In this document: positions 1 to 64,000 of the stretch, in pieces
Layout: each line of letters begins with the position of its first letter
How positions within the stretch are numbered: position 1 is the stretch's first letter
NCBI RefSeq assembly: GCF_000025625.1
Contig: NC_013923.1
Span: 124,001 to 188,000, forward strand
DNA from: Natrialba magadii ATCC 43099
GTDB taxonomy: Archaea > Halobacteriota > Halobacteria > Halobacteriales > Natrialbaceae
Direction of reading: 5' to 3'
Length of the DNA: 64,000 nt
Notes under the pieces: generated by a model
Told to the model about the DNA's origin: nothing
What the model saw: only the letters and a program-made list of their open reading frames with translations
Databases searched by the model: none
Translations under genes and position numbers: made by a program

Positions 1-396
1 TGAGCGCAGCGAAACTCCGCGCGGTTCGCGAGTCCTTCGGTCTTATTTGGTGACGAGAATCGTTGATTCTCGACTTGCTAACGTGGTGAACGAGTGGGGT
101 AGGTTGGGGTAGGGTAGGGTAGGGAAGGGTCGTTCACATAGCCGAGTCAACTGACTGAGCCACATCAAACGTTCTTGTATTCCAATATGATGACCGTTAG
201 CTTCCTGTATTCCGTTTGTTTAAATACATATGGTGGTATTGGTAAATACCGTCAGTAACTGCTGAGGGCGCGGTGTCTGGTCATTCGCAGTTCTTCACAA
301 CAGTTATATTTGTGACTCCCAACGTTATGACTGACTTTCAGACAACTGCGCTGTGATCGCGACCGTCAGTCGAAATCTTCGGAGGCACGCACTACT
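1..396. other. Intergenic region with a G-run repeat
   Basis: I see no gene here. Positions 96-130 hold a run of GGGGT/GGGTA units on the plus strand, with at least six G-tracts of three or four bases, which could form a G-quadruplex. Positions about 233-248 contain a short inverted repeat, GGTATT-N4-AATACC, in an AT-rich stretch that may belong to the promoter of the next gene. The first bases may be the tail of a gene outside the window, which cannot be judged. Confidence 0.5.
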
Positions 397-1020
397 ATGT
401 ACGATTTCGCGGACGTCCAGCCGGACGCCACGATTGCTCCCGGGACCAACGTCCTCGTGACGGGTCCACCGCTCGCTGGGAAGCGACGACTGGCGCTTGA
501 CGTTCTCGCACAGGGGGCCGAACGAGGGGATGGATCGATCATTGTAACGACGAAGGACAATGCCGACACCATGCGATCCGGGTTTTCCGAGCGCATACAG
601 ACACCTGATCCGCCGCTTGGGATCGTCGATTGTGTTTCGAAACAACAATCGAACGCGACTGCTGACAGCGACCAGGTGTCATACGTCTCCTCGCCAAACG
701 ACATGACAGGCATTGGGATCACCGTGTCCGAGTACCTGCAAGCGTTCTACGAGAAGCGCGGACTCACCGAGAACCGGGTCATGCTACACTCGATTTCGAC
801 GTTGTTGATGTATTCAAACCTCGAGACTGTTTTCCGCTTCCTGCACGTTTTCACGGGCCGCATTCAGAGTGCGGACGGACTCGGCATCTACCTCATCGAT
901 TCTGCTGCACACGATGAACAGACTGTGAATACGCTCAAACAGTTGTTCGACGGTGTCGTCTCCGTCGAAACTGGTGACGATTCTGACCCGGCAGTCACGA
1001 TGACCGGACTCGCGTTGTAA
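397..1020 (+). CDS. RecA/KaiC-like P-loop ATPase, HTR-like haloarchaeal family
   Basis: A 207-residue protein with a Walker A motif GPPLAGKRR near residues 23-31, followed by a Walker-B-like hydrophobic stretch ending in LIDSAAHDE near residues 166-174. This arrangement, including an early TTKDNAD segment, resembles the short RAD55/KaiC-like ATPases (HTR-like proteins) common in haloarchaea, often found near signal-transduction genes. Its substrate is unknown. A GGAGG sequence lies about 12 bases before the ATG, so the mRNA may have a leader. It is monocistronic and converges on the next gene; an inverted-repeat element lies between their 3' ends. Confidence 0.72.
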   Translation: MYDFADVQPDATIAPGTNVLVTGPPLAGKRRLALDVLAQGAERGDGSIIVTTKDNADTMRSGFSERIQTPDPPLGIVDCVSKQQSNATADSDQVSYVSSPNDMTGIGITVSEYLQAFYEKRGLTENRVMLHSISTLLMYSNLETVFRFLHVFTGRIQSADGLGIYLIDSAAHDEQTVNTLKQLFDGVVSVETGDDSDPAVTMTGLAL

Positions 1021-1207
1021 GACTGTCTCCTGCCGACACTGTCGAAGGTGTCGCACACGCATCTACATCGCCCTCATGACTACCGCTTGCGACGGGTAAG
1101 TCGATGAGGATGGGGTCTCCATCACTCCCAGACCACCGGAAGACTGGTTGCTGACGATGTGCGTTGCGGAAGTCTCCCCCGTTCGGGGAGGGCGTCAATG
1201 AGTGGTA

Positions 1208-1293
1208 CTATAGTAACAACTGCAACTATTCACACACTGCTCGCCGAGCAGGCTGGCGATCAGGTGTGCAGTGACTTGCAGTGGCTACTATAG
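1208..1293. repeat. CTATAGTA inverted-repeat element, copy A
   Basis: An 86-bp imperfect inverted repeat. The left end reads CTATAGTAACAACTGCAACT; the right end, read on the other strand, starts CTATAGTAGCCACTGCAAG. The inner arms share CACAC...CTG words. It lies between two convergent genes and overlaps the last ten codons and the stop of the minus-strand aminotransferase. Related copies are at 13960, 29812, 52118 and 59702, with a half copy at 6291. No target-site duplication is obvious. Confidence 0.8.
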
Positions 1294-2597
1294 CCGAGGG
1301 ACTCGAGTGCCCGATCGAACGCGGTCGCAATCTGGTCGAGGTCCGACCCGGTCATCGGCGTCGAGAGGTTCCCCATTCCGCGCGGTGCGATGAAGACGCC
1401 TTCGCGGCGCATTTCGTGGAAGAGCTGTTCCGAGGCCGGATTGCCAGCCGACGATGACGCGAGGTCTCGGACCGGTTCGTCGGTGAAGTGGATCTGAAAC
1501 AGCGATCCCTCGCCGGTGATCGTGATCGGCTGGTCGGCGTCGTCGCCGATCTCCTGGAGCCGCGTGCGAAGATCGGCTCCCTGCTGGTTCAGCGTCTCGA
1601 TGGCGTCCGCGTCCAGTTCTCGAAGGGTTGCGACACCGCCAGCCATCGTCGCCGGATTCGCGTTGAACGTCCCGGAGTGATCGACGGAGCCTGTTTCGGG
1701 ATGGAACTGTGCCATCAGGTCGGCGCGGCCGCCGACGGCACCGACCGGAAGTCCGCCACCGATCAGCTTTCCGAACGCGGTCAGGTCCGGTTCGATCCCG
1801 CGGCGCTGCTGTGCGCCGCCGGGCGCGAGTCGGAACGACATCACCTCGTCGAAGATGAGCGGTGTGTCGGTTTCGGCGGTCAGATCCCGTGCCGTTTGCA
1901 GGAACTCGTCGGTGGCCGGAATCATGCCGCCGACGCCGAGGATCGGTTCGAGGATGAGACACGCGAGTTCGTCACCGACGGCCTCGAACGTCGCTTTCAG
2001 CTGTTCGGTGTCGTTGTACGAGACCGTCTGCACTCGCTGCTCGGCGGTCCGCGGAATCCCCGTGTGTTCCCGTCCATCGTCTGCGACGCCGACTTCGACG
2101 ACGTCGTGCGTGCCGTGGTAGCCGCCGGTGATCTTACAGATACGCTCGTTTTCGGTCCAGGCCATCGCAGCCCGAATCGCGTTCATCGTCGCTTCGGTGC
2201 CCGAATTACAGAACCGGACCTGCTCGACTGACGGGACGCGGCCGACGAGTTCCTCTGCGAGTGCAACCGCTGGCTCCGTCGGTGCTGCAACGCCGTTTCC
2301 TGCTCGGAACCGACTACAGACGTCGTCGACGACCGGCTCTGGCGCGTGACCGAGCACGCTTTGCGTGTAGTTGTTGAGCACGTCGAGGAGCGTCTCTCCG
2401 TCGACCGTCTCGAGTTGTGCACCGTGTGCGGATTCGACGTACGACGGATACGGACGGAAGTACGTCACCGAGCGCGTATCGCCGCCCGGCATTACGTTTC
2501 GCGCTCGCTCGGCGAGTTCCCGGGACCGCGGCGTCGATTCGACGTACGACTGTTCGAGTTCGTCGGACAGTGTCGTTTCCTCAGCGGGTGTCGTCAT
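1260..2597 (-). CDS. Class III aminotransferase, glutamate-1-semialdehyde aminomutase-like
   Basis: This 445-residue PLP enzyme has the fold-type I class III layout: the NSGTEA phosphate-binding loop (131-136), the cofactor aspartate in FDEV (Asp250) and the Schiff-base lysine in AFGKLIGGG (Lys277). The sequence is closest to GSA 2,1-aminomutases, but its place directly after a semialdehyde dehydrogenase gene (one-base gap) argues for a catabolic aminotransferase of beta- or omega-amino acids rather than haem synthesis. The last ten or so residues (ending CKSLHT) are encoded by the inverted-repeat element, so the native C-terminus was probably replaced. Its substrate is not determined by the sequence. 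Confidence 0.8.
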   Translation of the reverse strand: MTTPAEETTLSDELEQSYVESTPRSRELAERARNVMPGGDTRSVTYFRPYPSYVESAHGAQLETVDGETLLDVLNNYTQSVLGHAPEPVVDDVCSRFRAGNGVAAPTEPAVALAEELVGRVPSVEQVRFCNSGTEATMNAIRAAMAWTENERICKITGGYHGTHDVVEVGVADDGREHTGIPRTAEQRVQTVSYNDTEQLKATFEAVGDELACLILEPILGVGGMIPATDEFLQTARDLTAETDTPLIFDEVMSFRLAPGGAQQRRGIEPDLTAFGKLIGGGLPVGAVGGRADLMAQFHPETGSVDHSGTFNANPATMAGGVATLRELDADAIETLNQQGADLRTRLQEIGDDADQPITITGEGSLFQIHFTDEPVRDLASSSAGNPASEQLFHEMRREGVFIAPRGMGNLSTPMTGSDLDQIATAFDRALESLGYSSHCKSLHT

Positions 2598-2598
2598 A

Positions 2599-4080
2599 TT
2601 AGGCGTCAGGCCAGCGCTCGATGTAGATTGCTTTGTCCGTGTAGAACTGGATCATGTCCTCGCCCTGGGCGTGCAGGTCGCCGAAGAACGAGTCCTTCCA
2701 GCCGCCGAAGTGGAAGAAGGCCATCGGGGCCGACGTGCCGACGTTGACACCGATGTTCCCGATTTCGGCCTGGTGGCGGAACTTCTGGGCGTCAGCACCG
2801 CTGCCGGTGAACAGGCTCGCGGCGTTTCCGAACTGGCTCGCGTTCATGCGCTCGATCGCGGCGTCGACCGACTCGACGGCGTCGAGTGCGAGCACCGGAC
2901 CGAAGATTTCCTCCTGGGAGATGACCATGTCCTCGGTCACGTCACCGAAGACGGTCGGGCCGACGAAGTTCCCCTCCTCGTAACCGTCGACGTCGACGTC
3001 TCGACCGTCACGCAGCATCGTCGCACCCTCCTCGATACCGGTCTGGATGTAGTTGCGAACGGTCGTCTCGTGTTCTTCGCTGATGAGCGAGCCGATATCC
3101 GTTCCGTCGTCGAGTCCGTAGCCAACCGTCTGGGCTTCGGCTTCCGCGACGACGAGGTCGGCGAACTCGTCGTACACCGACTCTTCGACGAGGACGACAT
3201 CGTTCGCGAGACAGCGCTCGCCGGCACAGGCGCAGGCCGAGGAGACCGTCTTCTCGGCGGCGAACTCGAGGTCCGCCGTTTCGGTCACGACGATATGGTT
3301 CTTCGCGCCACCCTGGGCCTGGACGCGCTTGCCGTTCGCGGCCGCGCGTTCGTAGACGAGCTTTGCGATCGGGGTGGAACCGACGAACGAAATGCCTTCG
3401 ATCCCGTCGTGGTCGATCAGGTCGTTGACGGTGTCCTTGCCACCGTTGACGAGCTGGACGACGCCATCCGGGAAGCCGGCCTCGTCGATGAGCTCGAAGA
3501 GTTTCTGGGTGACCAGCGGGTCCTGCTCGCTCGGCTTGAGAATGAAACTGTTTCCGGTCGCGACCGCGTAGGGGAGGAACCACAGCGGGATCATGCCGGG
3601 GAAGTTAAACGGCGTAATCGCGGCGAACGTGCCGAGTGGCTTCCTGACTGCACTCTCGTCGATTTCGGGCGCGGCGTTCAGCAGCGTGCCGCTCTGCATC
3701 ATCGACGGAATGCCACAGGCGACTTCGACGTTCTCGATGCCGCGACGGAGTTCACCGCGCGCTTCTGCTCGCGTTTTCCCGTGATCCTGCACGAGGATCT
3801 CTGCGAGTTCGTCGAGGTTCTCCTCGAGGAGGGACTTCAGTTCGAACAGCGGCTGGATTCGCTCCTCGACGGGACGACCGGACCAGTCTTCGAACGCTTC
3901 GTTCGCCGTTCTGACGGCGTCGTCAACGTCGTTCGTCGAACTGAACGGAACCCGTCCCAGCTCCTCACCGGTTGTCGGGTTCGTCGTTACCAGTTCGTCG
4001 TCGCTCTCTGGTGTTACCCAGTCGCCGCCGACGTAGTTTCGAACCGTATCTGCCTTTCCTAACGAGTCGAGTTCGACCAT
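2599..4080 (-). CDS. mmsA: Methylmalonate-semialdehyde dehydrogenase (CoA-acylating)
   Basis: A 493-residue aldehyde dehydrogenase. MMSDH hallmarks are the segment TPFNFPGMIPLWFLPYA, the nucleotide loop FVGST, GGAKNH where other ALDHs keep a catalytic glutamate, and the nucleophile in CACAGERCLA. Family knowledge: it converts malonate or methylmalonate semialdehyde to acetyl- or propionyl-CoA, with CO2 release and NADH. The start at 4080 (MVELDS) is preferred over the ATG at 4089, because a TATA-like ATTTATTT box lies about 27 bases before it, the usual spacing for leaderless haloarchaeal mRNA. It heads an operon with the downstream aminotransferase and is divergent from another aminotransferase, consistent with beta-alanine or 3-aminoisobutyrate breakdown. 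Confidence 0.9.
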   Translation of the reverse strand: MVELDSLGKADTVRNYVGGDWVTPESDDELVTTNPTTGEELGRVPFSSTNDVDDAVRTANEAFEDWSGRPVEERIQPLFELKSLLEENLDELAEILVQDHGKTRAEARGELRRGIENVEVACGIPSMMQSGTLLNAAPEIDESAVRKPLGTFAAITPFNFPGMIPLWFLPYAVATGNSFILKPSEQDPLVTQKLFELIDEAGFPDGVVQLVNGGKDTVNDLIDHDGIEGISFVGSTPIAKLVYERAAANGKRVQAQGGAKNHIVVTETADLEFAAEKTVSSACACAGERCLANDVVLVEESVYDEFADLVVAEAEAQTVGYGLDDGTDIGSLISEEHETTVRNYIQTGIEEGATMLRDGRDVDVDGYEEGNFVGPTVFGDVTEDMVISQEEIFGPVLALDAVESVDAAIERMNASQFGNAASLFTGSGADAQKFRHQAEIGNIGVNVGTSAPMAFFHFGGWKDSFFGDLHAQGEDMIQFYTDKAIYIERWPDA

Positions 4081-4124
4081 GGAGGACATACCGCAAGGGC
4101 CGAAATAAATGCTTCGGAGAATAG

Positions 4125-4136
4125 GGAAATATTTCC
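4125..4136. promoter_or_regulatory. Palindrome GGAAATATTTCC between divergent promoters
   Basis: A perfect 12-base palindrome between the divergent mmsA and omega-aminotransferase genes. It sits just upstream of the minus-strand TATA-like box (about 4103-4111) and about 100 bases before the plus-strand TATA-like box (GATTAATG, about 4225-4232). A two-fold symmetric AT-rich site here could be an operator; the Lrp/AsnC gene at 5702 is a candidate regulator. This role is inference from position and symmetry. Confidence 0.4.
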
Positions 4137-4256
4137 AAATAGTGGTATGCTAATCGAATAGAGTTCTCCAATATGTGTTCTAATCAGGAATTATAAGGCG
4201 AATTCTTCTCTGGCGGGAAAGATTAATGCCTGATGCTTTCGTACCCTTGCGAAAGA

Positions 4257-5603
4257 ATGACGGACGACGATACGACAATGACTGCAGGCGACGAACGCAC
4301 CGATGTCGAACGTCTCGACAAGGAGTACGTCTTCGGCACGTGGTCCTACCAGAGCGAGGTCGATCCGACGGAAGTCGTCGGCGGCGAGGGCGTCCGCTTC
4401 CAGGATGCACACGGTAACGAGTGGATCGACTTTTCGGGTCAGCTCATGTGCTCGAACCTCGGCCATTCCGCAGACGGCGTCGCCGATGCCATCGCGGAGC
4501 AGGCCCACGAGGGTGCGTACTTCGCGCCCGGTTTCGCAACCGAAGCGCGCGCGAAACTCGGCGAGAAACTCGCCGAGGTAACGCCAGGTGACCTCTCGAA
4601 GACGTTCTTCTCGACCAGCGGCACCGAAGCCGTCGAAGCCGCGATCAAAATCGCGCGGATGTACACGGGTAAACAGAAGATCATCTCGCGCTATCGCTCC
4701 TACCACGGCGCGACGGCCGGCTCGATTAGCGTCACGGGCGATCCACGGCGACTCGCCGGCGAACCCGGCATCCCCGGGACGATCAAGGCACCCGACCCCT
4801 ACGCTTACGGCTCGACGCTCGATCCGATGGAGAGTCTCGAGTACATCGACGAGATGCTGATGCTCGAGGGCGACACTGTCGCAGCGATTCTCGTCGAACC
4901 GATCGTCGGCTCGAACGGGATTCTCGTTCCGCCAGAGGAGTACCTGCCGCGGCTCAAGGAGATTGCCCACGAGCACGACGCGCTGCTCATCTGTGACGAA
5001 GTGATGGCCGGCTTCGGTCGCACCGGCGAGTGGTTCGGCTGTGACGTCTTCGACGTCCAGCCGGACATCATGACGATGGCCAAGGGGCTCTCCGGCGCGT
5101 ACGCACCGCTTGGAGCGACGATCGTCACACCCGAGATCGCGGACCACTTCGAGGACGAACTGTTCTGTCACGGCCACACGTACGCCGGCCATCCGGTGGC
5201 CTGTGCGGCCGGACTCGCTGCAGTCGAGACCTACCAGGAGGAGAACCTCATCGAACACGCGAGCGAGGTCGGCTCCTATCTCGGCGACCGACTCGAGGAG
5301 CTCGCCGAAGCGCACCCGAGTGTCGGCGACACTCGCGGTGTCGGACTTTTCCGTGGCATCGAACTGACCCGCGATCCAGACGAGCGCGTGCCGTTCGGCA
5401 CCCGTGAGGACAAGATTTCGAAGGGGTCCACCGTCGTCGACGAGGTTGCGGCCGCCGCATCCGACGGTGGCGTCTACGTCGCGAACATGATCAACACGCT
5501 GATCATTGCGCCGCCATTGACGATCACCGAGGACGATATCGACGAGGCGGTTTCGGTTCTCGATGAGGCACTCGAGGTGTCGGACGCGGCGATGGATCGC
5601 TGA
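4257..5603 (+). CDS. Class III omega-amino acid aminotransferase
   Basis: A 448-residue PLP aminotransferase. Visible motifs are the STSGTEAVEAA phosphate loop (about 119-129), YHGATAGS, the cofactor aspartate in CDEVMAGFGRTGEW (Asp247) and the lysine in TMAKGLSGAY (Lys276). The GLSGAY context and overall pattern resemble pyruvate-dependent omega-aminotransferases (beta-alanine or taurine type). The ATG at 4257 lies about 28 bases after a TATA-like box, so it is chosen over an in-frame ATG at 4233. It is divergent from mmsA, whose product would consume the semialdehyde this enzyme forms from beta-alanine or 3-aminoisobutyrate. The substrate is inferred. Confidence 0.82.
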   Translation: MTDDDTTMTAGDERTDVERLDKEYVFGTWSYQSEVDPTEVVGGEGVRFQDAHGNEWIDFSGQLMCSNLGHSADGVADAIAEQAHEGAYFAPGFATEARAKLGEKLAEVTPGDLSKTFFSTSGTEAVEAAIKIARMYTGKQKIISRYRSYHGATAGSISVTGDPRRLAGEPGIPGTIKAPDPYAYGSTLDPMESLEYIDEMLMLEGDTVAAILVEPIVGSNGILVPPEEYLPRLKEIAHEHDALLICDEVMAGFGRTGEWFGCDVFDVQPDIMTMAKGLSGAYAPLGATIVTPEIADHFEDELFCHGHTYAGHPVACAAGLAAVETYQEENLIEHASEVGSYLGDRLEELAEAHPSVGDTRGVGLFRGIELTRDPDERVPFGTREDKISKGSTVVDEVAAAASDGGVYVANMINTLIIAPPLTITEDDIDEAVSVLDEALEVSDAAMDR

Positions 5604-5701
5604 GGCCGTGTGCCACGGGGCGTGACTGGGTAGTCCCGTCCGGTCGCACCACTCGTCGAAAGTAATGACCTTTAACTACAACCTCACCAAAGGATAGAAA
5701 A

Positions 5702-6196
5702 ATGGACGTTGACCTCGACGAAACGGATATCGAGATTTTGAAGCGCCTCGAGAAATCCGATGACAAGAATCTCGAGGAGCTTTCCGACGAGCTCGGGCTC
5801 TCGAAATCCGCAATTCACTACCGCGTGACGAATCTGAAACAGAGCGACGTGATCACCACAATCTCCGCGGACGTGGATCCACACGCGCTCGATCTCAATA
5901 TGCTCCTGTTTACGGAGGTAACCGTTTCCCACGAGAGTGGCTACGCCGAAGATGTCGGCGAGTCGCTCACCGAAATCGACGGCGTGAATCACGTGTACTA
6001 CATGATGGGCGACGTCGACTTCATCGTCATTTCGCGGGTGCAAAACCACGACCAGATGCACGTGCTGATCGACGATATTGTCGAGATCGAGGGCGTCAAC
6101 GAGACGTCTTCGCGGTTCGTGATTCAAGAACTCGAGACTGGTGGCCAACTCATCGAGAATATGTCTGAGGAGATGGTCGACAAGGTTGTCGAGTAG
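5702..6196 (+). CDS. Lrp/AsnC family transcriptional regulator
   Basis: A 164-residue protein with an N-terminal helix-turn-helix (ETDIEILKRLE... ELSDELGLSKSAIHYRV, about 7-41) and a C-terminal RAM/AsnC ligand-binding domain (about 60-150, with VYYMMGDVDFIV). This is the standard two-domain Lrp layout. A TATA-like CTTTAACT box about 28 bases upstream supports leaderless translation from the ATG. It stands 98 bases after the omega-aminotransferase, so local control of amino-acid catabolic genes, possibly sensing an amino acid, is likely but inferred. It converges with an M20 peptidase gene. Confidence 0.9.
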   Translation: MDVDLDETDIEILKRLEKSDDKNLEELSDELGLSKSAIHYRVTNLKQSDVITTISADVDPHALDLNMLLFTEVTVSHESGYAEDVGESLTEIDGVNHVYYMMGDVDFIVISRVQNHDQMHVLIDDIVEIEGVNETSSRFVIQELETGGQLIENMSEEMVDKVVE

Positions 6197-6290
6197 GGGT
6201 GAGCAAGCGTGAGCAGGCGAACGTACGGCCGTTCGCCGCTCGGTGTCTTTTTCTCACATCCGCTCACTGCTCACCGCTTACCTTGCGAAC

Positions 6291-6318
6291 AGGTGTGTAC
6301 TGACTGTCAGTGGCTACT
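6291..6318. repeat. Half copy of the CTATAGTA element (copy B)
   Basis: The 28 bases match the right arm of the dispersed element (AGGTGTGTACTGACTG, then TCAGTGGCTACT). No matching left arm is visible before it. Like the full copies it lies between convergent genes, here ending ten bases before the stop of the minus-strand M20 peptidase. It is probably a decayed copy. Confidence 0.55.
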
Positions 6319-6327
6319 CTCGTTTCG

Positions 6328-7491
6328 CTACTCTTCGTCCAGAAGTTCGCGAGCGCCAGCAAGCAATGCCTCCAGCCCGTCGACAGCAGCAGGGAGCGAC
6401 ACGTGTTCGTCGTACGTGTGTGCCTGCGTGAGATCACCCGGTCCCCAGGTGATCGCCTCTATTCCGTGGTCGTTGATGAAGTTCCGAACGTCGGTCGAAG
6501 CGCTCACTCCCCAGTCATCCGTCGGCACGTCAGCAACCGCCTTCGAATGCTTTCTAAACACCGATGCCAGGTGGCTGTCTGTCTCGATCGCGGCTGATTC
6601 GTACGTCCGGGTCCGTTCCCACGTCGTCTCGATATCGTGCGCTTCGGATACCGTCTCGAGTACGTCCTCGATTTCGGCGTCGATCTCTTCGATGGTCTCG
6701 TCCGGCAAGAAGCGCCGATCGATCGTGATCACCGCTTCTTCGGGAACGACGTTCTCTTTCGTTCCTGCCTCGATCATTGTCACCGTCGAATACGCCTGTC
6801 CGACGAGGTCGTCTTCTCGTTCACGCACGGTTGCATCGTATTCGTTGAGGGCGTCGAGTACCGGCTGTGCGTTGCGAATCGCGTTCGTGCCCTGGTCGGG
6901 ACGACTCGCGTGTGAGGGGTCTCCGTTCACGCGGATTTCGTACCATGCGAGTCCCTTCTCGCTCGTCCCCGTTTGCATCGCTGTTGGTTCGAGGACAACG
7001 CCGTAGTCGCCGTCGTAGCCACGATCGAGCAGCGTCTTGGTTCCTGGCTCGGCGGTTTCCTCGCCAATTGCCGCATGGAACACGACTGAGCCATCGAGTT
7101 CACCGGCCTCGATTTCGTCTGCCAGCTGTGCTGTTGCGAGCATACCGATCGCAACACCGGTCTTCATATCGACGCTTCCCCGGCCGTACAACGAGTCGTC
7201 GACGACGGTCGGCACGTAGGGGTCTGTCGACCAGTGGTCGGTGTCGCCCGCCGGGACGACATCGATGTGTCCGTTGAGAACGAGTGCTGGATCGCCGTCA
7301 CCGACTTTTACGCCGACCTGTGGCCGATCCGCGTACGGCTCTTCGACGAGTTCGGCTTCGATACCCCGGTCGGCGAACCAGTCAACGATGTATTCTGCAC
7401 ACGCCTGTTCGTTCCCCGGCGGATTCTCTGTTTCAATTGCAACGAGGTCTGCGACGAGCGATTCGACGTTCTCGCGCCGATCTTGTGACAT
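6328..7491 (-). CDS. M20 metallopeptidase, ArgE/DapE type
   Basis: About 387 residues with the M20 zinc motifs: HIDVVPAG (first metal histidine), GRGSVDMKTG (bridging aspartate) and GEETAEPGTK (catalytic and metal glutamates). A dimerisation-domain segment DPSHASRPDQGTNA follows. Family members deacylate N-acyl amino acids such as acetylornithine or succinyl-diaminopimelate, or cleave dipeptides. The start MSQDRRENV at 7491 is chosen because the eight codons before it look unconserved. It is monocistronic, between an Lrp gene and an oxidase operon, and its substrate cannot be read from the sequence. Confidence 0.85.
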   Translation of the reverse strand: MSQDRRENVESLVADLVAIETENPPGNEQACAEYIVDWFADRGIEAELVEEPYADRPQVGVKVGDGDPALVLNGHIDVVPAGDTDHWSTDPYVPTVVDDSLYGRGSVDMKTGVAIGMLATAQLADEIEAGELDGSVVFHAAIGEETAEPGTKTLLDRGYDGDYGVVLEPTAMQTGTSEKGLAWYEIRVNGDPSHASRPDQGTNAIRNAQPVLDALNEYDATVREREDDLVGQAYSTVTMIEAGTKENVVPEEAVITIDRRFLPDETIEEIDAEIEDVLETVSEAHDIETTWERTRTYESAAIETDSHLASVFRKHSKAVADVPTDDWGVSASTDVRNFINDHGIEAITWGPGDLTQAHTYDEHVSLPAAVDGLEALLAGARELLDEE

Positions 7492-7651
7492 ACGTTGCCA
7501 AATACCATTTCCCAATAAAGAGTTTTTGGTGGTGGTGAACGTAGTCCTACAATAGTTCTCTAGAATGGGATTGAGACTCTTACTCTATTTCACTCGCGAA
7601 CTCTATCCAAAATAACGACGGAATCTGCGGAGTGTTGTTCCGTTCGGAACG

Positions 7652-7849
7652 CTACTCCGTCGCCTGGGGCGTCCCCTCCTGGGGCCACAGTGCCCAGACG
7701 AGAATCAACACAATCAGCCCGATGCTGAGGACAACGGACTCGAGTACGGTGAGTTCGACGTTGACCCACGCAAGCACTGTCCGAAGCTCGACGATGAGTG
7801 GTGCGGTGAACGCGATGACGATGAGCAACGCGCCCTTCGAGATCCGCAC
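7652..7849 (-). CDS. cbaC: Small membrane subunit of ba3 oxidase (CbaC-like)
   Basis: A 65-residue protein starting with GTG two bases after the cbaA stop codon. It has two hydrophobic helices (LLIVIAFTAPLIVELRTVL and VVLSIGLIVLILVWALW) and a short polar tail. The same small protein with the shared VIELRTVLA core follows cbaA in the second oxidase cluster at 63546, which confirms that this short frame is real. The position matches the fourth gene of the cbaDBAC operon described in Natronomonas pharaonis. Its exact role in the complex is not known. Confidence 0.75.
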   Translation of the reverse strand: MRISKGALLIVIAFTAPLIVELRTVLAWVNVELTVLESVVLSIGLIVLILVWALWPQEGTPQATE

Positions 7850-7851
7850 TC

Positions 7852-9624
7852 TTAACGCACCCCCGTGATGATTGCGATGGCGGTGTCGACGCCAGACGTC
7901 ACCGTCGTCACGACGGTGGTCCACAGGTACTCGAGTCCGAGTCCGATGCTCACCGGAAGCTCGTTGAGTTCGGGGCCGAACAGGCCGCCGCGTTCGATGA
8001 TCGACAGCAGTGGGAAGGTGTAAGCGAAGATCACGAGCACGATGGCGATGGCCGTCCAGAGCTTCAGGTTGTCGAGGACCAGTGGGGCGTCCGAGGGGCC
8101 CGAGAGCGTGTCAGCGTACCCGTTCGCTGGGAGGTCGTCGCTGCGGTTGTTGAGCACTGTTCCGATGATGTTGGCGAAGAACAGCACGAGCGAGAGCGTC
8201 AGCAGGAGACCACCGAGTGCGATCTGGGCGTCGAGTTCGCCGACGCTGCCGACGGCGGCTTCGAACTCGAAGCCTTCGTACTGGGGTTCTGCTGTTCGTC
8301 GCGGGATGCCGAGGAGACCAGCGCGGTGCATGGCGTTCGACATGAACGTCATTCCAACGAACCAGAGGACGACCTGACCCAGTGCAACCGAGCGGTTCCA
8401 GAGTGCCTTGCCGGTCACCTGTGGAAGGAACCAGTAGGTGACGGCCATGAACGTCAGTGCGACGCCGGTCCCGACGGTGAGGTGGAAGTGGCCGACGACC
8501 CAGAAGGTGTTGTGCACGAGGTAGTTGATGTTCATTCCGGCGTTGATCATTCCGGAGAAGCCGGCTGCGGCGAACATCAGTCCGGCGAGTGCCATACCCG
8601 CGAACACCGGATCACGCCACGGGAGCGCTTTCAGCCAGCCGAGATAGCCGCTGCCTCCGCGCTGGCGAGCGCCGTGTTCCATACTGGCAACGACAGTAAA
8701 GGCGGTGAGTAAACTGGGCAGCAGTAAGAACATCGTGTTTGTCATCGCGATGAACTTGAATCCCTCAGCGATGCCGGGATCGAGATACTGGTGGTGGATC
8801 CCGGTTGGTACCGAGAGGATCAAGAACAGAACGAAGACGACGCGTGCGAGCGGGTCGCTGAACAGCTTTCCGCCGGAAATCTTCGGCAACATGATGTACC
8901 ACATCATGTAGGCTGGCATGAGCCAGAAGTAGACAATCGGGTGGCCGAAGAACCAGAACAGCGTTCTGGTGAGAAGCGGGTTCACCGACTCGATGATGCC
9001 GAGCGACCACGGCAGCAAGAACAGCAAGATTGCGGCGGCAACGCCGAGCGTGGCGATGTACCACATCAGCATCGTGGTCAACACCATAAACGTCGGCAAC
9101 GGGATCCGCTCGTCCGGGTTCTCCTGTTTCCAGGCCAGCCACGAACGGAACCAGTCGGCTCCTGCGAGCCAGGTGCCAACCACGAACAGTACCAGTCCGA
9201 CGTAAAACAGCGGATGGCCCTGCAGCGGTGCGTAGAACGTAAAGAGCACCGACGCACTCATCTCCGAGTCCGTGAACCCGGCGAGGATCGGAACGGCAGC
9301 GAGGATCGTTCCGAGTACCATCAGTCCGTACCAGAACCAGGTAAAGCGGATATCCTCGACAGGCCGGTCCAGACTCGTCGTTATCGCCCAGGTAAAGATC
9401 GCGACGAGGAAGAAGATCGTGAACGTAATGACGAGAAAGACACCGTGTGCGGTGAGCACGGTGTAGTAGTCCGCCGAGTCGATGAATCGGTAATAGCCGG
9501 TTCGGTGAAGCGTCTGAATGATCCCGAACAGGCCGCCGATTGCGAGCGCGAGGAACGAACTGTAGAACGCCGCGCGAACGACCTTCGCTTCTGCGGGGAA
9601 CGATTCAATGTAGGTGTTCGTCAT
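7852..9624 (-). CDS. cbaA: Cytochrome ba3-type oxidase subunit I
   Basis: A 590-residue haem-copper oxidase subunit with about a dozen membrane helices. Ligands are visible: low-spin haem His60 (TAHGVFL), CuB His228 with the cross-linked Tyr232 (GHPIVYFW), CuB His277 and His278 (GIHHQY), and haem His379 and His381 (GHFHLTVG). The tyrosine four residues after the first CuB histidine and the lack of canonical D/K-channel motifs fit the B-type (ba3) family. It reduces oxygen to water and conserves energy as a proton gradient. ATG overlaps the subunit II stop by four bases, so the operon is tightly coupled. A second copy is at 61765. Confidence 0.95.
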   Translation of the reverse strand: MTNTYIESFPAEAKVVRAAFYSSFLALAIGGLFGIIQTLHRTGYYRFIDSADYYTVLTAHGVFLVITFTIFFLVAIFTWAITTSLDRPVEDIRFTWFWYGLMVLGTILAAVPILAGFTDSEMSASVLFTFYAPLQGHPLFYVGLVLFVVGTWLAGADWFRSWLAWKQENPDERIPLPTFMVLTTMLMWYIATLGVAAAILLFLLPWSLGIIESVNPLLTRTLFWFFGHPIVYFWLMPAYMMWYIMLPKISGGKLFSDPLARVVFVLFLILSVPTGIHHQYLDPGIAEGFKFIAMTNTMFLLLPSLLTAFTVVASMEHGARQRGGSGYLGWLKALPWRDPVFAGMALAGLMFAAAGFSGMINAGMNINYLVHNTFWVVGHFHLTVGTGVALTFMAVTYWFLPQVTGKALWNRSVALGQVVLWFVGMTFMSNAMHRAGLLGIPRRTAEPQYEGFEFEAAVGSVGELDAQIALGGLLLTLSLVLFFANIIGTVLNNRSDDLPANGYADTLSGPSDAPLVLDNLKLWTAIAIVLVIFAYTFPLLSIIERGGLFGPELNELPVSIGLGLEYLWTTVVTTVTSGVDTAIAIITGVR

Positions 9625-10523
9625 TCGTCGTCACCTCCGCTGGCATCGCTCTCGTTCTCGTCTGTGTCGCTTTCGTCTTCGGTATCGCTCTCGTCCTCGT
9701 CGCCGTCATCGTCTGCATCTGTGTTTTCGTTGGTTTCTTCGTCTGCATCGTCGTCTTCGAGTTCATCGACCACGGTCACACTCCAGCTGTCAGTGTAATC
9801 ATCGACCGTCACCGTCCAATCGTGGTCGCCCTCGCCTAGCTGTGCCGAGTCGACGGTGAACGTCGTCTCGTACGTCTCTTCGCCGTCGATCGTCACGTCT
9901 TCACTGAACGTCTCGTTCCCGATTTCGAGCGCGACTGTCGTCTCGATCGGATCGAGTTGCCGGTTCTCGACGGTCGCAGTAACATCGATATCGTCACCGG
10001 TTTCGACTTCGTCGGGTGCATCGGCCTCGAGTTCCGTTAGGTCAAATTCGTCTTCAGGAACGACCTGGACCATCCCCTCCATGTCGTGGTGGCCTGGGCC
10101 ACAGTACTCGTTACAGACGACACCGTATTCCTGTGGCTCGTCGAATTCGACGGCCATCTCGGATACCTCACCGGGGATAACCATCGTATTGACGTTGGTT
10201 CCGACGAGGCTGAAGCTATGAATAACGTCCCGACTCGTGACGTAGAACGTCACTTCACTGTTTTCGGGGACGACAACCGGATCAGGCTGGAAACTAAATA
10301 TCTGAGCCGTCACGTAGGCTTCGTACTCGTTCTCGCCGACCTGTGCAACGCGTGGGTCGTCGAACCGGTCGCCGTCGAGCTCGGTCGGTTCGACCGTATC
10401 CTGCTGGTCGCCGACCATCGTGATTCCCAGCCCGACTGAGCCGTACGTGATCGTCGCGATGAAGGCGACGATCAACACCATCGCTGCAACCAGCCACAGT
10501 TTTTCGTAGGTGTGTATATTCAT
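9621..10523 (-). CDS. cbaB: Cytochrome ba3-type oxidase subunit II with CuA
   Basis: About 300 residues: one N-terminal membrane anchor (about 8-30), then a cupredoxin domain with the full CuA signature. The binding residues are the histidine in RDVIHSFS and the set CNEYCGPGHHDM, with two Cys, a His and a Met. A CARDB-like beta domain (about 165-255) and a very acidic D/E/T/S tail follow. CuA accepts electrons from a cupredoxin or cytochrome and passes them to subunit I. The start MNIHTYEKL at 10523 matches the paralogue MKIHTYERL in the second cluster and overlaps the preceding gene by four bases. Confidence 0.93.
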   Translation of the reverse strand: MNIHTYEKLWLVAAMVLIVAFIATITYGSVGLGITMVGDQQDTVEPTELDGDRFDDPRVAQVGENEYEAYVTAQIFSFQPDPVVVPENSEVTFYVTSRDVIHSFSLVGTNVNTMVIPGEVSEMAVEFDEPQEYGVVCNEYCGPGHHDMEGMVQVVPEDEFDLTELEADAPDEVETGDDIDVTATVENRQLDPIETTVALEIGNETFSEDVTIDGEETYETTFTVDSAQLGEGDHDWTVTVDDYTDSWSVTVVDELEDDDADEETNENTDADDDGDEDESDTEDESDTDENESDASGGDDE

Positions 10524-10747
10524 AGCAATCGCTCTCCAGTTGCCAGGAGTACCAGGGTCCCACCGACGACTGTGGGGTCGTTTCCGAGGAACTCGACGAA
10601 ATACATGAAGAACCACAAGAACACCAGGATCAGGAAATAGACCCCGATCAGCGTGAGCGTCCCGATCGGATCGAACTCATCGTGTCCGATCTCCCGGGCG
10701 TGCTCCGGTGTTTCATTGCTCGCTTTCTTTTCGGCCGTCTGGCTCAT
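10520..10747 (-). CDS. cbaD: Small ba3 oxidase subunit (CbaD-like)
   Basis: A 75-residue protein with one transmembrane helix (LTLIGVYFLILVFLWFFMYF). It resembles subunit IIa of ba3 oxidases, which replaces a missing helix of subunit II. The core HDEFDPIGTL is conserved in the paralogue at 60808 (HDEFDPYGTL). It is the first gene of the minus-strand operon; a TATA-like box about 25 bases before the ATG suggests leaderless mRNA. Its C-terminus after FVEFLGNDP is longer than the paralogue, partly because it overlaps cbaB. Confidence 0.82.
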   Translation of the reverse strand: MSQTAEKKASNETPEHAREIGHDEFDPIGTLTLIGVYFLILVFLWFFMYFVEFLGNDPTVVGGTLVLLATGERLL

Positions 10748-10848
10748 ACGACCGGGTTAGAACAGTCATTACTTAGCGTTAGAAGCGGATTACCGGTTTG
10801 TTGGAATGGGGTGTACTTCTTAAGAGTCTCCACTCCTCACCTCTTTGC

Positions 10849-11073
10849 ATGGAATTTGAGGACGCGTCCCCGCGAGTAGCGTTACCGGTCGGATTGATCG
10901 CTCTCCTCCCGCTGGCGTGGTACGGTATCAGCGACTCTGTCATGGCTGGCATCGTTTCGGCTGTAAATGTCGTACTTATCCTTGCATGCCTCTATATCGC
11001 GTTCAGTCCCGTGGAGAGCGCCCACGAACACGGCCATGACCGCGATCACGACTCGAACGGCACCACACCGTAA
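10849..11073 (+). CDS. Small membrane protein of the ba3 oxidase cluster (CbaE-like)
   Basis: A 74-residue protein with two hydrophobic helices (VALPVGLIALLPLAWYGI and VNVVLILACLYIAF) and a His/Asp-rich tail (EHGHDRDHD). Its paralogue at 63812 has the same SPR...VG..ALIP and VSAVNVV core and is the last gene of the second cluster. Here it is divergent from cbaD, with a TATA-like CTTAAG box about 29 bases upstream of the ATG. The His-rich tail could bind copper or another metal, but that is inference. The function of this family is not established. Confidence 0.7.
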   Translation: MEFEDASPRVALPVGLIALLPLAWYGISDSVMAGIVSAVNVVLILACLYIAFSPVESAHEHGHDRDHDSNGTTP

Positions 11074-11323
11074 TCAACGGCTTCGTAACTAACGGGTCCA
11101 TTCGCGGGATGGACGTTATCATCGTTGCCCGAGTACCAGAATACCCAGCTGGATCTCGCGTACACGCTCTCACGCACACACTCTCGCGTACACACTCTCA
11201 CCGTCACGTCCCAATCGTTCCAATGACTGATTCGCACTCCCGTGTCCCTGCCCGGTCGGTTGCCTTCAGTACCCGCAGTTACTTTCCGGTGCACGGTGTG
11301 ACAATGACCTACTCTACGCTGCT

Positions 11324-13852
11324 ATGACCGATCAGTTCCCTGACCACGACTCGCCCTCCCCGGATTCCGTGCAGGCAGCCGGTGACTCTTCGTCTACTCG
11401 AGTCTCCCACGCCGGCGACGAGGACGTTCCCGACGAGCAGCCAAGTGGCTGTACCCTCTGCTCACTGCCGCTTCCGTCTCCCCCGATTACTGCATCCGAT
11501 GCCCCGGGGCAATTCTGCTGTCAGGGCTGTCTCGAGGTTTCACGGACACTCTCGACGGTCGAAACCGATGCGGACGAGTCACAGATCGACCCAGCAGCCA
11601 TTCGGGAGCGGATTGCTGACAGTGCCGACTCTGGCGAACAGGGCGACGAAGCACAGACCGACGCGGAGTCAGCGTCAGCAGCCGAGGCCAACGATGCGTT
11701 CCTGACCGTCGAAGGAATGCACTGCTCGACGTGCGAGGTATTCCTCGAGTCGGTTGCCGAATCGAACGACGGCATCCTCGCGGCTGAAGCCAGTTACGCA
11801 ACCGAGACGGTTCGGCTCGCGTACGATCCGGAGACGGTCGAGTCGGGCGAGCTCCCCGAGTTGATTTCCGGGTACGGCTACGCCGCACGCGAACGCGGCA
11901 CGGCCGACGACGAGTCGGATGCAGCCAACCAGGCGCTCGTGAAGTTCCTGATCGGTGGCGGACTCTTTGGGATGATGGTGATGGTGTGGTACGCCGTCTT
12001 TCTCTACCCCACCTACTTCGGCTACGACCCGGTCGTCGACTTCGGCAGCTACGACGGCTACTACCTCGCGGTCAACATCTGGCTGATGACCACGTTCGTC
12101 CTCTTCTATACTGGGTATCCGATCCTGCGAGGGGCGCTCGTGAGCCTCAGAGCAGGTCATCCGAACATGGACCTGCTCGTCACGACCGCTGCGGTCGGCT
12201 CCTACAGCTACAGCACCCTCGCCATGACGCTCGGCCGAACGGACCTCTACTTCGACGTTACCGTCGCCGTCATCCTCGCTGTCACCGCCGGCACGTACTA
12301 CGAGGAGCGGATCAAACGCCGCGCCGCGGGCCTCCTCTCTGATCTCACCGAACAGCAGGTCGACGAGGCTCGTCGGGTGGACGGCGAAACGGTTGCACTC
12401 GAGTCCGTCGAGCCAGGCGACCACCTTCTGGTCCGTCCCGGAGAACGTGTCCCTCTCGACGGTCAGTTGCAAGAGGGGACGGCCGCCGTCGACGAATCGC
12501 TGGTCACGGGTGAGTCACTCCCCGTCCAGAAGGAACCGGGTGATGAGTTACAGGGCGGAACAGTCGTTACCGACGCGCCGGTCGTCCTCGAGGTCGGTGC
12601 CGACGCGACGAGTACGCTCGATCGACTCGTCTCGCTGCTGTGGTCCATCCAGAGCGCCCGGCCCGGCGTGCAGCGCCTCGCCGACAAGTTAGCGACAATT
12701 TTCGTCCCGCTCGTACTCATTCTGGCGACCGGTGCGACTGGCGTGTTGCTCGCCACTGGATCCTCGATCTCGGAGGCACTGCTCGTCGGCTTGACCGTCG
12801 TTATCGTCTCCTGTCCCTGTGCGCTGGGGCTTGCGACCCCGCTTGCAATCGCGTCGGGCGTCCAATCCGCCGCAAAGCGCGGCATCGTCGTCGCTGCAGA
12901 GACGATTTTCGAGGACGCTCCTGACGTCGACGTCGTCGTCCTCGACAAGACGGGGACGCTCACGACCGGCTCGATGACGGTCGCATCTATTCAGACGATA
13001 GCCGGGGTCGACTCGAGTGCACTCCATCGCCGGGCGGCTGCGGTCGAAGCGCTCTCCGAGCATCCTATCGCGGAGGCCATCGTTTCGGACGCGCCAGCAG
13101 GGGACTCGGACGACCACGCGAGAGCGGCGGTTGCGGAGTTCGAGCGCAATCAACGGGGAGTGAGCGGTCTCGTCGACGGCGAGCGGGTCACTGTCGGCCA
13201 CCCCGACTACCTTCGAGATCGCGGCCACGAACTTCCCTCGACCCTCGAGGAGGTCGTCGAAGAGGCCCGGACAGCAGGGGACGTTCCGGTCGCAGTCGGC
13301 TGGGATGGTTGCGTCCAGGGAGTGCTCGTCGTCGGTGACGCGCCGCGTGAGGAGTGGCGGGAAGCAGTCAACTTGCTCGCGGACGGTCGTGAGGTCATCG
13401 TCCTGACCGGAGACGACGGCGGCGCGGCTGACCGATTCCGCGAGGTTACTGGGGTCGACGAGGTGTTTGCCGGCGTGCCGCCGGCGGCTAAAGCCGAGAC
13501 GATTCGTCGTCTCCAATCGAGAGGAACGGTTGCGATGGTCGGCGACGGGAGCAACGATGCACCGGCGCTCGCCGCTGCAGACATCGGCATTGCGATGGGG
13601 AGCGCGACGAAAATTGCGACTGACGCGGCGGATGCGGTGATCGTCAGCAACGACCTTGCGGCCGTTCCCGACACGTTCGATCTGGCTGCGGGGACACACA
13701 GCCGGATCCGACAGAATCTCGGCTGGGCGTTCGTCTACAACGCGATTGCTATTCCGCTCGCTTTGACAGGGCTGTTGAATCCACTCTTTGCTGCGCTGGC
13801 GATGGCTGCCAGTAGCGCACTCGTCGTGATCAATTCGGCGCGCTCGCTCTGA
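11324..13852 (+). CDS. Copper-translocating P1B-type ATPase
   Basis: An 842-residue heavy-metal ATPase. The N-terminus has a Cys cluster (CTLC at about 43-46, CCQGC at about 66-70) typical of CcoI/FixI-like pumps. An HMA domain with GMHCSTCE (about 130) follows, then the CPC motif in helix 6 (SCPCALGLATP, about 495), the phosphorylated aspartate in DKTGTLT (about 541) and the hinge GDGSNDAPAL (about 740). The CPC motif and N-terminal cluster point to Cu(I). CcoI-type pumps supply copper for oxidase assembly; the position beside the ba3 operon supports this role over simple copper resistance. That assignment is inference. Confidence 0.88.
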   Translation: MTDQFPDHDSPSPDSVQAAGDSSSTRVSHAGDEDVPDEQPSGCTLCSLPLPSPPITASDAPGQFCCQGCLEVSRTLSTVETDADESQIDPAAIRERIADSADSGEQGDEAQTDAESASAAEANDAFLTVEGMHCSTCEVFLESVAESNDGILAAEASYATETVRLAYDPETVESGELPELISGYGYAARERGTADDESDAANQALVKFLIGGGLFGMMVMVWYAVFLYPTYFGYDPVVDFGSYDGYYLAVNIWLMTTFVLFYTGYPILRGALVSLRAGHPNMDLLVTTAAVGSYSYSTLAMTLGRTDLYFDVTVAVILAVTAGTYYEERIKRRAAGLLSDLTEQQVDEARRVDGETVALESVEPGDHLLVRPGERVPLDGQLQEGTAAVDESLVTGESLPVQKEPGDELQGGTVVTDAPVVLEVGADATSTLDRLVSLLWSIQSARPGVQRLADKLATIFVPLVLILATGATGVLLATGSSISEALLVGLTVVIVSCPCALGLATPLAIASGVQSAAKRGIVVAAETIFEDAPDVDVVVLDKTGTLTTGSMTVASIQTIAGVDSSALHRRAAAVEALSEHPIAEAIVSDAPAGDSDDHARAAVAEFERNQRGVSGLVDGERVTVGHPDYLRDRGHELPSTLEEVVEEARTAGDVPVAVGWDGCVQGVLVVGDAPREEWREAVNLLADGREVIVLTGDDGGAADRFREVTGVDEVFAGVPPAAKAETIRRLQSRGTVAMVGDGSNDAPALAAADIGIAMGSATKIATDAADAVIVSNDLAAVPDTFDLAAGTHSRIRQNLGWAFVYNAIAIPLALTGLLNPLFAALAMAASSALVVINSARSL

Positions 13853-13959
13853 CGTCGGTCCCGAAGCGGGTGGGAAATCTCTCAAGCGGTTGATTTCGAC
13901 GAGTTCTCAGCCGGATGATGGACAAACCAGTCTTCTCGTAGTGGTCTCCCCATTCGGAA

Positions 13960-14045
13960 CTATAGTAACAACTGAAACTGTGTACACACCAATCGCGCAG
14001 CCGCCGTGCGATTGGGTGTGCACTGCCTTTCAGTGGCTACTATAT
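13960..14045. repeat. CTATAGTA inverted-repeat element, copy C
   Basis: An 86-bp copy with the best internal hairpin: TGTACACACCAATCGCGCA pairs with TGCGATTGGGTGTGCA around a short GCCGCCG-type loop, inside the outer arms CTATAGTAACAACTGAAACT and CAGTGGCTACTATA. Unlike the other 86-bp copies it lies between two plus-strand genes, after the copper ATPase and before the DoeA-like gene, in a 398-base gap where I see no other gene. Confidence 0.8.
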
Positions 14046-14250
14046 TGTGTGCATTTCTGTGTTTACTGCTCGCCAGGCACCCGCGAAATGCGTCTGGGCT
14101 GTTCCACTTTCACAGTTTGCTACACCCCTCCGTTTCAGAACGGACACAGCAGGCCGACTCTGAGGGAGATAGTATAAACAGTATCCGTATTCGCCATACA
14201 CGAAAGTTTTTACGTCCGGGCGGTCGTCCCTTCGCGTAGGGTTTGGTATC

Positions 14251-15429
14251 ATGTCCCGAGATATCTTCGACGACGCCGAATACGAACGCCGACTCGACCG
14301 GACGAAAACGCGATTGCGCGAGGAAAACCTCGACGCCATCGTCGTCACGGATCCGGCCAACATGAACTATCTCACCGGCTACGACGGCTGGTCGTTCTAC
14401 GTCCACCAGGCCGTCGTCGTCACGACCGACCGCGACGAACCCGTCTGGGTCGGCCGGGGGATGGACGCCGACGGTGCACGAGCGACGACGTCCCTTTCCG
14501 AAGAGAGCATCCGCGCCTACAGCGACGACCACGTCCACTCACCGTACGACCTCCACCCGATGGACTACGTCGCAGGCGTCCTCGAGGAACTCGACGTTGC
14601 CGAGGGCCGCATCGGTCTCGAGATGGACGCCGCCTACTTCACCGCGAAATCCTACACGCGCCTCCAGCAGAACCTCCCCGACGCCGACTTCGAGGACACG
14701 ACTCTCCTCGTCGGCTGGGTCCGAGTCAAAAAATCCGACCAGGAACTCGAGTACATGCGCGAGGCGGCCCAGATTTCTGAAACCGCGATGCAGGCTGGCC
14801 TCGACGCGATCGAGGCGGGGGTGCCGGAGTACGAGGCCGCAGCGGCGATTTACGACGCGCTGATTTCGGGCACCGACGAGTTCGGCGGCGACTATCCCTC
14901 TATCGTCCCGTTGATGCCGTCTGGTGATCACACGGGCACACCACATCTGACCTGGACTGACCGGCCGTTCGAGGAGGGCGACCCGGTCATCATCGAACTC
15001 TCGGGCTGTCGCCATCGCTACCATTCGCCACTTGCACGGACGACGTTCGTTGGCGAGCCGCCGGCCGAACTCGAACGCACTGCGGAGATCGTCAACGAAG
15101 GCATTCAGGCTGCCCTCGACGTCGCCGAACCGGGCGTTACCTGTGAGGACGTCGAGAAAGCCTGGCGCGAGACGATTGCGAAGTACGACATCGAGAAAGA
15201 GGACCGAATCGGCTACTCGGTGGGGCTTGGTTACCCGCCGGACTGGGGCGAACACACTGCGAGTATCCGCCCCGGCGACGAGACGGTACTCGAGGAGAAC
15301 ATGACGTTCCACATGATCCCGGGTATCTGGACGGAAGACATCGGGATGGAGACCAGCGAGACGTTCCGGGTGACGAGCAACGGAGTCGAAACACTTGCGG
15401 ACTTCCCGCGAAAACTGTTCACTGCGTAA
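14251..15429 (+). CDS. doeA: M24 family ectoine hydrolase-like protein (DoeA/EutD)
   Basis: A 392-residue creatinase/prolidase-fold protein. It keeps the fold but lacks most M24 metal ligands: the first Asp is Glu (IIELSG), the second is Pro (YHSPLART), the metal His is gone (GYSVGLGYPPDWGEHT) and the first metal Glu is replaced (HMIPGIW); only the last Glu (ETSETFRV) remains. Together with NYLTGYDGWSFYVHQ this is the pattern I associate with ectoine hydrolase DoeA/EutD, a metal-independent ring-opening enzyme that makes N-acetyl-diaminobutyrate. It is in an operon with glutamate dehydrogenase (six-base gap). The family call is strong for M24 and good, but not proven, for ectoine. Confidence 0.78.
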   Translation: MSRDIFDDAEYERRLDRTKTRLREENLDAIVVTDPANMNYLTGYDGWSFYVHQAVVVTTDRDEPVWVGRGMDADGARATTSLSEESIRAYSDDHVHSPYDLHPMDYVAGVLEELDVAEGRIGLEMDAAYFTAKSYTRLQQNLPDADFEDTTLLVGWVRVKKSDQELEYMREAAQISETAMQAGLDAIEAGVPEYEAAAAIYDALISGTDEFGGDYPSIVPLMPSGDHTGTPHLTWTDRPFEEGDPVIIELSGCRHRYHSPLARTTFVGEPPAELERTAEIVNEGIQAALDVAEPGVTCEDVEKAWRETIAKYDIEKEDRIGYSVGLGYPPDWGEHTASIRPGDETVLEENMTFHMIPGIWTEDIGMETSETFRVTSNGVETLADFPRKLFTA

Positions 15430-15435
15430 CTACCG

Positions 15436-16734
15436 ATGACCACGACACCATCCAACCAGGACGCAGATTCGGAGTCGGCCTCGGGAGAGGACCTCGACTC
15501 GGCCCTCGTCACAGCGCGCCGGCAACTCGAGCGCGCCGCAGCACACGTCGACGTCGACGACGGCGTCATCGAACGACTGAAACACCCCACTCGTGTCGAG
15601 CAGGTTTCGGTGCCACTCGAGCGCGACGACGGAAGCGTCGAGGTCTTTACGGGCTACCGCGCCCAGCACGACGACGTTCGCGGGCCGTACAAGGGTGGCC
15701 TGCGCTATCATCCGGAAGTGAACGCCGACGAGTGTGTCGGCCTCTCGATGTGGATGACCTGGAAGTGCGCCGTCATGGACCTCCCGTTCGGCGGCGGGAA
15801 AGGCGGTATCTCCGTCAACCCAAAGGAACTCAGCGAGGCGGAGACCGAACGGCTCACCCGCCGCTTCGCGGAGGAACTGCGCTACGTAATTGGGCCGACG
15901 ACGGACGTTCCAGCTCCGGACATGGGGACGGACGCCCAGACGATGGCCTGGTTCATGGACGCCTACTCGATGCAACAGGGCGAGACGATTCCGGGCGTCG
16001 TCACCGGCAAACCGCCGGTTATCGGCGGCTCTCAGGGCCGCGAGGAGGCACCCGGTCGATCGACGGCGATCATTACCCGCGAGGCCGTCGACTACTACGG
16101 CCATGACTTCGAAGAGACGACCATTGCCGTGCAGGGCTTCGGTAGCGTCGGCGCGAACGCCGCCCGCCTCCTCGATGAGTGGGGGGCGAACGTCGTCGCG
16201 GTCAGCGACGTCAACGGGGCGATCTACGACCCCGATGGACTCGACGTCGAGTCGATTCCGTCCCACGAGGAAGAGCCCGAAGCGGTCCTCGAGCAGGATG
16301 CGCCGGAGACGCTCAGCAACGAGGAAATCTTCGAACTCGATGTGGACGTTCTCATCCCTGCTGCAGTTGGTAACGTCATCACCGCCGACAACGCTGGTGA
16401 CATCGAGGCTGACATCATCGTCGAGGGCGCGAACGGTCCGACGACGTTCGCCGCGGATTCGATCCTCGAAGAGCGTGAGATTCCGGTTATCCCCGACTTC
16501 CTCGCGAACGCAGGCGGTGTCACCGTCTCCTACTTCGAGTGGCTTCAGGACATCAACCGCCGCAAGTGGAGTCTCGAAGAGGTGAACGAGGAACTCGAGA
16601 AGAAGATGCTCGACGCCTGGGAGGACGTTCGCTCGGAGGTCGAGGCGAAGGATCTGAGCTGGCGCGACGCGGCCTACGTCGTTGCACTTTCCCGAATTGC
16701 AGAGGCGAAGTCGAAGCGCGGTCTCTGGCCGTAA
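15436..16734 (+). CDS. gdhB: Glutamate dehydrogenase
   Basis: A 432-residue hexameric-type GDH. Visible are the substrate site [13 protein letters not shown] with its Lys, the catalytic region [24 protein letters not shown], and the Rossmann loop [12 protein letters not shown] (about 232-243). The C-terminal [12 protein letters not shown] matches the family. It deaminates glutamate to 2-oxoglutarate, or the reverse, with NAD(P). Cotranscription with the DoeA-like hydrolase suggests it regenerates 2-oxoglutarate for transaminases that consume the ring-opening products, releasing ammonium. Cofactor preference cannot be called with certainty. Confidence 0.93.
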
Positions 16735-16762
16735 CGTTCTCGAAATCGTTGTTTTTGCGCGA

Positions 16763-17119
16763 TTATCGGAGATATGCGAGCAGCATTTCGACGGCGAGAT
16801 CGAGTGGCTTGCCTCGGACGCGACACACATAGTCCGTAATCAGCTGTGGCTGCAGCGAGGCAACTGCGTGCGGAACGATCGAACTGTCACGTGGTGCCTG
16901 TCGGTGGCTGTAATCGTCGTCGTTCAGTGGCACTCGTGCGTCGTACCATGTCTGTGTCGTCAATCCCATGACGACGTACTGTTGTGCGTCGAACGGATGA
17001 TGCTCGTTGTTGACGACGACCCATGGTCTTGTGATGTCCGTGTCCGATTTGAACGGATCCGGTGCGAGAACGATGTGCCCTCGCTCGAGGTCGTCGAACG
17101 CGGGCTCTGATTCAGTCAC
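16763..17119 (-). CDS. PemK/MazF-like toxin
   Basis: A 118-residue protein with the beta-barrel pattern of MazF/PemK endoribonucleases: GHIVLAPDPF near the start, RPWVVVNNEHHPF, then YVVMGLTT. These match the usual R/P-rich strand and the G-L-T strand. The gene overlaps the preceding wHTH gene by four bases (ATGA), the usual arrangement with the antitoxin first. The predicted role is cleavage of RNA when the partner is lost; catalytic residues differ from E. coli MazF and cannot be confirmed. Confidence 0.62.
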   Translation of the reverse strand: MTESEPAFDDLERGHIVLAPDPFKSDTDITRPWVVVNNEHHPFDAQQYVVMGLTTQTWYDARVPLNDDDYSHRQAPRDSSIVPHAVASLQPQLITDYVCRVRGKPLDLAVEMLLAYLR

Positions 17120-17559
17120 TTGTCGTCCTCGTCTGCACTCGTGTCGGTGCCCTCGGTTTCGGTTGCGCTTGCGCTTGTGTCTGCGTTTGTACCCTCGCTT
17201 GCCCTTCCGCTACCGTCGTTCGCAGATTCCTCCGCGGCCGCAAGCCATGCTTCCCGACTTTCGGAGCCCAATTCCTCGTCGAGAAATTCCGCCGTCGAGT
17301 GAAAGACGGCTGCCTCCTGTATACGCTCTATATCGCCGATCGCCCAGTAGGGCTCCTTGTGCCGAACGAGTTCCCGTGATCGGAGTCGATTGAGAACTGG
17401 CTGAACCGAGTTTGCATTGACACCGGTCTCTTCAGCGATTTCAGTCGCCCTGAACGCCTTGTTACGGTTTTCAATGAGAAATCGAAGAACTCGCTGCGCA
17501 TTCGTTTCGCGTCGATCCGGCGATTCGTGGTGGTCGAACTCGTCGATACTGATGGGCAC
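17116..17559 (-). CDS. Winged-helix DNA-binding protein, probable antitoxin partner
   Basis: About 147 residues from a GTG start (VPISIDEFDHHE, counted as Met). The MPISI-type start is common in this haloarchaeal MarR-like family; an upstream in-frame ATG at 17583 is possible. A winged helix (about 22-70: RVLRFLIENRNKAFRATEIAEE ... GVNANSVQPVLNRLRSRELV, quoted as two parts) is followed by a helix and a low-complexity acidic Ser/Thr/Glu tail. It probably represses its own operon and neutralises the MazF-like product of the overlapping downstream gene. Confidence 0.65.
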   Translation of the reverse strand: MPISIDEFDHHESPDRRETNAQRVLRFLIENRNKAFRATEIAEETGVNANSVQPVLNRLRSRELVRHKEPYWAIGDIERIQEAAVFHSTAEFLDEELGSESREAWLAAAEESANDGSGRASEGTNADTSASATETEGTDTSADEDDK

Positions 17560-17818
17560 GGTATTTTCCCCTACCTCGCACATCGAGTTCGAGGCTTATA
17601 AGTGTATTATGTACCCTCAGATTGTATACTGTGTATTCTATATTCATATATTTCCCACTGTGTACTCTGCACCTGTGTATCCTGCACCTGCGTACTCTCC
17701 TACCTATGTATTCGAATATTCACGATCAGTTATGAATTTGCGCCGCTGTCCAGCTCACCAGATACCGCCCTTACTACCCGCTCTCCGCTCGAAAACAAGC
17801 CTCCACCTCAAGACACCG
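17560..17818. other. AT-rich intergenic stretch
   Basis: Positions about 17615-17735 repeat short words of the form TGTGTATTC/TGTACTCT/CCTGCACC several times and are clearly more AT-rich than the surroundings. No convincing gene is present. It holds the promoter of the toxin-antitoxin pair on the minus strand and the 3' end of the large oxidase gene. Confidence 0.4.
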
Positions 17819-20800
17819 CTACCGTGTGCTCCCGACGAGCGCATCTGAGACCGTCTCGATCGGATGCACTGGCTCGTCACAGCCGTCGTAACTCGCAAGC
17901 TGAGACTGACACGACGCTCCCGGCGCGACGACGCGCTCGCCGTCGCTGGCGGTCACCTGGTCGACCAGAATCTCGCCGATCCGTCGGCTGAGCGAGTAGT
18001 GCTCGGCCTCGTAGCCGAACGAACCCGCCATCCCACAACAACCCGAATCGAGCGCGTCGACCTCGTAACCAACCGTCTCGAGTACCGCCGCTGCGTGACC
18101 GTCCTTCTTCGTTGCCTTCTGGTGACAGTGGCCGTGGTAGGTCAGCGTCTCGCCCGGTTCGCCAATCCCACCCGTCGGCAAGTCGTTTGCGAGGTCGAAT
18201 CGGTCGAGGTACTCGAGTACCCCGTACGTATTCGATGCGACCAGTTCCACGTCAGGGCCCGAGAGGAGGTCCAGATAGTCCGACTGGAGCATGACGGCAT
18301 CGGAGGGTTCGACGAGGACGACCTCCCAGCCGTCCTCGATTGCGGGTGCGAGCGCGTCGACGTTGGTTCGGGCCCGCTCGCGAGAGACGTCGAGGAAGCC
18401 CTTCGAATGGGCGGGTCGCCCGGTTGCGGTGACGTCGTCGGGTACCTGGACGTGGACGCCGGCGGTCTCGAGGACCTGCACGGCTGCCTTCCCGGCTCGC
18501 GGGTGGTTGTAGTTGGTGGACGTGTCGGGAACGAGCAGGACCTTGCGGGCCGCTTCGTCGCGGGGAATGCGCGGGCCACGTTTTGCGAACCAGTCCTCGA
18601 AGCTCTGGCTCGCGAACGCAGGCAGGTCGCGTTCGCGGGCGATGCCAACTGTTTTCTCCGTGAGGTAGCCGGAACCGGGCAGGGCGGTCGCCCAGTTCGA
18701 GAGCGGCGCGAACAGCGAGCCGACGGCGTTGAGCCGGTCGACGTTCGCGAACAGTCGGTCGCGCAGACTCGCGCCGTGGCGCTGGTGGGCCGCGTGCTCG
18801 ACTTCGGCTTTGAGCTTCGCCATATCGACCTCGCTCGGACAGTCCCGGGCACAGCCCTTGCAGCCGATACAGAGGTCCATCACCTCGGCCAGGAACTCGT
18901 CGTCAGTGGCGTCTGTCTCGAGGTCGCCGCTCATCGCGGCCCGGAGCATGTTCGCCCGTCCGCGGGTCGTGAGGCTCTCTTCCTCGGCAGCGCGGTAGGT
19001 CGGACACATCACGCCACCGGTCGTCTCCTGGTCGCCGCGACAGCCGGCACAGCCGTGACAGAGTTCGACCATGCCCTGGAAGCCGTTCTCGTTGTCCCAC
19101 TCAAGCGCGGGGTCGAAGCCGGCCTCGAAGTCGTACTCCGGATCGAAGCGCAGGTGCTCGGTCATGCTGTGGTCGCCACAGACGTTCCCGGGGTTCAGAA
19201 GCCAGTCCGGGTCGAACGCGGTCTTGAGTTCTCGGAAGAGCTCCCAGACCTCGTCGCCGTAGAGTTTGTGGTTCCACTGCGTTCGCGCCCGTCCGTCGCC
19301 GTGCTCGCCGGAGACGCTGCCGCCGTACTCGACGACGAGGTCGGTGACAGCGTCCGAAATCGCCTCGAACTCCGCGAGTCCGGCCTCGGATTTCGTATCG
19401 ACCAGCGGGCGCATGTGCATACAGCCCGGGCCCGCGTGCGCGTAGAAACTCGCAAACGTGTCGTGGGACTCGAGTACCCTCTGAAAGTCGGCCACGTAGT
19501 CGGCGAGGTTCTCGGTCGGGACGGCGGTGTCCTCGATGAACGAGATGTGCTTCGCATCGGAGGTTCGCGAGAGGAGGATTGGAGCGGCGCTCTTGCGGAG
19601 TTTCCAGAGTTCGGCGATCCCCTCGGGGTCGTGGGCCTCGAGGACGTCGAATGCGCGGACAGGTGCCGGAGATGCTGTCTCGCCATCATCGCCAGCAGGA
19701 TCCGGTACCGTCTCGTCCGGCAGGCGATCAGCGATCAGGTCGGCGACCTGCTCGCGGCCGTCGTCGTCGCTTTCGGCGTAGAACTCGACGAGTAGCGCCG
19801 TCTCCGTTCCGGCGGGAAGTCGCTCGGCGACCGGTTCGAACTCCTCTGTTTGCTCGGCGAGGCCGATCAGCACGTCGTCGATGGCTTCGATCGCGGCCGG
19901 ATCGTGGTGTTTGACGATCGTGTCGACATCGGCCATCGCGTCGAGCAGATCGTGGTAGGTCAACAGCGCCACGGCGGTCGTCTCGGGAACGGGCTCGAGC
20001 GAGACGGCGGCTTCCGTCACGATGCCGAGCGTTCCCTCGCTGCCGGCGAACACGCGCGCGAGGTTGACGACTGCGTCCGGATCGGGTTCGGCGTCGGCGT
20101 CGATCTCGAGTCCGCCGCCGGTAGACTCGTCGAACGCGTCCGGCCTCCCGTAGGCTTCCGCGACCAACCGGTCGAGGTTGTACCCCGAGACGTTGCGCTT
20201 CAGTTGCGGGAAGACGTCCTGAATCGCGTCGGCTTCCTCGTCGATGACTCGCCGCAGCGCCTCGTGGATCTGTCCGAGCAGGGTTCCATCCGGCGCTGCT
20301 TGCTCGCGGAGTTCGGCGACCGTCACCTCCCCGAAGCGCTCGACGGTGCCGTCAGCGAGGACGACCTCGCAGGCCTCGACGTAGGCGTCCGTCTTGCCGT
20401 ACTGCAGCGAGTGCGCACCGGTGGAGTTGTTGCCGACCGCGCCGCCAATCGTGCTTCGATTGCCAGCCGCGGGATCCGGCGCGAACTTCAGGCCGTGGGA
20501 TTCCAGCTCGTCGTTGAGGTCTGTGAGGACGGTCCCCGCCTGAACGGTCGCTCGCTGCTCGTCCGGCGAGACCGAGAGCACCTCGCCCATGTGTGCCGTG
20601 AAATCGAGAACGACGGCCTCGTTGACCGCCTGTCCCGCGAGGCTGGTCCCGCCGCCGCGAGGGAGCACGGGAATCCCGTGCTCGGCACAGTAGGAGACGA
20701 CGTTCGCCACGTCTGCCGTCGTCCGCGGGAGGACGACACCGACCGGGACCATCTCGTAGGCGCTGGCATCGGTCGCGTACAGCTGTCGCGTGTACTCGTC

Positions 20801-21031
20801 GAACCGGACCTCCCCATCGATACGAGTCTGTAGCGCGGCGACGAGTTCGGGTTGATCGACATCTCCGCCGACGTACTCGTATGCGGCGCGGTCGTCGGCT
20901 GCGGGATCAGACGCTGCTGTCTGGCTCTGAGTTTGGTCCCCTCTCTCGTGGTCTCTCCCGAGCCGTCGCTCGTTCGGCGTCGACGTCTGCGGGCTGTGGT
21001 CGGTCGTCGACTGCGTATCGTCGGTCGCCAT
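17819..21031 (-). CDS. FAD-linked 2-hydroxyacid (D-lactate/glycolate) oxidase fused to Fe-S protein
   Basis: A 1070-residue fusion. After a charged 50-residue leader comes a PCMH-type FAD domain (about 75-300; PRGGGTSLAGQAV and AGNRSTIGGAVGNNSTG), an FAD-oxidase C-terminal domain (SGEHGDGRARTQW), and an Fe-S part with CHGCAGCRGDQ, CIGCKGCARDCPSEVD and two CCG domains (HGHCHQK, DSGCCGMAGSFGYE). This is the GlcD+GlcF or Dld-type layout in one chain. It would oxidise D-lactate, glycolate or a related hydroxyacid and feed electrons to quinone at the membrane. It follows a D-2-hydroxyacid dehydrogenase by six bases, so both act on related substrates. Confidence 0.85.
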   Translation of the reverse strand: MATDDTQSTTDHSPQTSTPNERRLGRDHERGDQTQSQTAASDPAADDRAAYEYVGGDVDQPELVAALQTRIDGEVRFDEYTRQLYATDASAYEMVPVGVVLPRTTADVANVVSYCAEHGIPVLPRGGGTSLAGQAVNEAVVLDFTAHMGEVLSVSPDEQRATVQAGTVLTDLNDELESHGLKFAPDPAAGNRSTIGGAVGNNSTGAHSLQYGKTDAYVEACEVVLADGTVERFGEVTVAELREQAAPDGTLLGQIHEALRRVIDEEADAIQDVFPQLKRNVSGYNLDRLVAEAYGRPDAFDESTGGGLEIDADAEPDPDAVVNLARVFAGSEGTLGIVTEAAVSLEPVPETTAVALLTYHDLLDAMADVDTIVKHHDPAAIEAIDDVLIGLAEQTEEFEPVAERLPAGTETALLVEFYAESDDDGREQVADLIADRLPDETVPDPAGDDGETASPAPVRAFDVLEAHDPEGIAELWKLRKSAAPILLSRTSDAKHISFIEDTAVPTENLADYVADFQRVLESHDTFASFYAHAGPGCMHMRPLVDTKSEAGLAEFEAISDAVTDLVVEYGGSVSGEHGDGRARTQWNHKLYGDEVWELFRELKTAFDPDWLLNPGNVCGDHSMTEHLRFDPEYDFEAGFDPALEWDNENGFQGMVELCHGCAGCRGDQETTGGVMCPTYRAAEEESLTTRGRANMLRAAMSGDLETDATDDEFLAEVMDLCIGCKGCARDCPSEVDMAKLKAEVEHAAHQRHGASLRDRLFANVDRLNAVGSLFAPLSNWATALPGSGYLTEKTVGIARERDLPAFASQSFEDWFAKRGPRIPRDEAARKVLLVPDTSTNYNHPRAGKAAVQVLETAGVHVQVPDDVTATGRPAHSKGFLDVSRERARTNVDALAPAIEDGWEVVLVEPSDAVMLQSDYLDLLSGPDVELVASNTYGVLEYLDRFDLANDLPTGGIGEPGETLTYHGHCHQKATKKDGHAAAVLETVGYEVDALDSGCCGMAGSFGYEAEHYSLSRRIGEILVDQVTASDGERVVAPGASCQSQLASYDGCDEPVHPIETVSDALVGSTR

Positions 21032-21037
21032 CGCCAG

Positions 21038-22009
21038 TTAGCTCGACTCCGGGTGAAGGACGACGTTCTGGAGCCCACCGTTCTCCTCGAGTGCGTGCAC
21101 GTTGTGCGCGACGATATCGGCCAACCTGTCCCAGTGTTTTGGCGTGTGACCGCCCGTGTGGGGCGTGATGAGGCAGTTCTCGAGGTCCCAGAGCTCGTGA
21201 TCGTTCGGTAGCGGCTCGGGCTCGGTAACGTCGAGGGCAGCGCCGCGGATCGCGTTCGACTGCAGTGCGCCGACGAGTGCATCGGTGTCGATGATCCCGC
21301 CGCGGGCGGCGTTGACGACGACCGCGTTCGGCGGCAGCGTCGCGAGTTCGTCCGCACCGACGAGACCGCGGGTCAGGTCGTTCAGTGGACAGGCGAGTAC
21401 GACGTAGTCGCTGCGGGCGAACGCATCGTGGATATCCTCCTCGTCGAAACCGAGGATCTCGTCGGTTGGACCGCCCTTCGACGGCGTGTAGCGGATGCCG
21501 ATCGTTTCGACGCCGAAGCCCTCGAGTCGCGTAACAACTTCCTGGCCGATCGAGCCAAGGCCGACGATCGTGACGGTGCTGTCGGTGAACTCGTGGGACT
21601 GGAAGTGTCGCCACTCGTTGTGTTGTTTTCGCCGCCAGCCTTCGTGGAGGTTCCGTGCGAAGACGAGCATGTTGGCGATCGACTGCTCTGCGATGCCGGG
21701 CGCGTGGATGCCACCCGCGTTCGTCACGGCGACGCCGTGCTCGGCCAGCGCGTCCATCGGTACGTGATCCGTTCCCGCGAACGTACAGGCGAAGAGTTCG
21801 AGCTGCTCCGCCCGTTCGAGGAGGTCCTCTTCGATCGTAATACCGGTCACAATCTGTGCCTTGGGGACGAGTTCGCGCTCTTCTTGTGGCGTCCGCGCGA
21901 GCGCAACGGTGTAGTCGGGCAGTCGCTCACGCAGCGTTTCGGCGTACGATTCCATCGACAGGCCTTCCGTTCCCTCTCGGAGAACGACGATATCTGGGTT
22001 CGTGCTCAT
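21038..22009 (-). CDS. D-2-hydroxyacid dehydrogenase
   Basis: A 323-residue NAD(P)-dependent enzyme of the D-isomer-specific family. Visible are the Rossmann loop TIVGLGSIGQEV (about 147-158), the catalytic arginine in NAARGGIID, the glutamate in DVTEPEPLP and the histidine in TPHTGGHTP. It interconverts 2-oxoacids and D-2-hydroxyacids. It is the first gene of a minus-strand operon with the FAD/Fe-S oxidase and is divergent from the M20/EutB-like operon. The 2-oxoacid made by the lyase could be its substrate, which is inference. Confidence 0.87.
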   Translation of the reverse strand: MSTNPDIVVLREGTEGLSMESYAETLRERLPDYTVALARTPQEERELVPKAQIVTGITIEEDLLERAEQLELFACTFAGTDHVPMDALAEHGVAVTNAGGIHAPGIAEQSIANMLVFARNLHEGWRRKQHNEWRHFQSHEFTDSTVTIVGLGSIGQEVVTRLEGFGVETIGIRYTPSKGGPTDEILGFDEEDIHDAFARSDYVVLACPLNDLTRGLVGADELATLPPNAVVVNAARGGIIDTDALVGALQSNAIRGAALDVTEPEPLPNDHELWDLENCLITPHTGGHTPKHWDRLADIVAHNVHALEENGGLQNVVLHPESS

Positions 22010-22115
22010 GTGAAATTCCTGTGGGTGTGTGAAACGGGTATCTTTCGTCTCCCGCCTTGCGTCTTACCCTAGGGTTGGCATCGTCTCTCTTATTCCTTTT
22101 GTGTATTCGTCGTTA

Positions 22116-22130
22116 ACATAGATTGTGTAT
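22116..22130. promoter_or_regulatory. Candidate operator ACATA-GATTG-TGTAT
   Basis: A weakly symmetric site with the central word GATTG, in the same spacing as the stronger sites at 33786 and 35736. It lies between two divergent catabolic operons, directly before the TATA-like TATAGTTAA box (22129-22137), which is about 30 bases from the M20 start codon. A regulator bound here could affect both promoters. Symmetry is imperfect. Confidence 0.35.
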
Positions 22131-22162
22131 AGTTAAGTCGATGGAGTGAGTCAGTCTCTGGC

Positions 22163-23518
22163 ATGAACGAGCCGATACGAGACCGACTCGTGACGCTTCG
22201 ACGGACCCTCCACCGCCATCCGGAACCGGCCTGGCGCGAGTTCTACACGACCGCACGCGTCGTCGAGGAACTCCGAGCGATCGGCGTCGACGAACTGGCT
22301 GTCGGCCCCGACGCCTACGACCCCGCGGACCGGATGGCTGTCCCCGACGCCGACCTCGAACCCTGGATCTCCCGCGCACGTGAACTTGGAGCGGACCCGG
22401 CGTTGCTCGACCGAATGACTGGCGGCAACACCGGTGCCGTCGCCGTACTCGAGTGCGGCGACGGCCCAGCAGTTGGGCTCCGGGTGGACATCGACGCGCT
22501 GTTTATCGAGGAATCGACCGATACAGGGCACGATCCGGCCGCCGAAGGCTTTCGCTCGGAGGTGGAGGGGACGATGCACGCTTGCGGGCACGACGTGCAC
22601 ATGACGTGGGGGCTGGCCGTTCTCGAGGCGATCAAGGAAAGCGACTTTGCGGGACGACTGGTCGTCTTCTTCCAGCCCGCAGAGGAGACCAGCGGCGGGG
22701 GCTGTCCGATGGCGAAAAGCGCGTTCGCAGCGGATCTGGACTATCTCCTCGCCGTCCACGTCGGTCTCGACCATCCAACCGGCGAGGTCGTCGCCGGCAT
22801 CGAAAAGCCGCTGGCGATGTGCCACGTCGACGCGACGATTCACGGCCGTTCTGCTCACGCGGGCAAGGCCCCGGAGGAGGGAGCGAACGCCATGCACGCG
22901 ATGGGAACGGCGATCGAGAACACCTACGGAATCCCCCGACATAGCGACGGGATGACGCGAGTAAACATCGGTCGCGCGGAGGCAGGGACGGCGAGTAATG
23001 TCATTGCCGAACGCGCCCACATGGAGGCCGAGGCGCGCGGCGAGACGACCGAACTGATGGAGTACATGAAGGATCGACTGGCCCGAACCATCAACTCGGC
23101 CGCGACGATGCACGACTGTCAGGCCGACGTCGAGGTCGTCAGCGAGTCACCGCGATCGGACAGCGACCCGGAACTCCAGGCGCTCGTCAGCGAGGTTGCA
23201 GAGGGCGTTCCCGGAACCGAGCGCGTTCTGCCGGCCGCCGACTTCGGTGCGAGCGAGGACGCAACCTTCCTCATGAACCGCGTCCAGCGTGACGGTGGGC
23301 TCGCAACCTATCTCATTGTCGGTACCGACCACCCAGACAGCCATCACACCCCGAAATTCGACGTGGACGAGGCAAGCCTTACCCACGGTGTCGACGTCCT
23401 TTCCGAGACGATTCTCGAACTCGAGCGCCAGCACCCGGTCGCACACGCGAACACGGATTCCGTCGCCTCAGCGGCAAACACGGACACGGATTCTGTCGAC
23501 GCGGGGCGAGGTGCATGA
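22163..23518 (+). CDS. M20 family amidohydrolase (AbgB/DoeB2-like)
   Basis: A 451-residue M20D hydrolase. Features are RRTLHRHPEPAWREF near the start, the metal-binding MHACGHDVHMTWG, the catalytic QPAEETSGGG, and SAHAGKAPEEGANA in the lid/dimer domain. Relatives split N-acetyl- or benzoyl-amino acids; one branch (DoeB2) is named as an N2-acetyl-diaminobutyrate deacetylase. The gene overlaps the threonine-dehydratase-like gene by four bases, so the deacylated product may be the lyase substrate. A paralogue with a nearly identical layout is at 36797. The C-terminal 40 residues are low complexity and vary between the two. Confidence 0.83.
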   Translation: MNEPIRDRLVTLRRTLHRHPEPAWREFYTTARVVEELRAIGVDELAVGPDAYDPADRMAVPDADLEPWISRARELGADPALLDRMTGGNTGAVAVLECGDGPAVGLRVDIDALFIEESTDTGHDPAAEGFRSEVEGTMHACGHDVHMTWGLAVLEAIKESDFAGRLVVFFQPAEETSGGGCPMAKSAFAADLDYLLAVHVGLDHPTGEVVAGIEKPLAMCHVDATIHGRSAHAGKAPEEGANAMHAMGTAIENTYGIPRHSDGMTRVNIGRAEAGTASNVIAERAHMEAEARGETTELMEYMKDRLARTINSAATMHDCQADVEVVSESPRSDSDPELQALVSEVAEGVPGTERVLPAADFGASEDATFLMNRVQRDGGLATYLIVGTDHPDSHHTPKFDVDEASLTHGVDVLSETILELERQHPVAHANTDSVASAANTDTDSVDAGRGA

Positions 23519-24795
23519 CTGACGACACCAAGAACGACGACACCGGCCTCGTTACCCGTGCCGACATCGAGGCAGCGCGCGAGCGCATCGACGACGTTGT
23601 CCACCGAACACCGCTCGACACGTCGCGCACGTTCGCCGATCTGAGCGGCGCGGCGTCCGTCGGGCTCAAACTCGAGAACGTCCAGCGAACGGGTTCGTTC
23701 AAGATCCGTGGCGCGTACAACAAGATGGCCCAGCTCTCGGCCGACGAGCGGGAGGCTGGCGTCATCTCCTCGAGTGCGGGTAATCACGCCCAGGGCGTCG
23801 CGCTGGCAGGGCAGGTGCTCGACACCGACACGACGATCGTCGTTCCCGATGTCACCCCTGCAGCGAAAATCGAGGCCACCCGCGGCTACGGCGCCGAGGT
23901 CGTCGTCGAGGGCGACATCTACGAACGATCGTACGAGTTCGCACTCGAGCGGGCCGCCGAAACCGGTGAGACGTTCGTCCACCCCTTCGACGACGAGGAT
24001 ATCATCGCCGGCCAGGGAACGATCGGCCTCGAACTCCGCGAGCAGTACCCCGACCTCGACACCGTCCTCGTGGCGATCGGCGGCGGCGGGCTGATCTCGG
24101 GGATCGGCACGGTGTTGAAGGCCCACGATCCGACGACGCGCGTGATCGGCGTCCAGCCCGAGGGGGCCGCCCACGCGAAGCCGACACTCGAGTCCGACCC
24201 GGGAGAGATCCACGAACTGCCGGACGTTGACACCGTCGCGGAAGGGATCGCAGATACCAGGCTCCTCGAGACGACAGCGGCGAACGTTCGTGAGGTGGTC
24301 GACGACGTAGTGAGTGTCAGCGACCGCGACATTGTGACTGCCGTCACGTTACTGGCCGAGCGCGCAAAGACCGTCGTCGAGGGGGCCGGTGCTGCCCCGC
24401 TCGCGGCTGCGCTCTCGGATGCAGTCGACGTGGCAGATAAGCACGTCGCCGTCGTAATTTCTGGCGGGAACGTCAACCTCACCGACCATGCCGAACTGAC
24501 TCGCACCGGCCTGCACGAATTAGGGCGCTACGCCGAAGCGAGACTAGCCGTCGACGGCTGGCCGACCGCGGTCAGCGACGTGGTCGAAACCGTCGAAGCC
24601 GAGGGTGCAGAACTGGACGTACTCGAGCGCGCCCGCCGTGGGTCGGGGCTCGGAACGGACGCGGTGGACCACCCGAACCGCGTTCCCGTGACGGTCGGAC
24701 TCGAGGGCAGCGGGCCGGACCATCTCGTGGGCGTGCTTGATGCGATTGCGGAACTCGACAGCGTCGATGTACTTTCTTCGTTGCCGGAAGAGTGA
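23515..24795 (+). CDS. Threonine/hydroxy-amino acid ammonia-lyase (IlvA/EutB-like)
   Basis: A 426-residue fold-type II PLP enzyme. The Schiff-base lysine is in TGSFKIRGAYNKM (Lys63), the SSAGNHAQGVA loop binds substrate, and the phosphate loop is GGGGLISG (about 184-191). An ACT-like C-terminal region (about 335-426) is present. It dehydrates threonine or serine, or a similar 3-hydroxy amino acid, to a 2-oxoacid and ammonium. Being the second gene in an operon with an amidohydrolase, not with isoleucine genes, it resembles EutB of hydroxyectoine breakdown as much as biosynthetic IlvA. The choice is open. Confidence 0.85.
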   Translation: MTDDTKNDDTGLVTRADIEAARERIDDVVHRTPLDTSRTFADLSGAASVGLKLENVQRTGSFKIRGAYNKMAQLSADEREAGVISSSAGNHAQGVALAGQVLDTDTTIVVPDVTPAAKIEATRGYGAEVVVEGDIYERSYEFALERAAETGETFVHPFDDEDIIAGQGTIGLELREQYPDLDTVLVAIGGGGLISGIGTVLKAHDPTTRVIGVQPEGAAHAKPTLESDPGEIHELPDVDTVAEGIADTRLLETTAANVREVVDDVVSVSDRDIVTAVTLLAERAKTVVEGAGAAPLAAALSDAVDVADKHVAVVISGGNVNLTDHAELTRTGLHELGRYAEARLAVDGWPTAVSDVVETVEAEGAELDVLERARRGSGLGTDAVDHPNRVPVTVGLEGSGPDHLVGVLDAIAELDSVDVLSSLPEE

Positions 24796-25124
24796 TTGGT
24801 CTCTCTCCCGTTCAGGTGTGATTTTGTTTTCACTTTGCGCGTTCGAACGGTCGTTTGACGGTTGACTATTGGAACTTGTCCACCGGCGTCGCCTCAATTA
24901 GACTGTCTGACTTGACTTTTTGTTGTGGGTTGCTCTTTGATCCTCCTGGTTTCGTTCCTCTTATCGTCTCAGTCTGTCTGTACGATGTGAGAACTCGCCC
25001 ACGGACTCCATTCGTGGTGTGGTTTTCCATCGACCCCTGGGGGGAACACGTGTATTAGGGGTCGATGGAAATTACTTTGTGTGAACGGTCGAATGAGTGA
25101 CTCATAGCCGTATTTCCGGCATGG
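24796..25124. other. CRISPR leader region
   Basis: These 329 bases hold no convincing gene. They separate the lyase gene from the first CRISPR repeat and contain T-rich tracts and a perfect stem (25024-25071). The repeat orientation (3' end TTGAAG, the usual 5' handle of haloarchaeal I-B crRNA) puts the leader on this side, so the array promoter should be here, reading to the right. Confidence 0.55.
25024..25071. repeat. Perfect 14-bp inverted repeat in the CRISPR leader
   Basis: Arms TTTCCATCGACCCC (25024-25037) and GGGGTCGATGGAAA (25058-25071) match at all 14 positions around a 20-base loop. The stem ends 53 bases before the first repeat. It could be a protein-binding site for adaptation or transcription, or an RNA hairpin. 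Confidence 0.8.
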
Positions 25125-25984
25125 GTTTCAGACGAACCTTTGTAGGGTTGAAGGCTTGTAGTAGCGACGGTAGAACTTCGTCGCGAGGCGTTTCAGACGA
25201 ACCTTTGTAGGGTTGAAGGGGGCGTCGCAAGCGTTGTCCGACCGTCGGGAACGGTTTCAGACGAACCTTTGTAGGGTTGAAGGTTGGTCGGTGGCGTCAG
25301 TCATGCTGTGCCCTCCTGGTTTCAGACGAACCTTTGTAGGGTTGAAGGCTCACGACGGAGACCGGCGTGCTCCGGGTGTCTCGTTTCAGACGAACCTTTG
25401 TAGGGTTGAAGGTCAATGTCGAGGTCGCGCGCCTGGAGCGTCCGGCTCGTTTCAGACGAACCTTTGTAGGGTTGAAGGATAGGATACGTTTACTCGCTGG
25501 TTTCTCGTCTTCGCGTTTCAGACGAACCTTTGTAGGGTTGAAGGTGGGACTGCTCGCACTCCCTGAAAGAGGACTCGGTGTTTCAGACGAACCTTTGTAG
25601 GGTTGAAGGTGGGACTGCTCGCACTCCCTGAAAGAGGACTCGGTGTTTCAGACGAACCTTTGTAGGGTTGAAGGTGATATACCGTTCCCTGTGTTGCAAA
25701 ACGCGACGTTTCAGACGAACCTTTGTAGGGTTGAAGGAACCAAGCTGTTGACGAAGCCGACGGCGACCTAAGTTTCAGACGAACCTTTGTAGGGTTGAAG
25801 TCTGAGACACAGTATCAGGTGGACACGGTGGCGGGAGTTTCAGACGAACCTTTGTAGGGTTGAAGTCGCAGACGGATTGGCGTTACGACACCAGGGACCC
25901 TGGTTTCAGACGAACCTTTGTAGGGTTGAAGCGAGCTAACCGAGGAGGACTACGCCGACCTCAAGGTGGTTTCAGACGAACCAT
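25125..25984 (+). CRISPR. CRISPR array, 13 full repeats plus a truncated one, no cas genes nearby
   Basis: The 30-base repeat begins GTTTCAGACGAACCTTTG and ends TAGGGTTGAAG plus one variable base. Repeats start at 25125, 25190, 25254, 25319, 25383, 25449, 25515, 25580, 25645, 25708, 25772, 25837 and 25903; a broken copy at 25969 keeps only the first 14 bases. The 13 spacers are 33-36 bases. Spacers 25545-25579 and 25610-25644 are identical. The last repeat base is G in the first ten copies and T, T, C in the last three, which fits an older distal end on the right. The repeat is of the haloarchaeal I-B type; no cas gene is in the window. Confidence 0.97.
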
Positions 25985-26085
25985 ACTACCAACAGTGTCT
26001 CACCCAATCAGTCGAATTCGGTGACCTATCCAATTGGCCTAACTAGAACGTTAATTCTCCATCGACTGCAAACCGAGCGGTGCGT

Positions 26086-26328
26086 TCACTCAGTCTTCTT
26101 ACCCGGATCGAACGCATCGAGTACCTCACAAAACAGTCCAATTTAGCTCTTGAACTTGACTTCGCGGTTACTTGACTCCAACGGAGGGTGCAGCCGAATT
26201 GACTCCTTCCCACAGCCGAGCGTGAACAGGCCGCGGTCGAGTGCTCCTTTCACAACCGCGTTTCGGTGCTCGGCAGTATCGAACTGGACGTACTCGAGTC
26301 CGCTCTCAATCACGGGTCGTTCCCCCAC
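26086..26328 (-). pseudogene. 3' fragment of a class III aminotransferase gene
   Basis: The frame reads EYVQFDTAEHRNAVVKGAL, LFTLGCGKESIRLHPPLESS and then, after a TAA stop at about 26143, continues in the same frame as IGLFCEVLDAFDPGKK before a TGA at 26086. This matches the C-terminus of the intact aminotransferase at 32428 (EFDTAERRNAVVKAAL, LLTLGCGKKTIRLLPPLDSS, IGLFCEAIDAVGP). The N-terminal 370 or so residues are absent and an internal stop is present. It is a decayed duplicate fragment beside the truncated end of the CRISPR array. Confidence 0.85.
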
Positions 26329-26459
26329 TATATTGGACTCTTTGGTTGGCCTAACTCGTTAGCCTAACTTTTGAGGATCTCTCCATTTTGCGTTCGGGAG
26401 TGGTGAGTATGCCGACACAAATAACAGAATTTTCATGTGTGCCGGATTTAGATTACTGT

Positions 26460-26888
26460 ATGCATAGACGAGTATATCTCTCTACGCTGAGTGCAGCAGG
26501 TATTGGTTCCCTGTCTGGTTGTCTGGATATACTAGCTACTGATTCCGAATCCGAGGATCAGAATCCGCCATCAGAATACGTTTTCTATCTTCGCAATCCG
26601 TCCAGCACACCTCGCTCATTTCATATCGAAATAGACGAATCACCATTTTCAACGACTGAATCCGATTACGAGATTATTTTTGAGGAATCCATCGAGTTGA
26701 GTGCGGAAACTATCAGTCAGCGATACGAGATCGCTGATGGGCACCCTAGTCTCGTTCATCTCTCAGTTGATTCGGAGTCTCGTCTGACACAACCATGGCC
26801 AGTAGGCACGCAGGGCTTCGCTGCAAGTGGAGTTACCATCGAACACGACCCAACTGCCGACATAGCCTTCGTGGTTGCACCCCGTTAA
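26460..26888 (+). CDS. Predicted TAT lipoprotein of unknown function
   Basis: A 142-residue protein. MHRRVYLSTLSAAGIGSLSGC is a twin-arginine signal ending in a lipobox, with the lipidated cysteine at residue 21. The mature part is acidic with beta-strand character (VFYLRNPSSTPRSFHIEI). It would be anchored on the outer face of the membrane. The start at 26460 is chosen because it places the RR pair and lipobox correctly; an upstream frame from 26388 adds an unlikely leader. No family recognised. Confidence 0.65.
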   Translation: MHRRVYLSTLSAAGIGSLSGCLDILATDSESEDQNPPSEYVFYLRNPSSTPRSFHIEIDESPFSTTESDYEIIFEESIELSAETISQRYEIADGHPSLVHLSVDSESRLTQPWPVGTQGFAASGVTIEHDPTADIAFVVAPR

Positions 26889-26939
26889 CAGGATATCGTA
26901 GATTGGTCTCGCTCTATCCTTGGCCTACCGAGATGGCGC

Positions 26940-28226
26940 TCAGTCAGTGACGAACCACAGCAGTCCGAACGACAGCGCGAGGGCGACGCTCACTGCCGCG
27001 ATGGCCGGGAAGGCCGCGACGACGCCCCAGCGTGTCGATAGAACGCCGAACACCGTCGGGCCACTTGCGCTGCCGATCGCCGATCCCGTCTGGATGACGC
27101 CAAAGAGGCTCCCACTCGAGGTCGCCTCGGCTTGCTGGGAGACCATCGCGTTTTTGACGGGATAGCTGGCGTACATCCCCGCGCCGATAACGGCGAACCA
27201 GACTGCCAGAATCGCGGTGAGAAGTTCGATCGGGAGTCCTTCGAGCAGGGTCGTCGCGAGCGTGGCAGCCACGAGCGCGGCAGTGGCCAGCGACGCGGCG
27301 ATACCGAGCGTAATTCGGTCGAAGCGGTCGGCGAGGTCGCCGGCGTACAGCGACGCCAGGCTGCCGCCGACCAGTAGTGCGAAGAACGTCACGTTGCCCG
27401 CGGCGACCGATGCGCCAGTCTCTGCGGCGACGTAGGACGTTGTGTAGGTCTGGATCGCCCGATGTTGCATCGAAAGCACGACCGTGACAAAAAAGAGCAC
27501 GACGATGCTGGGTGTGATTGGTAGGTCGATCGCGTTCCAGATTGCCGCTCGAACTGATTGCGTCGACTCACTCCGGCCGCCGTCAGTCCGTGCCGTCGAC
27601 GCCGATTCGTCGTCGGTCCCGTCGACCTCGTCTACGTCAGGCTCCTCGGCTGTAACGAAGAGGTAGACGACGAGACACGTGACTAAGACACCGATCGCGA
27701 CGCCGGTCGCGAGGGCGAGGCGCCAGTCGGCGACTGCGGCGACGCCGCCGACGATGACGGGCGCGGACATCGTCCCAAGTGCGCCACCGAAGCCGAAGAC
27801 ACCCATCGCTTTCCCTTCGGTCTGTTTGGTTTCGTAGTCGCTGACGAGTGCCATGCCGGTCGGGTGGAACGCGCTTCCGCTGATGCCGGCAATCGCCTGT
27901 GCGACGAGGAGGGTTTCGTAGCTCGTCGCCATGCTCGCTACTAGCACACCGCCAGCCATGCCGAACAGCCCCGCGATCAGGAGCCGTTCCTTGCCGATGA
28001 CGTCGGCGAGCATCCCTGCCGGCAGCTGAAACAGTGCGTACATCACGAAGAAGATCGTGACGAGAACGCCCGCCTGTCCGTAGGTAATTCCGAAGTCCGC
28101 GACCAACAGTGGGATAATCGGTGGGATGACGATCGAGAAGAACTCGTTGACCCCATGACCGACGGTGACCGATCCAACTGCTCGCGGTCGCCTCACGTCT
28201 CGAAGTCGTCTAAGCAGCGCCGACAC
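26940..28226 (-). CDS. MFS transporter, fosmidomycin-resistance-like
   Basis: A 428-residue major facilitator with about 12 hydrophobic helices and a long charged central loop (about 198-240, rich in D/E/S/T). GHGVNEFFSIVIPPIIPLL near the start and the LPAGMLADVIGKERLL loop between helices 2 and 3 match the Fsr-like group of drug or metabolite exporters. It is monocistronic, and converges with the lipoprotein gene. The substrate is not predictable; efflux or uptake are both possible. Confidence 0.82.
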   Translation of the reverse strand: MSALLRRLRDVRRPRAVGSVTVGHGVNEFFSIVIPPIIPLLVADFGITYGQAGVLVTIFFVMYALFQLPAGMLADVIGKERLLIAGLFGMAGGVLVASMATSYETLLVAQAIAGISGSAFHPTGMALVSDYETKQTEGKAMGVFGFGGALGTMSAPVIVGGVAAVADWRLALATGVAIGVLVTCLVVYLFVTAEEPDVDEVDGTDDESASTARTDGGRSESTQSVRAAIWNAIDLPITPSIVVLFFVTVVLSMQHRAIQTYTTSYVAAETGASVAAGNVTFFALLVGGSLASLYAGDLADRFDRITLGIAASLATAALVAATLATTLLEGLPIELLTAILAVWFAVIGAGMYASYPVKNAMVSQQAEATSSGSLFGVIQTGSAIGSASGPTVFGVLSTRWGVVAAFPAIAAVSVALALSFGLLWFVTD

Positions 28227-28340
28227 AGTGGCCTGTCGTAGGCAGTGATCTTACTAAAAACGACGGTAACTGACATCCCACTCTGCCCTGCAGCGGTGCC
28301 GTGCGGAAGCTTGCGGCGTTCCCAATCGGACCAGGAACCA

Positions 28341-28375
28341 CTACTACTACTACTACTACTATACTACCACTACTG
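28341..28375. repeat. CTA trinucleotide microsatellite
   Basis: About seven CTA units followed by an interrupted continuation (ACTATACTACCACTACTG), in a 274-base gap upstream of the MFS gene. No gene is seen in the gap. It lies about 115 bases upstream of the MFS start, where length changes could alter promoter spacing. Confidence 0.7.
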
Positions 28376-28500
28376 TTCGTGATGGATCACTGACTCGATA
28401 CCTCACCACTCATCCGAGCGTGACAGCGCCCGATCGACCCTCGAACGCCGTTCACTTCGTCTTCGAACGTCGTTGAACGCAACTTGATCCGACGGACGAT

Positions 28501-28905
28501 TCACCGCGATGAGTCATCCGCGATGACGGAAACCCGGAACCGACGCGCCCGTGGCCCGTCACAATCGACGAACAGGATCGATTGCCACGTTCCGAGCGCG
28601 AGTTCTCCATCACTGATCGGTATCGTGACGCTCTCGCCGAGAAGTGTCGCGCGCAAGTGAGCATCTGCGTTATCGTCGACCACGTTGTGCTCGTACTCCT
28701 CGTCGCGAGGAACGAGGCGCTCGAGTGCCGTTTCGATGTCTGCTAGTAATCGCCCTTCGCGTTCGTTGACGATCACGCCGGCGGTCGTGTGTGGAACGTA
28801 CACGGAGCAAATACCGTGCACCACATCGTCGGAGATCGTTTCTTCGACTTCTGCTGTAACGTCGACGATGTCCACTCGATCGTGGGTCTGGATTTCGATG
28901 GGCAT
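28501..28905 (-). CDS. YjbQ family protein (UPF0047)
   Basis: A 134-residue protein with the family pattern: ICSVYVPHTTAGVIVNE (including the conserved HTTA), a central DNADAHL, and LALGTWQSILFVDCDGPR near the end. YjbQ proteins have weak thiamine-phosphate synthase activity in vitro, and their main role is unclear. The start MPIEIQTHD at 28905 fits the usual family length of about 135; the 18 upstream codons look unconserved. It is monocistronic. Confidence 0.88.
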   Translation of the reverse strand: MPIEIQTHDRVDIVDVTAEVEETISDDVVHGICSVYVPHTTAGVIVNEREGRLLADIETALERLVPRDEEYEHNVVDDNADAHLRATLLGESVTIPISDGELALGTWQSILFVDCDGPRARRFRVSVIADDSSR

Positions 28906-29170
28906 CCTGTTGGCGTACGATCGAACCAGTGATAATCCTGTTTGCAAGCTATCACTCAACCGGACGGGGAGTCACATCGAAGTCGAATCCAGCTAGCGAT
29001 CTGCAGTGGCGTTCGCCGATATTTCGGATAATCTCTCCCGGGTACTGTTAGATGAATCATGTGATCCACTATTCTGATCTCGGATCGAACATCACCTCGA
29101 CGGAGACTCTCTCGCGTACTTGCAGGTGCCATGGGGATTCACGTCGTTACTCGTCGGACGTGTGTGTGGC

Positions 29171-29689
29171 ATGAAATTCGACGAATTCACTGGAGAGGTC
29201 CAGCACCGCCTCGAACTCCCGGATACCGGCCGAACGATGCGAGCAATCCGGGCGACTCTCATGACGCTCGGTGAGCGAATTCCGAAGGGGAACGCCGAAG
29301 ACTTCGCGGCCTCGCTCCCCCTGGAAATCAAGTGGTATATGACGGGCGCGGTCCACGAGCACGGCCAGCGCTTCGACTGGACGGAGTTCGTCCAGCGCGT
29401 GAGTGACATCGAAGGCGAGGGGGTCGACCCACCGGAGGCAGCCTATCACGCTCGGATCATCGTCGATCTGATGGAAACGATCGTCCCACCGTCGGACTTT
29501 CGGCAGTTACGCGATCAGCTCCCGGAGAGCAAGAACGACGAGAACTGGCGCAAACTCTTCGAAGTCGTCGACGCTGGGGGGTGGGGCGATGCTCAAGAAG
29601 CACAAACCGGTGGTGGTCCACAACCCACAACGCCGACCCAGCACGATGCGGAGCCAACGGATGACGCTCGGACTGACGACGAGGAGTGA
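29171..29689 (+). CDS. DUF2267 domain protein
   Basis: A 172-residue protein beginning MKFDEFTGEVQHRL, with ATLMTLGERIPKGNAEDFAASLP, the signature of DUF2267 proteins, whose helical repeats are of unknown function and often occur near stress genes. A disordered acidic tail (about 135-172) ends in a run coded by a 13-bp tandem repeat. It converges with a universal stress protein gene, with the dispersed element copy D between. The start is the Met at 29171, because the preceding 17 codons do not fit the family. Confidence 0.8.
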   Translation: MKFDEFTGEVQHRLELPDTGRTMRAIRATLMTLGERIPKGNAEDFAASLPLEIKWYMTGAVHEHGQRFDWTEFVQRVSDIEGEGVDPPEAAYHARIIVDLMETIVPPSDFRQLRDQLPESKNDENWRKLFEVVDAGGWGDAQEAQTGGGPQPTTPTQHDAEPTDDARTDDEE

Positions 29690-29738
29690 CGACGAGGAGT
29701 GACGACAAGGAGTGACGACAAGGGGTGACGACGAGGGG
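29674..29738. repeat. Five 13-bp tandem repeats at a gene end
   Basis: Five units of TGACGACGAGGAG with one or two changes each (29674, 29687, 29700, 29713, 29726). The first unit codes the final residues of the DUF2267 protein, and the TGA that opens the second unit is the stop codon. The repeat could have grown by slippage and moved the stop. Confidence 0.8.
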
Positions 29739-29811
29739 CGACCACTTACGAATGATCTCGAGTAAGTCGTGCTACTGGGTTCGGGGCGCGTTCTTGACGA
29801 CGAGACAGTCA

Positions 29812-29897
29812 CGATAGTAGCCACTGAACGTCAGTACACACCCACTCGCACGGAGGCGACGCGATTGGTGTGTACATAGTTTCAGTTGTTACTATCG
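29812..29897. repeat. CTATAGTA-type inverted-repeat element, copy D (inverted, CGATAGTA ends)
   Basis: An 86-bp copy in the opposite orientation to copies A and C. Both ends carry the same T-to-G change (CGATAGTAGCCACTGAACG and, on the other strand, CGATAGTAACAACTGAAACT), a compensated change that keeps the arms paired. It lies between convergent genes and supplies the last four codons (DSNN) and stop of the universal stress protein. Confidence 0.8.
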
Positions 29898-30340
29898 CAA
29901 TCGTGCATCCGCACAGTCAACACCGGGACGTCGGCCATCCGAACGACCCGCTCGGTCACGCTTCCGAGGAGATATCGTGGGAGTCCGCGATGTCCGTGGG
30001 TGCCCATCACGATCAAATCGGCGCCAGATTCGTCGACGTACTCCATGATCGTCTCGTACGGAACGCCTTCACGGACGAGTGTAATCACGTCCACGTCGTG
30101 TTGCTGTGCACGTTCGCGGATGTCGCCGACGGCCTGTTTTGCTTCGTCTTCGAGCGGTTCGATCGTCGCTTCGAAGTCGGACCTGTTCCCGACGTAACCG
30201 ACTTCCAGCAGTTCGGCGGTGTCGATCACGTACAGAGCATGTACGGTCGCATCGTACTGCTGTGCGATATCGAGTCCGTTAGCGATCGCTCGCTCGGTTC
30301 CCTTGCTGCCGTCGGTCGGAATGAGGATGGTGTCGTACAT
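29882..30340 (-). CDS. Universal stress protein (UspA family)
   Basis: A 152-residue single Usp domain. MYDTILIPTDGSKG holds the first strand and nucleotide-contact aspartate; GADLIVMGTHGHRGLPRYLLGSVTERVVR is the ATP-binding G-x2-G-x9-G(S/T) segment (quoted here only as GTHGHRGLP and GSVTERV). It probably binds ATP and acts in stress adaptation. The C-terminal DSNN is coded by the inverted-repeat element. It is monocistronic, divergent from the MlrC-like gene. Confidence 0.9.
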   Translation of the reverse strand: MYDTILIPTDGSKGTERAIANGLDIAQQYDATVHALYVIDTAELLEVGYVGNRSDFEATIEPLEDEAKQAVGDIRERAQQHDVDVITLVREGVPYETIMEYVDESGADLIVMGTHGHRGLPRYLLGSVTERVVRMADVPVLTVRMHDCDSNN

Positions 30341-30477
30341 CGTCTCACGTCTCGCGTATCGGGTTCAACGGTCTCGAAGACTATAGGGAACTGCCCAGGT
30401 GGGTGTTGAAAGAGAACCGGCAACCAGTCTTTTTCCGTGAGGGATATTTTTAACCAGGTTCCTGAACTGCATGTTCT

Positions 30478-32010
30478 ATGGCCGGAGAATCTGTACTCGT
30501 TGGCGAATTTTCCCACGAGACGAATACGTTCGTGAAGTCTCGCACTGGCCGAGCAGCGTTCCAAGAACGGCGAGAGTATTTCGACGAGGAAGTGAGTGAG
30601 AAACTCCACGGGACCAACACTGAAGTCGGTGGGGCACTCGCTGCTGCGTCGGATTCCCAGATTGAAGTCCACACTCCAGTTGCCGCGGCAGCGATGCCTG
30701 GTGGCCTCGTTACAGCGGACGCGTACGACTTCTATACGGATCGGATTGTAACGGCAATTGAACAGTGTGGATCCGATCTCGACGGCGTTTTCCTCGCACT
30801 TCATGGCGCAATGGTGCCGGACGGAATGACGGATGGAGAAGGGAATTTGATCGCCAACGTACGTAATCAGGTCGGCGAAGACGTCCCAATAGTCGTCACA
30901 CTTGATCTGCACGGTAATGTGAGCGATGAGATGGTTGCAGCGGCGGACGCACTGGTCGCCTTTGAGTCGTATCCGCATGTCGATATGGGTGACACAGGGC
31001 GAGTTGGGATGGAATTACTCGTGCGCGCTATTCGTGATGATTTCACCCCGAAGATGCACGTCGAACGCCCGCCCATGCTGGCGTATTACCCGAAGCAGAA
31101 TACTCGTGATGGACCCATGGCAGCGGTGATGGAAAAAGCGCGTGCCCTCGAGGAACGGGAGCACGTGGTGAAGGTCAACCTGCTTCCGGGGTTTTATCAC
31201 GCCGATATTCCGTCGGCGGGGTTCTCCATTCCTGTTGTCGCGGACACGTCTGCCGTCGCTCGTGCTGTTGCTCGCGAGTTGGCTGAGACGATCTGGCAAA
31301 AACGACGTGATTTCATCGCTGAGTATCCCGGTCCGGCCGAAGCAGTCGAGGAGGCAAAGCAACTCGTCCGAACGCGTGATCGTGATGATGGCCCCGTTGT
31401 CATGGCTGATCTCGGTGACAATCCAGGAGGCGGCGGGGCGGGAGATGGGACGACAATACTCCGGGAACTGCTCGCCCAAGAAGTCGAGAACGCTGGGTTT
31501 GCGATCATGCACGACCCCAGCGCCGTCGCACAGTGTGTTGAAGCTGGCGTCGGGGAGCGAGTCTCACTAACGCTCGGCGGAAAAACCGACGAGTTACACG
31601 GCCCCCCGATCACCGATGTCGACGGCTATGTCAAGGCAATCACAGACGGTGAGTTCGTCAACACGGGGCCGATGGAGACGGGAGCAGAGGCCCACCTCGG
31701 ACGCGCTGTCCGCCTCGAATGCGGTGCAGATGACGGTGTGAGCGTGTTACTCACCGAAACCAGAATGCAGCCATACGACGCCGAAATTTGGCGACATATG
31801 ACGATTCAGCCGGAACGGCTAGCTGTGTTAGTTGTTAAAAGCTTGAACCATTATCGGGCTGACTACGAACCGATGGCCAGCGCTGTCCTCCCGGTCGATA
31901 GTCCGGGACTGTCCGCAATTGACCCGTCGAAATTCACCTTCGAGCGCCTGAAGCGGCCGAAGTTCCCGCTTGACAACCTCTCCGACGACGCGTATCCAGA
32001 GTGGCGATGA
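30478..32010 (+). CDS. M81 family (MlrC-like) metallopeptidase
   Basis: A 510-residue protein. The N-terminal M81 domain begins EFSHETNTFVKSRTG and has LALHGAMVPDGMTDGEG and TLDLHGNVSDEMV, with the zinc-binding His/Asp set. The MlrC C-terminal domain starts near residue 305 (VVMADLGDNPGGGGAGDGT). The founding member degrades linearised microcystin; relatives elsewhere act on unknown cyclic or N-substituted amino acid compounds. A TATA-like ATTTTTAA box about 25 bases before the ATG indicates a leaderless mRNA. Codon usage is more relaxed than in the neighbouring operons, possibly from transfer. Confidence 0.88.
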   Translation: MAGESVLVGEFSHETNTFVKSRTGRAAFQERREYFDEEVSEKLHGTNTEVGGALAAASDSQIEVHTPVAAAAMPGGLVTADAYDFYTDRIVTAIEQCGSDLDGVFLALHGAMVPDGMTDGEGNLIANVRNQVGEDVPIVVTLDLHGNVSDEMVAAADALVAFESYPHVDMGDTGRVGMELLVRAIRDDFTPKMHVERPPMLAYYPKQNTRDGPMAAVMEKARALEEREHVVKVNLLPGFYHADIPSAGFSIPVVADTSAVARAVARELAETIWQKRRDFIAEYPGPAEAVEEAKQLVRTRDRDDGPVVMADLGDNPGGGGAGDGTTILRELLAQEVENAGFAIMHDPSAVAQCVEAGVGERVSLTLGGKTDELHGPPITDVDGYVKAITDGEFVNTGPMETGAEAHLGRAVRLECGADDGVSVLLTETRMQPYDAEIWRHMTIQPERLAVLVVKSLNHYRADYEPMASAVLPVDSPGLSAIDPSKFTFERLKRPKFPLDNLSDDAYPEWR

Positions 32011-32158
32011 GTGGCATGCTGAATGCAGCGGTCGAGACAGCAGGCTGCTCTGCTTGTCCCACACCGGAGCCAATGAACCAGTCGATCAGCTGATCTTCGC
32101 CTTCTTCTCAACCCGTTACTGTATGGGCTTTAATTGTCTTCGGAGTATACTATCGGGT

Positions 32159-32329
32159 ATGGGTGACAGGAAGCCGAACAACCCGCTTTCACCGTACTAC
32201 CCATCTGAAACTCCTGCCCTGTCGGGGAACGTCCCCAAATGGGTTGCAATCGCCGTCCTCCTCTGGGCGGTGTTCTGGGGGAGCTGGATACTCCTCGCCA
32301 CTTTTGAAATCGTTCCCGCTCCCATGTAA
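32159..32329 (+). CDS. Small single-helix membrane protein
   Basis: A 56-residue protein with a polar, proline-rich N-terminus (NPLSPYYPSETPALSGNVP) and one transmembrane helix (WVAIAVLLWAVFWGSWILLA). A TATTGTC/TATACTATCG stretch precedes the ATG. It follows the MlrC-like gene by 148 bases and converges with an aminotransferase gene. It could be a small accessory subunit of a transporter or enzyme; no family recognised. The frame is short, so a real product is likely but not certain. Confidence 0.5.
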   Translation: MGDRKPNNPLSPYYPSETPALSGNVPKWVAIAVLLWAVFWGSWILLATFEIVPAPM

Positions 32330-32427
32330 CGATGGTCGCGCCGGGAGATCTCAGCCAGCGCACGTCACTGCTCAGACGCTTCAGTAACCACGTGGCACCC
32401 GCACGTAGCGCTGCTCGCACTCGAGTA

Positions 32428-33789
32428 CTACGCCGCTTTCGCACTCGGACCGACCGCGTCGATCGCCTCACAGAACAGTCCAATCCCGAGTTCGATCTCG
32501 CGGGTACTCGAGTCTAGCGGCGGGAGCAGTCGGATCGTTTTCTTCCCACAGCCGAGGGTGAGCAGGCCGCGCTCGAGTGCTGCTTTCACGACGGCGTTTC
32601 GGCGTTCGGCGGTGTCGAACTCGACGGCGAGCATCAGGCCCTTGCCGCGGACGTCGTCGACGTAGTCGGGCGCATCGTCGCGAAGCAGTTCTTTGGCCTG
32701 TTCGCCGCGGCGGGTAGCGTTCTCGAGGAGGCCGTGTTCTTCGATGGCTTCGAGGGTGAACGTGCCCATCATCGAACCGAGGAGGTCGCCGCCGCCGAAG
32801 GTGGAGCCGACGCGGTTTTTCTCACTGGGGAAGATGTCCGAGCGGGAGATGGTCGCCCCTACCCGAAGCGCCTTCGCGCTGGCGATCACGTCGGGTTCGA
32901 TCGGGTAGTGGTCCGACGCCCAGATTTCGCCAGTACGGCCGATACCGGCCTGGATTTCGTCGACGACGAGCGGGATATCGTACTCGTCGGTCACGGCTGC
33001 AACCTCTTGCATGAACGCATCACTGGGGAAGCGGTAGCCGCCGACGCCCTGGATCGGTTCGAGGGTCAGAAACGCGATTTCGTCGGGGTTGATCCGGCCG
33101 CCTTCGGGTGCCAGCATGCGACGAAGTTGTGAGGTCTCGCCCGCGAAGAAGCCACAGTCGCAACTGTCGGCCTCACAGCCGCGGTCGGCGCAGAACGGGA
33201 CCGTTTCGATCCCGCTGACCTGTGGATAGTGACGGGTGTAGACCTCCTTCGACTTCGTAATCGAGAGCGTTCCGAACGTCCGTCCGTGAAAGCTTCCCTC
33301 GAACGCGACGCCATACTTCGCGGGTGCGCGGTAGTCGTGGGTAATCTTCATCGCGTTTTCCATCGCCTCTGCCCCGGAGTTCGAGAGGAAGACCGTGTCC
33401 ATGTCGTACTGCCTCGAGAGGTCAGTCAGCTTGTCCATGAGGTGACTCGAGCCGGGGACAGCTGACTCCTCGGGTGTCGGACCGGCACCGAAGTACATGT
33501 CCTGGCCGGCGATCTTCATCGGTTCGACGAGGTCGAACTCGCGGAGTTTGTCGGTGAGTTTCTCGTTGTTGTAGCCGAGTGGGGCCGCGCCGATGTGACA
33601 GGTAAAATCGAGCAAGACGTTGCCGTCGACGTCGGTGACGAAGGGACCATCGGCCTCGCGGGTGATATCCCAGACGAACTCGTGGGAGTATTCGCTGGGT
33701 GCCGCGTTCGTTCCGTGGAACTCGACCCACTTTTGAGCGTTCGGGCCGGGATATGCGTCCACGGTCGGTTCCGCACTATCTCTGTCCAT
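32428..33789 (-). CDS. Class III aminotransferase, archaeal GABA/lysine aminotransferase-like
   Basis: A 453-residue PLP aminotransferase. Motifs: SNSGAEAMENAMK phosphate loop (about 136-148), FHGRTFGTLS, cofactor aspartate Asp277 (VVDEIQAGIGRTG), Schiff-base Lys306 (ASAKALRVG). A Cys-rich insertion with Cys200, 205, 210 and 212 (CADRGCEADSCDCGFF) is unusual in class III enzymes and could bind a metal. A TATA-like AAATTAAA box lies about 26 bases upstream of the ATG, and the ATG is inside a perfect palindrome. Likely substrates are omega-amino acids such as GABA, lysine or diaminobutyrate. A decayed fragment of a relative is at 26086. Confidence 0.82.
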   Translation of the reverse strand: MDRDSAEPTVDAYPGPNAQKWVEFHGTNAAPSEYSHEFVWDITREADGPFVTDVDGNVLLDFTCHIGAAPLGYNNEKLTDKLREFDLVEPMKIAGQDMYFGAGPTPEESAVPGSSHLMDKLTDLSRQYDMDTVFLSNSGAEAMENAMKITHDYRAPAKYGVAFEGSFHGRTFGTLSITKSKEVYTRHYPQVSGIETVPFCADRGCEADSCDCGFFAGETSQLRRMLAPEGGRINPDEIAFLTLEPIQGVGGYRFPSDAFMQEVAAVTDEYDIPLVVDEIQAGIGRTGEIWASDHYPIEPDVIASAKALRVGATISRSDIFPSEKNRVGSTFGGGDLLGSMMGTFTLEAIEEHGLLENATRRGEQAKELLRDDAPDYVDDVRGKGLMLAVEFDTAERRNAVVKAALERGLLTLGCGKKTIRLLPPLDSSTREIELGIGLFCEAIDAVGPSAKAA

Positions 33790-33808
33790 ACACAGATTGT
33801 GTGTATGG
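33786..33808. promoter_or_regulatory. Perfect palindromic operator at an aminotransferase start
   Basis: CCATACACA-GATTG-TGTGTATGG: nine-base arms match perfectly around a five-base centre. One arm contains the ATG of the minus-strand aminotransferase. With the TATA-like box at about 33811-33820, the transcription start should fall inside this site, so a bound regulator would block transcription. A similar site lies at 35736 before the BCCT gene and a weaker one at 22116. Confidence 0.65.
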
Positions 33809-33926
33809 CATAAATTAAAACTTGTTATAGACCGCGGGACACTCCGGGTGAGCGGGGTATCGTTCCGCGGCCGGTGTCGGTTTCACGAGAGGGTGGTGTT
33901 TTCAATAGCGAGCGGGGGAGAAGGCG

Positions 33927-35603
33927 CTAGTCGTCGCCAGGTTCGGCGGCCGGTGTCGGATCGTCACTGGACGGATCTCCGGACGACCCGATCAGTACCG
34001 TTTTGTCCTGGAGCAACACCCGTCCTCTGGTAGCGCTGAAGTTCTTGATCAACGAGAGCATCGCGAGGAAACAGACGACCGCGAACGGCGCGCCGGTGAT
34101 GACGACTGCCTGCTCGAGTGCACCGGCACCGCCCTCGCCGCCGAGGATCATCAAGATTGCAGCGGTCATCCCGAGGACGACGCCCCAGAAGATGCGGTTG
34201 ATGGTCGATGGAGACTCCTTGCCGCCCGTCGTCATCATCGAGACGGCGAGCGTCGAGGAGTCAGCCGACGTGATGAAGAACGTCGTCACGAGGACCATGA
34301 ATCCGAGGATCAACACGGAGCCAATTGGAACGGCGAACTCGGCGACCCCGAGGTCGACCGAGAAGGTGAGCGCTTCGAACAGGATGAAGCCAGAAACCTC
34401 TGGTCCGGCACCTTCAGGCGCTACCACTTCGCTGAAGTCTGCGATACCGTTGTGCTCTGCCCACACCGCGGTCCCGCCGATGAACGTGAACCACGGAATC
34501 GTCGCTGCAGAGGTCGCGACGATGCCGGTAAAGGCAACCTCGCGCACGGTTCGGCCCTTGGAAATACGGGCGATGAACAGGCCGGCGAACGGCGACCACG
34601 AGAGCGCCCACGCCCAGTAGAAGACAGTCCAGGCTTCGACCCAGCCAGTGCCGCCTTCGGCAGCGCCCGTGTAGAGGCTCATCGCGGTGAAGTCCGAGAT
34701 CATTCCGCCGATGGCCTGTGAGCCGAGCAACAGCAAGAACATCGTCGGCCCGACGATGAACGTCGCGACCATGAGCAGGACGAACAGGCCCATGTTGAAG
34801 TTTGATAGCCGGCGAATGCCCTTGTCGATCCCGAGCACCATCGAGACCGTAAACAGGATCGTCATCGTCGTCACAACGAGAAGGATACCCATATCGCCAA
34901 AGTTGAGTCCCCACTGGTAGTCCAGTCCGGTGACGAACTGGCTCCCGATGAAGCCGAGCGAGGTTGCGACCCCGCCGATCGTTGCGAAGACGGCAAGGAT
35001 GTCGATGATCTTTGCCAGCGGCCCGTCGAGGTTCTCCTTCCCCAGGATTGGGGTGAGTGCGGAGGAGACACGGAGTGGCACGTTATCGTAGTTGTACGCG
35101 AAGTACCCGATCGCGATGCCCATGATGGTAAACACTGCGAGCTGTGGCAGCGCCCAGTGGAACAGCGTCTGCTGGACGGCGAGTGGAATCGCCTCGCTCG
35201 TCCCACCTTCGACGCCGAACAGCGGATTCGGATCGGCGTAGTAGAACAGTCCCTCGGTCGGTCCCCAGAACACGACACCCGCAGCGAAGCCAGCCGAGTA
35301 CAGCATTGCGAAAAACGACAGGAAGCTGTACTCCGGATCTTCGTCGCCGAGTTTGATCTTCCCCCACGGTTCCACGATCAGGAACAGGAGGAAGATGACG
35401 ATCAGGAACACGATCACCAGCAACGCCCAGCTCATGTAGCTGAGCATCTCGCCGTGAACGGTGTCGATCGTCGTCTCGACGGCACTTCGGTTGACGAAGA
35501 ACGCCACGATCACGCTCACCGTCAACAGCGCGCCGAACGCGAAGACGACCGTGTCAAGTTCGTTTACGAACCGCTCAACGGCGCTCCCCTCACTTCCGCT
35601 CAT
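33927..35603 (-). CDS. BCCT family osmolyte transporter
   Basis: A 558-residue betaine/choline/carnitine-type transporter with 12 expected helices. The signature WALSWSPFAGLFIARISKGRTVREV (read here as WALSWSPF and FIARISKGRTVRE) matches BCCT helix 8 and the following loop; ITSADSSTLAVSMMT is also conserved. It imports betaine, choline, carnitine or possibly ectoine with sodium or protons. GGAGGTGG seven bases before the ATG at 35603 decides the start over the ATG at 35618. Neighbouring catabolic genes suggest uptake for nutrition as well as osmoprotection. Confidence 0.92.
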   Translation of the reverse strand: MSGSEGSAVERFVNELDTVVFAFGALLTVSVIVAFFVNRSAVETTIDTVHGEMLSYMSWALLVIVFLIVIFLLFLIVEPWGKIKLGDEDPEYSFLSFFAMLYSAGFAAGVVFWGPTEGLFYYADPNPLFGVEGGTSEAIPLAVQQTLFHWALPQLAVFTIMGIAIGYFAYNYDNVPLRVSSALTPILGKENLDGPLAKIIDILAVFATIGGVATSLGFIGSQFVTGLDYQWGLNFGDMGILLVVTTMTILFTVSMVLGIDKGIRRLSNFNMGLFVLLMVATFIVGPTMFLLLLGSQAIGGMISDFTAMSLYTGAAEGGTGWVEAWTVFYWAWALSWSPFAGLFIARISKGRTVREVAFTGIVATSAATIPWFTFIGGTAVWAEHNGIADFSEVVAPEGAGPEVSGFILFEALTFSVDLGVAEFAVPIGSVLILGFMVLVTTFFITSADSSTLAVSMMTTGGKESPSTINRIFWGVVLGMTAAILMILGGEGGAGALEQAVVITGAPFAVVCFLAMLSLIKNFSATRGRVLLQDKTVLIGSSGDPSSDDPTPAAEPGDD

Positions 35604-35735
35604 CGCAACCACCTCCATTCGAGCGATACGCCGCCGCTGTTTGTAACCAACCCCCGGTATCGTGCGCCATGTTGAGCGATGTCATACCAGTGTGATTGCT
35701 GGTATCATGCATAAATATTTCTTTTTCGTAACCCT

Positions 35736-35756
35736 CATACACAGATTGCGTTTATG
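35736..35756. promoter_or_regulatory. Second GATTG-centred operator, upstream of the BCCT gene
   Basis: CATACACA-GATTG-CGTTTATG shares the full left arm and centre with the palindrome at 33786; the right arm has two changes. It lies about 135 bases upstream of the BCCT start, beyond an AT-rich TATA-like segment (ATAAATATTT, 35711-35720). On the plus strand the site ends in an ATG that opens a 27-codon frame to 35837, possibly the remnant of a gene that once had the same operator-start layout. The rest of the 473-base gap (35604-36076) shows nothing I can support. Confidence 0.5.
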
Positions 35757-36076
35757 CAGAACGCCGACCGCTGGAGTGACCACACCGTGAAGAATATACT
35801 GAACGATTACTTTTGGCGCGCTTTTCCCAACATATGACATTCATTCACCATCAACACGCTCAATCTATACCCTCCAAACCCGCTTTCAGAATGACACCAC
35901 TCCCAGCGGTGCTGGGGGTTTTACTCCAGTACTCGGTCACCATCGCTGGTCGGATTGCGCGAGAGTGAATCAGAAACCGTGTCTGCTACTCTGCTGGTCT
36001 GCTGTTGTTGTACCCGTTTCCCGATACACCACCGACTCGCCATCGAACGTGCCGGTGTGACCCGACAGCGAGCAGC

Positions 36077-36724
36077 TCAGTTCGTCAACTCCTCGAGTTT
36101 GTGCTCGCGTGCCTGCGCACTCTCCTCGACCTTACTCGAGTACTCGTCGAGTCGGTCTTTGATGTTCTCGCGGGTCTCGTCGGAAGAGAACTCGTCGGAC
36201 ATGGTCAGCAGGCGGACGAACGCGCGCAGTTCCTCGTCGGTGAGTTCGGCGAACTCCTCGTTGTCGAGTTTTTCGATGACTTCGTCGACGTCGATCTGGC
36301 CGACCGGGTCGACGTTGAACTCGACGTTAACCATGCGGTAGTTCGAGCCGGCGAGGCGCTGTTCGGCCTTGCCGACGCCTTCTGAAAGCATGTCCTTGAA
36401 CGGGGTGTGATAGCCCATCGTTCCGAGGTGGAGGAACGCGAGCATGTCCGTAATGCCCTGCGTGTAGGCATCGCGGTCCTCGTTGTCGGGGTCGAACACC
36501 GTTTCCCGGTCCCGTTCTTCCATGTACTCGAAGAGAATACTGAAATCGAGGATGGCGTTCCGAACGCGCCGCCGAATCCGGTTTCGCTTCTGTTTTTTCG
36601 AGTGGTCGGTGTAGTCCGTCTTTCGACCGAGAAGGAAATCGCGGTCGGAGGGGGTGAGGATACCGCGGGGCCGATCCGAATCCGCCGCCGTCTGTAAGGA
36701 CTCCGGCACGTCGTCCTGGCTCAT
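36077..36724 (-). CDS. Conserved haloarchaeal protein of unknown function
   Basis: A 215-residue, very acidic soluble protein, mostly helical by composition. GILTPSDRDFLLGRKTDYT, then a basic KKQKRNRIRRRVRNAI and LDFSILFEYMEERD, form a pattern I have seen as a haloarchaeal domain of unknown function. The basic region could contact nucleic acid. A coiled-coil-like Glu/Lys tail ends the protein (about 175-215). Monocistronic; no function is assigned. Confidence 0.7.
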   Translation of the reverse strand: MSQDDVPESLQTAADSDRPRGILTPSDRDFLLGRKTDYTDHSKKQKRNRIRRRVRNAILDFSILFEYMEERDRETVFDPDNEDRDAYTQGITDMLAFLHLGTMGYHTPFKDMLSEGVGKAEQRLAGSNYRMVNVEFNVDPVGQIDVDEVIEKLDNEEFAELTDEELRAFVRLLTMSDEFSSDETRENIKDRLDEYSSKVEESAQAREHKLEELTN

Positions 36725-36796
36725 AGGGGATACACGGAGAGCCCGCGAATTAATCCTTCTGATCCGGCCAACATGACTGCCAGAAGACAGGTGGGG

Positions 36797-38077
36797 TCAG
36801 GGCTGCTGGCGTGCACACTCCCGAATCGCTTCGGCGAGCACAGTCACGCCGATTTCGAGACTCGTTTCGTCGATGTCGAACGTCGGTGTGTGGTGGTTCG
36901 TCGGATGGTCCGAGCCGACGAGCAGGTAGGACGCAAGTCCGCCGTCGTTCTGGACGCGTTCCATCAGGTAGGTGACGTCCTCGCTGACGCCGAACTCGGT
37001 CGTTCCGATCACCTGGTCGACGCCCTGTGTCTGGCGCGCGACGGCGCTGACGAGGTCGCGCAGCGCCGGGTCGCTGTCCGCCCGCGGGGATTCGCTGATA
37101 ACACGCGGCGTGACATCGCAGTCGTGCATCTCCGCCGCCGCGTAGAGCACGCGCTCGAGTTCCGTTCGCATGTACTCCATCAGGCCCGTGGTCTCGCCGC
37201 GAACCTCGGCTTCGATCGTGAGTTCCTCCGCGATGACGTTACTCGCCGTTCCGCCCTCGATGTAGCCGATGTTCACCCTGGTCATCCCCTCGCTGTGTCG
37301 GGGGATCGCGTAGGCGTTCTGGATCGCCGTTGCGGCGGCCTGCATCGTGTTCCCGCCTTCGTTCGGCGCTTTTCCGGCGTGGGCGCTCGCCCCCTCGAAG
37401 GTGGCCGTCAGGTGGGCCATCGCCAGCGGCTTCTCGATGCCGGCGACGATTTCGCCGGTCGGGTGATCCAGCCCGATGTGCGGTGCGAACAGGTACTCGA
37501 CGTCGTCGAGATAGCCACTCTCAGCCATCGCCTTTCCGCCGCCCGAAATCTCCTCTGCGGGCTGGAAGAACACCTTGAACGTCCCGCTGAAGTCGCTGGC
37601 TTTGACCGCCTGAATCGTGCCGAGTGCGATCGCGATGTGTGCGTCGTGCCCGCAGGCGTGCATGTACCCCTCGTGCTCTGAGCGAAACTCCTCCGCTGTC
37701 GGTCGGTGGTCGTCAGCCGCCGACTCCGTCATCGAAATCGCGTCGAGATCGACGCGCAACCCGACCGTCGGCCCCTCGCCCTGTTCGAGGACCGCGATTG
37801 CACCGGTGTAGCCACCGGCGGTCTTCTCGAGTACGTCTTCGCGCACACCCGCATCCCGCGCTCGCTCGAGCCACGGCTCGAGTTCATCCTCGGACGGAAC
37901 CGCCATTCGCTCCTCGGTGGCGAGCGCGTCCCGGCCGACTACGATTTCGTCGACGCCGAGGGACTCGAGTTCGGAGACGACGCGTGCGGTCGTCTTGAAC
38001 TCGCGCCACCCGGGTTCTGGGTGGCGATGGAACGCTCGTCGGAGATCGACGACGCGGGTGTGCACATCAGAAGCCAT
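36797..38077 (-). CDS. M20 family amidohydrolase (AbgB/DoeB2-like), second copy
   Basis: A 426-residue M20D hydrolase, paralogous along its length to the one at 22163. Shared features are RRAFHRHPEPGWREF, the metal site MHACGHDAHIA, the catalytic QPAEEISGGG and SAHAGKAPNEGGNT. The start at 38077 (MASDVHTRV) lies about 30 bases after a TATA-like CAATTAAG box; an upstream extension to 38218 is not credible. It is monocistronic. Probable role: removing an acyl group from an N-acyl amino acid, possibly N-acetyl-diaminobutyrate if the ectoine model is right. Confidence 0.83.
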   Translation of the reverse strand: MASDVHTRVVDLRRAFHRHPEPGWREFKTTARVVSELESLGVDEIVVGRDALATEERMAVPSEDELEPWLERARDAGVREDVLEKTAGGYTGAIAVLEQGEGPTVGLRVDLDAISMTESAADDHRPTAEEFRSEHEGYMHACGHDAHIAIALGTIQAVKASDFSGTFKVFFQPAEEISGGGKAMAESGYLDDVEYLFAPHIGLDHPTGEIVAGIEKPLAMAHLTATFEGASAHAGKAPNEGGNTMQAAATAIQNAYAIPRHSEGMTRVNIGYIEGGTASNVIAEELTIEAEVRGETTGLMEYMRTELERVLYAAAEMHDCDVTPRVISESPRADSDPALRDLVSAVARQTQGVDQVIGTTEFGVSEDVTYLMERVQNDGGLASYLLVGSDHPTNHHTPTFDIDETSLEIGVTVLAEAIRECARQQP

Positions 38078-38288
38078 CGTGGTCGCGTCTACGAACAGTG
38101 CGTACTTAATTGTGGTCGAAAATCGCGTACGGCTTCTACATAATCCACGTTCGATTTGCCTGATCCACCTCGATTCGACTGTGTGGTGTCGGCACCTGTC
38201 GGCTGGTGGGTCCTTCAAAATACAGTGACGGATGCGTCTGATCCTATCCGCTATGTTTTACCATACCAGGATTGTAGCTGCGGCTGTA

Positions 38289-38510
38289 ATGTGTCCTGAC
38301 AACGACCAACTGCAGACCAAGAGTGGCGTCGACAAGATGGAAGAGACTGAAATTCCGATCGGTGAGCCACACGACTCGTCCGAGGCGAGTTACAGCATGT
38401 GGCGCTGCGGAGACTGCGGTGAGATGGGACAACTCGAGGAGGATCTACCGGAGGAGTGTCCGAACTGCAGCGCACCGAAAGAAGACCTGTACTACTGGGA
38501 AGAAGACTAA
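38289..38510 (+). CDS. Rubredoxin-like zinc-ribbon protein (DUF7130-like)
   Basis: A 73-residue protein. The C-terminal half MWRCGDCGEMGQ...EECPNCSAPKEDLYYW has two CxxC knuckles (CGDC and CPNC) of a rubredoxin-like fold binding iron or zinc. The LYYWEED end is typical of a haloarchaeal family. The start is uncertain: the ATG at 38289 follows a TTTTACC TATA-like stretch by about 30 bases, and the Met at 38337 is an alternative. Function unknown, perhaps a small electron carrier or structural zinc protein. Confidence 0.75.
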   Translation: MCPDNDQLQTKSGVDKMEETEIPIGEPHDSSEASYSMWRCGDCGEMGQLEEDLPEECPNCSAPKEDLYYWEED

Positions 38511-38635
38511 CGACGGGCCAATTCTGATGGCTGACATCGCCGCTTCTTGAATACGAACACTGGTCTCCGCTCTGCAGAGCGGCCAGTGTGACTGCGAACA
38601 CCAATCTCTTAGTATCCGTCAGTTCACGCTCACGT

Positions 38636-39985
38636 ATGGCCCGACAGCAAGCCGAGGTCGCCGGCCCCCTCGACGCCTTTCGTCAGTTTTTCTCGCTTCG
38701 TCGAGACGTGCTGGTGCTTTCGCTGGCGATGTTCGCGTTCAGTCTGGGGTTCCAGATGACGAATCGGTTTATTCCGGACTACCTCGTCTATCTGGGTGCA
38801 GGCGGCTTCGTCGTCGGCCTGTTCGCAACTCTCGGCAACGTCATCGGTGCGGTGTATCCCTACTATGGCGGGGTCGTCTCCGATCGCGTCGGCTCGCGAT
38901 ACGCCCTGACGGTGTTCGGCTTTCTCTCGACGTTTGGCTTTGCGATCTGGCTCGCTGCCGCGTACGTTCCCACCATTGAACTCGGTGCCGTCGCCGTCGG
39001 TCCGTGGGTCGACCTCGGTGTGATCACCATCGAGCCGTGGGTCTGGGTCTTCGTCGGCCTCCTGTTGGCCCAGTGCTGGAAATCGTTCGGAATCGGCGGC
39101 CACTACGCCATCGTGAAGCAGGCGACGGAACCCGGCCAACTGGCGCGTGGCTTCGCGAGCACGGAGACGTTCCGGCGGACGGCGTTCCTGATCGCGCCAC
39201 TGATCGTCGCTGTGCTCGTGGTCGACGAACTCATGCCTGGCTTCCTGTGGGTGCTCGTCATCGGGATCGTCTTCGCGCTGCTTGGCACGATTAGCCAGCA
39301 CTTCCTCTACGAGACCGACCAGGACACGGTCGGCAAGGAGTTCCAGGGTGTCGGTCAGGTCGTCGACGACCTGCGGGCGTTGCCGGACGAACTGCGTCCG
39401 CTGCTCGTCTCGGACGCACTGGTCCGGTTCGCCAACGGCATGGTGTACGCGTTCTTCATTCTCGTGATTACACTCGAGATGGGAATCGGCCTCTCGCTCA
39501 CGCTCCCCGTGATTGGCGCAATTGATCTCTCACCAGCCGCATTCTTCGGCGTCCTCCTCAGTATCGAGATGTTCGTCGCCCTGCTCACAATGGCTCCGGT
39601 AGCCAAGGTCGCCGAGTCGACCGGCCTGAAGCCGGTCGTGACACTCGGTTTCTTCGTCTACGCGATTTTCCCGATTATGCTCATCTTCGCGCCGGAGAAC
39701 GCCTGGGTCCTGATCGCACTCTTTGCCTTCTCTGGACTCCGGTTTGCGGGCCTGCCGGCCCACAAGGCGTTGATCGTCGGCCCCGCTGAGCAGGGTGCGG
39801 GCGGCCGTGTTACTGGTTCGTACTACCTCGTCCGCGGTGCAATCGTCATCCCGAGTGGTGCACTCGGTGGCTTCCTCTGGCAGTACGTCACGCCGGGAGT
39901 GTCGTTCACCATCGCTTCGGTTATCGGCCTGATCGGCGTCGCGTACTTCCTGCTCTTCGGGAAGGAGTTCGAAGCCTACGCCTAG
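38636..39985 (+). CDS. MFS transporter
   Basis: A 449-residue permease with 12 predicted helices. YYGGVVSDRVGSRYAL is the loop 2-3 MFS motif (G-x3-D-R-x-G-x-R). It has a short charged N-terminus and a soluble loop around residues 230-260. Many haloarchaeal relatives are annotated only as MFS. The start at 38636 (MARQQAEVAG) is preferred because the 16 codons upstream look untranslated. Monocistronic; the substrate is unknown. Confidence 0.82.
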   Translation: MARQQAEVAGPLDAFRQFFSLRRDVLVLSLAMFAFSLGFQMTNRFIPDYLVYLGAGGFVVGLFATLGNVIGAVYPYYGGVVSDRVGSRYALTVFGFLSTFGFAIWLAAAYVPTIELGAVAVGPWVDLGVITIEPWVWVFVGLLLAQCWKSFGIGGHYAIVKQATEPGQLARGFASTETFRRTAFLIAPLIVAVLVVDELMPGFLWVLVIGIVFALLGTISQHFLYETDQDTVGKEFQGVGQVVDDLRALPDELRPLLVSDALVRFANGMVYAFFILVITLEMGIGLSLTLPVIGAIDLSPAAFFGVLLSIEMFVALLTMAPVAKVAESTGLKPVVTLGFFVYAIFPIMLIFAPENAWVLIALFAFSGLRFAGLPAHKALIVGPAEQGAGGRVTGSYYLVRGAIVIPSGALGGFLWQYVTPGVSFTIASVIGLIGVAYFLLFGKEFEAYA

Positions 39986-40091
39986 TCAAACACCACCTCC
40001 CTCTGTTGTCTTTTCATCACTTTCTAGTAGTATTCTCATCGAGTGGTGATGCCCTCTCACTTTCTCATCGTTCTAGCCTTCTTCATGGGAT

Positions 40092-40655
40092 ATGGCCACA
40101 GAAGCGTTGACTGACGAGGAGATAGATGCATTCCTCCGTGAACACGGAACCGGTGTGTTGTCGGTCGCTGACGGCTCAGACGCCTATGCGATTCCACAAT
40201 CGTTCGGGTACGACGGTGAGGATCTGTACTTCCAGTTCGTTTCTGCCGCACACAGTTCGAAGCAGTCGTTTGCCGAACAAACTGAAACTGCGACGTTCAC
40301 TGTCTACGACGACGAGCCAGCACAGAGTGTCATCGCTCGTGGAGCACTCGCACCCGTCTCAGCGGACGAATCCACACACGCCATGTCCGTTATCGCGGAG
40401 AACGCGATGATCCCAACAGTGAACATTAGCCCTGATACGCCGGTCCCTGCACTCTCGTTCCAGCTCTATCGCTTGCAACCGACCGAACTAACCGGCCGAA
40501 CGTTCGGGCCAGTGGTCGACAACTCATCACAACCACTGCCAGAACCATGGTCGAATCACCTCGAGAACGCGCTCCAGTGTGACGACCCAGAGGAGAAAGA
40601 TTACCACATTCGGCAGGCGTTCCAACTGAGCGAATCTGTGACGAATGCAGAGTGA
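40092..40655 (+). CDS. Pyridoxamine 5'-phosphate oxidase-like flavoprotein
   Basis: A 187-residue split-barrel protein. GVLSVADGSDAYAIPQSFGYDGEDLYFQF and the following TATFTVYDD strand match the haloarchaeal PNPOx-like family that binds FMN or F420 (quoted parts: GVLSVADGSDAYAIPQ). The C-terminal 50 residues vary. Such proteins reduce or oxidise small molecules, or act as flavin shuttles. It is monocistronic, convergent with RidA, and has no residue pattern that shows B6 synthesis specifically. Confidence 0.8.
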   Translation: MATEALTDEEIDAFLREHGTGVLSVADGSDAYAIPQSFGYDGEDLYFQFVSAAHSSKQSFAEQTETATFTVYDDEPAQSVIARGALAPVSADESTHAMSVIAENAMIPTVNISPDTPVPALSFQLYRLQPTELTGRTFGPVVDNSSQPLPEPWSNHLENALQCDDPEEKDYHIRQAFQLSESVTNAE

Positions 40656-40720
40656 GCACCCACCTGTTTCTCCGTTGACCAACAGAAAACACTCGACGAC
40701 TCGAGTAGTCCGTAATCGAC

Positions 40721-41122
40721 TCAGTCGTCGTGGTGGCCAAGATAGGCGGTCGCGTCCAGTTCGACACGCACGTCCTCCGGAAGACGCGAGACCTCAACGC
40801 AGACGCGCGCCGGTGGCTCCTCGCCGAACTGCTCTCCGTAGGCCTCGTTGACCCGCTCGTAGTCTTCGAGGTCGGTTAGATAGACCGTCACCTTCACCAC
40901 GTCGTCGAGACCGTCGCCGCCGGCTTCGTCGACGACTGCGGCGATGTTCTCGAGTACCCGTCTGGTCTGGGCCTGGATATCGCCGTCGACGACGGCTCCG
41001 GTTTCGGGGTCGACGGGGCCGTAGCCGGAGACGTAGAGGGTGTCGCCGGCCCGGACGCCCTGCGAGTAGGGGTTGTCGGTGGCTGGTGCGCCGTCGGTTT
41101 CGATGGGTGTTGGGTTGCTCAT
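40721..41122 (-). CDS. RidA family enamine/imine deaminase
   Basis: A 133-residue YjgF/YER057c/UK114-family trimeric protein. The catalytic arginine is in PARVCVEVSRLPED, with the preceding VKVTVYLTDLEDYERVNEAY strand-helix typical of the family. It hydrolyses reactive enamines and imines released by PLP enzymes. It lies 33 bases after an aminotransferase gene in the same direction, so it likely quenches that enzyme's or the EutB-like lyase's intermediates. The histidine-aspartate tail (GHHDD) is not conserved. Confidence 0.9.
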   Translation of the reverse strand: MSNPTPIETDGAPATDNPYSQGVRAGDTLYVSGYGPVDPETGAVVDGDIQAQTRRVLENIAAVVDEAGGDGLDDVVKVTVYLTDLEDYERVNEAYGEQFGEEPPARVCVEVSRLPEDVRVELDATAYLGHHDD

Positions 41123-41155
41123 TGGTCGTGTATGAGGCGGGTGTTGGCCGCTGAT

Positions 41156-42538
41156 TCAGGCAGTCTGTGCCACGTCTGCAGTCACGTGTTCGATCGCATC
41201 GACGATCACGTCGAGAGCCGTCTCGGCGAGGTCGTGTGTGAGGACGAGCGGCGGGAGCAGGCGAAGCACGTTGCCGTGGCGGCCGGCCGTCCAGACGAGG
41301 ACGCCGTGTTCGAAGCAGTACTGCTGGATCGCGTCCACAACGTCGCTGTCAGGTGCGCCGTTCTCGTCGACGAATTCTGCGCCGATGAACAGTCCCTTGC
41401 CGCGAATGTCTGCGAGCTGGTCCGTCTCGTCCGCGGCTTCGTGGAGGCGGTCCTGAATGTATTCACCGAGATCGCGCGCGTGAGCGAGCAGGTTGTGTTC
41501 CTGAATGTACTCGATGGCGCGGGTGCCGGCGCGCATGCCGACGACGTGGCCGCGGTAGGTGCCGGCGTGGTCGCCCGAGCCCCAGGTGTCCAGTTCTTCC
41601 TTGTACATCGTCGCCGAAAGTGGGAAGCCGACGCCGCCAAGCGCCTTCGCGGAGGTCATTGCATCCGGCGTCACGTCCTCCCAGTCGCTCGCCCACCACT
41701 GGCCGGTGCGGCCGAGGCCGCTCTGAATCTCGTCGAAGACCAGCGTCACGTCGTTGTCGTCTGCGATGTCTCGGAGTCCCTGCAGGAACCCCTTCGGCGG
41801 TGTGACGATGCCGCCCTCGCCCTGAATCGGCTCGACGATGATCCCGGCCGGATTCGCGAGGCCACCGTAGGGATCCTCGACGATTGCCTGGACCTCCTCA
41901 AGTGCGTGATCGACCGCTTCCTCGGGCGTCTTCTCCTGCCGAAACGGGTGCGGATACGGTGCGTGGACGACATCCGAGAGCAGCGGCGCGTAGTGTTTCT
42001 TCAGCTTCGTGTTCGAGGTGACGCTCATCGCACCCGTCGTCGCGCCGTGATAGGAGCCGCGGAAGGCGATGAGCCCGTCACCGTCGGCGTTGTACTTCGA
42101 GAGCTTGATCGACGCCTCGATGGCGTCGCTGCCCGTTGGACCGCCGAAGACGACCCGGTTGTTCCCCTGCAATCCACTCGGGGCGATCTCGTCGAGTTTC
42201 TCGATCAACTCGAGTCGGGCGTCGGTCGGGAAGTCGACGGTGTGGACGAACTTGTCGGCCTGTTCGTGGACGGCCTCGAGGACGTAGGGGTTCGAGTGGC
42301 CGACGTTCAACACGCCGATGCCGGCGAACATGTCGATGTAGGTGTTACCGTCGGCGTCGCGGACGGTCGCACCCTTTCCGTCTTCGAACGCGATGGGGAT
42401 GTCGTTCGGATACGCGACTGCGCTGCTGTCGATTTCACGTTGTGTCTCGAGAAGCGATTTCGTCGCCGGACCGGGGACGGAGCCGACGTCTGGCGCATCG
42501 TCGAAGTGAATCTCGTCGATCGGTGGTCCTGCTGCCAT
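41156..42538 (-). CDS. Class III aminotransferase, diaminobutyrate aminotransferase-like (EctB/DoeD group)
   Basis: A 460-residue PLP enzyme. [19 protein letters not shown] (about 131-149) resembles the CGPTGTNAVEAA segment of diaminobutyrate aminotransferases EctB/DoeD. Other features: [12 protein letters not shown], Asp269 ([14 protein letters not shown]), Lys298 ([14 protein letters not shown]). It would move the gamma-amino group of 2,4-diaminobutyrate to 2-oxoglutarate, giving aspartate semialdehyde, or run in reverse. No ectA or ectC is nearby, so catabolism is more likely. The TATA-like TATTAATA box lies about 26 bases before the ATG. RidA follows in the same operon. Confidence 0.82.
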
Positions 42539-42592
42539 ACCGCATCCCAGGTGAAACAGCTATTAATAACTTGTCCACAGTATCCATGTTTG

Positions 42593-42602
42593 CTGTATAC
42601 AG
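42593..42602. promoter_or_regulatory. Palindrome CTGTATACAG upstream of an aminotransferase
   Basis: A perfect ten-base palindrome about 27 bases upstream of the TATA-like box (42561-42568) of the minus-strand aminotransferase. The position suits an activator or repressor site, but the sequence is short and differs from the GATTG-centred sites. Confidence 0.3.
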
Positions 42603-42808
42603 AAACTGAATACGCCTTGGCTGCTCCACGTCGGCCGCTCAATCGAAGCCATTCTCGCGACTGGTCGACCCACACTGTGGATCAGTCCGCAGTCCGTTGG
42701 CTGTCGCATTCGACTGTGAGTAGCGTCCTCCTACTGTATGGTCTGGTTTACCGGCCACTCCGGCTGCAACCGTCCACAGCTTTAAGCGCCGCTCCGTCGG
42801 GATGGGTG

Positions 42809-43270
42809 GTGAGTACGATGGACGACAGCCACCAGCAGCCGTCTGCGGAACTCGAGACAGGCGATGAGATGCGGACGGAACTTCAGACGATCATCGACGA
42901 GTTCGACTGCACATCCGGAACGCTGCACCGACTCGAGGGCGACACGCTAGAACTCGTCGCCGCGGTCGGTATTCCCGGCCCCGTCCTCGAGCGCATCGGT
43001 TCGATCCCGATCGGAAAAGGGATGGCCGGAATCGCAGCCGAGCGGATGGAACCGGTCGACGTCTGTAACCTCCAGACGGACGATTCCGGCGTCGCTGAGG
43101 CCGGTGCTCGCAAGACGGGCATGGAGGGATCGCTCGCTGCGCCGCTCCTCGGCCCGGAGGGGACACTCGAGGGGACCATCGGCGTCGCCAAACCTGAGCA
43201 GTACGAGTTCACCGACCGCGAACGTGACCGATTGCTGGAGCGGGGGACAGAACTCACACAGCAGTTGTAG
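42809..43270 (+). CDS. GAF domain protein
   Basis: A 153-residue protein that is essentially one GAF domain: CTSGTLHRLEGDTLELVAAVGIPGP, then the conserved IPIGKGMAGIAAERMEPVDVCNLQ and a small-ligand pocket, ending with ERDRLLERGTELTQ (quoted in parts). It likely senses a small molecule or redox state, as in stand-alone archaeal GAF proteins. GTG at 42809 is about 26 bases after a CTTTAAGC TATA-like box, so I prefer it to the ATG at 42818. A longer open frame upstream is antisense to the aminotransferase and is not coding. Confidence 0.78.
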   Translation: MSTMDDSHQQPSAELETGDEMRTELQTIIDEFDCTSGTLHRLEGDTLELVAAVGIPGPVLERIGSIPIGKGMAGIAAERMEPVDVCNLQTDDSGVAEAGARKTGMEGSLAAPLLGPEGTLEGTIGVAKPEQYEFTDRERDRLLERGTELTQQL

Positions 43271-43300
43271 TCGAGCGCAACCGATTCAACCAACGCCCGC

Positions 43301-44398
43301 TCAAAACTCAGTGATGACTTCGATCCCCTCCGTCTCGTATCCGCTCATCGCCGCGAGCCGATCGGAGACGTCCTCGAGTGCCACCCGATTCGTGACGAGT
43401 TGCTCGGGGTCGAGCGTGCCCGCGTCGATGAGTCGCAGGAGTTCGTCGTAGCGAGAGGGTGGCATGCCGCGGGAGCCGACGACGGTCACGTCCCAGCGAG
43501 CGAGTTCGTCGATCGGCAGTGCAATCTCGCCCCGTTCGGCCGCAGTGGTGAGCCCGACCTGAACGTGTGTGCCGCGAATCCGCAGGCAATCGACGCTATT
43601 CCGGCACGTTTCGGCACGGCCGAGCGCGTCGACCGAAACGTGTGCACCGCCGTCGGTTCGAGACTTGATTGCGGTCGGGACGCTCTCGTCGCCGTCGCTC
43701 TCGCTGTCTTCCGGTCCATCCTCGAACTCGGATCCGTCGATCGTCACCTCCGCACCGAGATCGCTCGCCAACTCGAGTGGTGCCGGCCGAATATCGACGG
43801 CGAGTACGCGCGCGCCCAGTGCGGCAGCGATCTGGACGGCGGCGAGTCCGAGGCCGCCGCAGCCGTGGACGGCGACCCAGTCGCCGGCTGCGATGTCGGC
43901 TCGGTGGGCCAGCGCGTGAAAGGCCGTGACGTACCGACAGCCCAGCGCGGCGACGGCTTCCGCGGAGACACCCTCGGGAAGCGTAACGGCGTTGAAGTCC
44001 GCGTGGGGAACGTGAATCTGCTCGGCGAACGCGCCGGGGACGCTCGGTTCGAAGCCGAGCGCGTAGCCGTCCTCGCAGACGTTCCCGTGGCCGTTTCGAC
44101 AGTAGTAGCAGGTACCGTCGCCGAGGTTGAACGGCACGGCTACGCGGTCGCCGACGGCGAGTTCGTCGACGCGCTCGCCGACCTGTGCAACGCGACCTGC
44201 GGGTTCGTGGCCGAGAATCTGGCCAATCGGTACCTGGTCGTCGGCCCACTCGCCGTGACCCTGCCAGGCGTGCCAGTCGCTCCGGCAGAGGCCACAGGCC
44301 TCGACGTCGACGACGATACCGTGCGGGTCGGGTGTTGGTGGATCGACCTCCTCGATCGACAGTGGGTCGCCGTAGGACTCGAGTACTGCAGCGCGCAT
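43301..44398 (-). CDS. Zinc-dependent alcohol dehydrogenase (MDR family)
   Basis: A 365-residue medium-chain dehydrogenase. The catalytic zinc ligands are in EACGLCRSDWHAW and LGHEPAGRV, with the cysteine in LGCRYVTAFHAL. The structural-zinc lobe has only three cysteines (CYYCRNGHGNVC); the usual first Cys is replaced by Asp or Gly. The nucleotide loop is HGCGGLGLAAVQIA (about 174-187). A charged insertion (about 218-240) is present. It oxidises an alcohol or sorbitol-like polyol with NAD(P). The start at 44398 fits the family and removes an unconserved 16-codon extension. Confidence 0.88.
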   Translation of the reverse strand: MRAAVLESYGDPLSIEEVDPPTPDPHGIVVDVEACGLCRSDWHAWQGHGEWADDQVPIGQILGHEPAGRVAQVGERVDELAVGDRVAVPFNLGDGTCYYCRNGHGNVCEDGYALGFEPSVPGAFAEQIHVPHADFNAVTLPEGVSAEAVAALGCRYVTAFHALAHRADIAAGDWVAVHGCGGLGLAAVQIAAALGARVLAVDIRPAPLELASDLGAEVTIDGSEFEDGPEDSESDGDESVPTAIKSRTDGGAHVSVDALGRAETCRNSVDCLRIRGTHVQVGLTTAAERGEIALPIDELARWDVTVVGSRGMPPSRYDELLRLIDAGTLDPEQLVTNRVALEDVSDRLAAMSGYETEGIEVITEF

Positions 44399-44547
44399 GC
44401 GTACGTCGTCGCGCTGGGGTGAGTTAACGTATCTGGATCCGAGCATGGCAGTGGCTCACCGAGATGGCCGTACGAAAAAACGGGAACCAAAGCCGAAGCC
44501 GAGGCCGAGTCGGTGCCGCAATTTGTCCCAGGGTGTCGCGTATCGCG

Positions 44548-45147
44548 TTACTCGGCGACGACAGACTCGAATACGTTCGCCGCGTCCGCGGGCACGTCGA
44601 AGTCGTGGTAGTTCTCGCCCTTCGTCTTCGAGAGGATATTCAGTGCGGCTGCGGCACCATCGCCCGCGGAGATGACGGCCTGCCACTCGTCGACGCGAAC
44701 CATCGCACCCGTCGCGTAGACGTTCTCGACGCTCGTCTCCATCGTCACGCCGACGTCGACGACATCGTCCTCAAACTCGCAACCGAGCTCGTCCGCGAGA
44801 TCGCGGTTGGCTCCCGTCGCGAGGATCACGTACTCGACCGCGTACGTGCCATCGTCTGCTTCCGTTTCGACGTCGAAGCCGTCGTCCGTCTCGGTGACGC
44901 TGGTGACCGCCTCGCCCTGATTCCGGTCGACACCGAAGCTGTCGACCTGCTCGCGAGCGGTCTCCATATACGCCGAGCCGTCCTGTGAGCCGATTCCCAG
45001 GTAGTTGAACAAGTGTGCCTTGTGCATCCACGTCTCGTCCGTGTCGAAGAGGACGGTGTCGAGACCGTTCTTCTGTGTAAAGAGGGCTGCACTCAATCCA
45101 GCGGGACCGCCGCCAACGACGGCAACAGTTGCGTCTGTTTCGCTCAT
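44548..45147 (-). CDS. FAD-dependent pyridine nucleotide-disulfide oxidoreductase, thioredoxin-reductase-like
   Basis: A 199-residue short flavoprotein. VAVVGGGPAGLSAALF (about 7-22) is the FAD dinucleotide motif, YVILATGANRD (about 103-113) is the second conserved motif, and VENVYATGAMV (about 143-153) precedes a C-terminal helix. No CxxC redox pair is present and the NADPH domain is missing, as in many haloarchaeal TrxB-like short forms. The electron acceptor is unknown. The start MSETDATV at 45147 places the FAD motif at its usual distance. Confidence 0.8.
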   Translation of the reverse strand: MSETDATVAVVGGGPAGLSAALFTQKNGLDTVLFDTDETWMHKAHLFNYLGIGSQDGSAYMETAREQVDSFGVDRNQGEAVTSVTETDDGFDVETEADDGTYAVEYVILATGANRDLADELGCEFEDDVVDVGVTMETSVENVYATGAMVRVDEWQAVISAGDGAAAALNILSKTKGENYHDFDVPADAANVFESVVAE

Positions 45148-45444
45148 ACAGCTACACATTATCGCTCGATGAGTAAATACACACAAGCGACACTCGAGTT
45201 ACCCCCTAACAGTCGTGTCACCGGGCTGGGGACGGAAGCGTGTACGCTTTCGATGGCACTGTCAGCAGGTGTATTGTTCGGTCTGGTGTGGCATGGATTC
45301 TTTTGTGCCTCTCGAGGGCACATCCCGTTGTAGTAGTTTCTTTTCCGCAACTCACTGCGGCTACCAGAACGTGAATTACAACTAAACTGAGATTCTGATA
45401 CCGGGCGTGTTAGCTATTTTCCCCTCTATCTTGGATGTATTCTC

Positions 45445-45930
45445 ATGGGGAACGATAAGCAACTGCCACGGCGATCAATCCTGTCCAGCATTAGTGCAAC
45501 TGCTATTGGATCAGGCATCGCGACAGTGACAACAGCACAGGACTACGACCGGCCACGGACGGTCGTCGAGAACGGTGTTGAGTTCACCAAGTGGGACTGT
45601 ACACGCATAATTGTCGATACCAACCGCGATGACCTCGCCGAGGTCTGGGTACAGGTGCAGTATATTGCCGAGTACTGGCGTGAGGAACTCGACACGACGA
45701 CCCACATGGAGCGTGTCACAGCAACCTACTATGGTGACGAGTTAGATATCAACACCCACCGACGTGTGCCAATTGAGGGGGCGTACGCCGGTGCTGACCG
45801 TCTCAGTTGGACGATTATCCGAGATGTCACTGCTGTCGACCAGTATGGAACGGAGATTGCCTCCGTTGAATGGCCAATTGAGGAATGGAACTGTATTTCG
45901 ATGATGGAAGAGACGATCGGAGAAATCTAA
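45445..45930 (+). CDS. Secreted TAT-signal protein of unknown function
   Basis: A 161-residue protein. QLPRRSILSSISATAIGSGIATVTTAQ is a twin-arginine signal with a likely cleavage near Ala33 (quoted as PRRSILSSISATAIGSG). The mature part is beta-rich with aromatic residues (YIAEYWREELDTTTHMERVTATYY, abbreviated), two cysteines (in KWDCTR and WNCISM) that could pair, and no membrane helix. It opens the AT-richer accessory region. No family recognised. Confidence 0.6.
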   Translation: MGNDKQLPRRSILSSISATAIGSGIATVTTAQDYDRPRTVVENGVEFTKWDCTRIIVDTNRDDLAEVWVQVQYIAEYWREELDTTTHMERVTATYYGDELDINTHRRVPIEGAYAGADRLSWTIIRDVTAVDQYGTEIASVEWPIEEWNCISMMEETIGEI

Positions 45931-46041
45931 CATTTGTGATTGCGTTTTCGAGGTATCCCAATTTAGCTACTCACCGTAGCTAGCGGATATCTTCTCACCT
46001 TCATACTGATGCACAGTATAGAACAATCAAATGTATATCAT

Positions 46042-47013
46042 CTATGGGACAACGACAATTTTGCCGGCGATGCTCTCTTCGATCACAGCACGGTGTGCCT
46101 CGGCAGCCTCCGCGAGCGAATGGGTGCGGTCGATACGTACATCGAGGCGGTCCGCTGCCAGTAGCCGCCCCAGTCGGTCGAGGATCGGACCGATATTCGG
46201 CAGTTCTGCGTGAGTTGCCAAGTTCGACATACTCATCAGATGCACGTCGAGTTCTTTCGAGCGGGCCATAGCAGCGTTCGGCAGCGATGTCGTCTCGCCT
46301 GCAATGAACACCACGTCACCGTTGAACGCTGCAACCTCGACATCCAGTTCTGAGTACGTTTCTGGGAGATGATCGAGAATAACATCCGCACCGGTGCTGG
46401 CCTCGCGAACTGCTTCGGTCAGGTCATCTCGAGTGTAATCGAGGACTGTCTCCGCGCCCAGTTCACTGACCATCTCGTGATGGGATGGCCGTGCTGTTGT
46501 AACGGGTGTCGAACCCAGCGTGTCGGCAAGTCCAACTGCAACGTGCCCGACACCGCCGTTCCCACCGTGGATGAACGCTGTTTCGACAGGTTCGAGACCC
46601 GCGTGGTGGAGGAGTGCCCGCCATGCAGTAACGCCGACAAGTGCGACAGCAGCACCCTCCTTGAAGCTCACGTCGTCTGGAAGCGGCGCGAGCAGATCGG
46701 TTGGTACTGTCGCAAACTCGGCGAAGGAGCCCCCCGAAAATCGACCGGTGTGCAACCCGGTCGCGAAAACCCGGTCACCAACGTCGTAGTCAGAAACGCC
46801 GTCGCCAACTGCAGCGACGACGCCGGCGAGATCCGAACCGGTCGTTTTCGGTAACCGACCGGGTCCGCTCTGGCGAATTTTCGCGTCGACTGGGTTGACG
46901 CTCGCAGCCCGTATCTCTACGAGTACCTCTTCCCGTGCTGGGTCGGGTCGCTCGGTTTCGACGAGAGTGAGAACATCTGGGTCTCCGCTTTTCTGGTACT
47001 GTACTGCTTTCAT
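46042..47013 (-). CDS. NADPH:quinone reductase-like zinc-free MDR oxidoreductase
   Basis: A 323-residue medium-chain reductase without zinc cysteines. MKAVQYQKSGDPDVL, SVNPVDAKIRQ, the domain link PLPDDVSFKEGAAVALVGVTAW and the NADPH loop IHGGNGGVGHVAVGLA place it in the quinone oxidoreductase (zeta-crystallin) group. It reduces quinones or enones with NADPH. The start at 47013 is certain from the MKA motif; codons upstream are not part of it. It is divergent from the recombinase gene. Confidence 0.9.
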   Translation of the reverse strand: MKAVQYQKSGDPDVLTLVETERPDPAREEVLVEIRAASVNPVDAKIRQSGPGRLPKTTGSDLAGVVAAVGDGVSDYDVGDRVFATGLHTGRFSGGSFAEFATVPTDLLAPLPDDVSFKEGAAVALVGVTAWRALLHHAGLEPVETAFIHGGNGGVGHVAVGLADTLGSTPVTTARPSHHEMVSELGAETVLDYTRDDLTEAVREASTGADVILDHLPETYSELDVEVAAFNGDVVFIAGETTSLPNAAMARSKELDVHLMSMSNLATHAELPNIGPILDRLGRLLAADRLDVRIDRTHSLAEAAEAHRAVIEESIAGKIVVVP

Positions 47014-47322
47014 AGCCACTCTATCACCGAAGTTGGGTGTAAAGGTACCGTCGACGCAGCTGCAGTTAGTCGGTGACCGGCCTGTCGGCGTGCCTTCGGT
47101 AGTGGTCCAAATTCTGTATAGCATTATGCCATTTAGGCCTCTCACCGAGCCACCAGTCACTGAATTACTTATCTTGGTTGTCCACTCTGCGACAACCGAC
47201 TAAGCAGTAGTTTTATACGACTGTCACATATACTGAACCGTACGAAAATGGTCGGTTTCAAATCACCCATCCCCTCCGAAACCGGGCTGTCTCACTGAAA
47301 ACCACGGAAATCGTGACATCAC
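47014..47322. other. Intergenic region before the recombinase gene
   Basis: These 309 bases hold divergent promoters: a TTTTATACG TATA-like box (about 47213-47221) faces the recombinase. A tRNA-like T-loop word (GGTTTCAAATC, about 47254) was checked, but no tRNA cloverleaf surrounds it. No gene is seen. Confidence 0.4.
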
Positions 47323-48549
47323 ATGAGTAGCGAACACTACAACTGGTCGAAACAGTCACTCGACGAACTGCAGGAGTGCTGGCGGACCGACATCGAGCCC
47401 GAACTTCGACGAAACGGCGTCGATCTCACAACGCGGCCAACCTACCAGGACGTCACCGACGCCGGCTTCTCGGGAATCGCCTACGCACTTCGCGAACACC
47501 ACGAACTGACGCTCTCGGAATTTCTGGCGACCGTCGGCTACGAGGACAGAGACACCGGTGCGTCGTTTCAATGGGGGATCGAGGACGAATCCACGATCAC
47601 CGAACTCGAGTCCTACCTGCGAACGCTCGAGCGTCGCCGCCAACTCGCCGAGACGACGGTACGGACGAAACAGTCTCGACTGGCGACCTACACCCGGTTG
47701 TACCGTGAGCTCCACGGGAAAGCGAATCTCGTCGAACGCGTCGCTGACTCGGATGCGGAGAGCGAGGAAATCCGCCGCGCACTCGCGGTGTTCGACGAAC
47801 TGAACGCCGACCTCGGGACTGACGCCTCGAAGCTACGCTATCACAGCGACGTCTCTCAGTTCTACGAGCACCTCGAACGACGGGCGAAAGCCTCGTTCAA
47901 CCCCGTCGAATCGATCGATGAGGAGTACAACTGGTCTCGAGCCGATCCAGACAACGCGGCCCTCTCACCCGAACAGGTCCGGACAATCTACGCCGCTGCG
48001 GACGCTCCGTCCGACGAACTGCTCGTTCTGGCACTCTGTGCGTGGGGACTGCGCCGAAACGAGGTTGCGAGCCTGCACGTCTCCCAGCTTGAACTCGAGT
48101 CCGACGAGCCACACATCGTGTTCGAGGAGCGAAAGAACGGGCCGGGAACGGTCGCGTTGATCTATGGCGTGCCGGAACTGTCTAATCGGGTCGACGAGTT
48201 GGGTGCAGGCAATCGCAACTGGTCGGGATATCTGTTCCCGTCGCCGAACGCGAACCGTGATCATGTTACCGGCGAGACCGTTCAGGCACGGTTTCAGCGC
48301 CTTGCAGACCAGGCTGACGTGCGCGTTCGGGGCGAACGTCCGACGTCAAAAATGGGCCGGCGCTTCTGGTATACGACGTACAACGAGGCGATGAGCGACT
48401 TACTCGAGAACCTGGACACAATCGCGGCCGATCAGGGCAGTGCTGATGCGTCTGTCGTGTTGAAGAACTATCTGTCTGAGGCTGAACGGCGGGAATATCG
48501 TCGTGATTTCATGCGTGAACGGCTCGCAGCGGTGTTTGGGGCCGAGTGA
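47323..48549 (+). CDS. Divergent tyrosine recombinase/integrase-like protein
   Basis: A 408-residue protein. The N-terminal 90 residues look like a DNA-binding leader; a SAM-like core-binding domain follows (about 90-190). The catalytic half has CAWGLRRNEVASL (first catalytic Arg, about 239), EERKNGPGTVAL (Lys of the beta hairpin), SKMGRRFWYTTYNEA in place of the usual H-x-x-R box (about 341-355) and a late tyrosine (KNYLS or REYRRDF, about 380-392). The altered box II lacks the usual His. No att-like repeat or tRNA was found beside it, so it may act in the chromosome rather than as a provirus integrase. Confidence 0.72.
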   Translation: MSSEHYNWSKQSLDELQECWRTDIEPELRRNGVDLTTRPTYQDVTDAGFSGIAYALREHHELTLSEFLATVGYEDRDTGASFQWGIEDESTITELESYLRTLERRRQLAETTVRTKQSRLATYTRLYRELHGKANLVERVADSDAESEEIRRALAVFDELNADLGTDASKLRYHSDVSQFYEHLERRAKASFNPVESIDEEYNWSRADPDNAALSPEQVRTIYAAADAPSDELLVLALCAWGLRRNEVASLHVSQLELESDEPHIVFEERKNGPGTVALIYGVPELSNRVDELGAGNRNWSGYLFPSPNANRDHVTGETVQARFQRLADQADVRVRGERPTSKMGRRFWYTTYNEAMSDLLENLDTIAADQGSADASVVLKNYLSEAERREYRRDFMRERLAAVFGAE

Positions 48550-48934
48550 TGGCTACCGTGTCCGTGATCGTGTGTTGGCGGTTGGACTCAGGCTCCATCT
48601 CCAGGTGGTGTCCGTAGATCGATCTTCGCTCGAGTAGTCGGTAGCTGGGTCACCTGCGTTCAGCAATAGCTTCGATTCGACTGTTCCGTAGAGCGGTTTT
48701 CGATAAACCACATATTGCAATATTATTCTGGCGTGCTGAAGGCAGGCACGTCACGGATAATCGGTTGGATTTCTCAGTGCATCTGAATCTGAATTGGTCG
48801 ATTCGGCAACTACATGTACGAGCTGTTTACTATGGTTCTCCTCAGTTATGGATGATATTCTGCAATTTCCTAACTGAGGAAGAGTCTGAGACAGAACCCG
48901 TATACTATTATCCAATCACTCTTTACAATAAACG
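48550..48934. other. AT-rich gap in the accessory region
   Basis: These 385 bases show no convincing gene. From about 48830 the sequence (CTCCTCAGTTATGGATGATATTCTGC...) is a diverged copy of the stretch at about 49410-49445, so the tandem duplication that follows includes upstream DNA. Confidence 0.45.
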
Positions 48935-49261
48935 ATGGCCAGCGATTCAGACCAAATCTTGGGGTATCAACGCAAGGTTGTATTACTTGAGGCATTTCGA
49001 ATTTCCTATGCGATAATGATTACTGGAATAATAACAACCCTAATGGGATTCAGTCTTTACTGGATTGATACCGGAATATTGGGGGACGCAGAACCAGTCA
49101 TCGGCGTTATACTGTTTGTGGCTTTCCCGATAGCACTTGGCCTTAGCCTGTACATTTATGACCGCCGCCACGAACGAGACTTGATTATCGCCGATGCGGT
49201 ATTGAAGGTGATTCACCCCATCGCTGCATTGATTCGTTATCTCCGGGGTGCGGGACCGTAA
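48935..49261 (+). CDS. Two-helix membrane protein, first tandem copy
   Basis: A 108-residue protein with two transmembrane helices (AIMITGIITTLMGFSLYWI and VIGVILFVAFPIALGLSLYIY) followed by a charged turn DRRHERDLIIADAV and an amphipathic end. The second copy 230 bases downstream shares the GY-RK--LEA-R-SYAI start and the SLYIYDRRHE-DL-IADAVL core. No known family. The product probably sits in the cytoplasmic membrane, perhaps as a small accessory or defence-related factor, but nothing in the sequence fixes its role. Confidence 0.6.
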   Translation: MASDSDQILGYQRKVVLLEAFRISYAIMITGIITTLMGFSLYWIDTGILGDAEPVIGVILFVAFPIALGLSLYIYDRRHERDLIIADAVLKVIHPIAALIRYLRGAGP

Positions 49262-49866
49262 CAAGCATACTCTACAGAATTGTTATCAGACTCCATAGAG
49301 AAGGAGGAGTTGCTGTGGTAACTATCTCATCCGAACTGACTATATTACTTTATTTAACTATTACCAATATGGAGAAGAGTATTTTGAAGGTATGTCGAAT
49401 TTGCCACCATAACTCTCCTCAATTGTAGATGCTATTCTGCTATTTCCTAACGGAGCAAAGAACTATTATGTAAGCCACACGTTATTACAAATGATGACCA
49501 ACGAGACAGACCGAATCTACGGGTATCCACGCAAGACAGTGATATTGGAGGCCTGCCGACTCTCCTATGCAATAGCAATTGCCGGTGCAGTAACGCTACT
49601 GGCAGGCCTTGGTCGTTACTGGGCTGATTCAGAAATACTGAGAAGCGCAGAACCATTCACCAGCGTTATACTGTTAGTGGTTTTCCCGATAGCACTCATC
49701 CTTAGTCTGTACATTTATGACCGCCGCCACGAAGAAGATTTGGTTATCGCCGATGCGGTATTATATGTCATTCAACCTATTATCCGTCTTCTCAAGAGAG
49801 TGTAACAACCATACTCTACAGAATTGTTGTAGTTTCCAGAGAGAGAAAATAGAGTCGCTGGGGTAC
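49262..49866. repeat. Tandem segmental duplication (downstream half)
   Basis: The upstream word TTCTGC-ATTTCCTAAC and downstream word CATACTCTACAGAATTGTT occur around both membrane-protein genes in the same order. The repeated unit is about 550-600 bases, covering roughly 48840-49310 and 49415-49866. Copies have diverged by substitutions and small indels. Confidence 0.6.
49491..49805 (+). CDS. Two-helix membrane protein, second tandem copy
   Basis: A 104-residue paralogue of the preceding gene. Two helices (AIAIAGAVTLLAGLGRYWA and SVILLVVFPIALILSLYIY) are followed by DRRHEEDLVIADAVL. Flanking DNA is also duplicated: CATACTCTACAGAATTGTT follows the stop of both copies. The two proteins differ at roughly half of their positions, so the duplication is not recent, yet both frames stay open, which argues for selection. 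Confidence 0.6.
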   Translation: MMTNETDRIYGYPRKTVILEACRLSYAIAIAGAVTLLAGLGRYWADSEILRSAEPFTSVILLVVFPIALILSLYIYDRRHEEDLVIADAVLYVIQPIIRLLKRV

Positions 49867-50024
49867 TGGCTCACCTGTACTGAACGCGATTTTCACTCCC
49901 CACACTGTTCTCAATTTCGTAAGAATAAGAATCTTACCTGCCAATCAAGAATCCGGCAGTCCAGTTCATCAATTCTGTAGAAAATCACATACTCTTATAT
50001 AGAGCATTTCTCGTCCAGTCGTAC

Positions 50025-51911
50025 ATGGCGGTTTGTTCCCACACAGAATCTCCCTTTGACCACGACAGGAATTTCACGTTCACCGTCAACGACGAGACAT
50101 ACAACGGGAGTATCCACTTCTTCACTCACTACAACGAGAAGCCCGATTTCATCGAGGTCTTACGAAACACCTTCTTCCAAGACGAAACGTATGGCGATGC
50201 CCGCGCGAAGTGGCACCGGAACACCACGTCATTTTACGCGTGGGTGAAGGCACATATGCTCAGGCTCGCATGGGATTGCCGCGAGAGACTCCTCCACCGC
50301 TTCCTTCACTCGTTCCCCAACATTTGCCGTGATTTTGGCTTCTCTGTTGCTCACAACCGCGACACCAGCGGAGCGCCGAGCCAGTCCCGGCTCTGGGAGA
50401 TGTGGAACAAAGAGTTCACCGACGTACAGCGTGAGTTCGTGCGTACAGCCACCGAGGAAGCCCTCGCCTTCGCCCGCGAACAAGGCATTCCTGCTCCTGA
50501 CCCAGTGTTCCGACCCGAGGAACGGGACATCTCCTCGAAGCGGAGCGAACAGCGACTCGTCGCAGAGAAGACCAAGGAGGTCTGGCAACAGGCCAAACCG
50601 TTCGTCACGGACACATTCTACCTGAAGCGAGCCGACAATAGCGTAATCCACGAGAACGCGTTCTGGGAACAGCACGCCTACATGGGGATGCGCGAGAATA
50701 TGTACGCACAGAGCGGTCAACACTCCTTCTTCATCGACTCCCAGCGTGACCACACACCGAGCGCATCCAATCATCGCTACCAGATAGGGAAGCTCACCGT
50801 CGAGGAGACACGCTCGATGCTCCACGAGACAACCCGGATGCTCATCGCCCGCGCTCGGCACAATTCCGAACTCGTCGGCAAACTTTGGGCCGCCATCGAC
50901 ATTACCAAGGGGAATCCGTGGACTGGTGAAATCGAGCGCGACGAGGACGACAACATCACGGAGGACTGGATTCTCGGCTACAAGGACGGCGAAGTGTACT
51001 ATCAGTGGGCGACCATCCAGATTGTGGGCTACGACATTCCGCTCGTACTGGACGCAATACCCGTCAAACGCGGGATGAAGCGAGCCGACATCGTGGACAG
51101 CTTGCTGGAGAATGCGCTTGACCTCGTAGACGACATCGAACTCGTGATGATGGACAGAGAGTTCGATAATGATGGCGTGAAGGACGCGTGTGATAAACAC
51201 GGGGTCTACTACCTGAATGGCGCACGCAAACGCCAATCTGAAAGAGCGACGTGTACACGGCTTCGCCGTGCCGGAAAGACCGTTCACATCGAAGAGGAAA
51301 CAGTCCCAGATGGTCCGACTCGCAAGCGGATGTTCCTCCCCTCCAGCACGGACGACCCTGATGCGGAGGATATGGAAGAGAGCAGCGAACCCGTAAAGGG
51401 GAGTTCGGATGTCCGCGAAGAGATGCGTGAAGACCTCGCTGAACTCGGTATCGACCTAAACGATGACGACGACAGACGCGGTTTCGGTCCGGTCATTGAC
51501 GACCTCCGTGAGCAGGAGGCAAATGAGCCGACTGTCGGAAGCGACGAGGATGCGCAGACGTATGCGTTGTTCGAGACGAACCACCCCAGCGTGACGCTGA
51601 ATGACGACGACAGCGAGATAGAGCGCATTCACATGGTTGAGCGGATGGTTCGCCGGTATCGCCACCGCTGGGGCATTGAGAATGGTTACAAGCAAATCAA
51701 GACGTTTCGCGTCCGCACGACGAGTAAACGCCACACGTATCGGTTCTTCAATTTCGTGTTTGCGTGCGTGCTGTACAACGTCTGGCGGCTCGTGGACTTG
51801 CTGGTGAAACTCGCCACCGAGGGTGAGAACACGACGTATGCGCCGCGTGTGGACGCGAACCAGTTCTTGACTGTGGCGAAGAAATACTACGGTCTCGACC
51901 CACCCGACTAA
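50025..51911 (+). CDS. DDE transposase of a haloarchaeal insertion sequence
   Basis: A 628-residue transposase. The DDE set fits AAIDITKGNP (Asp near 291), VMMDREFDNDG (Asp near 376) and RWGIENGYKQIKTF (Glu near 550), the last matching the Y-x2-R/K signature of IS4-like enzymes. An acidic insertion (about 440-520) separates the second Asp and the Glu. A TATATAG box about 28 bases before the ATG suggests leaderless expression. It is full length. Terminal inverted repeats were not recognised in the flanks, so element borders are unknown; the family may be ISNCY- or IS4-like. Confidence 0.85.
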   Translation: MAVCSHTESPFDHDRNFTFTVNDETYNGSIHFFTHYNEKPDFIEVLRNTFFQDETYGDARAKWHRNTTSFYAWVKAHMLRLAWDCRERLLHRFLHSFPNICRDFGFSVAHNRDTSGAPSQSRLWEMWNKEFTDVQREFVRTATEEALAFAREQGIPAPDPVFRPEERDISSKRSEQRLVAEKTKEVWQQAKPFVTDTFYLKRADNSVIHENAFWEQHAYMGMRENMYAQSGQHSFFIDSQRDHTPSASNHRYQIGKLTVEETRSMLHETTRMLIARARHNSELVGKLWAAIDITKGNPWTGEIERDEDDNITEDWILGYKDGEVYYQWATIQIVGYDIPLVLDAIPVKRGMKRADIVDSLLENALDLVDDIELVMMDREFDNDGVKDACDKHGVYYLNGARKRQSERATCTRLRRAGKTVHIEEETVPDGPTRKRMFLPSSTDDPDAEDMEESSEPVKGSSDVREEMREDLAELGIDLNDDDDRRGFGPVIDDLREQEANEPTVGSDEDAQTYALFETNHPSVTLNDDDSEIERIHMVERMVRRYRHRWGIENGYKQIKTFRVRTTSKRHTYRFFNFVFACVLYNVWRLVDLLVKLATEGENTTYAPRVDANQFLTVAKKYYGLDPPD

Positions 51912-52117
51912 TCCTGAGTCGTCCCGTGTTGGTTGACTCCTGAGCGGCGGCACTGTTCTGCGTTCCTTATTTGCGGCTGATTCTCATCTGTTCCTGTACT
52001 GTCCACTTCATCCTGCTCAACCGCTTGTTTCATACATAGATATTGTAGCGAGATAATCTACTGCCCAACCGATTATTTGGTCAAATGCCTGCCTTCTAGG
52101 CGTGGTTCCGGAGCCCA
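51912..52117. other. Right flank of the transposase gene
   Basis: I see no gene and no clear terminal inverted repeat matching the left flank (49806-50024). It ends at copy E of the CTATAGTA element. Confidence 0.35.
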
Positions 52118-52367
52118 CTATAGTAACAGCTGCAACTAGTTACACACTGATCGTACAGCCCACTCACGGGTCACGTTGTTCCCCGTTCGCTGTGTCGCGG
52201 TTCTCACTCACTACGTTCGCTCGCGGGTCACGTTGTTCCCCGCTCGCGGTCCGCGGTTCTCACTCACTTCGTTCGTTCCGAACCGCGCTCGCTCCGAACC
52301 GCGCTCGCTCCGAACCGCGCGCTCGTCGTGCGATCAGGTGTGCAGTGACTTGCAGTGGCTACTATAG
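52118..52367. repeat. CTATAGTA element, long copy E with internal tandem repeats
   Basis: A 250-bp version. Ends match copy A (CTATAGTAACAGCTGCAACT; right end on the other strand CTATAGTAGCCACTGCAAG). The middle is filled by two copies of a 56-bp unit containing GGTTCTCACTCACT and CGGGTCACGTTGTTCCCC, then three CTCCGAACCGCG-type units. Copy F at 59702 is the same structure in reverse. From 52368 to the gap start codon, 354 bases contain only the gap promoter as far as I can see. Confidence 0.85.
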
Positions 52368-52721
52368 TTTCACGAGAAACCGACTCAAAGACCGGTTCTA
52401 CTGGATGAATACGACACAACTGCTCTGAAAACACCCAGCACAAGTCGAGTAGGCTATCAGTATCGGGACCACGCAGCCGAAGATATGGCAGCGCTCCGTC
52501 CAGATCGCCCACCCGGGGACGACTGACGGGTGGACGCGTGATGCGCAGTACGTTCCCTGTCGTTCGATACGGGCCAGCGTTGCCGTTTTCCTTTGCTATT
52601 GGTAAGAAGATTGAACGTCACAGAGAGTCCACGAGTTCACGCCGCTGTTTCTCGTTCACTTCTCTGGACAGCGTCATCGTCCGGGCAAACAAATATACCG
52701 CTCGCGGTGGCCCGGTCGATT

Positions 52722-53792
52722 ATGAGAGCGAACACAGGTAGTGATACCACATCGAACGAGACGCTTCGGATCGGACTCAATGGGTTCGGACGAGTCGGAC
52801 GAAGCATTCTGCGTGCGTCGCTGACCGAGGATGCAATCGACGTCGTCGCCGTAAACGACGTGATGGACGACGACGATATGGAGTATCTGTTGCGGTACGA
52901 TTCAGTCCATGGACGGCTGCCTGGCGTCTCCCGTGAGGGAAGCCGCCTCTACGCCAACGGCCACGAAGTGCAGTTACTTTCCGAGCGTGACCCGACAGAA
53001 CTCCCCTGGGACGAACTCGATATCGATGTCGCGTTCGAGGCGACCGGACTGTTCCGGACGCACGATGAGGCCGCCCAGCATCTGGATGCAGGTGCGGACA
53101 AGGTGATCATCTCGGCTCCACCGAAAGGCGAGAAGGACGTTCCGATGTTCGTCTACGGTGTCAATCACGAGGCGTACAACGGGGAGGATGTCCTGTCGAA
53201 CGCCTCGTGTACCACGAACTCCGTCGCGCCGGTCTTACAGGTGCTCGACGAGGAATTCGGCATTGTCTCAGGAGTCCTCATGACCGTCCACGCCTACACC
53301 GGGAGCCAGGGGCTGGTCGACGGTCCAATGGATAAACGACGCCGTGGGCGCGCAGCCGCCGAGAACATCGTCCCGACGACGACCGGAGCGGCGAACTCCA
53401 CGATCGAGATACTTCCAGGGCTCGAGGGCAAACTCGACGGCATGGCGATGCGTGTTCCGGTTCCTAACGGGTCGATCACCGATATCACTGTCAATGTCGA
53501 GGCCGACATTACTCGAGACGATCTCCTCGAGGCCATCCGTGGCGCAGCAGATAACGGTCTCGCGGGTGTGTTGGGCTACACTGACGACGAAATCGTCTCC
53601 AGAGATATCGTCGGGCTCCCGTTTGCCTCGTACGTCGACCTCGAGTCCGCGATGGTCGTCGCCAACGACATCGTCAAGGTGCTTGCCTGGTACGACAACG
53701 AGTACGGATTCTCGACACAGATGCTGGATCTCGCACGCTACGTCGCGACAGAGACGGATACGATCGACACTACGGGGACTATCACTCACTGA
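52722..53792 (+). CDS. gap: Glyceraldehyde-3-phosphate dehydrogenase, bacterial type
   Basis: A 356-residue phosphorylating GAPDH. LRIGLNGFGRVGRSIL (about 15-30) is the NAD(P) loop, the nucleophile is Cys163 (SNASCTTNSVAP), the base is His in TVHAYTGSQ, and WYDNEYGFS closes the domain. Haloarchaea often have this bacterial-type enzyme besides the archaeal type. Direction (glycolysis or gluconeogenesis) is not decided by sequence; VNDVMD at the cofactor edge fits NAD. The ATG at 52722 is about 27 bases after a TATA-like AAATATACC box. It forms an operon with pgk 43 bases downstream. Confidence 0.96.
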   Translation: MRANTGSDTTSNETLRIGLNGFGRVGRSILRASLTEDAIDVVAVNDVMDDDDMEYLLRYDSVHGRLPGVSREGSRLYANGHEVQLLSERDPTELPWDELDIDVAFEATGLFRTHDEAAQHLDAGADKVIISAPPKGEKDVPMFVYGVNHEAYNGEDVLSNASCTTNSVAPVLQVLDEEFGIVSGVLMTVHAYTGSQGLVDGPMDKRRRGRAAAENIVPTTTGAANSTIEILPGLEGKLDGMAMRVPVPNGSITDITVNVEADITRDDLLEAIRGAADNGLAGVLGYTDDEIVSRDIVGLPFASYVDLESAMVVANDIVKVLAWYDNEYGFSTQMLDLARYVATETDTIDTTGTITH

Positions 53793-53835
53793 CGTGAACT
53801 GATCGCAACTCGATACGACGTCAATACGAACACTC

Positions 53836-55044
53836 ATGACCTCCTTTCAGACGCTCGACGACCTCGAACCTGGGCAACGGCTTCTGGTCCGCATCGACGT
53901 CAACGCTCCCGTCGAGGACGGCGTCGTACAGGACGACCGCCGATTCGCCCGCCACGCAGAGACCGTTCAGGAACTGCTCGCAGACGACCACGCGATCGCC
54001 TTACTTGCACACCAGGGACGGCCGGGACGGGACACGTTCGTTTCCCTCGACCAGCATGCTGCAATCCTCTCCGACCATCTCGATCGGCCCGTCGAATTCG
54101 TCGCCGATACGTGCGGCGAGGAAGCGCTGTCTGCGATCGATGGCCTCGAACGCGGTGACGTGCTCCTCCTCGAAAACGTGCGAATGTGTGAGGGAGAACT
54201 ACCCGAAGAAGCGCCAGAGACCAAGGCCGAGACGGAACTGGTACGAACGCTTTCGACGGAATTCGACGCGTACGTCAGCGATGCCTACGCGACGGCACAT
54301 CGATCACACGCGTCGATCGTTGGCTTTCCACTCGTTATGGATGCCTACGCAGGGCGCGTGATGGAACAGGAGTACCGAGCAAACACCGCGATCCGGGAAC
54401 GAGCGTTCGACGGCCCCGTGACGATGATTCTCGGCGGAACGAAGGCCGAAGACACCATTCCCGTCGTGGAACAACTCGCGGATGTCGTCGATCACTTCTG
54501 TCTGGGCGGTATCATCGGCGAACTGTTCTTGCGTGCCGACGGACACGACCTCGGATACGATGTCGACGGGACGGAACTGTTCGACCATCAGTGGGAAGCC
54601 CACAGCGAGACGATCACGGACGCACTCGAGACGCACGACACCACGGTGGTGCTCCCGACCGATCTTGCGTACAAAGACGACGGCGATCGAGCGGAAACCG
54701 CGGTCGAGGGGATCGAGAAGCAGACATCGTATCTCGACATTGGTTCGGAGACGATCGATCGCTACACCGACCGCATCGCGGACTCCGAGGCAGTCTACGT
54801 CAAAGGTGCCGTCGGTGTCTTCGAGGACGAGCGGTTCGCCAACGGTACCGTCGGGATACTTTCAGCGATCGCCGACACCGACTGTGTGTCGGTTGTCGGT
54901 GGCGGTGATACAGCCCACTCGATCGAACTGTACGATCTCGACGAGGACGATTTCACGCGCGTTTCGATCGCTGGCGGTGCGTACGTCCGCGCTCTGACCG
55001 GTGCGTCCCTCGCGGGAATCGACGCACTCGAGTGTGACTCTTGA
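53836..55044 (+). CDS. pgk: Phosphoglycerate kinase
   Basis: A 402-residue PGK. LLVRIDVNAPVEDG (about 15-28, RxDxNxP motif), LLAHQGRPGRD, LLLENVRMCEGE and VSDAYATAHRSHAS are the substrate-binding segments; the nucleotide part has MILGGTKAEDT and VVGGGDTAHS. It transfers phosphate between 1,3-bisphosphoglycerate and ADP. It directly follows gap, so the two steps of the lower Embden-Meyerhof trunk are coexpressed. Confidence 0.96.
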   Translation: MTSFQTLDDLEPGQRLLVRIDVNAPVEDGVVQDDRRFARHAETVQELLADDHAIALLAHQGRPGRDTFVSLDQHAAILSDHLDRPVEFVADTCGEEALSAIDGLERGDVLLLENVRMCEGELPEEAPETKAETELVRTLSTEFDAYVSDAYATAHRSHASIVGFPLVMDAYAGRVMEQEYRANTAIRERAFDGPVTMILGGTKAEDTIPVVEQLADVVDHFCLGGIIGELFLRADGHDLGYDVDGTELFDHQWEAHSETITDALETHDTTVVLPTDLAYKDDGDRAETAVEGIEKQTSYLDIGSETIDRYTDRIADSEAVYVKGAVGVFEDERFANGTVGILSAIADTDCVSVVGGGDTAHSIELYDLDEDDFTRVSIAGGAYVRALTGASLAGIDALECDS

Positions 55045-55284
55045 GACTTCCAGGTCAGTTTGAGTCCCCTCCTACCACCGTTTGGAGGTACCACTGGAGC
55101 AGGCGGCCAAGCGATGGCTACAACTGCAACGACTCTGTTGAACCCCTCCTTTTTGGACACCTGATCCGTTGACACGACTGTCCACGCCATGGACACACTG
55201 ACCGGGTGAGAGTGAAGTGGGGATTGTATTTTGGCGGACAGTTATAGGACTGGCACACAATCGGTAGCACACAACCATTTCACT

Positions 55285-55794
55285 ATGAGTTTGAATCGTC
55301 GAAAATACCTCGCTCTTATCGGTGGTGGATTTGGACTGGGGGGCGGGTATCTCGGATGGAACTGGTACAACTCTCCAACACTCCCCTCAGGTATGGCTGT
55401 CGAAACAGTACATGTTGAACGCGATGTTTTGGCAGCGAACGCTTCACGAGACGGAGAGCCCCTCGCCTGGAAAGAGGAGTATCACACTATAATCGAAGAC
55501 CCAGAAACTGCGGATAGCGAACTTGCCGACATCGGTTCTGTGACGGAGTTCATCGATAACACGACGTTCGACGATTCATATATTGTGATTGTACAGAACG
55601 GCATGCAGTCGGATCCAGATCTCGTGTTAGATGCGATCTCTCGCCTCGAAAATGGACTCAATATCGAAATCTCTATCGACGCTCCACGGATGGGTGGTGA
55701 TGACCTCATAACTCACTCATTGCTTATCAGAATAACCGATTTAGAAGACGGAGTGCCAGAGACGATCACTGTTGATATTGAGGGCTACGTCTGA
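55285..55794 (+). CDS. TAT-signal protein of unknown function
   Basis: A 169-residue protein. NRRKYLALIGGGFGLGGGYLG is a twin-arginine signal/anchor without a lipobox cysteine (NRRKYLALIGGG quoted). The mature part has VIVQNGMQSDPDLVLDAISRL and ends in ITVDIEGYV; it looks like a beta-sandwich. The start at 55285 places the RR pair at residues 5-6. It follows pgk by 240 bases and converges with the UbiB-like gene. No family recognised. Confidence 0.62.
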   Translation: MSLNRRKYLALIGGGFGLGGGYLGWNWYNSPTLPSGMAVETVHVERDVLAANASRDGEPLAWKEEYHTIIEDPETADSELADIGSVTEFIDNTTFDDSYIVIVQNGMQSDPDLVLDAISRLENGLNIEISIDAPRMGGDDLITHSLLIRITDLEDGVPETITVDIEGYV

Positions 55795-55833
55795 GGCCGG
55801 TGGTGACGGAAGTACACGAGTTCGTCCGCGCCA

Positions 55834-57384
55834 CTAGGCCCGCACGTAGAACAGAAAGAACACGACGGCAACCACCAATGCAAGGGCTGCGTACAGCACG
55901 TTCTGGAACGACAGCAACGCCGCTGTGAGGACGAACGCACTCGAGAGGATGGCATAACCGAGCCCCGGATCGAGAGTGGTCGACTCGACGGGGTCGGTCC
56001 TGACGACGAGTTCGCCGCGCTCGAGTTGGCCGAACACGGTATCGACCCGGGCTGGCAGTCCCGCCACGACTGGTGCTGACCGACGGACGTCGTCCCGGAT
56101 GTCCGTGAACAGTGCCTCGAGTTCGCTCTCGATGAAGCCGTGATCGATGAGGAAGGATCGGGTTGTTGCCAGAAAGTCGAACTCCGGGTCGAGGCTCCGA
56201 CAGATGCCTTCGCCAACGCTGCCGACCCTGACGAGCAACATCACGTTCGGTGGGATCCGGAACGGAAAGTCGTGGAGCATGGTGAACAGTTCGGTGATGA
56301 TCGCACGCCAGGTGATTTCCGACCGTCCTTCGAGCGTTTCGATCACCAGCTCGAGGACGCGTCGGACGGCCACGCGGTCGACTGTTGCGTCGAGAACCTC
56401 GAGCGCGATGAGAGCGTCGACCAGCCCGTCGACGTCTCGCCTGACGAGGGTTCGGTAGAGGGCAGTAATATCGGCCTGTTCTTGTTCGGTCAGACGCTGG
56501 CTCATCCCGTAATCGTAGATCACGAGCCGTCCCGCGTCCGTGACCGCGAGGTTTCCAGGGTGTGGGTCGGCGTGAAAGACCCCGTCGACGAGCCCCATCC
56601 GCAGGTACGTGCGTGTGATCAGCGTCGCCATCTCGGTTTCGTCGACGCCCGCGCCCTCGAGTGCGTTCGAATCCGTAATCTTCGTCCCCTCGACGTACTC
56701 CATCGCGACGATGCGCTCTGAACAGAGTGACGGATACGTCTCTGGGACGACGACGCGGTTGTCGTCGGCGAGGTTCGTGCCGATCTCGTCCATCACCGCT
56801 GCCTCGCGCTCGAAATCCAGTTCGTCGCGGATGATCTCCTCGAAGTCGTTCGCAACGTTCTCGAGTGAATACCGCTGGCGTTCGTCCGCGAAGAGCGCGA
56901 TGAGTGGGATCAGTCGGCGGATGACGCGGAGGTCTCGTTCGATCATCGCCGCGAGGTCCGGCCGTCGAACCTTCAGTGCGATCTCCTCTCCTTCGTACGC
57001 AGCGGTATAGACGTACGCGAGCGACCCGCCGGCAAGCGGCGTTACCGTCTCCAGATCGAGGGTGTCACCCAGTTCTGCTTCGACGACAGTGAACGGATCA
57101 CCGCCGGTTTCTTCGGGAACTTCGTCCTGCAGACTCGAGAGGGACTCGACGTAGGTCGGTGGGACGATGTCGGGGCGCGTCGAGAGAACCTGTCCGACTT
57201 TGATAAAGGCCGGACCGAGGTCGAGCATCGTCTGTGTCAGTCGGTCGGCCCGCGTGCGGTGGACGGATTCCGGGACGGATCGCGAGGGACCGAACAGCAG
57301 GAACCGTCGGCGGTCCCTGAGGAGTGCAATCGCGATGGGGAGGAACCGAACGAGAACCTGGAGATATCGATAGTAGAATCTCAT
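55834..57384 (-). CDS. UbiB/ABC1/AarF family atypical kinase
   Basis: A 516-residue protein. The family KxGQ motif is AFIKVGQVLSTRPDIV (Lys62, Gln65). GGSLAYVYTA replaces the P-loop, with IALKVRRPD (ATP lysine), MEYVEGTKITD, and FHADPHPGN and IYDYGMSQ as catalytic and metal motifs. Two hydrophobic helices at the C-terminus (about 465-515) anchor it to the membrane. UbiB proteins support isoprenoid quinone synthesis or lipid homeostasis through ATPase activity. The start at 57384 is chosen since the seven upstream codons add nothing conserved. Confidence 0.92.
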   Translation of the reverse strand: MRFYYRYLQVLVRFLPIAIALLRDRRRFLLFGPSRSVPESVHRTRADRLTQTMLDLGPAFIKVGQVLSTRPDIVPPTYVESLSSLQDEVPEETGGDPFTVVEAELGDTLDLETVTPLAGGSLAYVYTAAYEGEEIALKVRRPDLAAMIERDLRVIRRLIPLIALFADERQRYSLENVANDFEEIIRDELDFEREAAVMDEIGTNLADDNRVVVPETYPSLCSERIVAMEYVEGTKITDSNALEGAGVDETEMATLITRTYLRMGLVDGVFHADPHPGNLAVTDAGRLVIYDYGMSQRLTEQEQADITALYRTLVRRDVDGLVDALIALEVLDATVDRVAVRRVLELVIETLEGRSEITWRAIITELFTMLHDFPFRIPPNVMLLVRVGSVGEGICRSLDPEFDFLATTRSFLIDHGFIESELEALFTDIRDDVRRSAPVVAGLPARVDTVFGQLERGELVVRTDPVESTTLDPGLGYAILSSAFVLTAALLSFQNVLYAALALVVAVVFFLFYVRA

Positions 57385-57661
57385 CGGCGGCGAACACCGG
57401 CGCATGTGGTCCGATGGCGACTCATAATTACTTGTTGCTCGAGACGCTACTAATAGCTGACTGGTTTTTCCGCTCTGGCCGCCACTCCGGGTTCCGTTAT
57501 GGCATCCGGTTCCGTTATGGCATTCAGTTCACCGCGGTCGGCGGTCGGGCCTGTGTGCAACGTACCACGGGCAAGTGTGTCAATTTTACTACGGGCAGGT
57601 GTGTCCCGCTTACCGAGATCTGGTGTGTGGATTCTTATCAGTTACAGTCGTACTCGTTCCT

Positions 57662-58507
57662 ATGTACGGTACGATTCTCGTTCCCATCGACGGCAGTCCC
57701 GCTTCGATCAACGCGTTCGACTGTTCCGTGTCGATCGCACGGGCAACCGGCGCGACGATCAGGGCGATGCTCGTCGTCGAGCCGGTCGAATACGAGCTCG
57801 CAGATGAAGATAGCACGGTCCGGTCGGCGACCAGACGCCGCGGTCGAGAGACACTCTCATCGGTCGTCGAGTCCGGTGCTGCTGCCGATCTTACTATCGA
57901 CCGGGATGTTCGCGAGGGTGTTCCGTATCAGGAAATCGTTGCGCTCGCCGAGAGTAAAGCCGATCTAATCGTCCTGGGAACTCGCGGTTTGACAGCGGAA
58001 GCGGGCCCGGGGAGTACGACCCAGCGTGTGCTCAGCACGTCTGAGACACCGGTGCTCGCCGTGCCGACGGACGCGTCTCTCCCCGACGATGGACCGCGTT
58101 GCGTTCTGGCCGCGACAGACGGCAGCGAGAGTGCGTCTCGGACAGCCGATCACGCACTCGAACTCGCGGCGAACGTCGAAAGTGCAGTCGATATCCTCCA
58201 CGTGATCGACGAGACGAATCCCGCACTCGCAGACCCGTCTCAGCCGATGGACGAACTCGTCAGGCAAGGCGGACACGACCTCGTCGAACGACTCCGGACT
58301 GCTGCCAGTGAGCGTGATCTCTCGGTCACGACTGCTGTCACACGCGGTGTTCCAGGGGAGGAAATCACGTCACGCGCAAGCACCGTCGACGCAGATTTGA
58401 TCGCGATGGGGACTCGCGGACGCGCCACACCAGCAGCGCAGTTGCTCGGCGGAACGACCGTCCGAGTGCTGCGCCAGACCGACCGGCCGGTCTTGCTGAG
58501 TCAGTAA
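57662..58507 (+). CDS. Tandem universal stress protein (two Usp domains)
   Basis: A 281-residue protein with two Usp domains. Domain 1 (about 1-145) starts MYGTILVPIDGSPAS and has LIVLGTRGLTAEAGPGSTTQRVL; domain 2 (about 152-281) has VLAATDGSESASRTA and IAMGTRGRATPAAQLLGGTTVRVL (quoted in parts). Both keep the GxRG...G(S/T) nucleotide loop. It resembles stress proteins in many haloarchaeal genomes. Before it, GGTTCCGTTATGGCAT occurs twice in tandem (about 57500-57530), a minor direct repeat. Confidence 0.9.
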   Translation: MYGTILVPIDGSPASINAFDCSVSIARATGATIRAMLVVEPVEYELADEDSTVRSATRRRGRETLSSVVESGAAADLTIDRDVREGVPYQEIVALAESKADLIVLGTRGLTAEAGPGSTTQRVLSTSETPVLAVPTDASLPDDGPRCVLAATDGSESASRTADHALELAANVESAVDILHVIDETNPALADPSQPMDELVRQGGHDLVERLRTAASERDLSVTTAVTRGVPGEEITSRASTVDADLIAMGTRGRATPAAQLLGGTTVRVLRQTDRPVLLSQ

Positions 58508-58596
58508 TCGCTCACCGCCCCTATCCAGTCAATCCGGTGGCCGAGAACGAACGTGGACGGACAACGTCGCTCGAAAGTGGATCACTGGAGCGATCA

Positions 58597-59088
58597 TCAT
58601 GCTCCGTCCTCGTCGTAGAACGCTTCGTGTGCCTCGACGGCATCGACGTTCGGGGGCGCGGGCTGCCGAACGACGAACACGTCGTAGGAGTGGTCCGCGG
58701 CAACGTGAGCACCAACACTCGTCAAGGGGGTCACCACACGGCCGACGTTGTCACTGCCGAGAAAGACGACACTTGGCTCGTGTTCGAGAATGAGCCGCTC
58801 GATGTGTCCGGCAAGCCGGGATTCAGGCGGAAACTCCCGGATACGTTCGTATTCGAACGACGCTGCTGGCGCAAGAGTTTCGACCTGGTCACGTAGTTGC
58901 TCGGCGATGGCGTCGACGGCAACCGTCTCGTTCTCACCGATCCAGCCTTTCTCGCGTGCGTACCGGTTCCGTTCTGGAATGACGGTCACGACAACGATGT
59001 CCTCGTCGAGAACGGCGCCGTATTCAGTCGCCCTGACGAGGGCTGCTTCTGCCAGTTCCGATCCGTCGAAGGGAACGACAAACGTCAT
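58597..59088 (-). CDS. Universal stress protein (UspA-like)
   Basis: A 163-residue Usp domain. MTFVVPFDGSELAEAAL is the first strand and loop. The C-terminal nucleotide loop is altered: VVFLGSDNVGRVVTPLTSVG instead of GxRGxG...GS, so ATP binding may be lost. It converges with the tandem Usp gene (90-base gap). The start at 59088 is a good fit to the first strand; a longer frame to 59157 is unlikely. Confidence 0.85.
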   Translation of the reverse strand: MTFVVPFDGSELAEAALVRATEYGAVLDEDIVVVTVIPERNRYAREKGWIGENETVAVDAIAEQLRDQVETLAPAASFEYERIREFPPESRLAGHIERLILEHEPSVVFLGSDNVGRVVTPLTSVGAHVAADHSYDVFVVRQPAPPNVDAVEAHEAFYDEDGA

Positions 59089-59701
59089 ATCGTCTGTTCC
59101 GACGGCCTGTTCAATAACTTCGAGGGGCAAACAGAGTTGTGAATCGAACCCGAACAAAGATAGCTACCAGGTTTGTCGTCCACCTATCATTTTTTGGCCG
59201 AGTCACCTGGTACTACCGGAGATAACACGGTATTTCGCCCACAATACATTACAACAGTACCCATGTAAAGAACGTAAATACTCCCGTACCAGTTTGGGAG
59301 CTGGTCTCAACGGAAGACAACAGTGCTGAAACAGTCTGCACGCGCTGCCAAAGATGCAATTGTATTTACAGTAATCACTTTCGACCGGGTAGTGAACGGC
59401 GTCCACAATTTCAATCTGCAATACAACCCGCTGTGGACAGCGACGGTGTACCCACAAACACAACACTGGCATCCCGAGAAACGGGGACAACAAACTGCAA
59501 ATCACCAGTCGAGTAGCCGCCCGAATCGAGTACTCCCCCGATTAGCACAGTGTGCTGGCTCCTCGCTCTTCGTGCAACTCGAGTAGTACCCGTTGGGAGC
59601 GGTGGAGTTCGGAACAGGTCATCGGGACAGTTCTGGAGCACCATTTTGTCTCTGTATCGGCGCTTGTTCGAGTGATTCCCGGTACGTGCTTCGTTGAGCC
59701 G
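59089..59701. other. Intergenic region without a recognised gene
   Basis: These 613 bases contain only open frames with no recognisable protein pattern. The stretch 59190-59470 is relatively AT-rich. The only structural feature is the long inverted-repeat element that begins at its right edge. Confidence 0.4.
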
Positions 59702-59991
59702 GTATAGTAGCCACTGCAAGTCACTGCACACCTGATCGCACGACGGCAGCGCGGTTCGGAGCGAGCGCGGTTCGGAACGAACGAAGTGAGTGAGAACCGC
59801 GGACCGCGAGCGGGGAACAACGTGACCCGCGAGCGAACGAAGTGAGTGAGAACCGCGGACCGCGAGCGGGGAACAACGTGACCCGCGAGCGAACGAAGTG
59901 AGTGAGAACCGCGACACAGCGAACGGGGAACAACGTGACCCGTGAGTGGGCTGTGCGATCAGTGTGTAACGAGTTGCAGTTGTTACTATAG
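59702..59991. repeat. CTATAGTA element, long copy F (inverted relative to copy E)
   Basis: A 290-bp reverse copy of element E: ends TATAGTAGCCACTGCAAG (left) and CTATAGTAACAACTGCAACT (right, other strand). The middle has three 56-bp tandem units starting at about 59781, 59837 and 59893, one more than copy E, plus two CGCGGTTCGGAGCGAG-type units. E and F are nearly identical over the shared 200 bases and face each other across 7.3 kb. Confidence 0.87.
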
Positions 59992-60119
59992 GTGAAGCGT
60001 ACATCCGATCACCGTGATTGCTCTGAAACGGCCCTCGTTCCCCGAATAGGGACTCCTTGACGGCGTGCCAAGAAAGTGCCTGCCGCGAGTTTACCGGTCT
60101 GGATGGCGAATGGTGTGGT

Positions 60120-60632
60120 ATGCCACCAACCGACCGACGCTCCCGGCGAACGCTGCTCTGCGCGCTCGCGAGTGGTGTCGGAACCACCCTCGTCGCGGGT
60201 TGTACCGAGGGAATGGGTGACGGTGAGGCAGATCCGGAACCTGATCGCGACGACGCGGACGCAGACGACGCTGATCCTCCAGATACCGGGTGGGAGGATG
60301 AGTGGGAGGACGTTGAGACGATCGAACTCGAAGCGCACGCTGACGACGGGTGGATCGGCCGCCGTCCAGCATCGATCGACGGCGTAGAGAATCCGGACAT
60401 CGCTCTGTACGAGGATCGTGAGTACGAGTTCGTTTGGACGAACACCGACGGTGACGTCCACAACTTTGCTATCTGGGACGATGAGGACGAACCCCTGGTT
60501 TCAACTTCGTTTGTCGAGGAAGAGGACGAAGAAATTACGGCCGACATCACAGCCAGTGAGGAGATGGCGGTGTACCTCTGTGAGACCCACGAGAGAGAAA
60601 TGGAGGGGTCGATAGAGATTCGGACCGAGTAG
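60120..60632 (+). CDS. Cupredoxin TAT lipoprotein (halocyanin-like)
   Basis: A 170-residue protein. SRRTLLCALASGVG...LVAGC is a twin-arginine signal with a lipobox (Cys28). A very acidic linker follows (about 33-66). The C-terminal domain has a type-1 copper set: His114 (GDVHNFAI), Cys154, His157 and Met161 (YLCETHEREMEG). It would carry electrons on the outer membrane face. It is 175 bases upstream of the second ba3 cluster, so it is the likely donor to its CuA, as halocyanin is in other haloarchaea. Copper binding is predicted, not shown. Confidence 0.85.
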   Translation: MPPTDRRSRRTLLCALASGVGTTLVAGCTEGMGDGEADPEPDRDDADADDADPPDTGWEDEWEDVETIELEAHADDGWIGRRPASIDGVENPDIALYEDREYEFVWTNTDGDVHNFAIWDDEDEPLVSTSFVEEEDEEITADITASEEMAVYLCETHEREMEGSIEIRTE

Positions 60633-60807
60633 CACGTTCCTTACACGCTCTTGGGGCCGGTCTGTGGTGGAACAGGTTGGTAATTCGGTAGTCATCAACC
60701 AGAGTGTGAAGTTGTTCGTTTGTGATACCGTTACGCGGGCACAAGTTCCTGTTTCCAACCGAAAACTGCGACACGGGTTTATTAGCAGCCATGGTAGCGA
60801 TTTTGTC

Positions 60808-60969
60808 ATGGACGACGCACCTGCTCGGAAAATAAGCCACGACGAATTCGATCCGTATGGGACACTCGCGTTGATTGTCCTGTACTTTATCATCCTTATT
60901 TTGATGTGGGCATTTACCTACTTCGTCGAGTTCGTCGGTAACGCTCCGACGCCGATGATCGTCCTGTGA
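60808..60969 (+). CDS. cbaD: Small ba3 oxidase subunit, second cluster (CbaD-like)
   Basis: A 53-residue single-helix protein: HDEFDPYGTLALIVLYFIILILMW (abbreviated) followed by FTYFVEFVGNAP. It is the paralogue of the product at 10520. The ATG at 60808 follows a TTTATTAG TATA-like box by about 28 bases, so it heads a leaderless operon. A longer upstream frame is not credible, since the helix start and acidic leader match the first cluster. Confidence 0.82.
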   Translation: MDDAPARKISHDEFDPYGTLALIVLYFIILILMWAFTYFVEFVGNAPTPMIVL

Positions 60970-60979
60970 GTTGGCACCC

Positions 60980-61768
60980 ATGAAAATACACACCTACGAA
61001 CGACTGTGGTTAATCGGCTCAATGGTGTTGATCGTCGGCTTCATCGTCACGATTACGTATGGGACCGTCGGGCTCGGGATTACCATGATCGGCGACGAAG
61101 AAGACGCGCTCTCACCGGACGATATCAACGACGACGAGCGCTTTGCAGAGCCTGGCGTCGAACAGGTAGGTGAAGACGAGTTCGAGGCACACGTCGTCGC
61201 TATGACGTTCATATTTCAACCGGATCCGATCGAAATACCGGCCAACAATGAGGTGACTTTTTATGTCACATCACGGGATGTCATCCATAGCTTCACTGTC
61301 GTCGGAACGAACACGAACACGATGGTCATCCCTGGCGAGGTGTCGACGATGACCGTTGAATTCGACGAACCCGGGGAATACGGCGTCGTCTGCAACGAGT
61401 ACTGTGGCTCTGGACATCACGACATGGAAGGAGAGCTAATCGTCCACCCTGAAGACGAGTTTGCGCTGACCGAACTCGAAGTGGACGCACCGGATACCGT
61501 CGAGCCCGACGACGAGTTCGAACTCGCGGTAACGGTCGAGAACGGATTGCTCGAGGATCTCGACACCACGCTTGCGGCAGAGATCGGTGATGAAACGTTC
61601 GAAGAGGACGTCACGGTCGCGGGTGATGAGACCGAAACGGTGACGATCGACGTCGACGCCGAAGAGCTCGGCGAGGGAGAACACGACTGGTCGGTCACGG
61701 TTGACGACGAAACCGAGAGCGGTTCCGTGACGGTTGAAGAAGCGGATGACGGGGGTGACGAGTCGTGA
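60980..61768 (+). CDS. cbaB: Cytochrome ba3-type oxidase subunit II with CuA, second cluster
   Basis: A 262-residue subunit. MKIHTYERLWLIGSMVLIVG begins one membrane helix (MKIHTYERL quoted as the family start). The CuA set is complete: RDVIHSFTVVG and CNEYCGSGHHDMEG. A CARDB-like beta domain follows (about 165-250), but it lacks the long acidic repeat tail of the first copy. The gene is 10 bases after cbaD and overlaps cbaA by four bases (GTGA). Confidence 0.93.
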   Translation: MKIHTYERLWLIGSMVLIVGFIVTITYGTVGLGITMIGDEEDALSPDDINDDERFAEPGVEQVGEDEFEAHVVAMTFIFQPDPIEIPANNEVTFYVTSRDVIHSFTVVGTNTNTMVIPGEVSTMTVEFDEPGEYGVVCNEYCGSGHHDMEGELIVHPEDEFALTELEVDAPDTVEPDDEFELAVTVENGLLEDLDTTLAAEIGDETFEEDVTVAGDETETVTIDVDAEELGEGEHDWSVTVDDETESGSVTVEEADDGGDES

Positions 61769-63537
61769 GTGATCTCTTCGTCGACAGATATCCCGATCAG
61801 GCACGGGTCGTCCGTGCAGCGTTTACGACCGCGTATATTGCTCTAGGAATCGGTGCGCTGTTCGGTGCCTTGCAGGCGTTGCACCGGACCGATATTCTAC
61901 GACTCGTCGAGTCGACGACGTACTATACCATTCTAACCGGACACGGCGTCTTTCTGGTCATCTCCTTCACAATCTTCTTTCTCGTAGGGCTTTACCAGTG
62001 GGCGGTGACGGACAGCCTGAATCGAGGCCCTGTCGACATGCGTCTCACCTGGACGTGGTACGGGTTGATGTCGATTGGGACGTTGTTGGCTGGGATCGCG
62101 ATACTGGCAGGGTTTCTGGACGATCCACCATCTGTTCTCGGCTCCGAACTGAGCGCCGACGTTCTCTTTACGTTCTACGCACCGTTACAGGCGAACCCGA
62201 TCTTTTACATTGGGCTCGTCCTGTTCGTCGTTGGAACGTGGCTCGCCGGCGCCGACTGGTTCCGAACCTGGTGGGCATGGAAGAAGGAAAACCCGGGCGA
62301 ACGGATCCCGCTTCCAACGTTCATGGTGTTAACGACCATGATCATGTGGTACATCTCCTCGATCGGGGTGGCAGTCGCGATCCTCGCGTTTATCCTGCCG
62401 TGGTCGCTCGGCCTGATCGATAGTCTCAACCCCACGCTAACCCGGACGTTGTTCTGGTACTTCGGCCACCCAGTCGTCTACTTCTGGCTGTTGCCCGCAT
62501 ATATGCTGTGGTACATCGTCCTGCCAAAGCTCTCGGGCGGCCGGCTGTTCAGCGACCCACTGGCACGCGTCGTCTTCATCCTCTTCGTGTTGCTCTCAAC
62601 GCCGGTCGGTATTCACCACCAGTACCTTGATCCGGGAATCTCTGAAGGATTCAAATACATAGTAATGACAAATACCATGTTCCTCCTGTTGCCGAGCCTG
62701 TTGACAGCCTTTACCGTCGTCGCAAGTATGGAACATGGGGCGCGCCAGCGCGGCGGTGAGGGCACGTTCAACTGGCTCCGAGCGCTCCCCTGGCGTGACC
62801 CTGCGTTCACGGGAATGGCCCTCGCCGGTCTCGTCTTTGCATTCGGCGGATTTACCGGAATCGTCAACGCCGGCATGAACATCAACTATCTCGTCCACAA
62901 CTCGCTGTGGGTGCCCGGCCACATCCACACGCAGGTCGGGACTGCCGTCGCGTTAACGTTCATGGCCGGATCGTACTGGTTGATTCCACAACTGACCGGC
63001 AACCGTCTGGTTGGACGCCAGCTAGCACTGGTACAGGTCGTCCTCTGGTTCGTCGGAATCGTCTTCATGACGAACTCGATGTACCGGGGTGGGCTGATTG
63101 GAATCCCCCGGCGAACCGCGGAACCGCAATACTCGTTCGACTACGAGATTGCCGTCGGCTCGATTCCCGAACTCCGCGCCCAGCTTGCCATCGGCGGCAT
63201 GTTACTGTTCATCTCTGCACTGCTCTTTCTGACGATTATCCTCCTGACTGCGTTCAACAACGACAGCATCCCCGTCGTCGACGGGACGATTCCGCCGGCA
63301 CTGTCCGGTCCCGAGGACTCACCTCGTATTCTCGACGACCTTCGGGTATGGATCGCGATTGCACTGGTCCTCATCGTTATCGCCTACGCCTTCCCGCTCG
63401 CCAATATCGTGAGCCGCGGCGGGTTGTTCGGTCCTGACATCGGACCCTTCCCCGTCATCGTGGAAACCCTTACGTCTCTTCCGCCAGTCGCCGACGCATC
63501 CATGTACCTCGAGACCGTACTCGACGGTAAGTCCTAG
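61765..63537 (+). CDS. cbaA: Cytochrome ba3-type oxidase subunit I, second cluster
   Basis: A 590-residue subunit, starting GTG (MSDLFVDRYP). Ligands match the first copy: TGHGVFLV (haem His near 60), GHPVVYFWLLPAY (CuB His and cross-linked Tyr), GIHHQYLDPG (two CuB His) and PGHIHTQVG (two haem His). Where the first copy has VGHFHLTV this one has PGHIHTQV. The long conserved stretch FTFYAPLQ and HHQYLDPGI shows common ancestry. Oxygen reduction chemistry is expected to be the same; affinity or expression may differ. Confidence 0.95.
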   Translation: MSDLFVDRYPDQARVVRAAFTTAYIALGIGALFGALQALHRTDILRLVESTTYYTILTGHGVFLVISFTIFFLVGLYQWAVTDSLNRGPVDMRLTWTWYGLMSIGTLLAGIAILAGFLDDPPSVLGSELSADVLFTFYAPLQANPIFYIGLVLFVVGTWLAGADWFRTWWAWKKENPGERIPLPTFMVLTTMIMWYISSIGVAVAILAFILPWSLGLIDSLNPTLTRTLFWYFGHPVVYFWLLPAYMLWYIVLPKLSGGRLFSDPLARVVFILFVLLSTPVGIHHQYLDPGISEGFKYIVMTNTMFLLLPSLLTAFTVVASMEHGARQRGGEGTFNWLRALPWRDPAFTGMALAGLVFAFGGFTGIVNAGMNINYLVHNSLWVPGHIHTQVGTAVALTFMAGSYWLIPQLTGNRLVGRQLALVQVVLWFVGIVFMTNSMYRGGLIGIPRRTAEPQYSFDYEIAVGSIPELRAQLAIGGMLLFISALLFLTIILLTAFNNDSIPVVDGTIPPALSGPEDSPRILDDLRVWIAIALVLIVIAYAFPLANIVSRGGLFGPDIGPFPVIVETLTSLPPVADASMYLETVLDGKS

Positions 63538-63545
63538 ATCCCCCG

Positions 63546-63737
63546 ATGCGAACCTCCCCTGCCAAACTTTTGATCCTGATCGCGTTGATCTTCGTAATCG
63601 TCATCGAACTACGAACGGTACTCGCGTTCTTCGACATCGAGACGAGTATCCTCGAAGCAGCAGTCGTCAGCATCGTCGCGACACTCATCGTGATCGCCTG
63701 GGCGTTCACTCCGTCGAGTACCAACGCTGACCAGTGA
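63546..63737 (+). CDS. cbaC: Small membrane subunit of ba3 oxidase, second cluster (CbaC-like)
   Basis: A 63-residue protein with two helices (LLILIALIFVIVIELRTVLAF and VVSIVATLIVIAWAF). It is eight bases after cbaA and parallels the product at 7652 (shared VIELRTVLA). ATG start. Confidence 0.75.
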   Translation: MRTSPAKLLILIALIFVIVIELRTVLAFFDIETSILEAAVVSIVATLIVIAWAFTPSSTNADQ

Positions 63738-63811
63738 ACGGATCGGAACGGAGTCAGCAGTGAGAATGCCTGCGGATAGATTGATTACGTTCCGGCGTGA
63801 ATACATGATGC

Positions 63812-64000
63812 ATGCTCGAGGACGTATCACCACGTCACGCCGTTGCCGTCGGCTTGCTTGCGCTGATCCCGACTGTCGTGTACGGGTTCGGACGTCCGGG
63901 GACGGCCGGATTTGTGTCTGCGGTCAACGTCGTCATCATCTTCGGTGCACTGTACCTCGCGATGTCACCCATCGGCGACACGGATTCTGTCGACAACGGA
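63812..64000 (+). CDS. CbaE-like small membrane protein, cut by the window end
   Basis: 63 residues are visible with no stop: MLEDVSPRHAVAVGLLALIP, then a second helix VSAVNVVIIFGALYLAMSP. It aligns along its length with the product at 10849 (MEFEDASPRVALPVGLIALLP; VSAVNVVLILACLYIAFSP). In this cluster it follows cbaC in the same direction, whereas in the first it is divergent from cbaD. Confidence 0.75.
   Translation, partial: MLEDVSPRHAVAVGLLALIPTVVYGFGRPGTAGFVSAVNVVIIFGALYLAMSPIGDTDSVDNG

Follow-up and report, generated by a model that had tools for sequence, protein, structure and literature searches.

Judging from the sequences, the likeliest reading (probability about 0.6) is that the haloalkaliphilic archaeon Natrialba magadii carries, beside a canonical haloarchaeal ba3 oxidase cluster (copy 1), an old paralogue of the Natrialbaceae (copy 2) that would encode a specialised ba3 isozyme served by an electron donor of its own. 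Both clusters lie in the window, by which we mean the whole 64-kb stretch of DNA that was analysed. Two cbaDBAC operons on Natrialba magadii pNMAG01 (Nmag_3754-3758 and Nmag_3802-3805) were already listed in 2012 (PMC3403918), and these are the same two clusters; the paper neither defines a subclade nor compares haem loops or neighbours, and the range it gives for the second cluster does not include a cbaE. Our literature search for expression data on the N. magadii cba locus tags yielded the genome paper alone. The existence of two operons is thus published, and what is new here is the recognition of copy 2 as an old, specialised-looking clade rather than a recent duplicate. The original prediction placed all five genes at 7652-11073 and again from 60808, with cbaE divergent in the first cluster and co-directional in the second. 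The open reading frames confirm this arrangement, with both cbaE genes on the plus strand (10798-11073 and 63812-64012) and the second one ending at 64012. The features are as follows.

7652..7849, minus strand: cbaC copy 1, a two-helix membrane protein of 65 aa that clusters with copy-2 cbaC in the neighbour survey
7852..9624, minus strand: cbaA copy 1, subunit I of 590 aa, haem-ligand motif GHFHLTV, Pfam COX1 290 bits
9621..10523, minus strand: cbaB copy 1, CuA subunit II of 300 aa, Pfam COX2 40 bits, C-x3-C-x3-H-x2-M motif, C-terminal extension and acidic tail
10520..10747, minus strand: cbaD copy 1, one-helix, IIa-like subunit, assigned by position and family cluster (80 loci)
about 10798..11073, plus strand: cbaE copy 1, divergent, start at 10798 or 10849, assigned by family cluster
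11324..13852, plus strand: Cu-translocating P1B-type ATPase of 842 aa, HMA domain, CPC motif, TIGR01511 427 bits, TIGR01525 481 bits
60120..60632, plus strand (ATG at 60120): halocyanin-like lipoprotein, Tat/lipobox signal and H...C-x2-H-x3-M copper-ligand pattern, both read from the sequence
60808..60969, plus strand: cbaD copy 2, assigned by family cluster
60980..61768, plus strand: cbaB copy 2, CuA subunit II of 262 aa, Pfam COX2 40 bits, CuA motif intact
61765..63537, plus strand: cbaA copy 2, subunit I of 590 aa, haem-ligand motif GHIHTQV, Pfam COX1 287 bits
63546..63737, plus strand: cbaC copy 2, assigned by family cluster
63812..64012, plus strand: cbaE copy 2, co-directional, its last 12 bases lying past the end of the window

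Both clusters are predicted to encode intact and distinct B-type (ba3) haem-copper oxidases. Because the COX1 scores of the two copies (290 and 287 bits) far exceed the Pfam cut-off of 34.8 bits, a chance match is excluded, and COX2 is likewise above its cut-off for both. The haem b ligands H72 and H386, the haem a3 ligand H384 and the CuB ligands H233, H282 and H283 (Thermus numbering) are invariant in 121 haloarchaeal sequences, both copies included. All 121 also have Y237, a tyrosine on the same helix as a CuB histidine and predicted to form the cross-link that distinguishes oxygen reductases from NO reductases. The K-path analogue (Y244, Y248, S309 and T312, Thermus numbering) is invariant in the GHFH-type and GHIH-type clades. 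CbaB fits the form of a CuA subunit II with a single N-terminal helix, and the CuA motif is found in 82 of 82 CbaB rows. The two copies share 66% identity in CbaA (over 565 aa) and 66% in CbaB, and dN/dS (0.057-0.069 for copy 1, 0.067-0.077 for copy 2) points to purifying selection on both clusters. Decay of one copy, a possibility raised in the original prediction, is ruled out by these values of about 0.06-0.08 for both, together with the absence of stops.

Copy 1 appears to match the cytochrome ba3 of Natronomonas pharaonis (cbaDBAC plus cbaE, NP2960A-NP2968A; Mattar and Engelhard 1997, cited in PMC3403918) throughout: the genes stand in the same order, the subunits are the same, and so are the residues of CuA and of haem b/a3-CuB. 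Copy 2 differs from that system in having GHIHTQV instead of GHFH[L/M]TV, a co-directional downstream cbaE and a halocyanin-like gene of its own. In the tree, copy-1 CbaA is placed with the GHFH-type sequences, and the solved structures nearest to it are those of Thermus ba3. Fold, all ligands and K-path residues are shared with the Thermus thermophilus enzyme (1EHK, 3S8F), and an AlphaFold model of copy-2 CbaA matches Thermus ba3 with a TM-score of 0.78-0.80 (query length) or 0.84-0.85 (target length); the model is weak (pLDDT <50) at 371-385, beside the haem-ligand loop, and no reading was taken there. The differences are that Phe385, between the haem ligands in Thermus, is Ile in copy 2, and that both haloarchaeal copies carry Phe at two oxygen-channel positions, 133 (Tyr in Thermus) and 231 (Thr in Thermus).

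The copies differ in the haem-ligand loop. The contrast between GHFHLTV and GHIHTQV is as originally described and has proved to be a fixed clade marker: GHIHTQV requires one change on the CbaA tree and marks a single clade of 31 sequences (SH-aLRT 100). Of 391 class genomes scanned for the motif, 29 contained it, every one in Natrialbaceae, whereas the canonical GHFH[L/M]TV is distributed across the whole class. A Phe between the haem-ligand histidines is present in copy 1, in 10 of 10 B-type outgroups examined and in the genome's own A-type-like COX1, but is replaced by Ile in copy 2 and throughout the GHIH clade. This Phe is a conserved feature rather than a ligand, so the Ile of copy 2 does not count against membership in the B-type. 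A literature search on F385 in ba3 found no paper. Thirteen fixed substitutions are specific to the GHIH clade, 11 of them within residues 355-440, in the haem-ligand helices; none of 20000 random draws was equally tight in a test designed after the sites were seen and gauging clustering along the sequence. The difference described between the subunit II tails is minor and holds for the acidic end alone, as the C-terminal extension of about 95 residues is common to both copies across most Natrialbaceae. In the CbaB tree copy 2 does not form a clean clade (4 changes), and a single clade is not rejected (AU p 0.08); subunit II is therefore less distinct than subunit I.

The two clusters also keep different company, and the difference in partners first noticed in this genome holds across the family. 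The neighbour survey found the Cu-ATPase beside 63 of the 68 loci of GHFH type but only 2 of the 14 of GHIH type, and in it cbaE is also divergent at nearly all GHFH-type loci possessing it. The ATPase beside copy 1 had been called CcoI-like; its identity as a Cu-ATPase stands (427 bits against a TIGR01511 cut-off of 397), and the CcoI label is upheld only in part: a Pfam search found HMA, E1-E2 ATPase and hydrolase domains only, none of them specific to CcoI, and a Cys-rich stretch at the N-terminus was assigned to no domain. The cupredoxin lipoprotein predicted beside copy 2 was borne out by the lipobox signal and the His-Cys-His-Met ligand pattern at 60120-60632, both features of halocyanins. 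We call it halocyanin-like because it had no match in Pfam, NCBIfam or PDB; the genome encodes six further proteins that share 37-43% identity with it. Among the loci examined, relatives of it adjoin copy 2 in 11 genomes but no locus with copy 1 alone; the copy-2 loci concerned include one where both clusters are adjacent. The gene is not beside every copy 2 (the Natronorubrum and Natronolimnohabitans loci are examples), and in some relatives Gln replaces the expected axial Met. The proposal of distinct donors thus gains genomic support from a halocyanin-like gene kept beside many copy-2 clusters, although the six other relatives in the genome could serve as alternative donors. The distinct oxygen conditions that were also proposed have no visible sign in the sequence.

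These observations suggest the following scheme. Copy 1 would be the canonical haloarchaeal ba3 oxidase with divergent cbaE, and the adjoining Cu-ATPase probably supplies or balances copper for its assembly. Copy 2 would be a second proton-pumping ba3-type oxygen reductase, maintained alongside copy 1 (copy 1 is present in 28 of the 29 genomes with copy 2) and possibly regulated separately. The halocyanin-like lipoprotein, whose gene lies immediately upstream, is its probable electron donor, and electrons would pass from it to CuA (CbaB2), then to haem b, and finally to haem a3/CuB (CbaA2). The change of Phe to Ile between the histidines and of Leu-Thr to Thr-Gln after them, together with neighbours on the same helices, may tune the haem potential or haem-to-haem transfer, which would suit the upstream donor or particular growth conditions.

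As to origin, the original prediction left open whether the duplication was local or came by transfer. The CbaA tree indicates that the copies parted long ago, before the genus arose, and recent local duplication is ruled out by the 66% CbaA identity and by two clades diverging before the genus. The nearness of the copies is not a conserved trait, since among 16 genomes with both on one contig the distance is below 60 kb in 5 (7 to 54 kb) and 0.26 to 2.6 Mb in the others. Proximity alone is weak evidence in any case, because the replicon that carries both copies measures 378 kb, and the chance that two loci placed on it at random are no more than 54 kb apart is about 29% (2 x 54/378). In genome G084 the order is compact (copy 1, ATPase, halocyanin, copy 2, with orientations as in the window). 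Derivation of the window from that order by a 46-kb insertion is unsupported: much of window 2.5-39 kb is collinear with genomes of the genus that lack copy 2, and this stretch is therefore ordinary copy-1 flank. A recent horizontal transfer of copy 2 as a cassette, instead of inheritance within the genus, is a less probable alternative. It would account for the presence of copy 2 in only 2 of 7 Natrialba genomes searched, those two far apart in the copy-2 tree, for departures of that tree from genus lines (G084 is separate from its genus mates) and for an empty site in a sister species, whose flanks align up to window position 59128 and from 64073 onward. The 1.07 kb between these flanks holds no oxidase or halocyanin remnant, so that halocyanin and copy 2 behave as one unit of presence and absence. 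However, in a different genus (G013) copy 2 likewise lies between CBS-domain and egsA neighbours, and the CBS-domain neighbour remains beside the empty site, as would be expected if copy 2 had been lost from an ancestral position; the GC and GC3 of copy 2 (58% and 74%) are just slightly under those of copy 1 (60% and 81%).

Redundancy is somewhat less probable still; both isozymes would then share one role and one set of donors, and some lineages would retain copy 2 for dosage or by chance. Every known catalytic residue is identical in both copies, and copy 2 is dispensable: it is missing from 69 of 98 genomes with copy 1 and cleanly absent from the sister species. (Copy-1 counts come from protein searches; the DNA pattern GHFH[L/I/M]TV gave false matches in G002, G004 and G005, at least one of them, in G004, an NrfD-like protein.) Simple redundancy is nevertheless hard to reconcile with substitutions that are fixed in all 31 sequences of the clade and gather in the haem-ligand helices, with conserved neighbours that differ, and with long-term purifying selection. 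Far less probable is a shift of copy 2 to NO reduction or detoxification, or to oxygen sensing or scavenging with little energy conservation. Some NO reductase activity is known for ba3-type enzymes and the copy-2 changes surround haem b and haem a3, but copy 2 has lost none of Y237, the CuB ligands, the K-path residues or CuA, and nitrogen-oxide genes were not recognised among the listed copy-2 neighbours, most of which were judged from the start of the sequence alone.

Natrialbales lack a bc1 complex and the electron route to their terminal oxidases has been described as unresolved (PMC8305020); the copy-2 halocyanin-like lipoprotein is a candidate specific donor in this setting. Among the oxidases examined, the Phe between the haem-ligand histidines was altered solely in the GHIH clade, where the replacement was then maintained, and an ancestral and an altered enzyme in one organism would offer a natural comparison for the role of this position in interhaem electron transfer. 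More tentatively, we speculate that the GHIH clade may be a functionally separate class of ba3 oxidases, in which the loop change resets haem b-to-haem a3 transfer for a dedicated, co-inherited halocyanin, so that Natrialbaceae would run two ba3 branches suited to different conditions.

The original prediction placed two complete ba3 oxidase clusters in the window, and both are confirmed with five genes each (cbaD, B, A, C and cbaE) from the window sequence together with L004, the window end plus the DNA beyond it. Gene coordinates also confirm that cbaE is divergent at copy 1 and co-directional at copy 2. The features are arranged as follows:

10747 to 7652, leftward: copy 1 cbaDBAC, with divergent cbaE
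right of copy 1: Cu-translocating P1B ATPase
likely start ATG 60120, upstream of copy 2: Tat/lipobox cupredoxin with the complete ligand pattern H...C-x2-H-x3-M
from 60808, rightward: copy 2
stop at 64012, twelve bases beyond the window end (L004): copy 2 cbaE

The N. magadii genome, split over 4 contigs, totals 4,443,643 bases; the window is part of the small chromosome pNMAG01 (378,348 bases). Two cbaDBAC operons (Nmag_3754-3758 and Nmag_3802-3805, 38-65% identity) have been listed for this replicon (PMC3403918), and thus the bare two-cluster observation was already known. The same paper also lists the halocyanin Nmag_3800, and its second gene range does not include the cbaE that does exist at copy 2. 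Elsewhere in the window, 48001-50000 has a GC content of 0.49 versus about 0.60 in the remainder and is a possible mobile or foreign stretch.

Both copies are B-type oxidases. The subunits I, CbaA1 and CbaA2, are 66% identical, both match Thermus ba3, and both copies retain the haem, CuB, cross-link Tyr, K-path and CuA residues; the CbaA2 model aligned to Thermus ba3 entries with TM-scores of 0.78-0.80 (query length) and 0.84-0.85 (target length). Decay of one copy, set beforehand as a refuter, was not seen: because pairwise dN/dS against close relatives is low (0.057-0.069 for copy 1; 0.067-0.077 for copy 2), neither copy is decaying. At oxygen-channel positions 133 and 231 (Thermus numbering), both CbaA copies carry Phe, versus Tyr and Thr in Thermus ba3. 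Thermus mutants have been engineered with bulky residues at these positions.

The predicted loop difference, GHFHLTV versus GHIHTQV, marks two CbaA clades. A quick-method tree of 121 haloarchaeal proteins plus Thermus, whose root is a very long branch, united all 31 GHIH proteins in one group (SH-aLRT 100), with GHFH in every other sequence. This group joins the Natrialbaceae GHFH proteins to the exclusion of other haloarchaea on a less certain branch (SH-aLRT 94), and therefore the split seems to have occurred on the Natrialbaceae stem. A GHIHTQ scan found the motif in 29 of 391 genomes of the class, every one in the family of N. magadii; in the set of nearer relatives, two genomes from other families of the order, G102 and G105, carry it too. 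All ten B-type proteins examined from plasmids of bacteria and archaea have Phe between the histidines, as does N. magadii's own A-type-like COX1. Thirteen substitutions are fixed throughout the GHIH clade and seldom or never seen elsewhere. Of these, 11 fall between residues 355 and 440 of the Thermus numbering, a region that carries both haem ligands of that helix; none of 20000 random draws of columns equally conserved in the clade was as clustered, in a test framed after the sites were seen. The enzyme itself is known and the clade is a variant form of it; a limited literature search found no earlier description of this variant. The split between the copies appears less clear in subunit II (CbaB), where copy-2 rows need four changes on the CbaB tree and a single clade was not rejected (AU p 0.08). 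In most Natrialbaceae, CbaB of both copies carries a C-terminal extension of ~95 residues after the CuA domain (window 9621-9990 and 61420-61768), giving lengths of 248-306 versus about 170 in most other haloarchaea, with only a sub-threshold Ig-like match in Pfam.

The different partners hold beyond the window. Among 82 loci with flanks of up to 10 kb, both window clusters included, a Cu ATPase adjoins 63/68 GHFH-type versus 2/14 GHIH-type clusters. In nearly every GHFH-type locus cbaE runs divergently; in GHIH-type loci it either shares the cluster's direction or was not found. At the two copy-2 loci with the ATPase (L135 and L138), it lies downstream in the opposite direction, and one of these loci, from Natrialba taiwanensis, belongs to a genome without copy 1, as though its only surviving ba3 cluster had retained the ATPase. 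In 11 genomes, early branches among them, a GHIH-type cluster is flanked by a relative of the halocyanin-like protein. G084, in which the two clusters are neighbours, is the only case of such a relative next to a GHFH-type cluster. In that genome (L184:4032-17999), copy 1, the ATPase, the halocyanin-like gene and copy 2 form one 10-kb block, and a third haem-copper oxidase, sharing about 33% identity with CbaA1, sits immediately upstream of it. A minority of the copy-2-linked halocyanin-like proteins (L130, L134, L184) have the axial Met replaced by Gln, a copper-site change that could lower the donor potential.

Copy 1 accompanies copy 2 in 28 of the 29 copy-2 genomes among 149 relatives, the exception being N. 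taiwanensis (G004); copy 2 is an addition to copy 1, not a replacement. That the two are redundant isozymes is unlikely in our estimate. Recent transfer of the copy-2 cassette into the genus, which would be compatible with copy 2 being a second oxygen reductase, is somewhat less likely than not. The same-genus genome G006 has the regions flanking copy 2 on both sides, with 1.07 kb in place of window 59128-64073 and no detectable oxidase or halocyanin remnant in that 1.07 kb. A CBS-domain gene near N. magadii copy 2 adjoins copy 2 in G013 and is present at the G006 empty site; this sharing favours, without proving, the view that G006 lost copy 2 rather than that N. magadii gained it. Short repeat units (window 59703-59765 and 59950-59992), perhaps a REP-like or transposon-derived element, are present in dozens of copies across Natrialba genomes and also at the empty site; G006, for example, has many 63-bp copies at 97-100%.

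The suggestion of distinct oxygen conditions or donors stands in part. What the sequences show directly is the gene content and the residues of both copies, their separate clades, the selection on them and their different neighbours; the route from donor to oxygen in copy 2 is one we infer from knowledge of the family. The two copies may serve different oxygen levels. Copy 1 would be the lineage's ordinary ba3 oxidase. Copy 2 would be a second oxygen reductase, probably receiving electrons from the halocyanin-like lipoprotein through CuA and haem b to haem a3/CuB, and its haem surroundings may have been altered in a lasting manner.

Follow-up and report, generated by a model that had tools for sequence, protein, structure and literature searches.

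Inverted repeats that are conserved within a subtype and act on DNA at integration have been reported for type I-F CRISPR leaders, where they are contacted by Cas2 (PMC12259127). Recruitment in type I-F uses IHF according to a Sulfolobus study, which also describes the recruitment of adaptation proteins to the leader without IHF as largely unknown (PMC9456107). In the same study, the type I-A leader of Sulfolobus islandicus has two parts upstream of the repeat, a distal element and, nearer to the array, a small stem-loop; the distal motif (-143..-94) is bound by Csa3a and needed for efficient adaptation, which is lowered when the motif is mutated, and Cas1 prefers the stem-loop near the repeat (PMC9456107). 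For the type I-B system of Haloarcula hispanica, adaptation has been reported to be governed by the first letters of the repeat and by two anchors within it, AACCC and GTGGG; the available parts of these accounts cover the repeat anchors and the junction, and not the leader element discussed below (PMC3936756, PMC9458426). Leader motifs and their phasing have also been the subject, to judge by the titles, of two catalogues (Santiago-Frangos 2021; Buyukyoruk 2025; cited in PMC12259127).

Here, we describe an inverted repeat (hereafter the dyad) in front of a CRISPR array of Natrialba magadii ATCC 43099 (order Halobacteriales, family Natrialbaceae), which is a conserved leader component in many haloarchaea and not local to this DNA. 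It can be likened in kind to the type I-F inverted repeats, and to the S. islandicus leader in the combination of a distal element with a small proximal inverted repeat; it differs from the latter in being a long inverted repeat at approximately -101..-53. To our knowledge, archaea generally lack IHF. The same dyad is found 53 nt before the repeat in the pHH126 leader of the type I-B system of H. hispanica. We did not find a description of it in the literature passages searched, which excluded the leader-motif catalogues and the work on the H. hispanica repeat-duplication motif. We treat it as a CRISPR leader motif, a known class, with unusually rigid placement, and claim no priority.

The window analysed, i.e., the whole stretch of 64 kb from NC_013923.1, lies on one contig of a genome with four contigs. 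An earlier sequence-only reading had noticed 14-nt arms separated by 20 bases and ending 53 bases before the first repeat. The arms were confirmed at 25024-25037 and 25058-25071, and the distance is indeed 53 nt, with the first repeat beginning at 25125; the size of the stem had to be extended, as T25038 and A25057 also pair, giving a perfect stem of 15 bp with an 18-nt loop (TTTCCATCGACCCCT / AGGGGTCGATGGAAA, 25024-25071). This is the sole perfect inverted repeat of at least 14 bp with a loop of no more than 40 nt in the 64 kb, and 100 first-order Markov simulations gave a chance expectation of 0.04 per window with a maximum of 2.

All parts of the leader are read here on the forward strand. 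The conserved leader begins on its upstream side with the 5' arm (25024..25038; TTTCCATCGACCCCT, general form TTTCCRTCGACCCC), as seen from the starts of BLAST matches and from a sequence logo of the leaders. This arm is followed by an asymmetric loop (25039..25056), which in the logo has a G run after the 5' arm and TATT before the 3' arm, and which ends with TATTG in most leaders and with TATTA in the N. magadii window. The 3' arm (25057..25071; AGGGGTCGATGGAAA, general form GGTCGACGGAAA) is nearly invariant. Between it and the array lies a spacing segment of nearly fixed length (25072..25124; 53 nt in the window and 52 in both sister species, N. chahannaoensis and N. hulunbeirensis), which includes a weakly TATA-like run of T residues, a conserved TA, a putative transcription start approximately 20 nt before the repeat and a small leader-proximal inverted repeat (25107..25123). 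The latter reads GCCGG-ATTT-CCGGC-ATG in the sister species; the N. magadii window departs from this by a single base of one arm (GCCGT) and by an additional G just before the repeat, as might be expected of a disused array. The array itself (25125..25982) comprises 13 whole repeats (GTTTCAGACGAACCTTTGTAGGGTTGAAG), all matched by Rfam CRISPR-DR24, and a truncated last one, and its repeats are of the type I-B kind. Upstream of the leader is a threonine ammonia-lyase-like gene (23515-24795; TIGR01127, 369 bits, just below the cut-off of 379).

Within the genus, the leaders of N. chahannaoensis and N. hulunbeirensis contain an identical dyad; in both species the same leader precedes a longer array and adjoins the same upstream sequence. 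An exact pattern with 13-nt arms was found in these three Natrialba genomes among the 125 of the family, and was absent from the four remaining Natrialba genomes. In a three-way Natrialba alignment, variable columns numbered 0/48 in the dyad, 2/53 in the spacing segment and 13/228 in the upstream intergenic part (the last count omits 7 of 20 variable columns, which are leading alignment gaps), and on these counts the dyad does not differ significantly from the upstream part (Fisher p 0.13). Both changes in the spacing segment, the extra G and one substitution, belong to the N. magadii window. A second array of N. magadii, located on another contig near 1,647,600 (approximately 1647503-1649413), has a different repeat (GTTCCAGAACTACCCTTGTGGGATTGAAGC, with distal repeats drifting to variants) and a different intervening sequence, and its own dyad again stands at 53 nt upstream.

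Taken by itself, the exact pattern would have suggested a feature specific to the genus, a view that was overturned by a BLAST search with the leader and by a relaxed pattern. The BLAST query (24850-25160) gave matches in 111/392 sampled genomes of the order, some of them via the repeat and nothing else. In genera other than Natrialba, several matches start at query positions 175-177 (25024-25026), where the dyad has its outer boundary. We then used a pattern that is independent of the repeat, TTCCRTCGACC N{10,30} GGTCGAYGGAA, which fixes most arm letters and is thus blind to degenerate dyads. It occurred at 71 places in 47/384 sampled genomes of the order, covering 25/93 genera, and the reversed control pattern had no match in the same 384 genomes. 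The 337/384 genomes without a match were counted irrespective of whether they have arrays. All 71 dyads (68 loci, L079-L146, plus three Natrialba loci) lie directly upstream of a CRISPR repeat and none elsewhere in the 384 genomes. The strict pattern had no match in 241 genomes sampled from the rest of the phylum, and 8/53 order genomes matched in the same search; viral contigs, searched with one pattern, also gave none. A symmetry arisen by chance or confined to one lineage, without function, could be argued from the full 15-bp perfection, which is limited to three of the 125 family genomes; set against a core at a fixed position in 25/93 sampled genera and the 0.04 occurrences expected in the window, its probability is negligible.

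The distance between dyad and repeat is nearly fixed. Measured from the end of GGAA, it is 53 nt in 68/71 cases, 52 in two (L119 and L145) and 54 in the N. magadii window, the last due to the extra G. The spacing was read directly for L080, L083, L102 and L115, which the regular expression had missed (the repeat of L083 begins with C and not G, and L115 ends within the repeat), and a 27-nt match at L090, a false positive of the regular expression, was left out. The total dyad length was 44-48, although the pattern permitted 32-52. The repeats behind the dyads differ (GTTTCAGACGAACC..., GTTACAG..., GTTCCAGAACTACCC...), and mean identity between leaders was 45% in the segment from dyad to repeat and 94% in the 3' arm, for 70/76 dereplicated leaders that were chosen by arm position. 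Phasing to the leader-repeat junction was at the same offset in those 70/76 real leaders and within 2 nt of it in the other six.

To select leaders by their junction only, we used CATG|GTTTCAGACGAAC, which gave 39 matches in 30/392 genomes, 30 of them kept as loci. These provided 30 leader rows, or 26 after dereplication at 90%; repeats with another repeat just upstream were left out. In these 26 leaders, the 3' arm was matched at at least 8/11 letters in 26/26, at -64 in 25/26 and at -66 in 1/26; a complementary 5' arm (at least 8/11) was present in 24/26, a level that approximately 5% of mononucleotide shuffles of the upstream sequence reach. The dyad starts 4 nt after the cas2 stop codon in H. 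hispanica (L148) and 1 nt after it in Haloferax alexandrinus (L147), thus the whole intergenic leader there consists of the dyad and approximately 53 nt, and in these two species the leader begins with the dyad. Across genera and across different repeats, the dyad is thus present, constrained in sequence and fixed in its spacing to the repeat. The search of leaders in relatives that the sequence-only reading had proposed as a check has therefore come out in favour of the stem: instead of being missing or not conserved in sister arrays, which that reading had named as the contrary outcome, the dyad is position-locked in the second N. magadii array and in leaders of other genera.

A logo was built from the 70 leaders having the 3' arm at -64. 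Clustering at 80% had given 77 clusters, of which one is a false leader and six are real leaders with the arm displaced by 1-2 nt. Here, GGTCGACGGAAA at -64..-53 is nearly invariant and is preceded by TATTG at -71..-67 (A-70 100%, T-69 87%, T-68 78%, G-67 92%) and by GGGG at -84..-81 (G 78-94%), with C runs and the 5' arm farther upstream. Downstream, the logo has a weak T-run at -49..-46, TA at -31/-30, T-22 and A/T-20, the TATA-like stretch being poorly conserved, and the small inverted repeat next to the junction ends with CGGGCATG or similar. From these positions beside the dyad, GGAAA may be a BRE, the T-run (about -50..-44) a TATA box and TA at -31/-30 a WW element; from the usual spacing of such elements to the start, transcription would begin near -20. 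Haloarchaeal promoters are described as having a BRE (CGAAA), a TATA box (TTWT) and a -10 WW element (PMC4983044). The same source reports transcription start sites for the three CRISPR RNAs of Haloferax volcanii. If this promoter assignment holds, the dyad would be untranscribed and the small inverted repeat would form the 5' end of the transcript.

Such an arrangement could mean that the dyad is a promoter operator, i.e., that a dimeric activator or repressor bound beside the BRE and TATA box controls pre-crRNA transcription with no direct role in spacer uptake. The 3' arm ends with GGAAA just where a BRE could sit, followed by the T-rich stretch at -49..-46 and TA at -31/-30 (compare the promoter elements given in PMC4983044), and the leader-distal factor of Sulfolobus, Csa3a, is reported to activate CRISPR transcription (PMC9456107). 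On the other hand, the TATA-like stretch is weakly conserved, strict dyads in the 384 genomes are confined to CRISPR leaders, and what is nearly fixed, beyond the distance from dyad to TATA, is the distance from dyad to repeat. We consider an operator possible but somewhat doubtful.

Another possibility is that the stem acts as RNA, either as a hairpin in the 5' region of the pre-crRNA or as a terminator that insulates the array from the upstream gene. Folded as single-stranded RNA, the stretch with its perfect 15-bp stem has -30.3 kcal/mol, with a z of -5.1 relative to 200 shuffles that preserve dinucleotides; any inverted repeat of this kind should fold strongly, and the value is therefore no evidence of RNA action. 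A match of an Rfam miRNA family over the stem (24.5 bits, gathering threshold 72) was taken as chance. We examined the pairing of the arms in 76 of the 77 clusters, excluding the false leader. Pairs 5, 7, 8 and 10 are constant, and some leaders show variation at pairs 4, 6, 9, 11 and 12. Positions 13 and 14 form a pair in just 47/76 and 18/76 leaders, respectively, which implies that the perfect 15 bp are not general and that the conserved paired core is approximately 9 bp (pairs 4-12).

An RNA hairpin would be expected to tolerate G.U and avoid A.C in the sense strand, and this was not observed. At pair 6, A.C occurred in 26/76 and G.T in 1/76 leaders (11/35 and 1/35 in the repeat-anchored set), and pairs 1-12 together had 46 cells of A.C type and 18 of G.T type; pair 4 was reversed, with the wobble type in 8 and the A.C type in 3 of 76. 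In a comparison of the arms for covariation, Watson-Crick pairs were present in 801/912 cells versus 784 in shuffles (reached by 0/2000), a comparison that ignores relatedness and uses a set partly selected by its arms; pair 6 gave a Fisher p of 0.001, again ignoring relatedness. The signal was weaker in the repeat-anchored set (340/420 versus 332, 78/2000, p 0.04, likewise with relatedness ignored). The arms look more like two protein half-sites, with the 3' one under stronger constraint. Considering the types of mismatch and the putative promoter that overlaps the 3' arm, the dyad is better regarded as a DNA element than as an RNA hairpin. We rejected the RNA hairpin and the terminator mainly on the mismatch types, and also because no T-run follows the stem; the frequent lack of pairs 13-14 elsewhere and a predicted start downstream of the stem point in the same direction. 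An antisense transcript could tolerate the same A.C mismatches. Altogether, an RNA role is very unlikely. Thus, among the three roles that had been offered at the outset, docking is possible and is favoured here, an operator is possible, and an RNA structure is disfavoured by the mismatches at pair 6 and by the putative promoter.

The dyad is probably a docking site for proteins that add spacers, that switch on the array, or both, as judged from its sequence and placement. More specifically, we favour with middling confidence the view that it is a docking or architectural DNA site for spacer acquisition, which makes up the upstream half of type I-B leaders in haloarchaea. Its half-sites, CCRTCGACC and GGTCGAYGG, lie approximately three helical turns apart and flank the asymmetric core, and the dyad stands at a nearly fixed distance of approximately five helical turns from the first repeat. 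The Cas1-Cas2-Cas4 adaptation complex may bind the dyad as DNA, or a dimeric host factor may do so and either recruit the complex or bend the DNA for it, and such binding would direct integration to the leader-repeat junction. The 3' arm may double as the BRE of the array promoter, in which case the same element would also touch transcription. Docking is favoured because the distance that is rigid is that from dyad to repeat, and not merely that from dyad to promoter: a fixed distance to the repeat should be unneeded for transcription, and would be expected if the site has to be juxtaposed with the point of integration. However, the placement relative to the promoter would be just as suitable for the binding of an activator or repressor, and this by itself would keep the dyad at a fixed distance from the TATA box. 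In addition, as the leaders share ancestry, part of the constancy in spacing is inheritance.

The two functions might also be combined in one dual element, in which a single factor bound to the dyad would activate the array promoter and recruit the adaptation complex. The dyad overlaps the presumed BRE and, at the same time, keeps a constant distance to the integration site, and a precedent may be seen in the proposal made for Csa3a in the Sulfolobus study (PMC9456107). By this analogy a dual element is conceivable, but we think it improbable.

A further observation concerns the likeness between arms and repeat. The arm consensus TTTCCGTCGACCCC resembles nt 2-15 of the repeat (TTTCAGACGAACCC) at 11/14 positions in the same register, a level reached by 0.1% of shuffled arms; the match in fixed register was 8.4 versus 3.9, computed after the resemblance had been noticed. 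The likeness is a hint that would point to the integrase itself as the binding protein. The dyad might then be a pseudo-repeat, whose arms imitate the first half of the CRISPR repeat in inverted orientation to each other. With the surfaces that read the repeat, the integrase complex would bind this decoy and so be kept at a defined distance from the real junction. This would provide leader specificity without IHF, and, with the outer arm serving as BRE, transcription and uptake would compete for the site or share it. We regard the pseudo-repeat as rather unlikely. The idea that each dyad copies its own repeat was rejected: at its best register, the 5' arm matched its own repeat at 8.63/14 positions on average (7.13 for shuffled arms), but the repeats of other genomes at 8.73, i.e., there was no co-variation.

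With regard to the copy in the N. magadii window, the machinery for spacer uptake appears to be gone. The Cas1 profile TIGR03641 had no match in the N. magadii genome, and it matched three other Natrialba genomes (two over the cut-off, one under) and the Haloferax volcanii control. The Cas1 and Cas3 proteins of a sister species also had no match in the N. magadii genome, in a search that had no positive control. In a sister species, type I-B cas genes are located on the contig bearing the array with the same leader; the order in N. hulunbeirensis is array, cas operon and second array, all in the same direction. In N. chahannaoensis, what follows the second array corresponds to approximately 32.4-35.8 kb of the window. 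The truncated last repeat, this downstream match and the failure to find Cas1 suggest that the cas locus was lost by recombination between the two arrays, which is the simplest reading for the N. magadii lineage. As Cas1 was not found, the dyad in the window looks like a relic that likely no longer serves spacer uptake, and it is probably the relic of an array whose cas locus is lost.

Several other features of these arrays were recorded. The base that follows the 29-nt repeat (25125-25932) is G in the ten leader-proximal units, T in the next two and C in the oldest unit; the sister loci L014 and L015 have C at this place in 27/27 and 48/48 units. Copying from the leader-proximal unit, or a base derived from the PAM, would fit this pattern. 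At 25515-25644, two adjacent repeat-spacer units are identical, representing a tandem duplication. Elsewhere in the window, 29670-29736 contains a tandem array of a 13-bp unit (GGAGTGACGACGA, 5.2 copies).

Given its nearly invariant position and its presence in the tractable H. hispanica, the dyad makes the question of how adaptation proteins are recruited to the leader directly testable. It is also a place to look for the difference among the arrays of H. volcanii, in which locus C takes no spacers and P1 and P2 do, with leader differences being suspected in that report (PMC7521656). Moreover, the dyad offers a signature independent of the repeat for finding and orienting haloarchaeal arrays.
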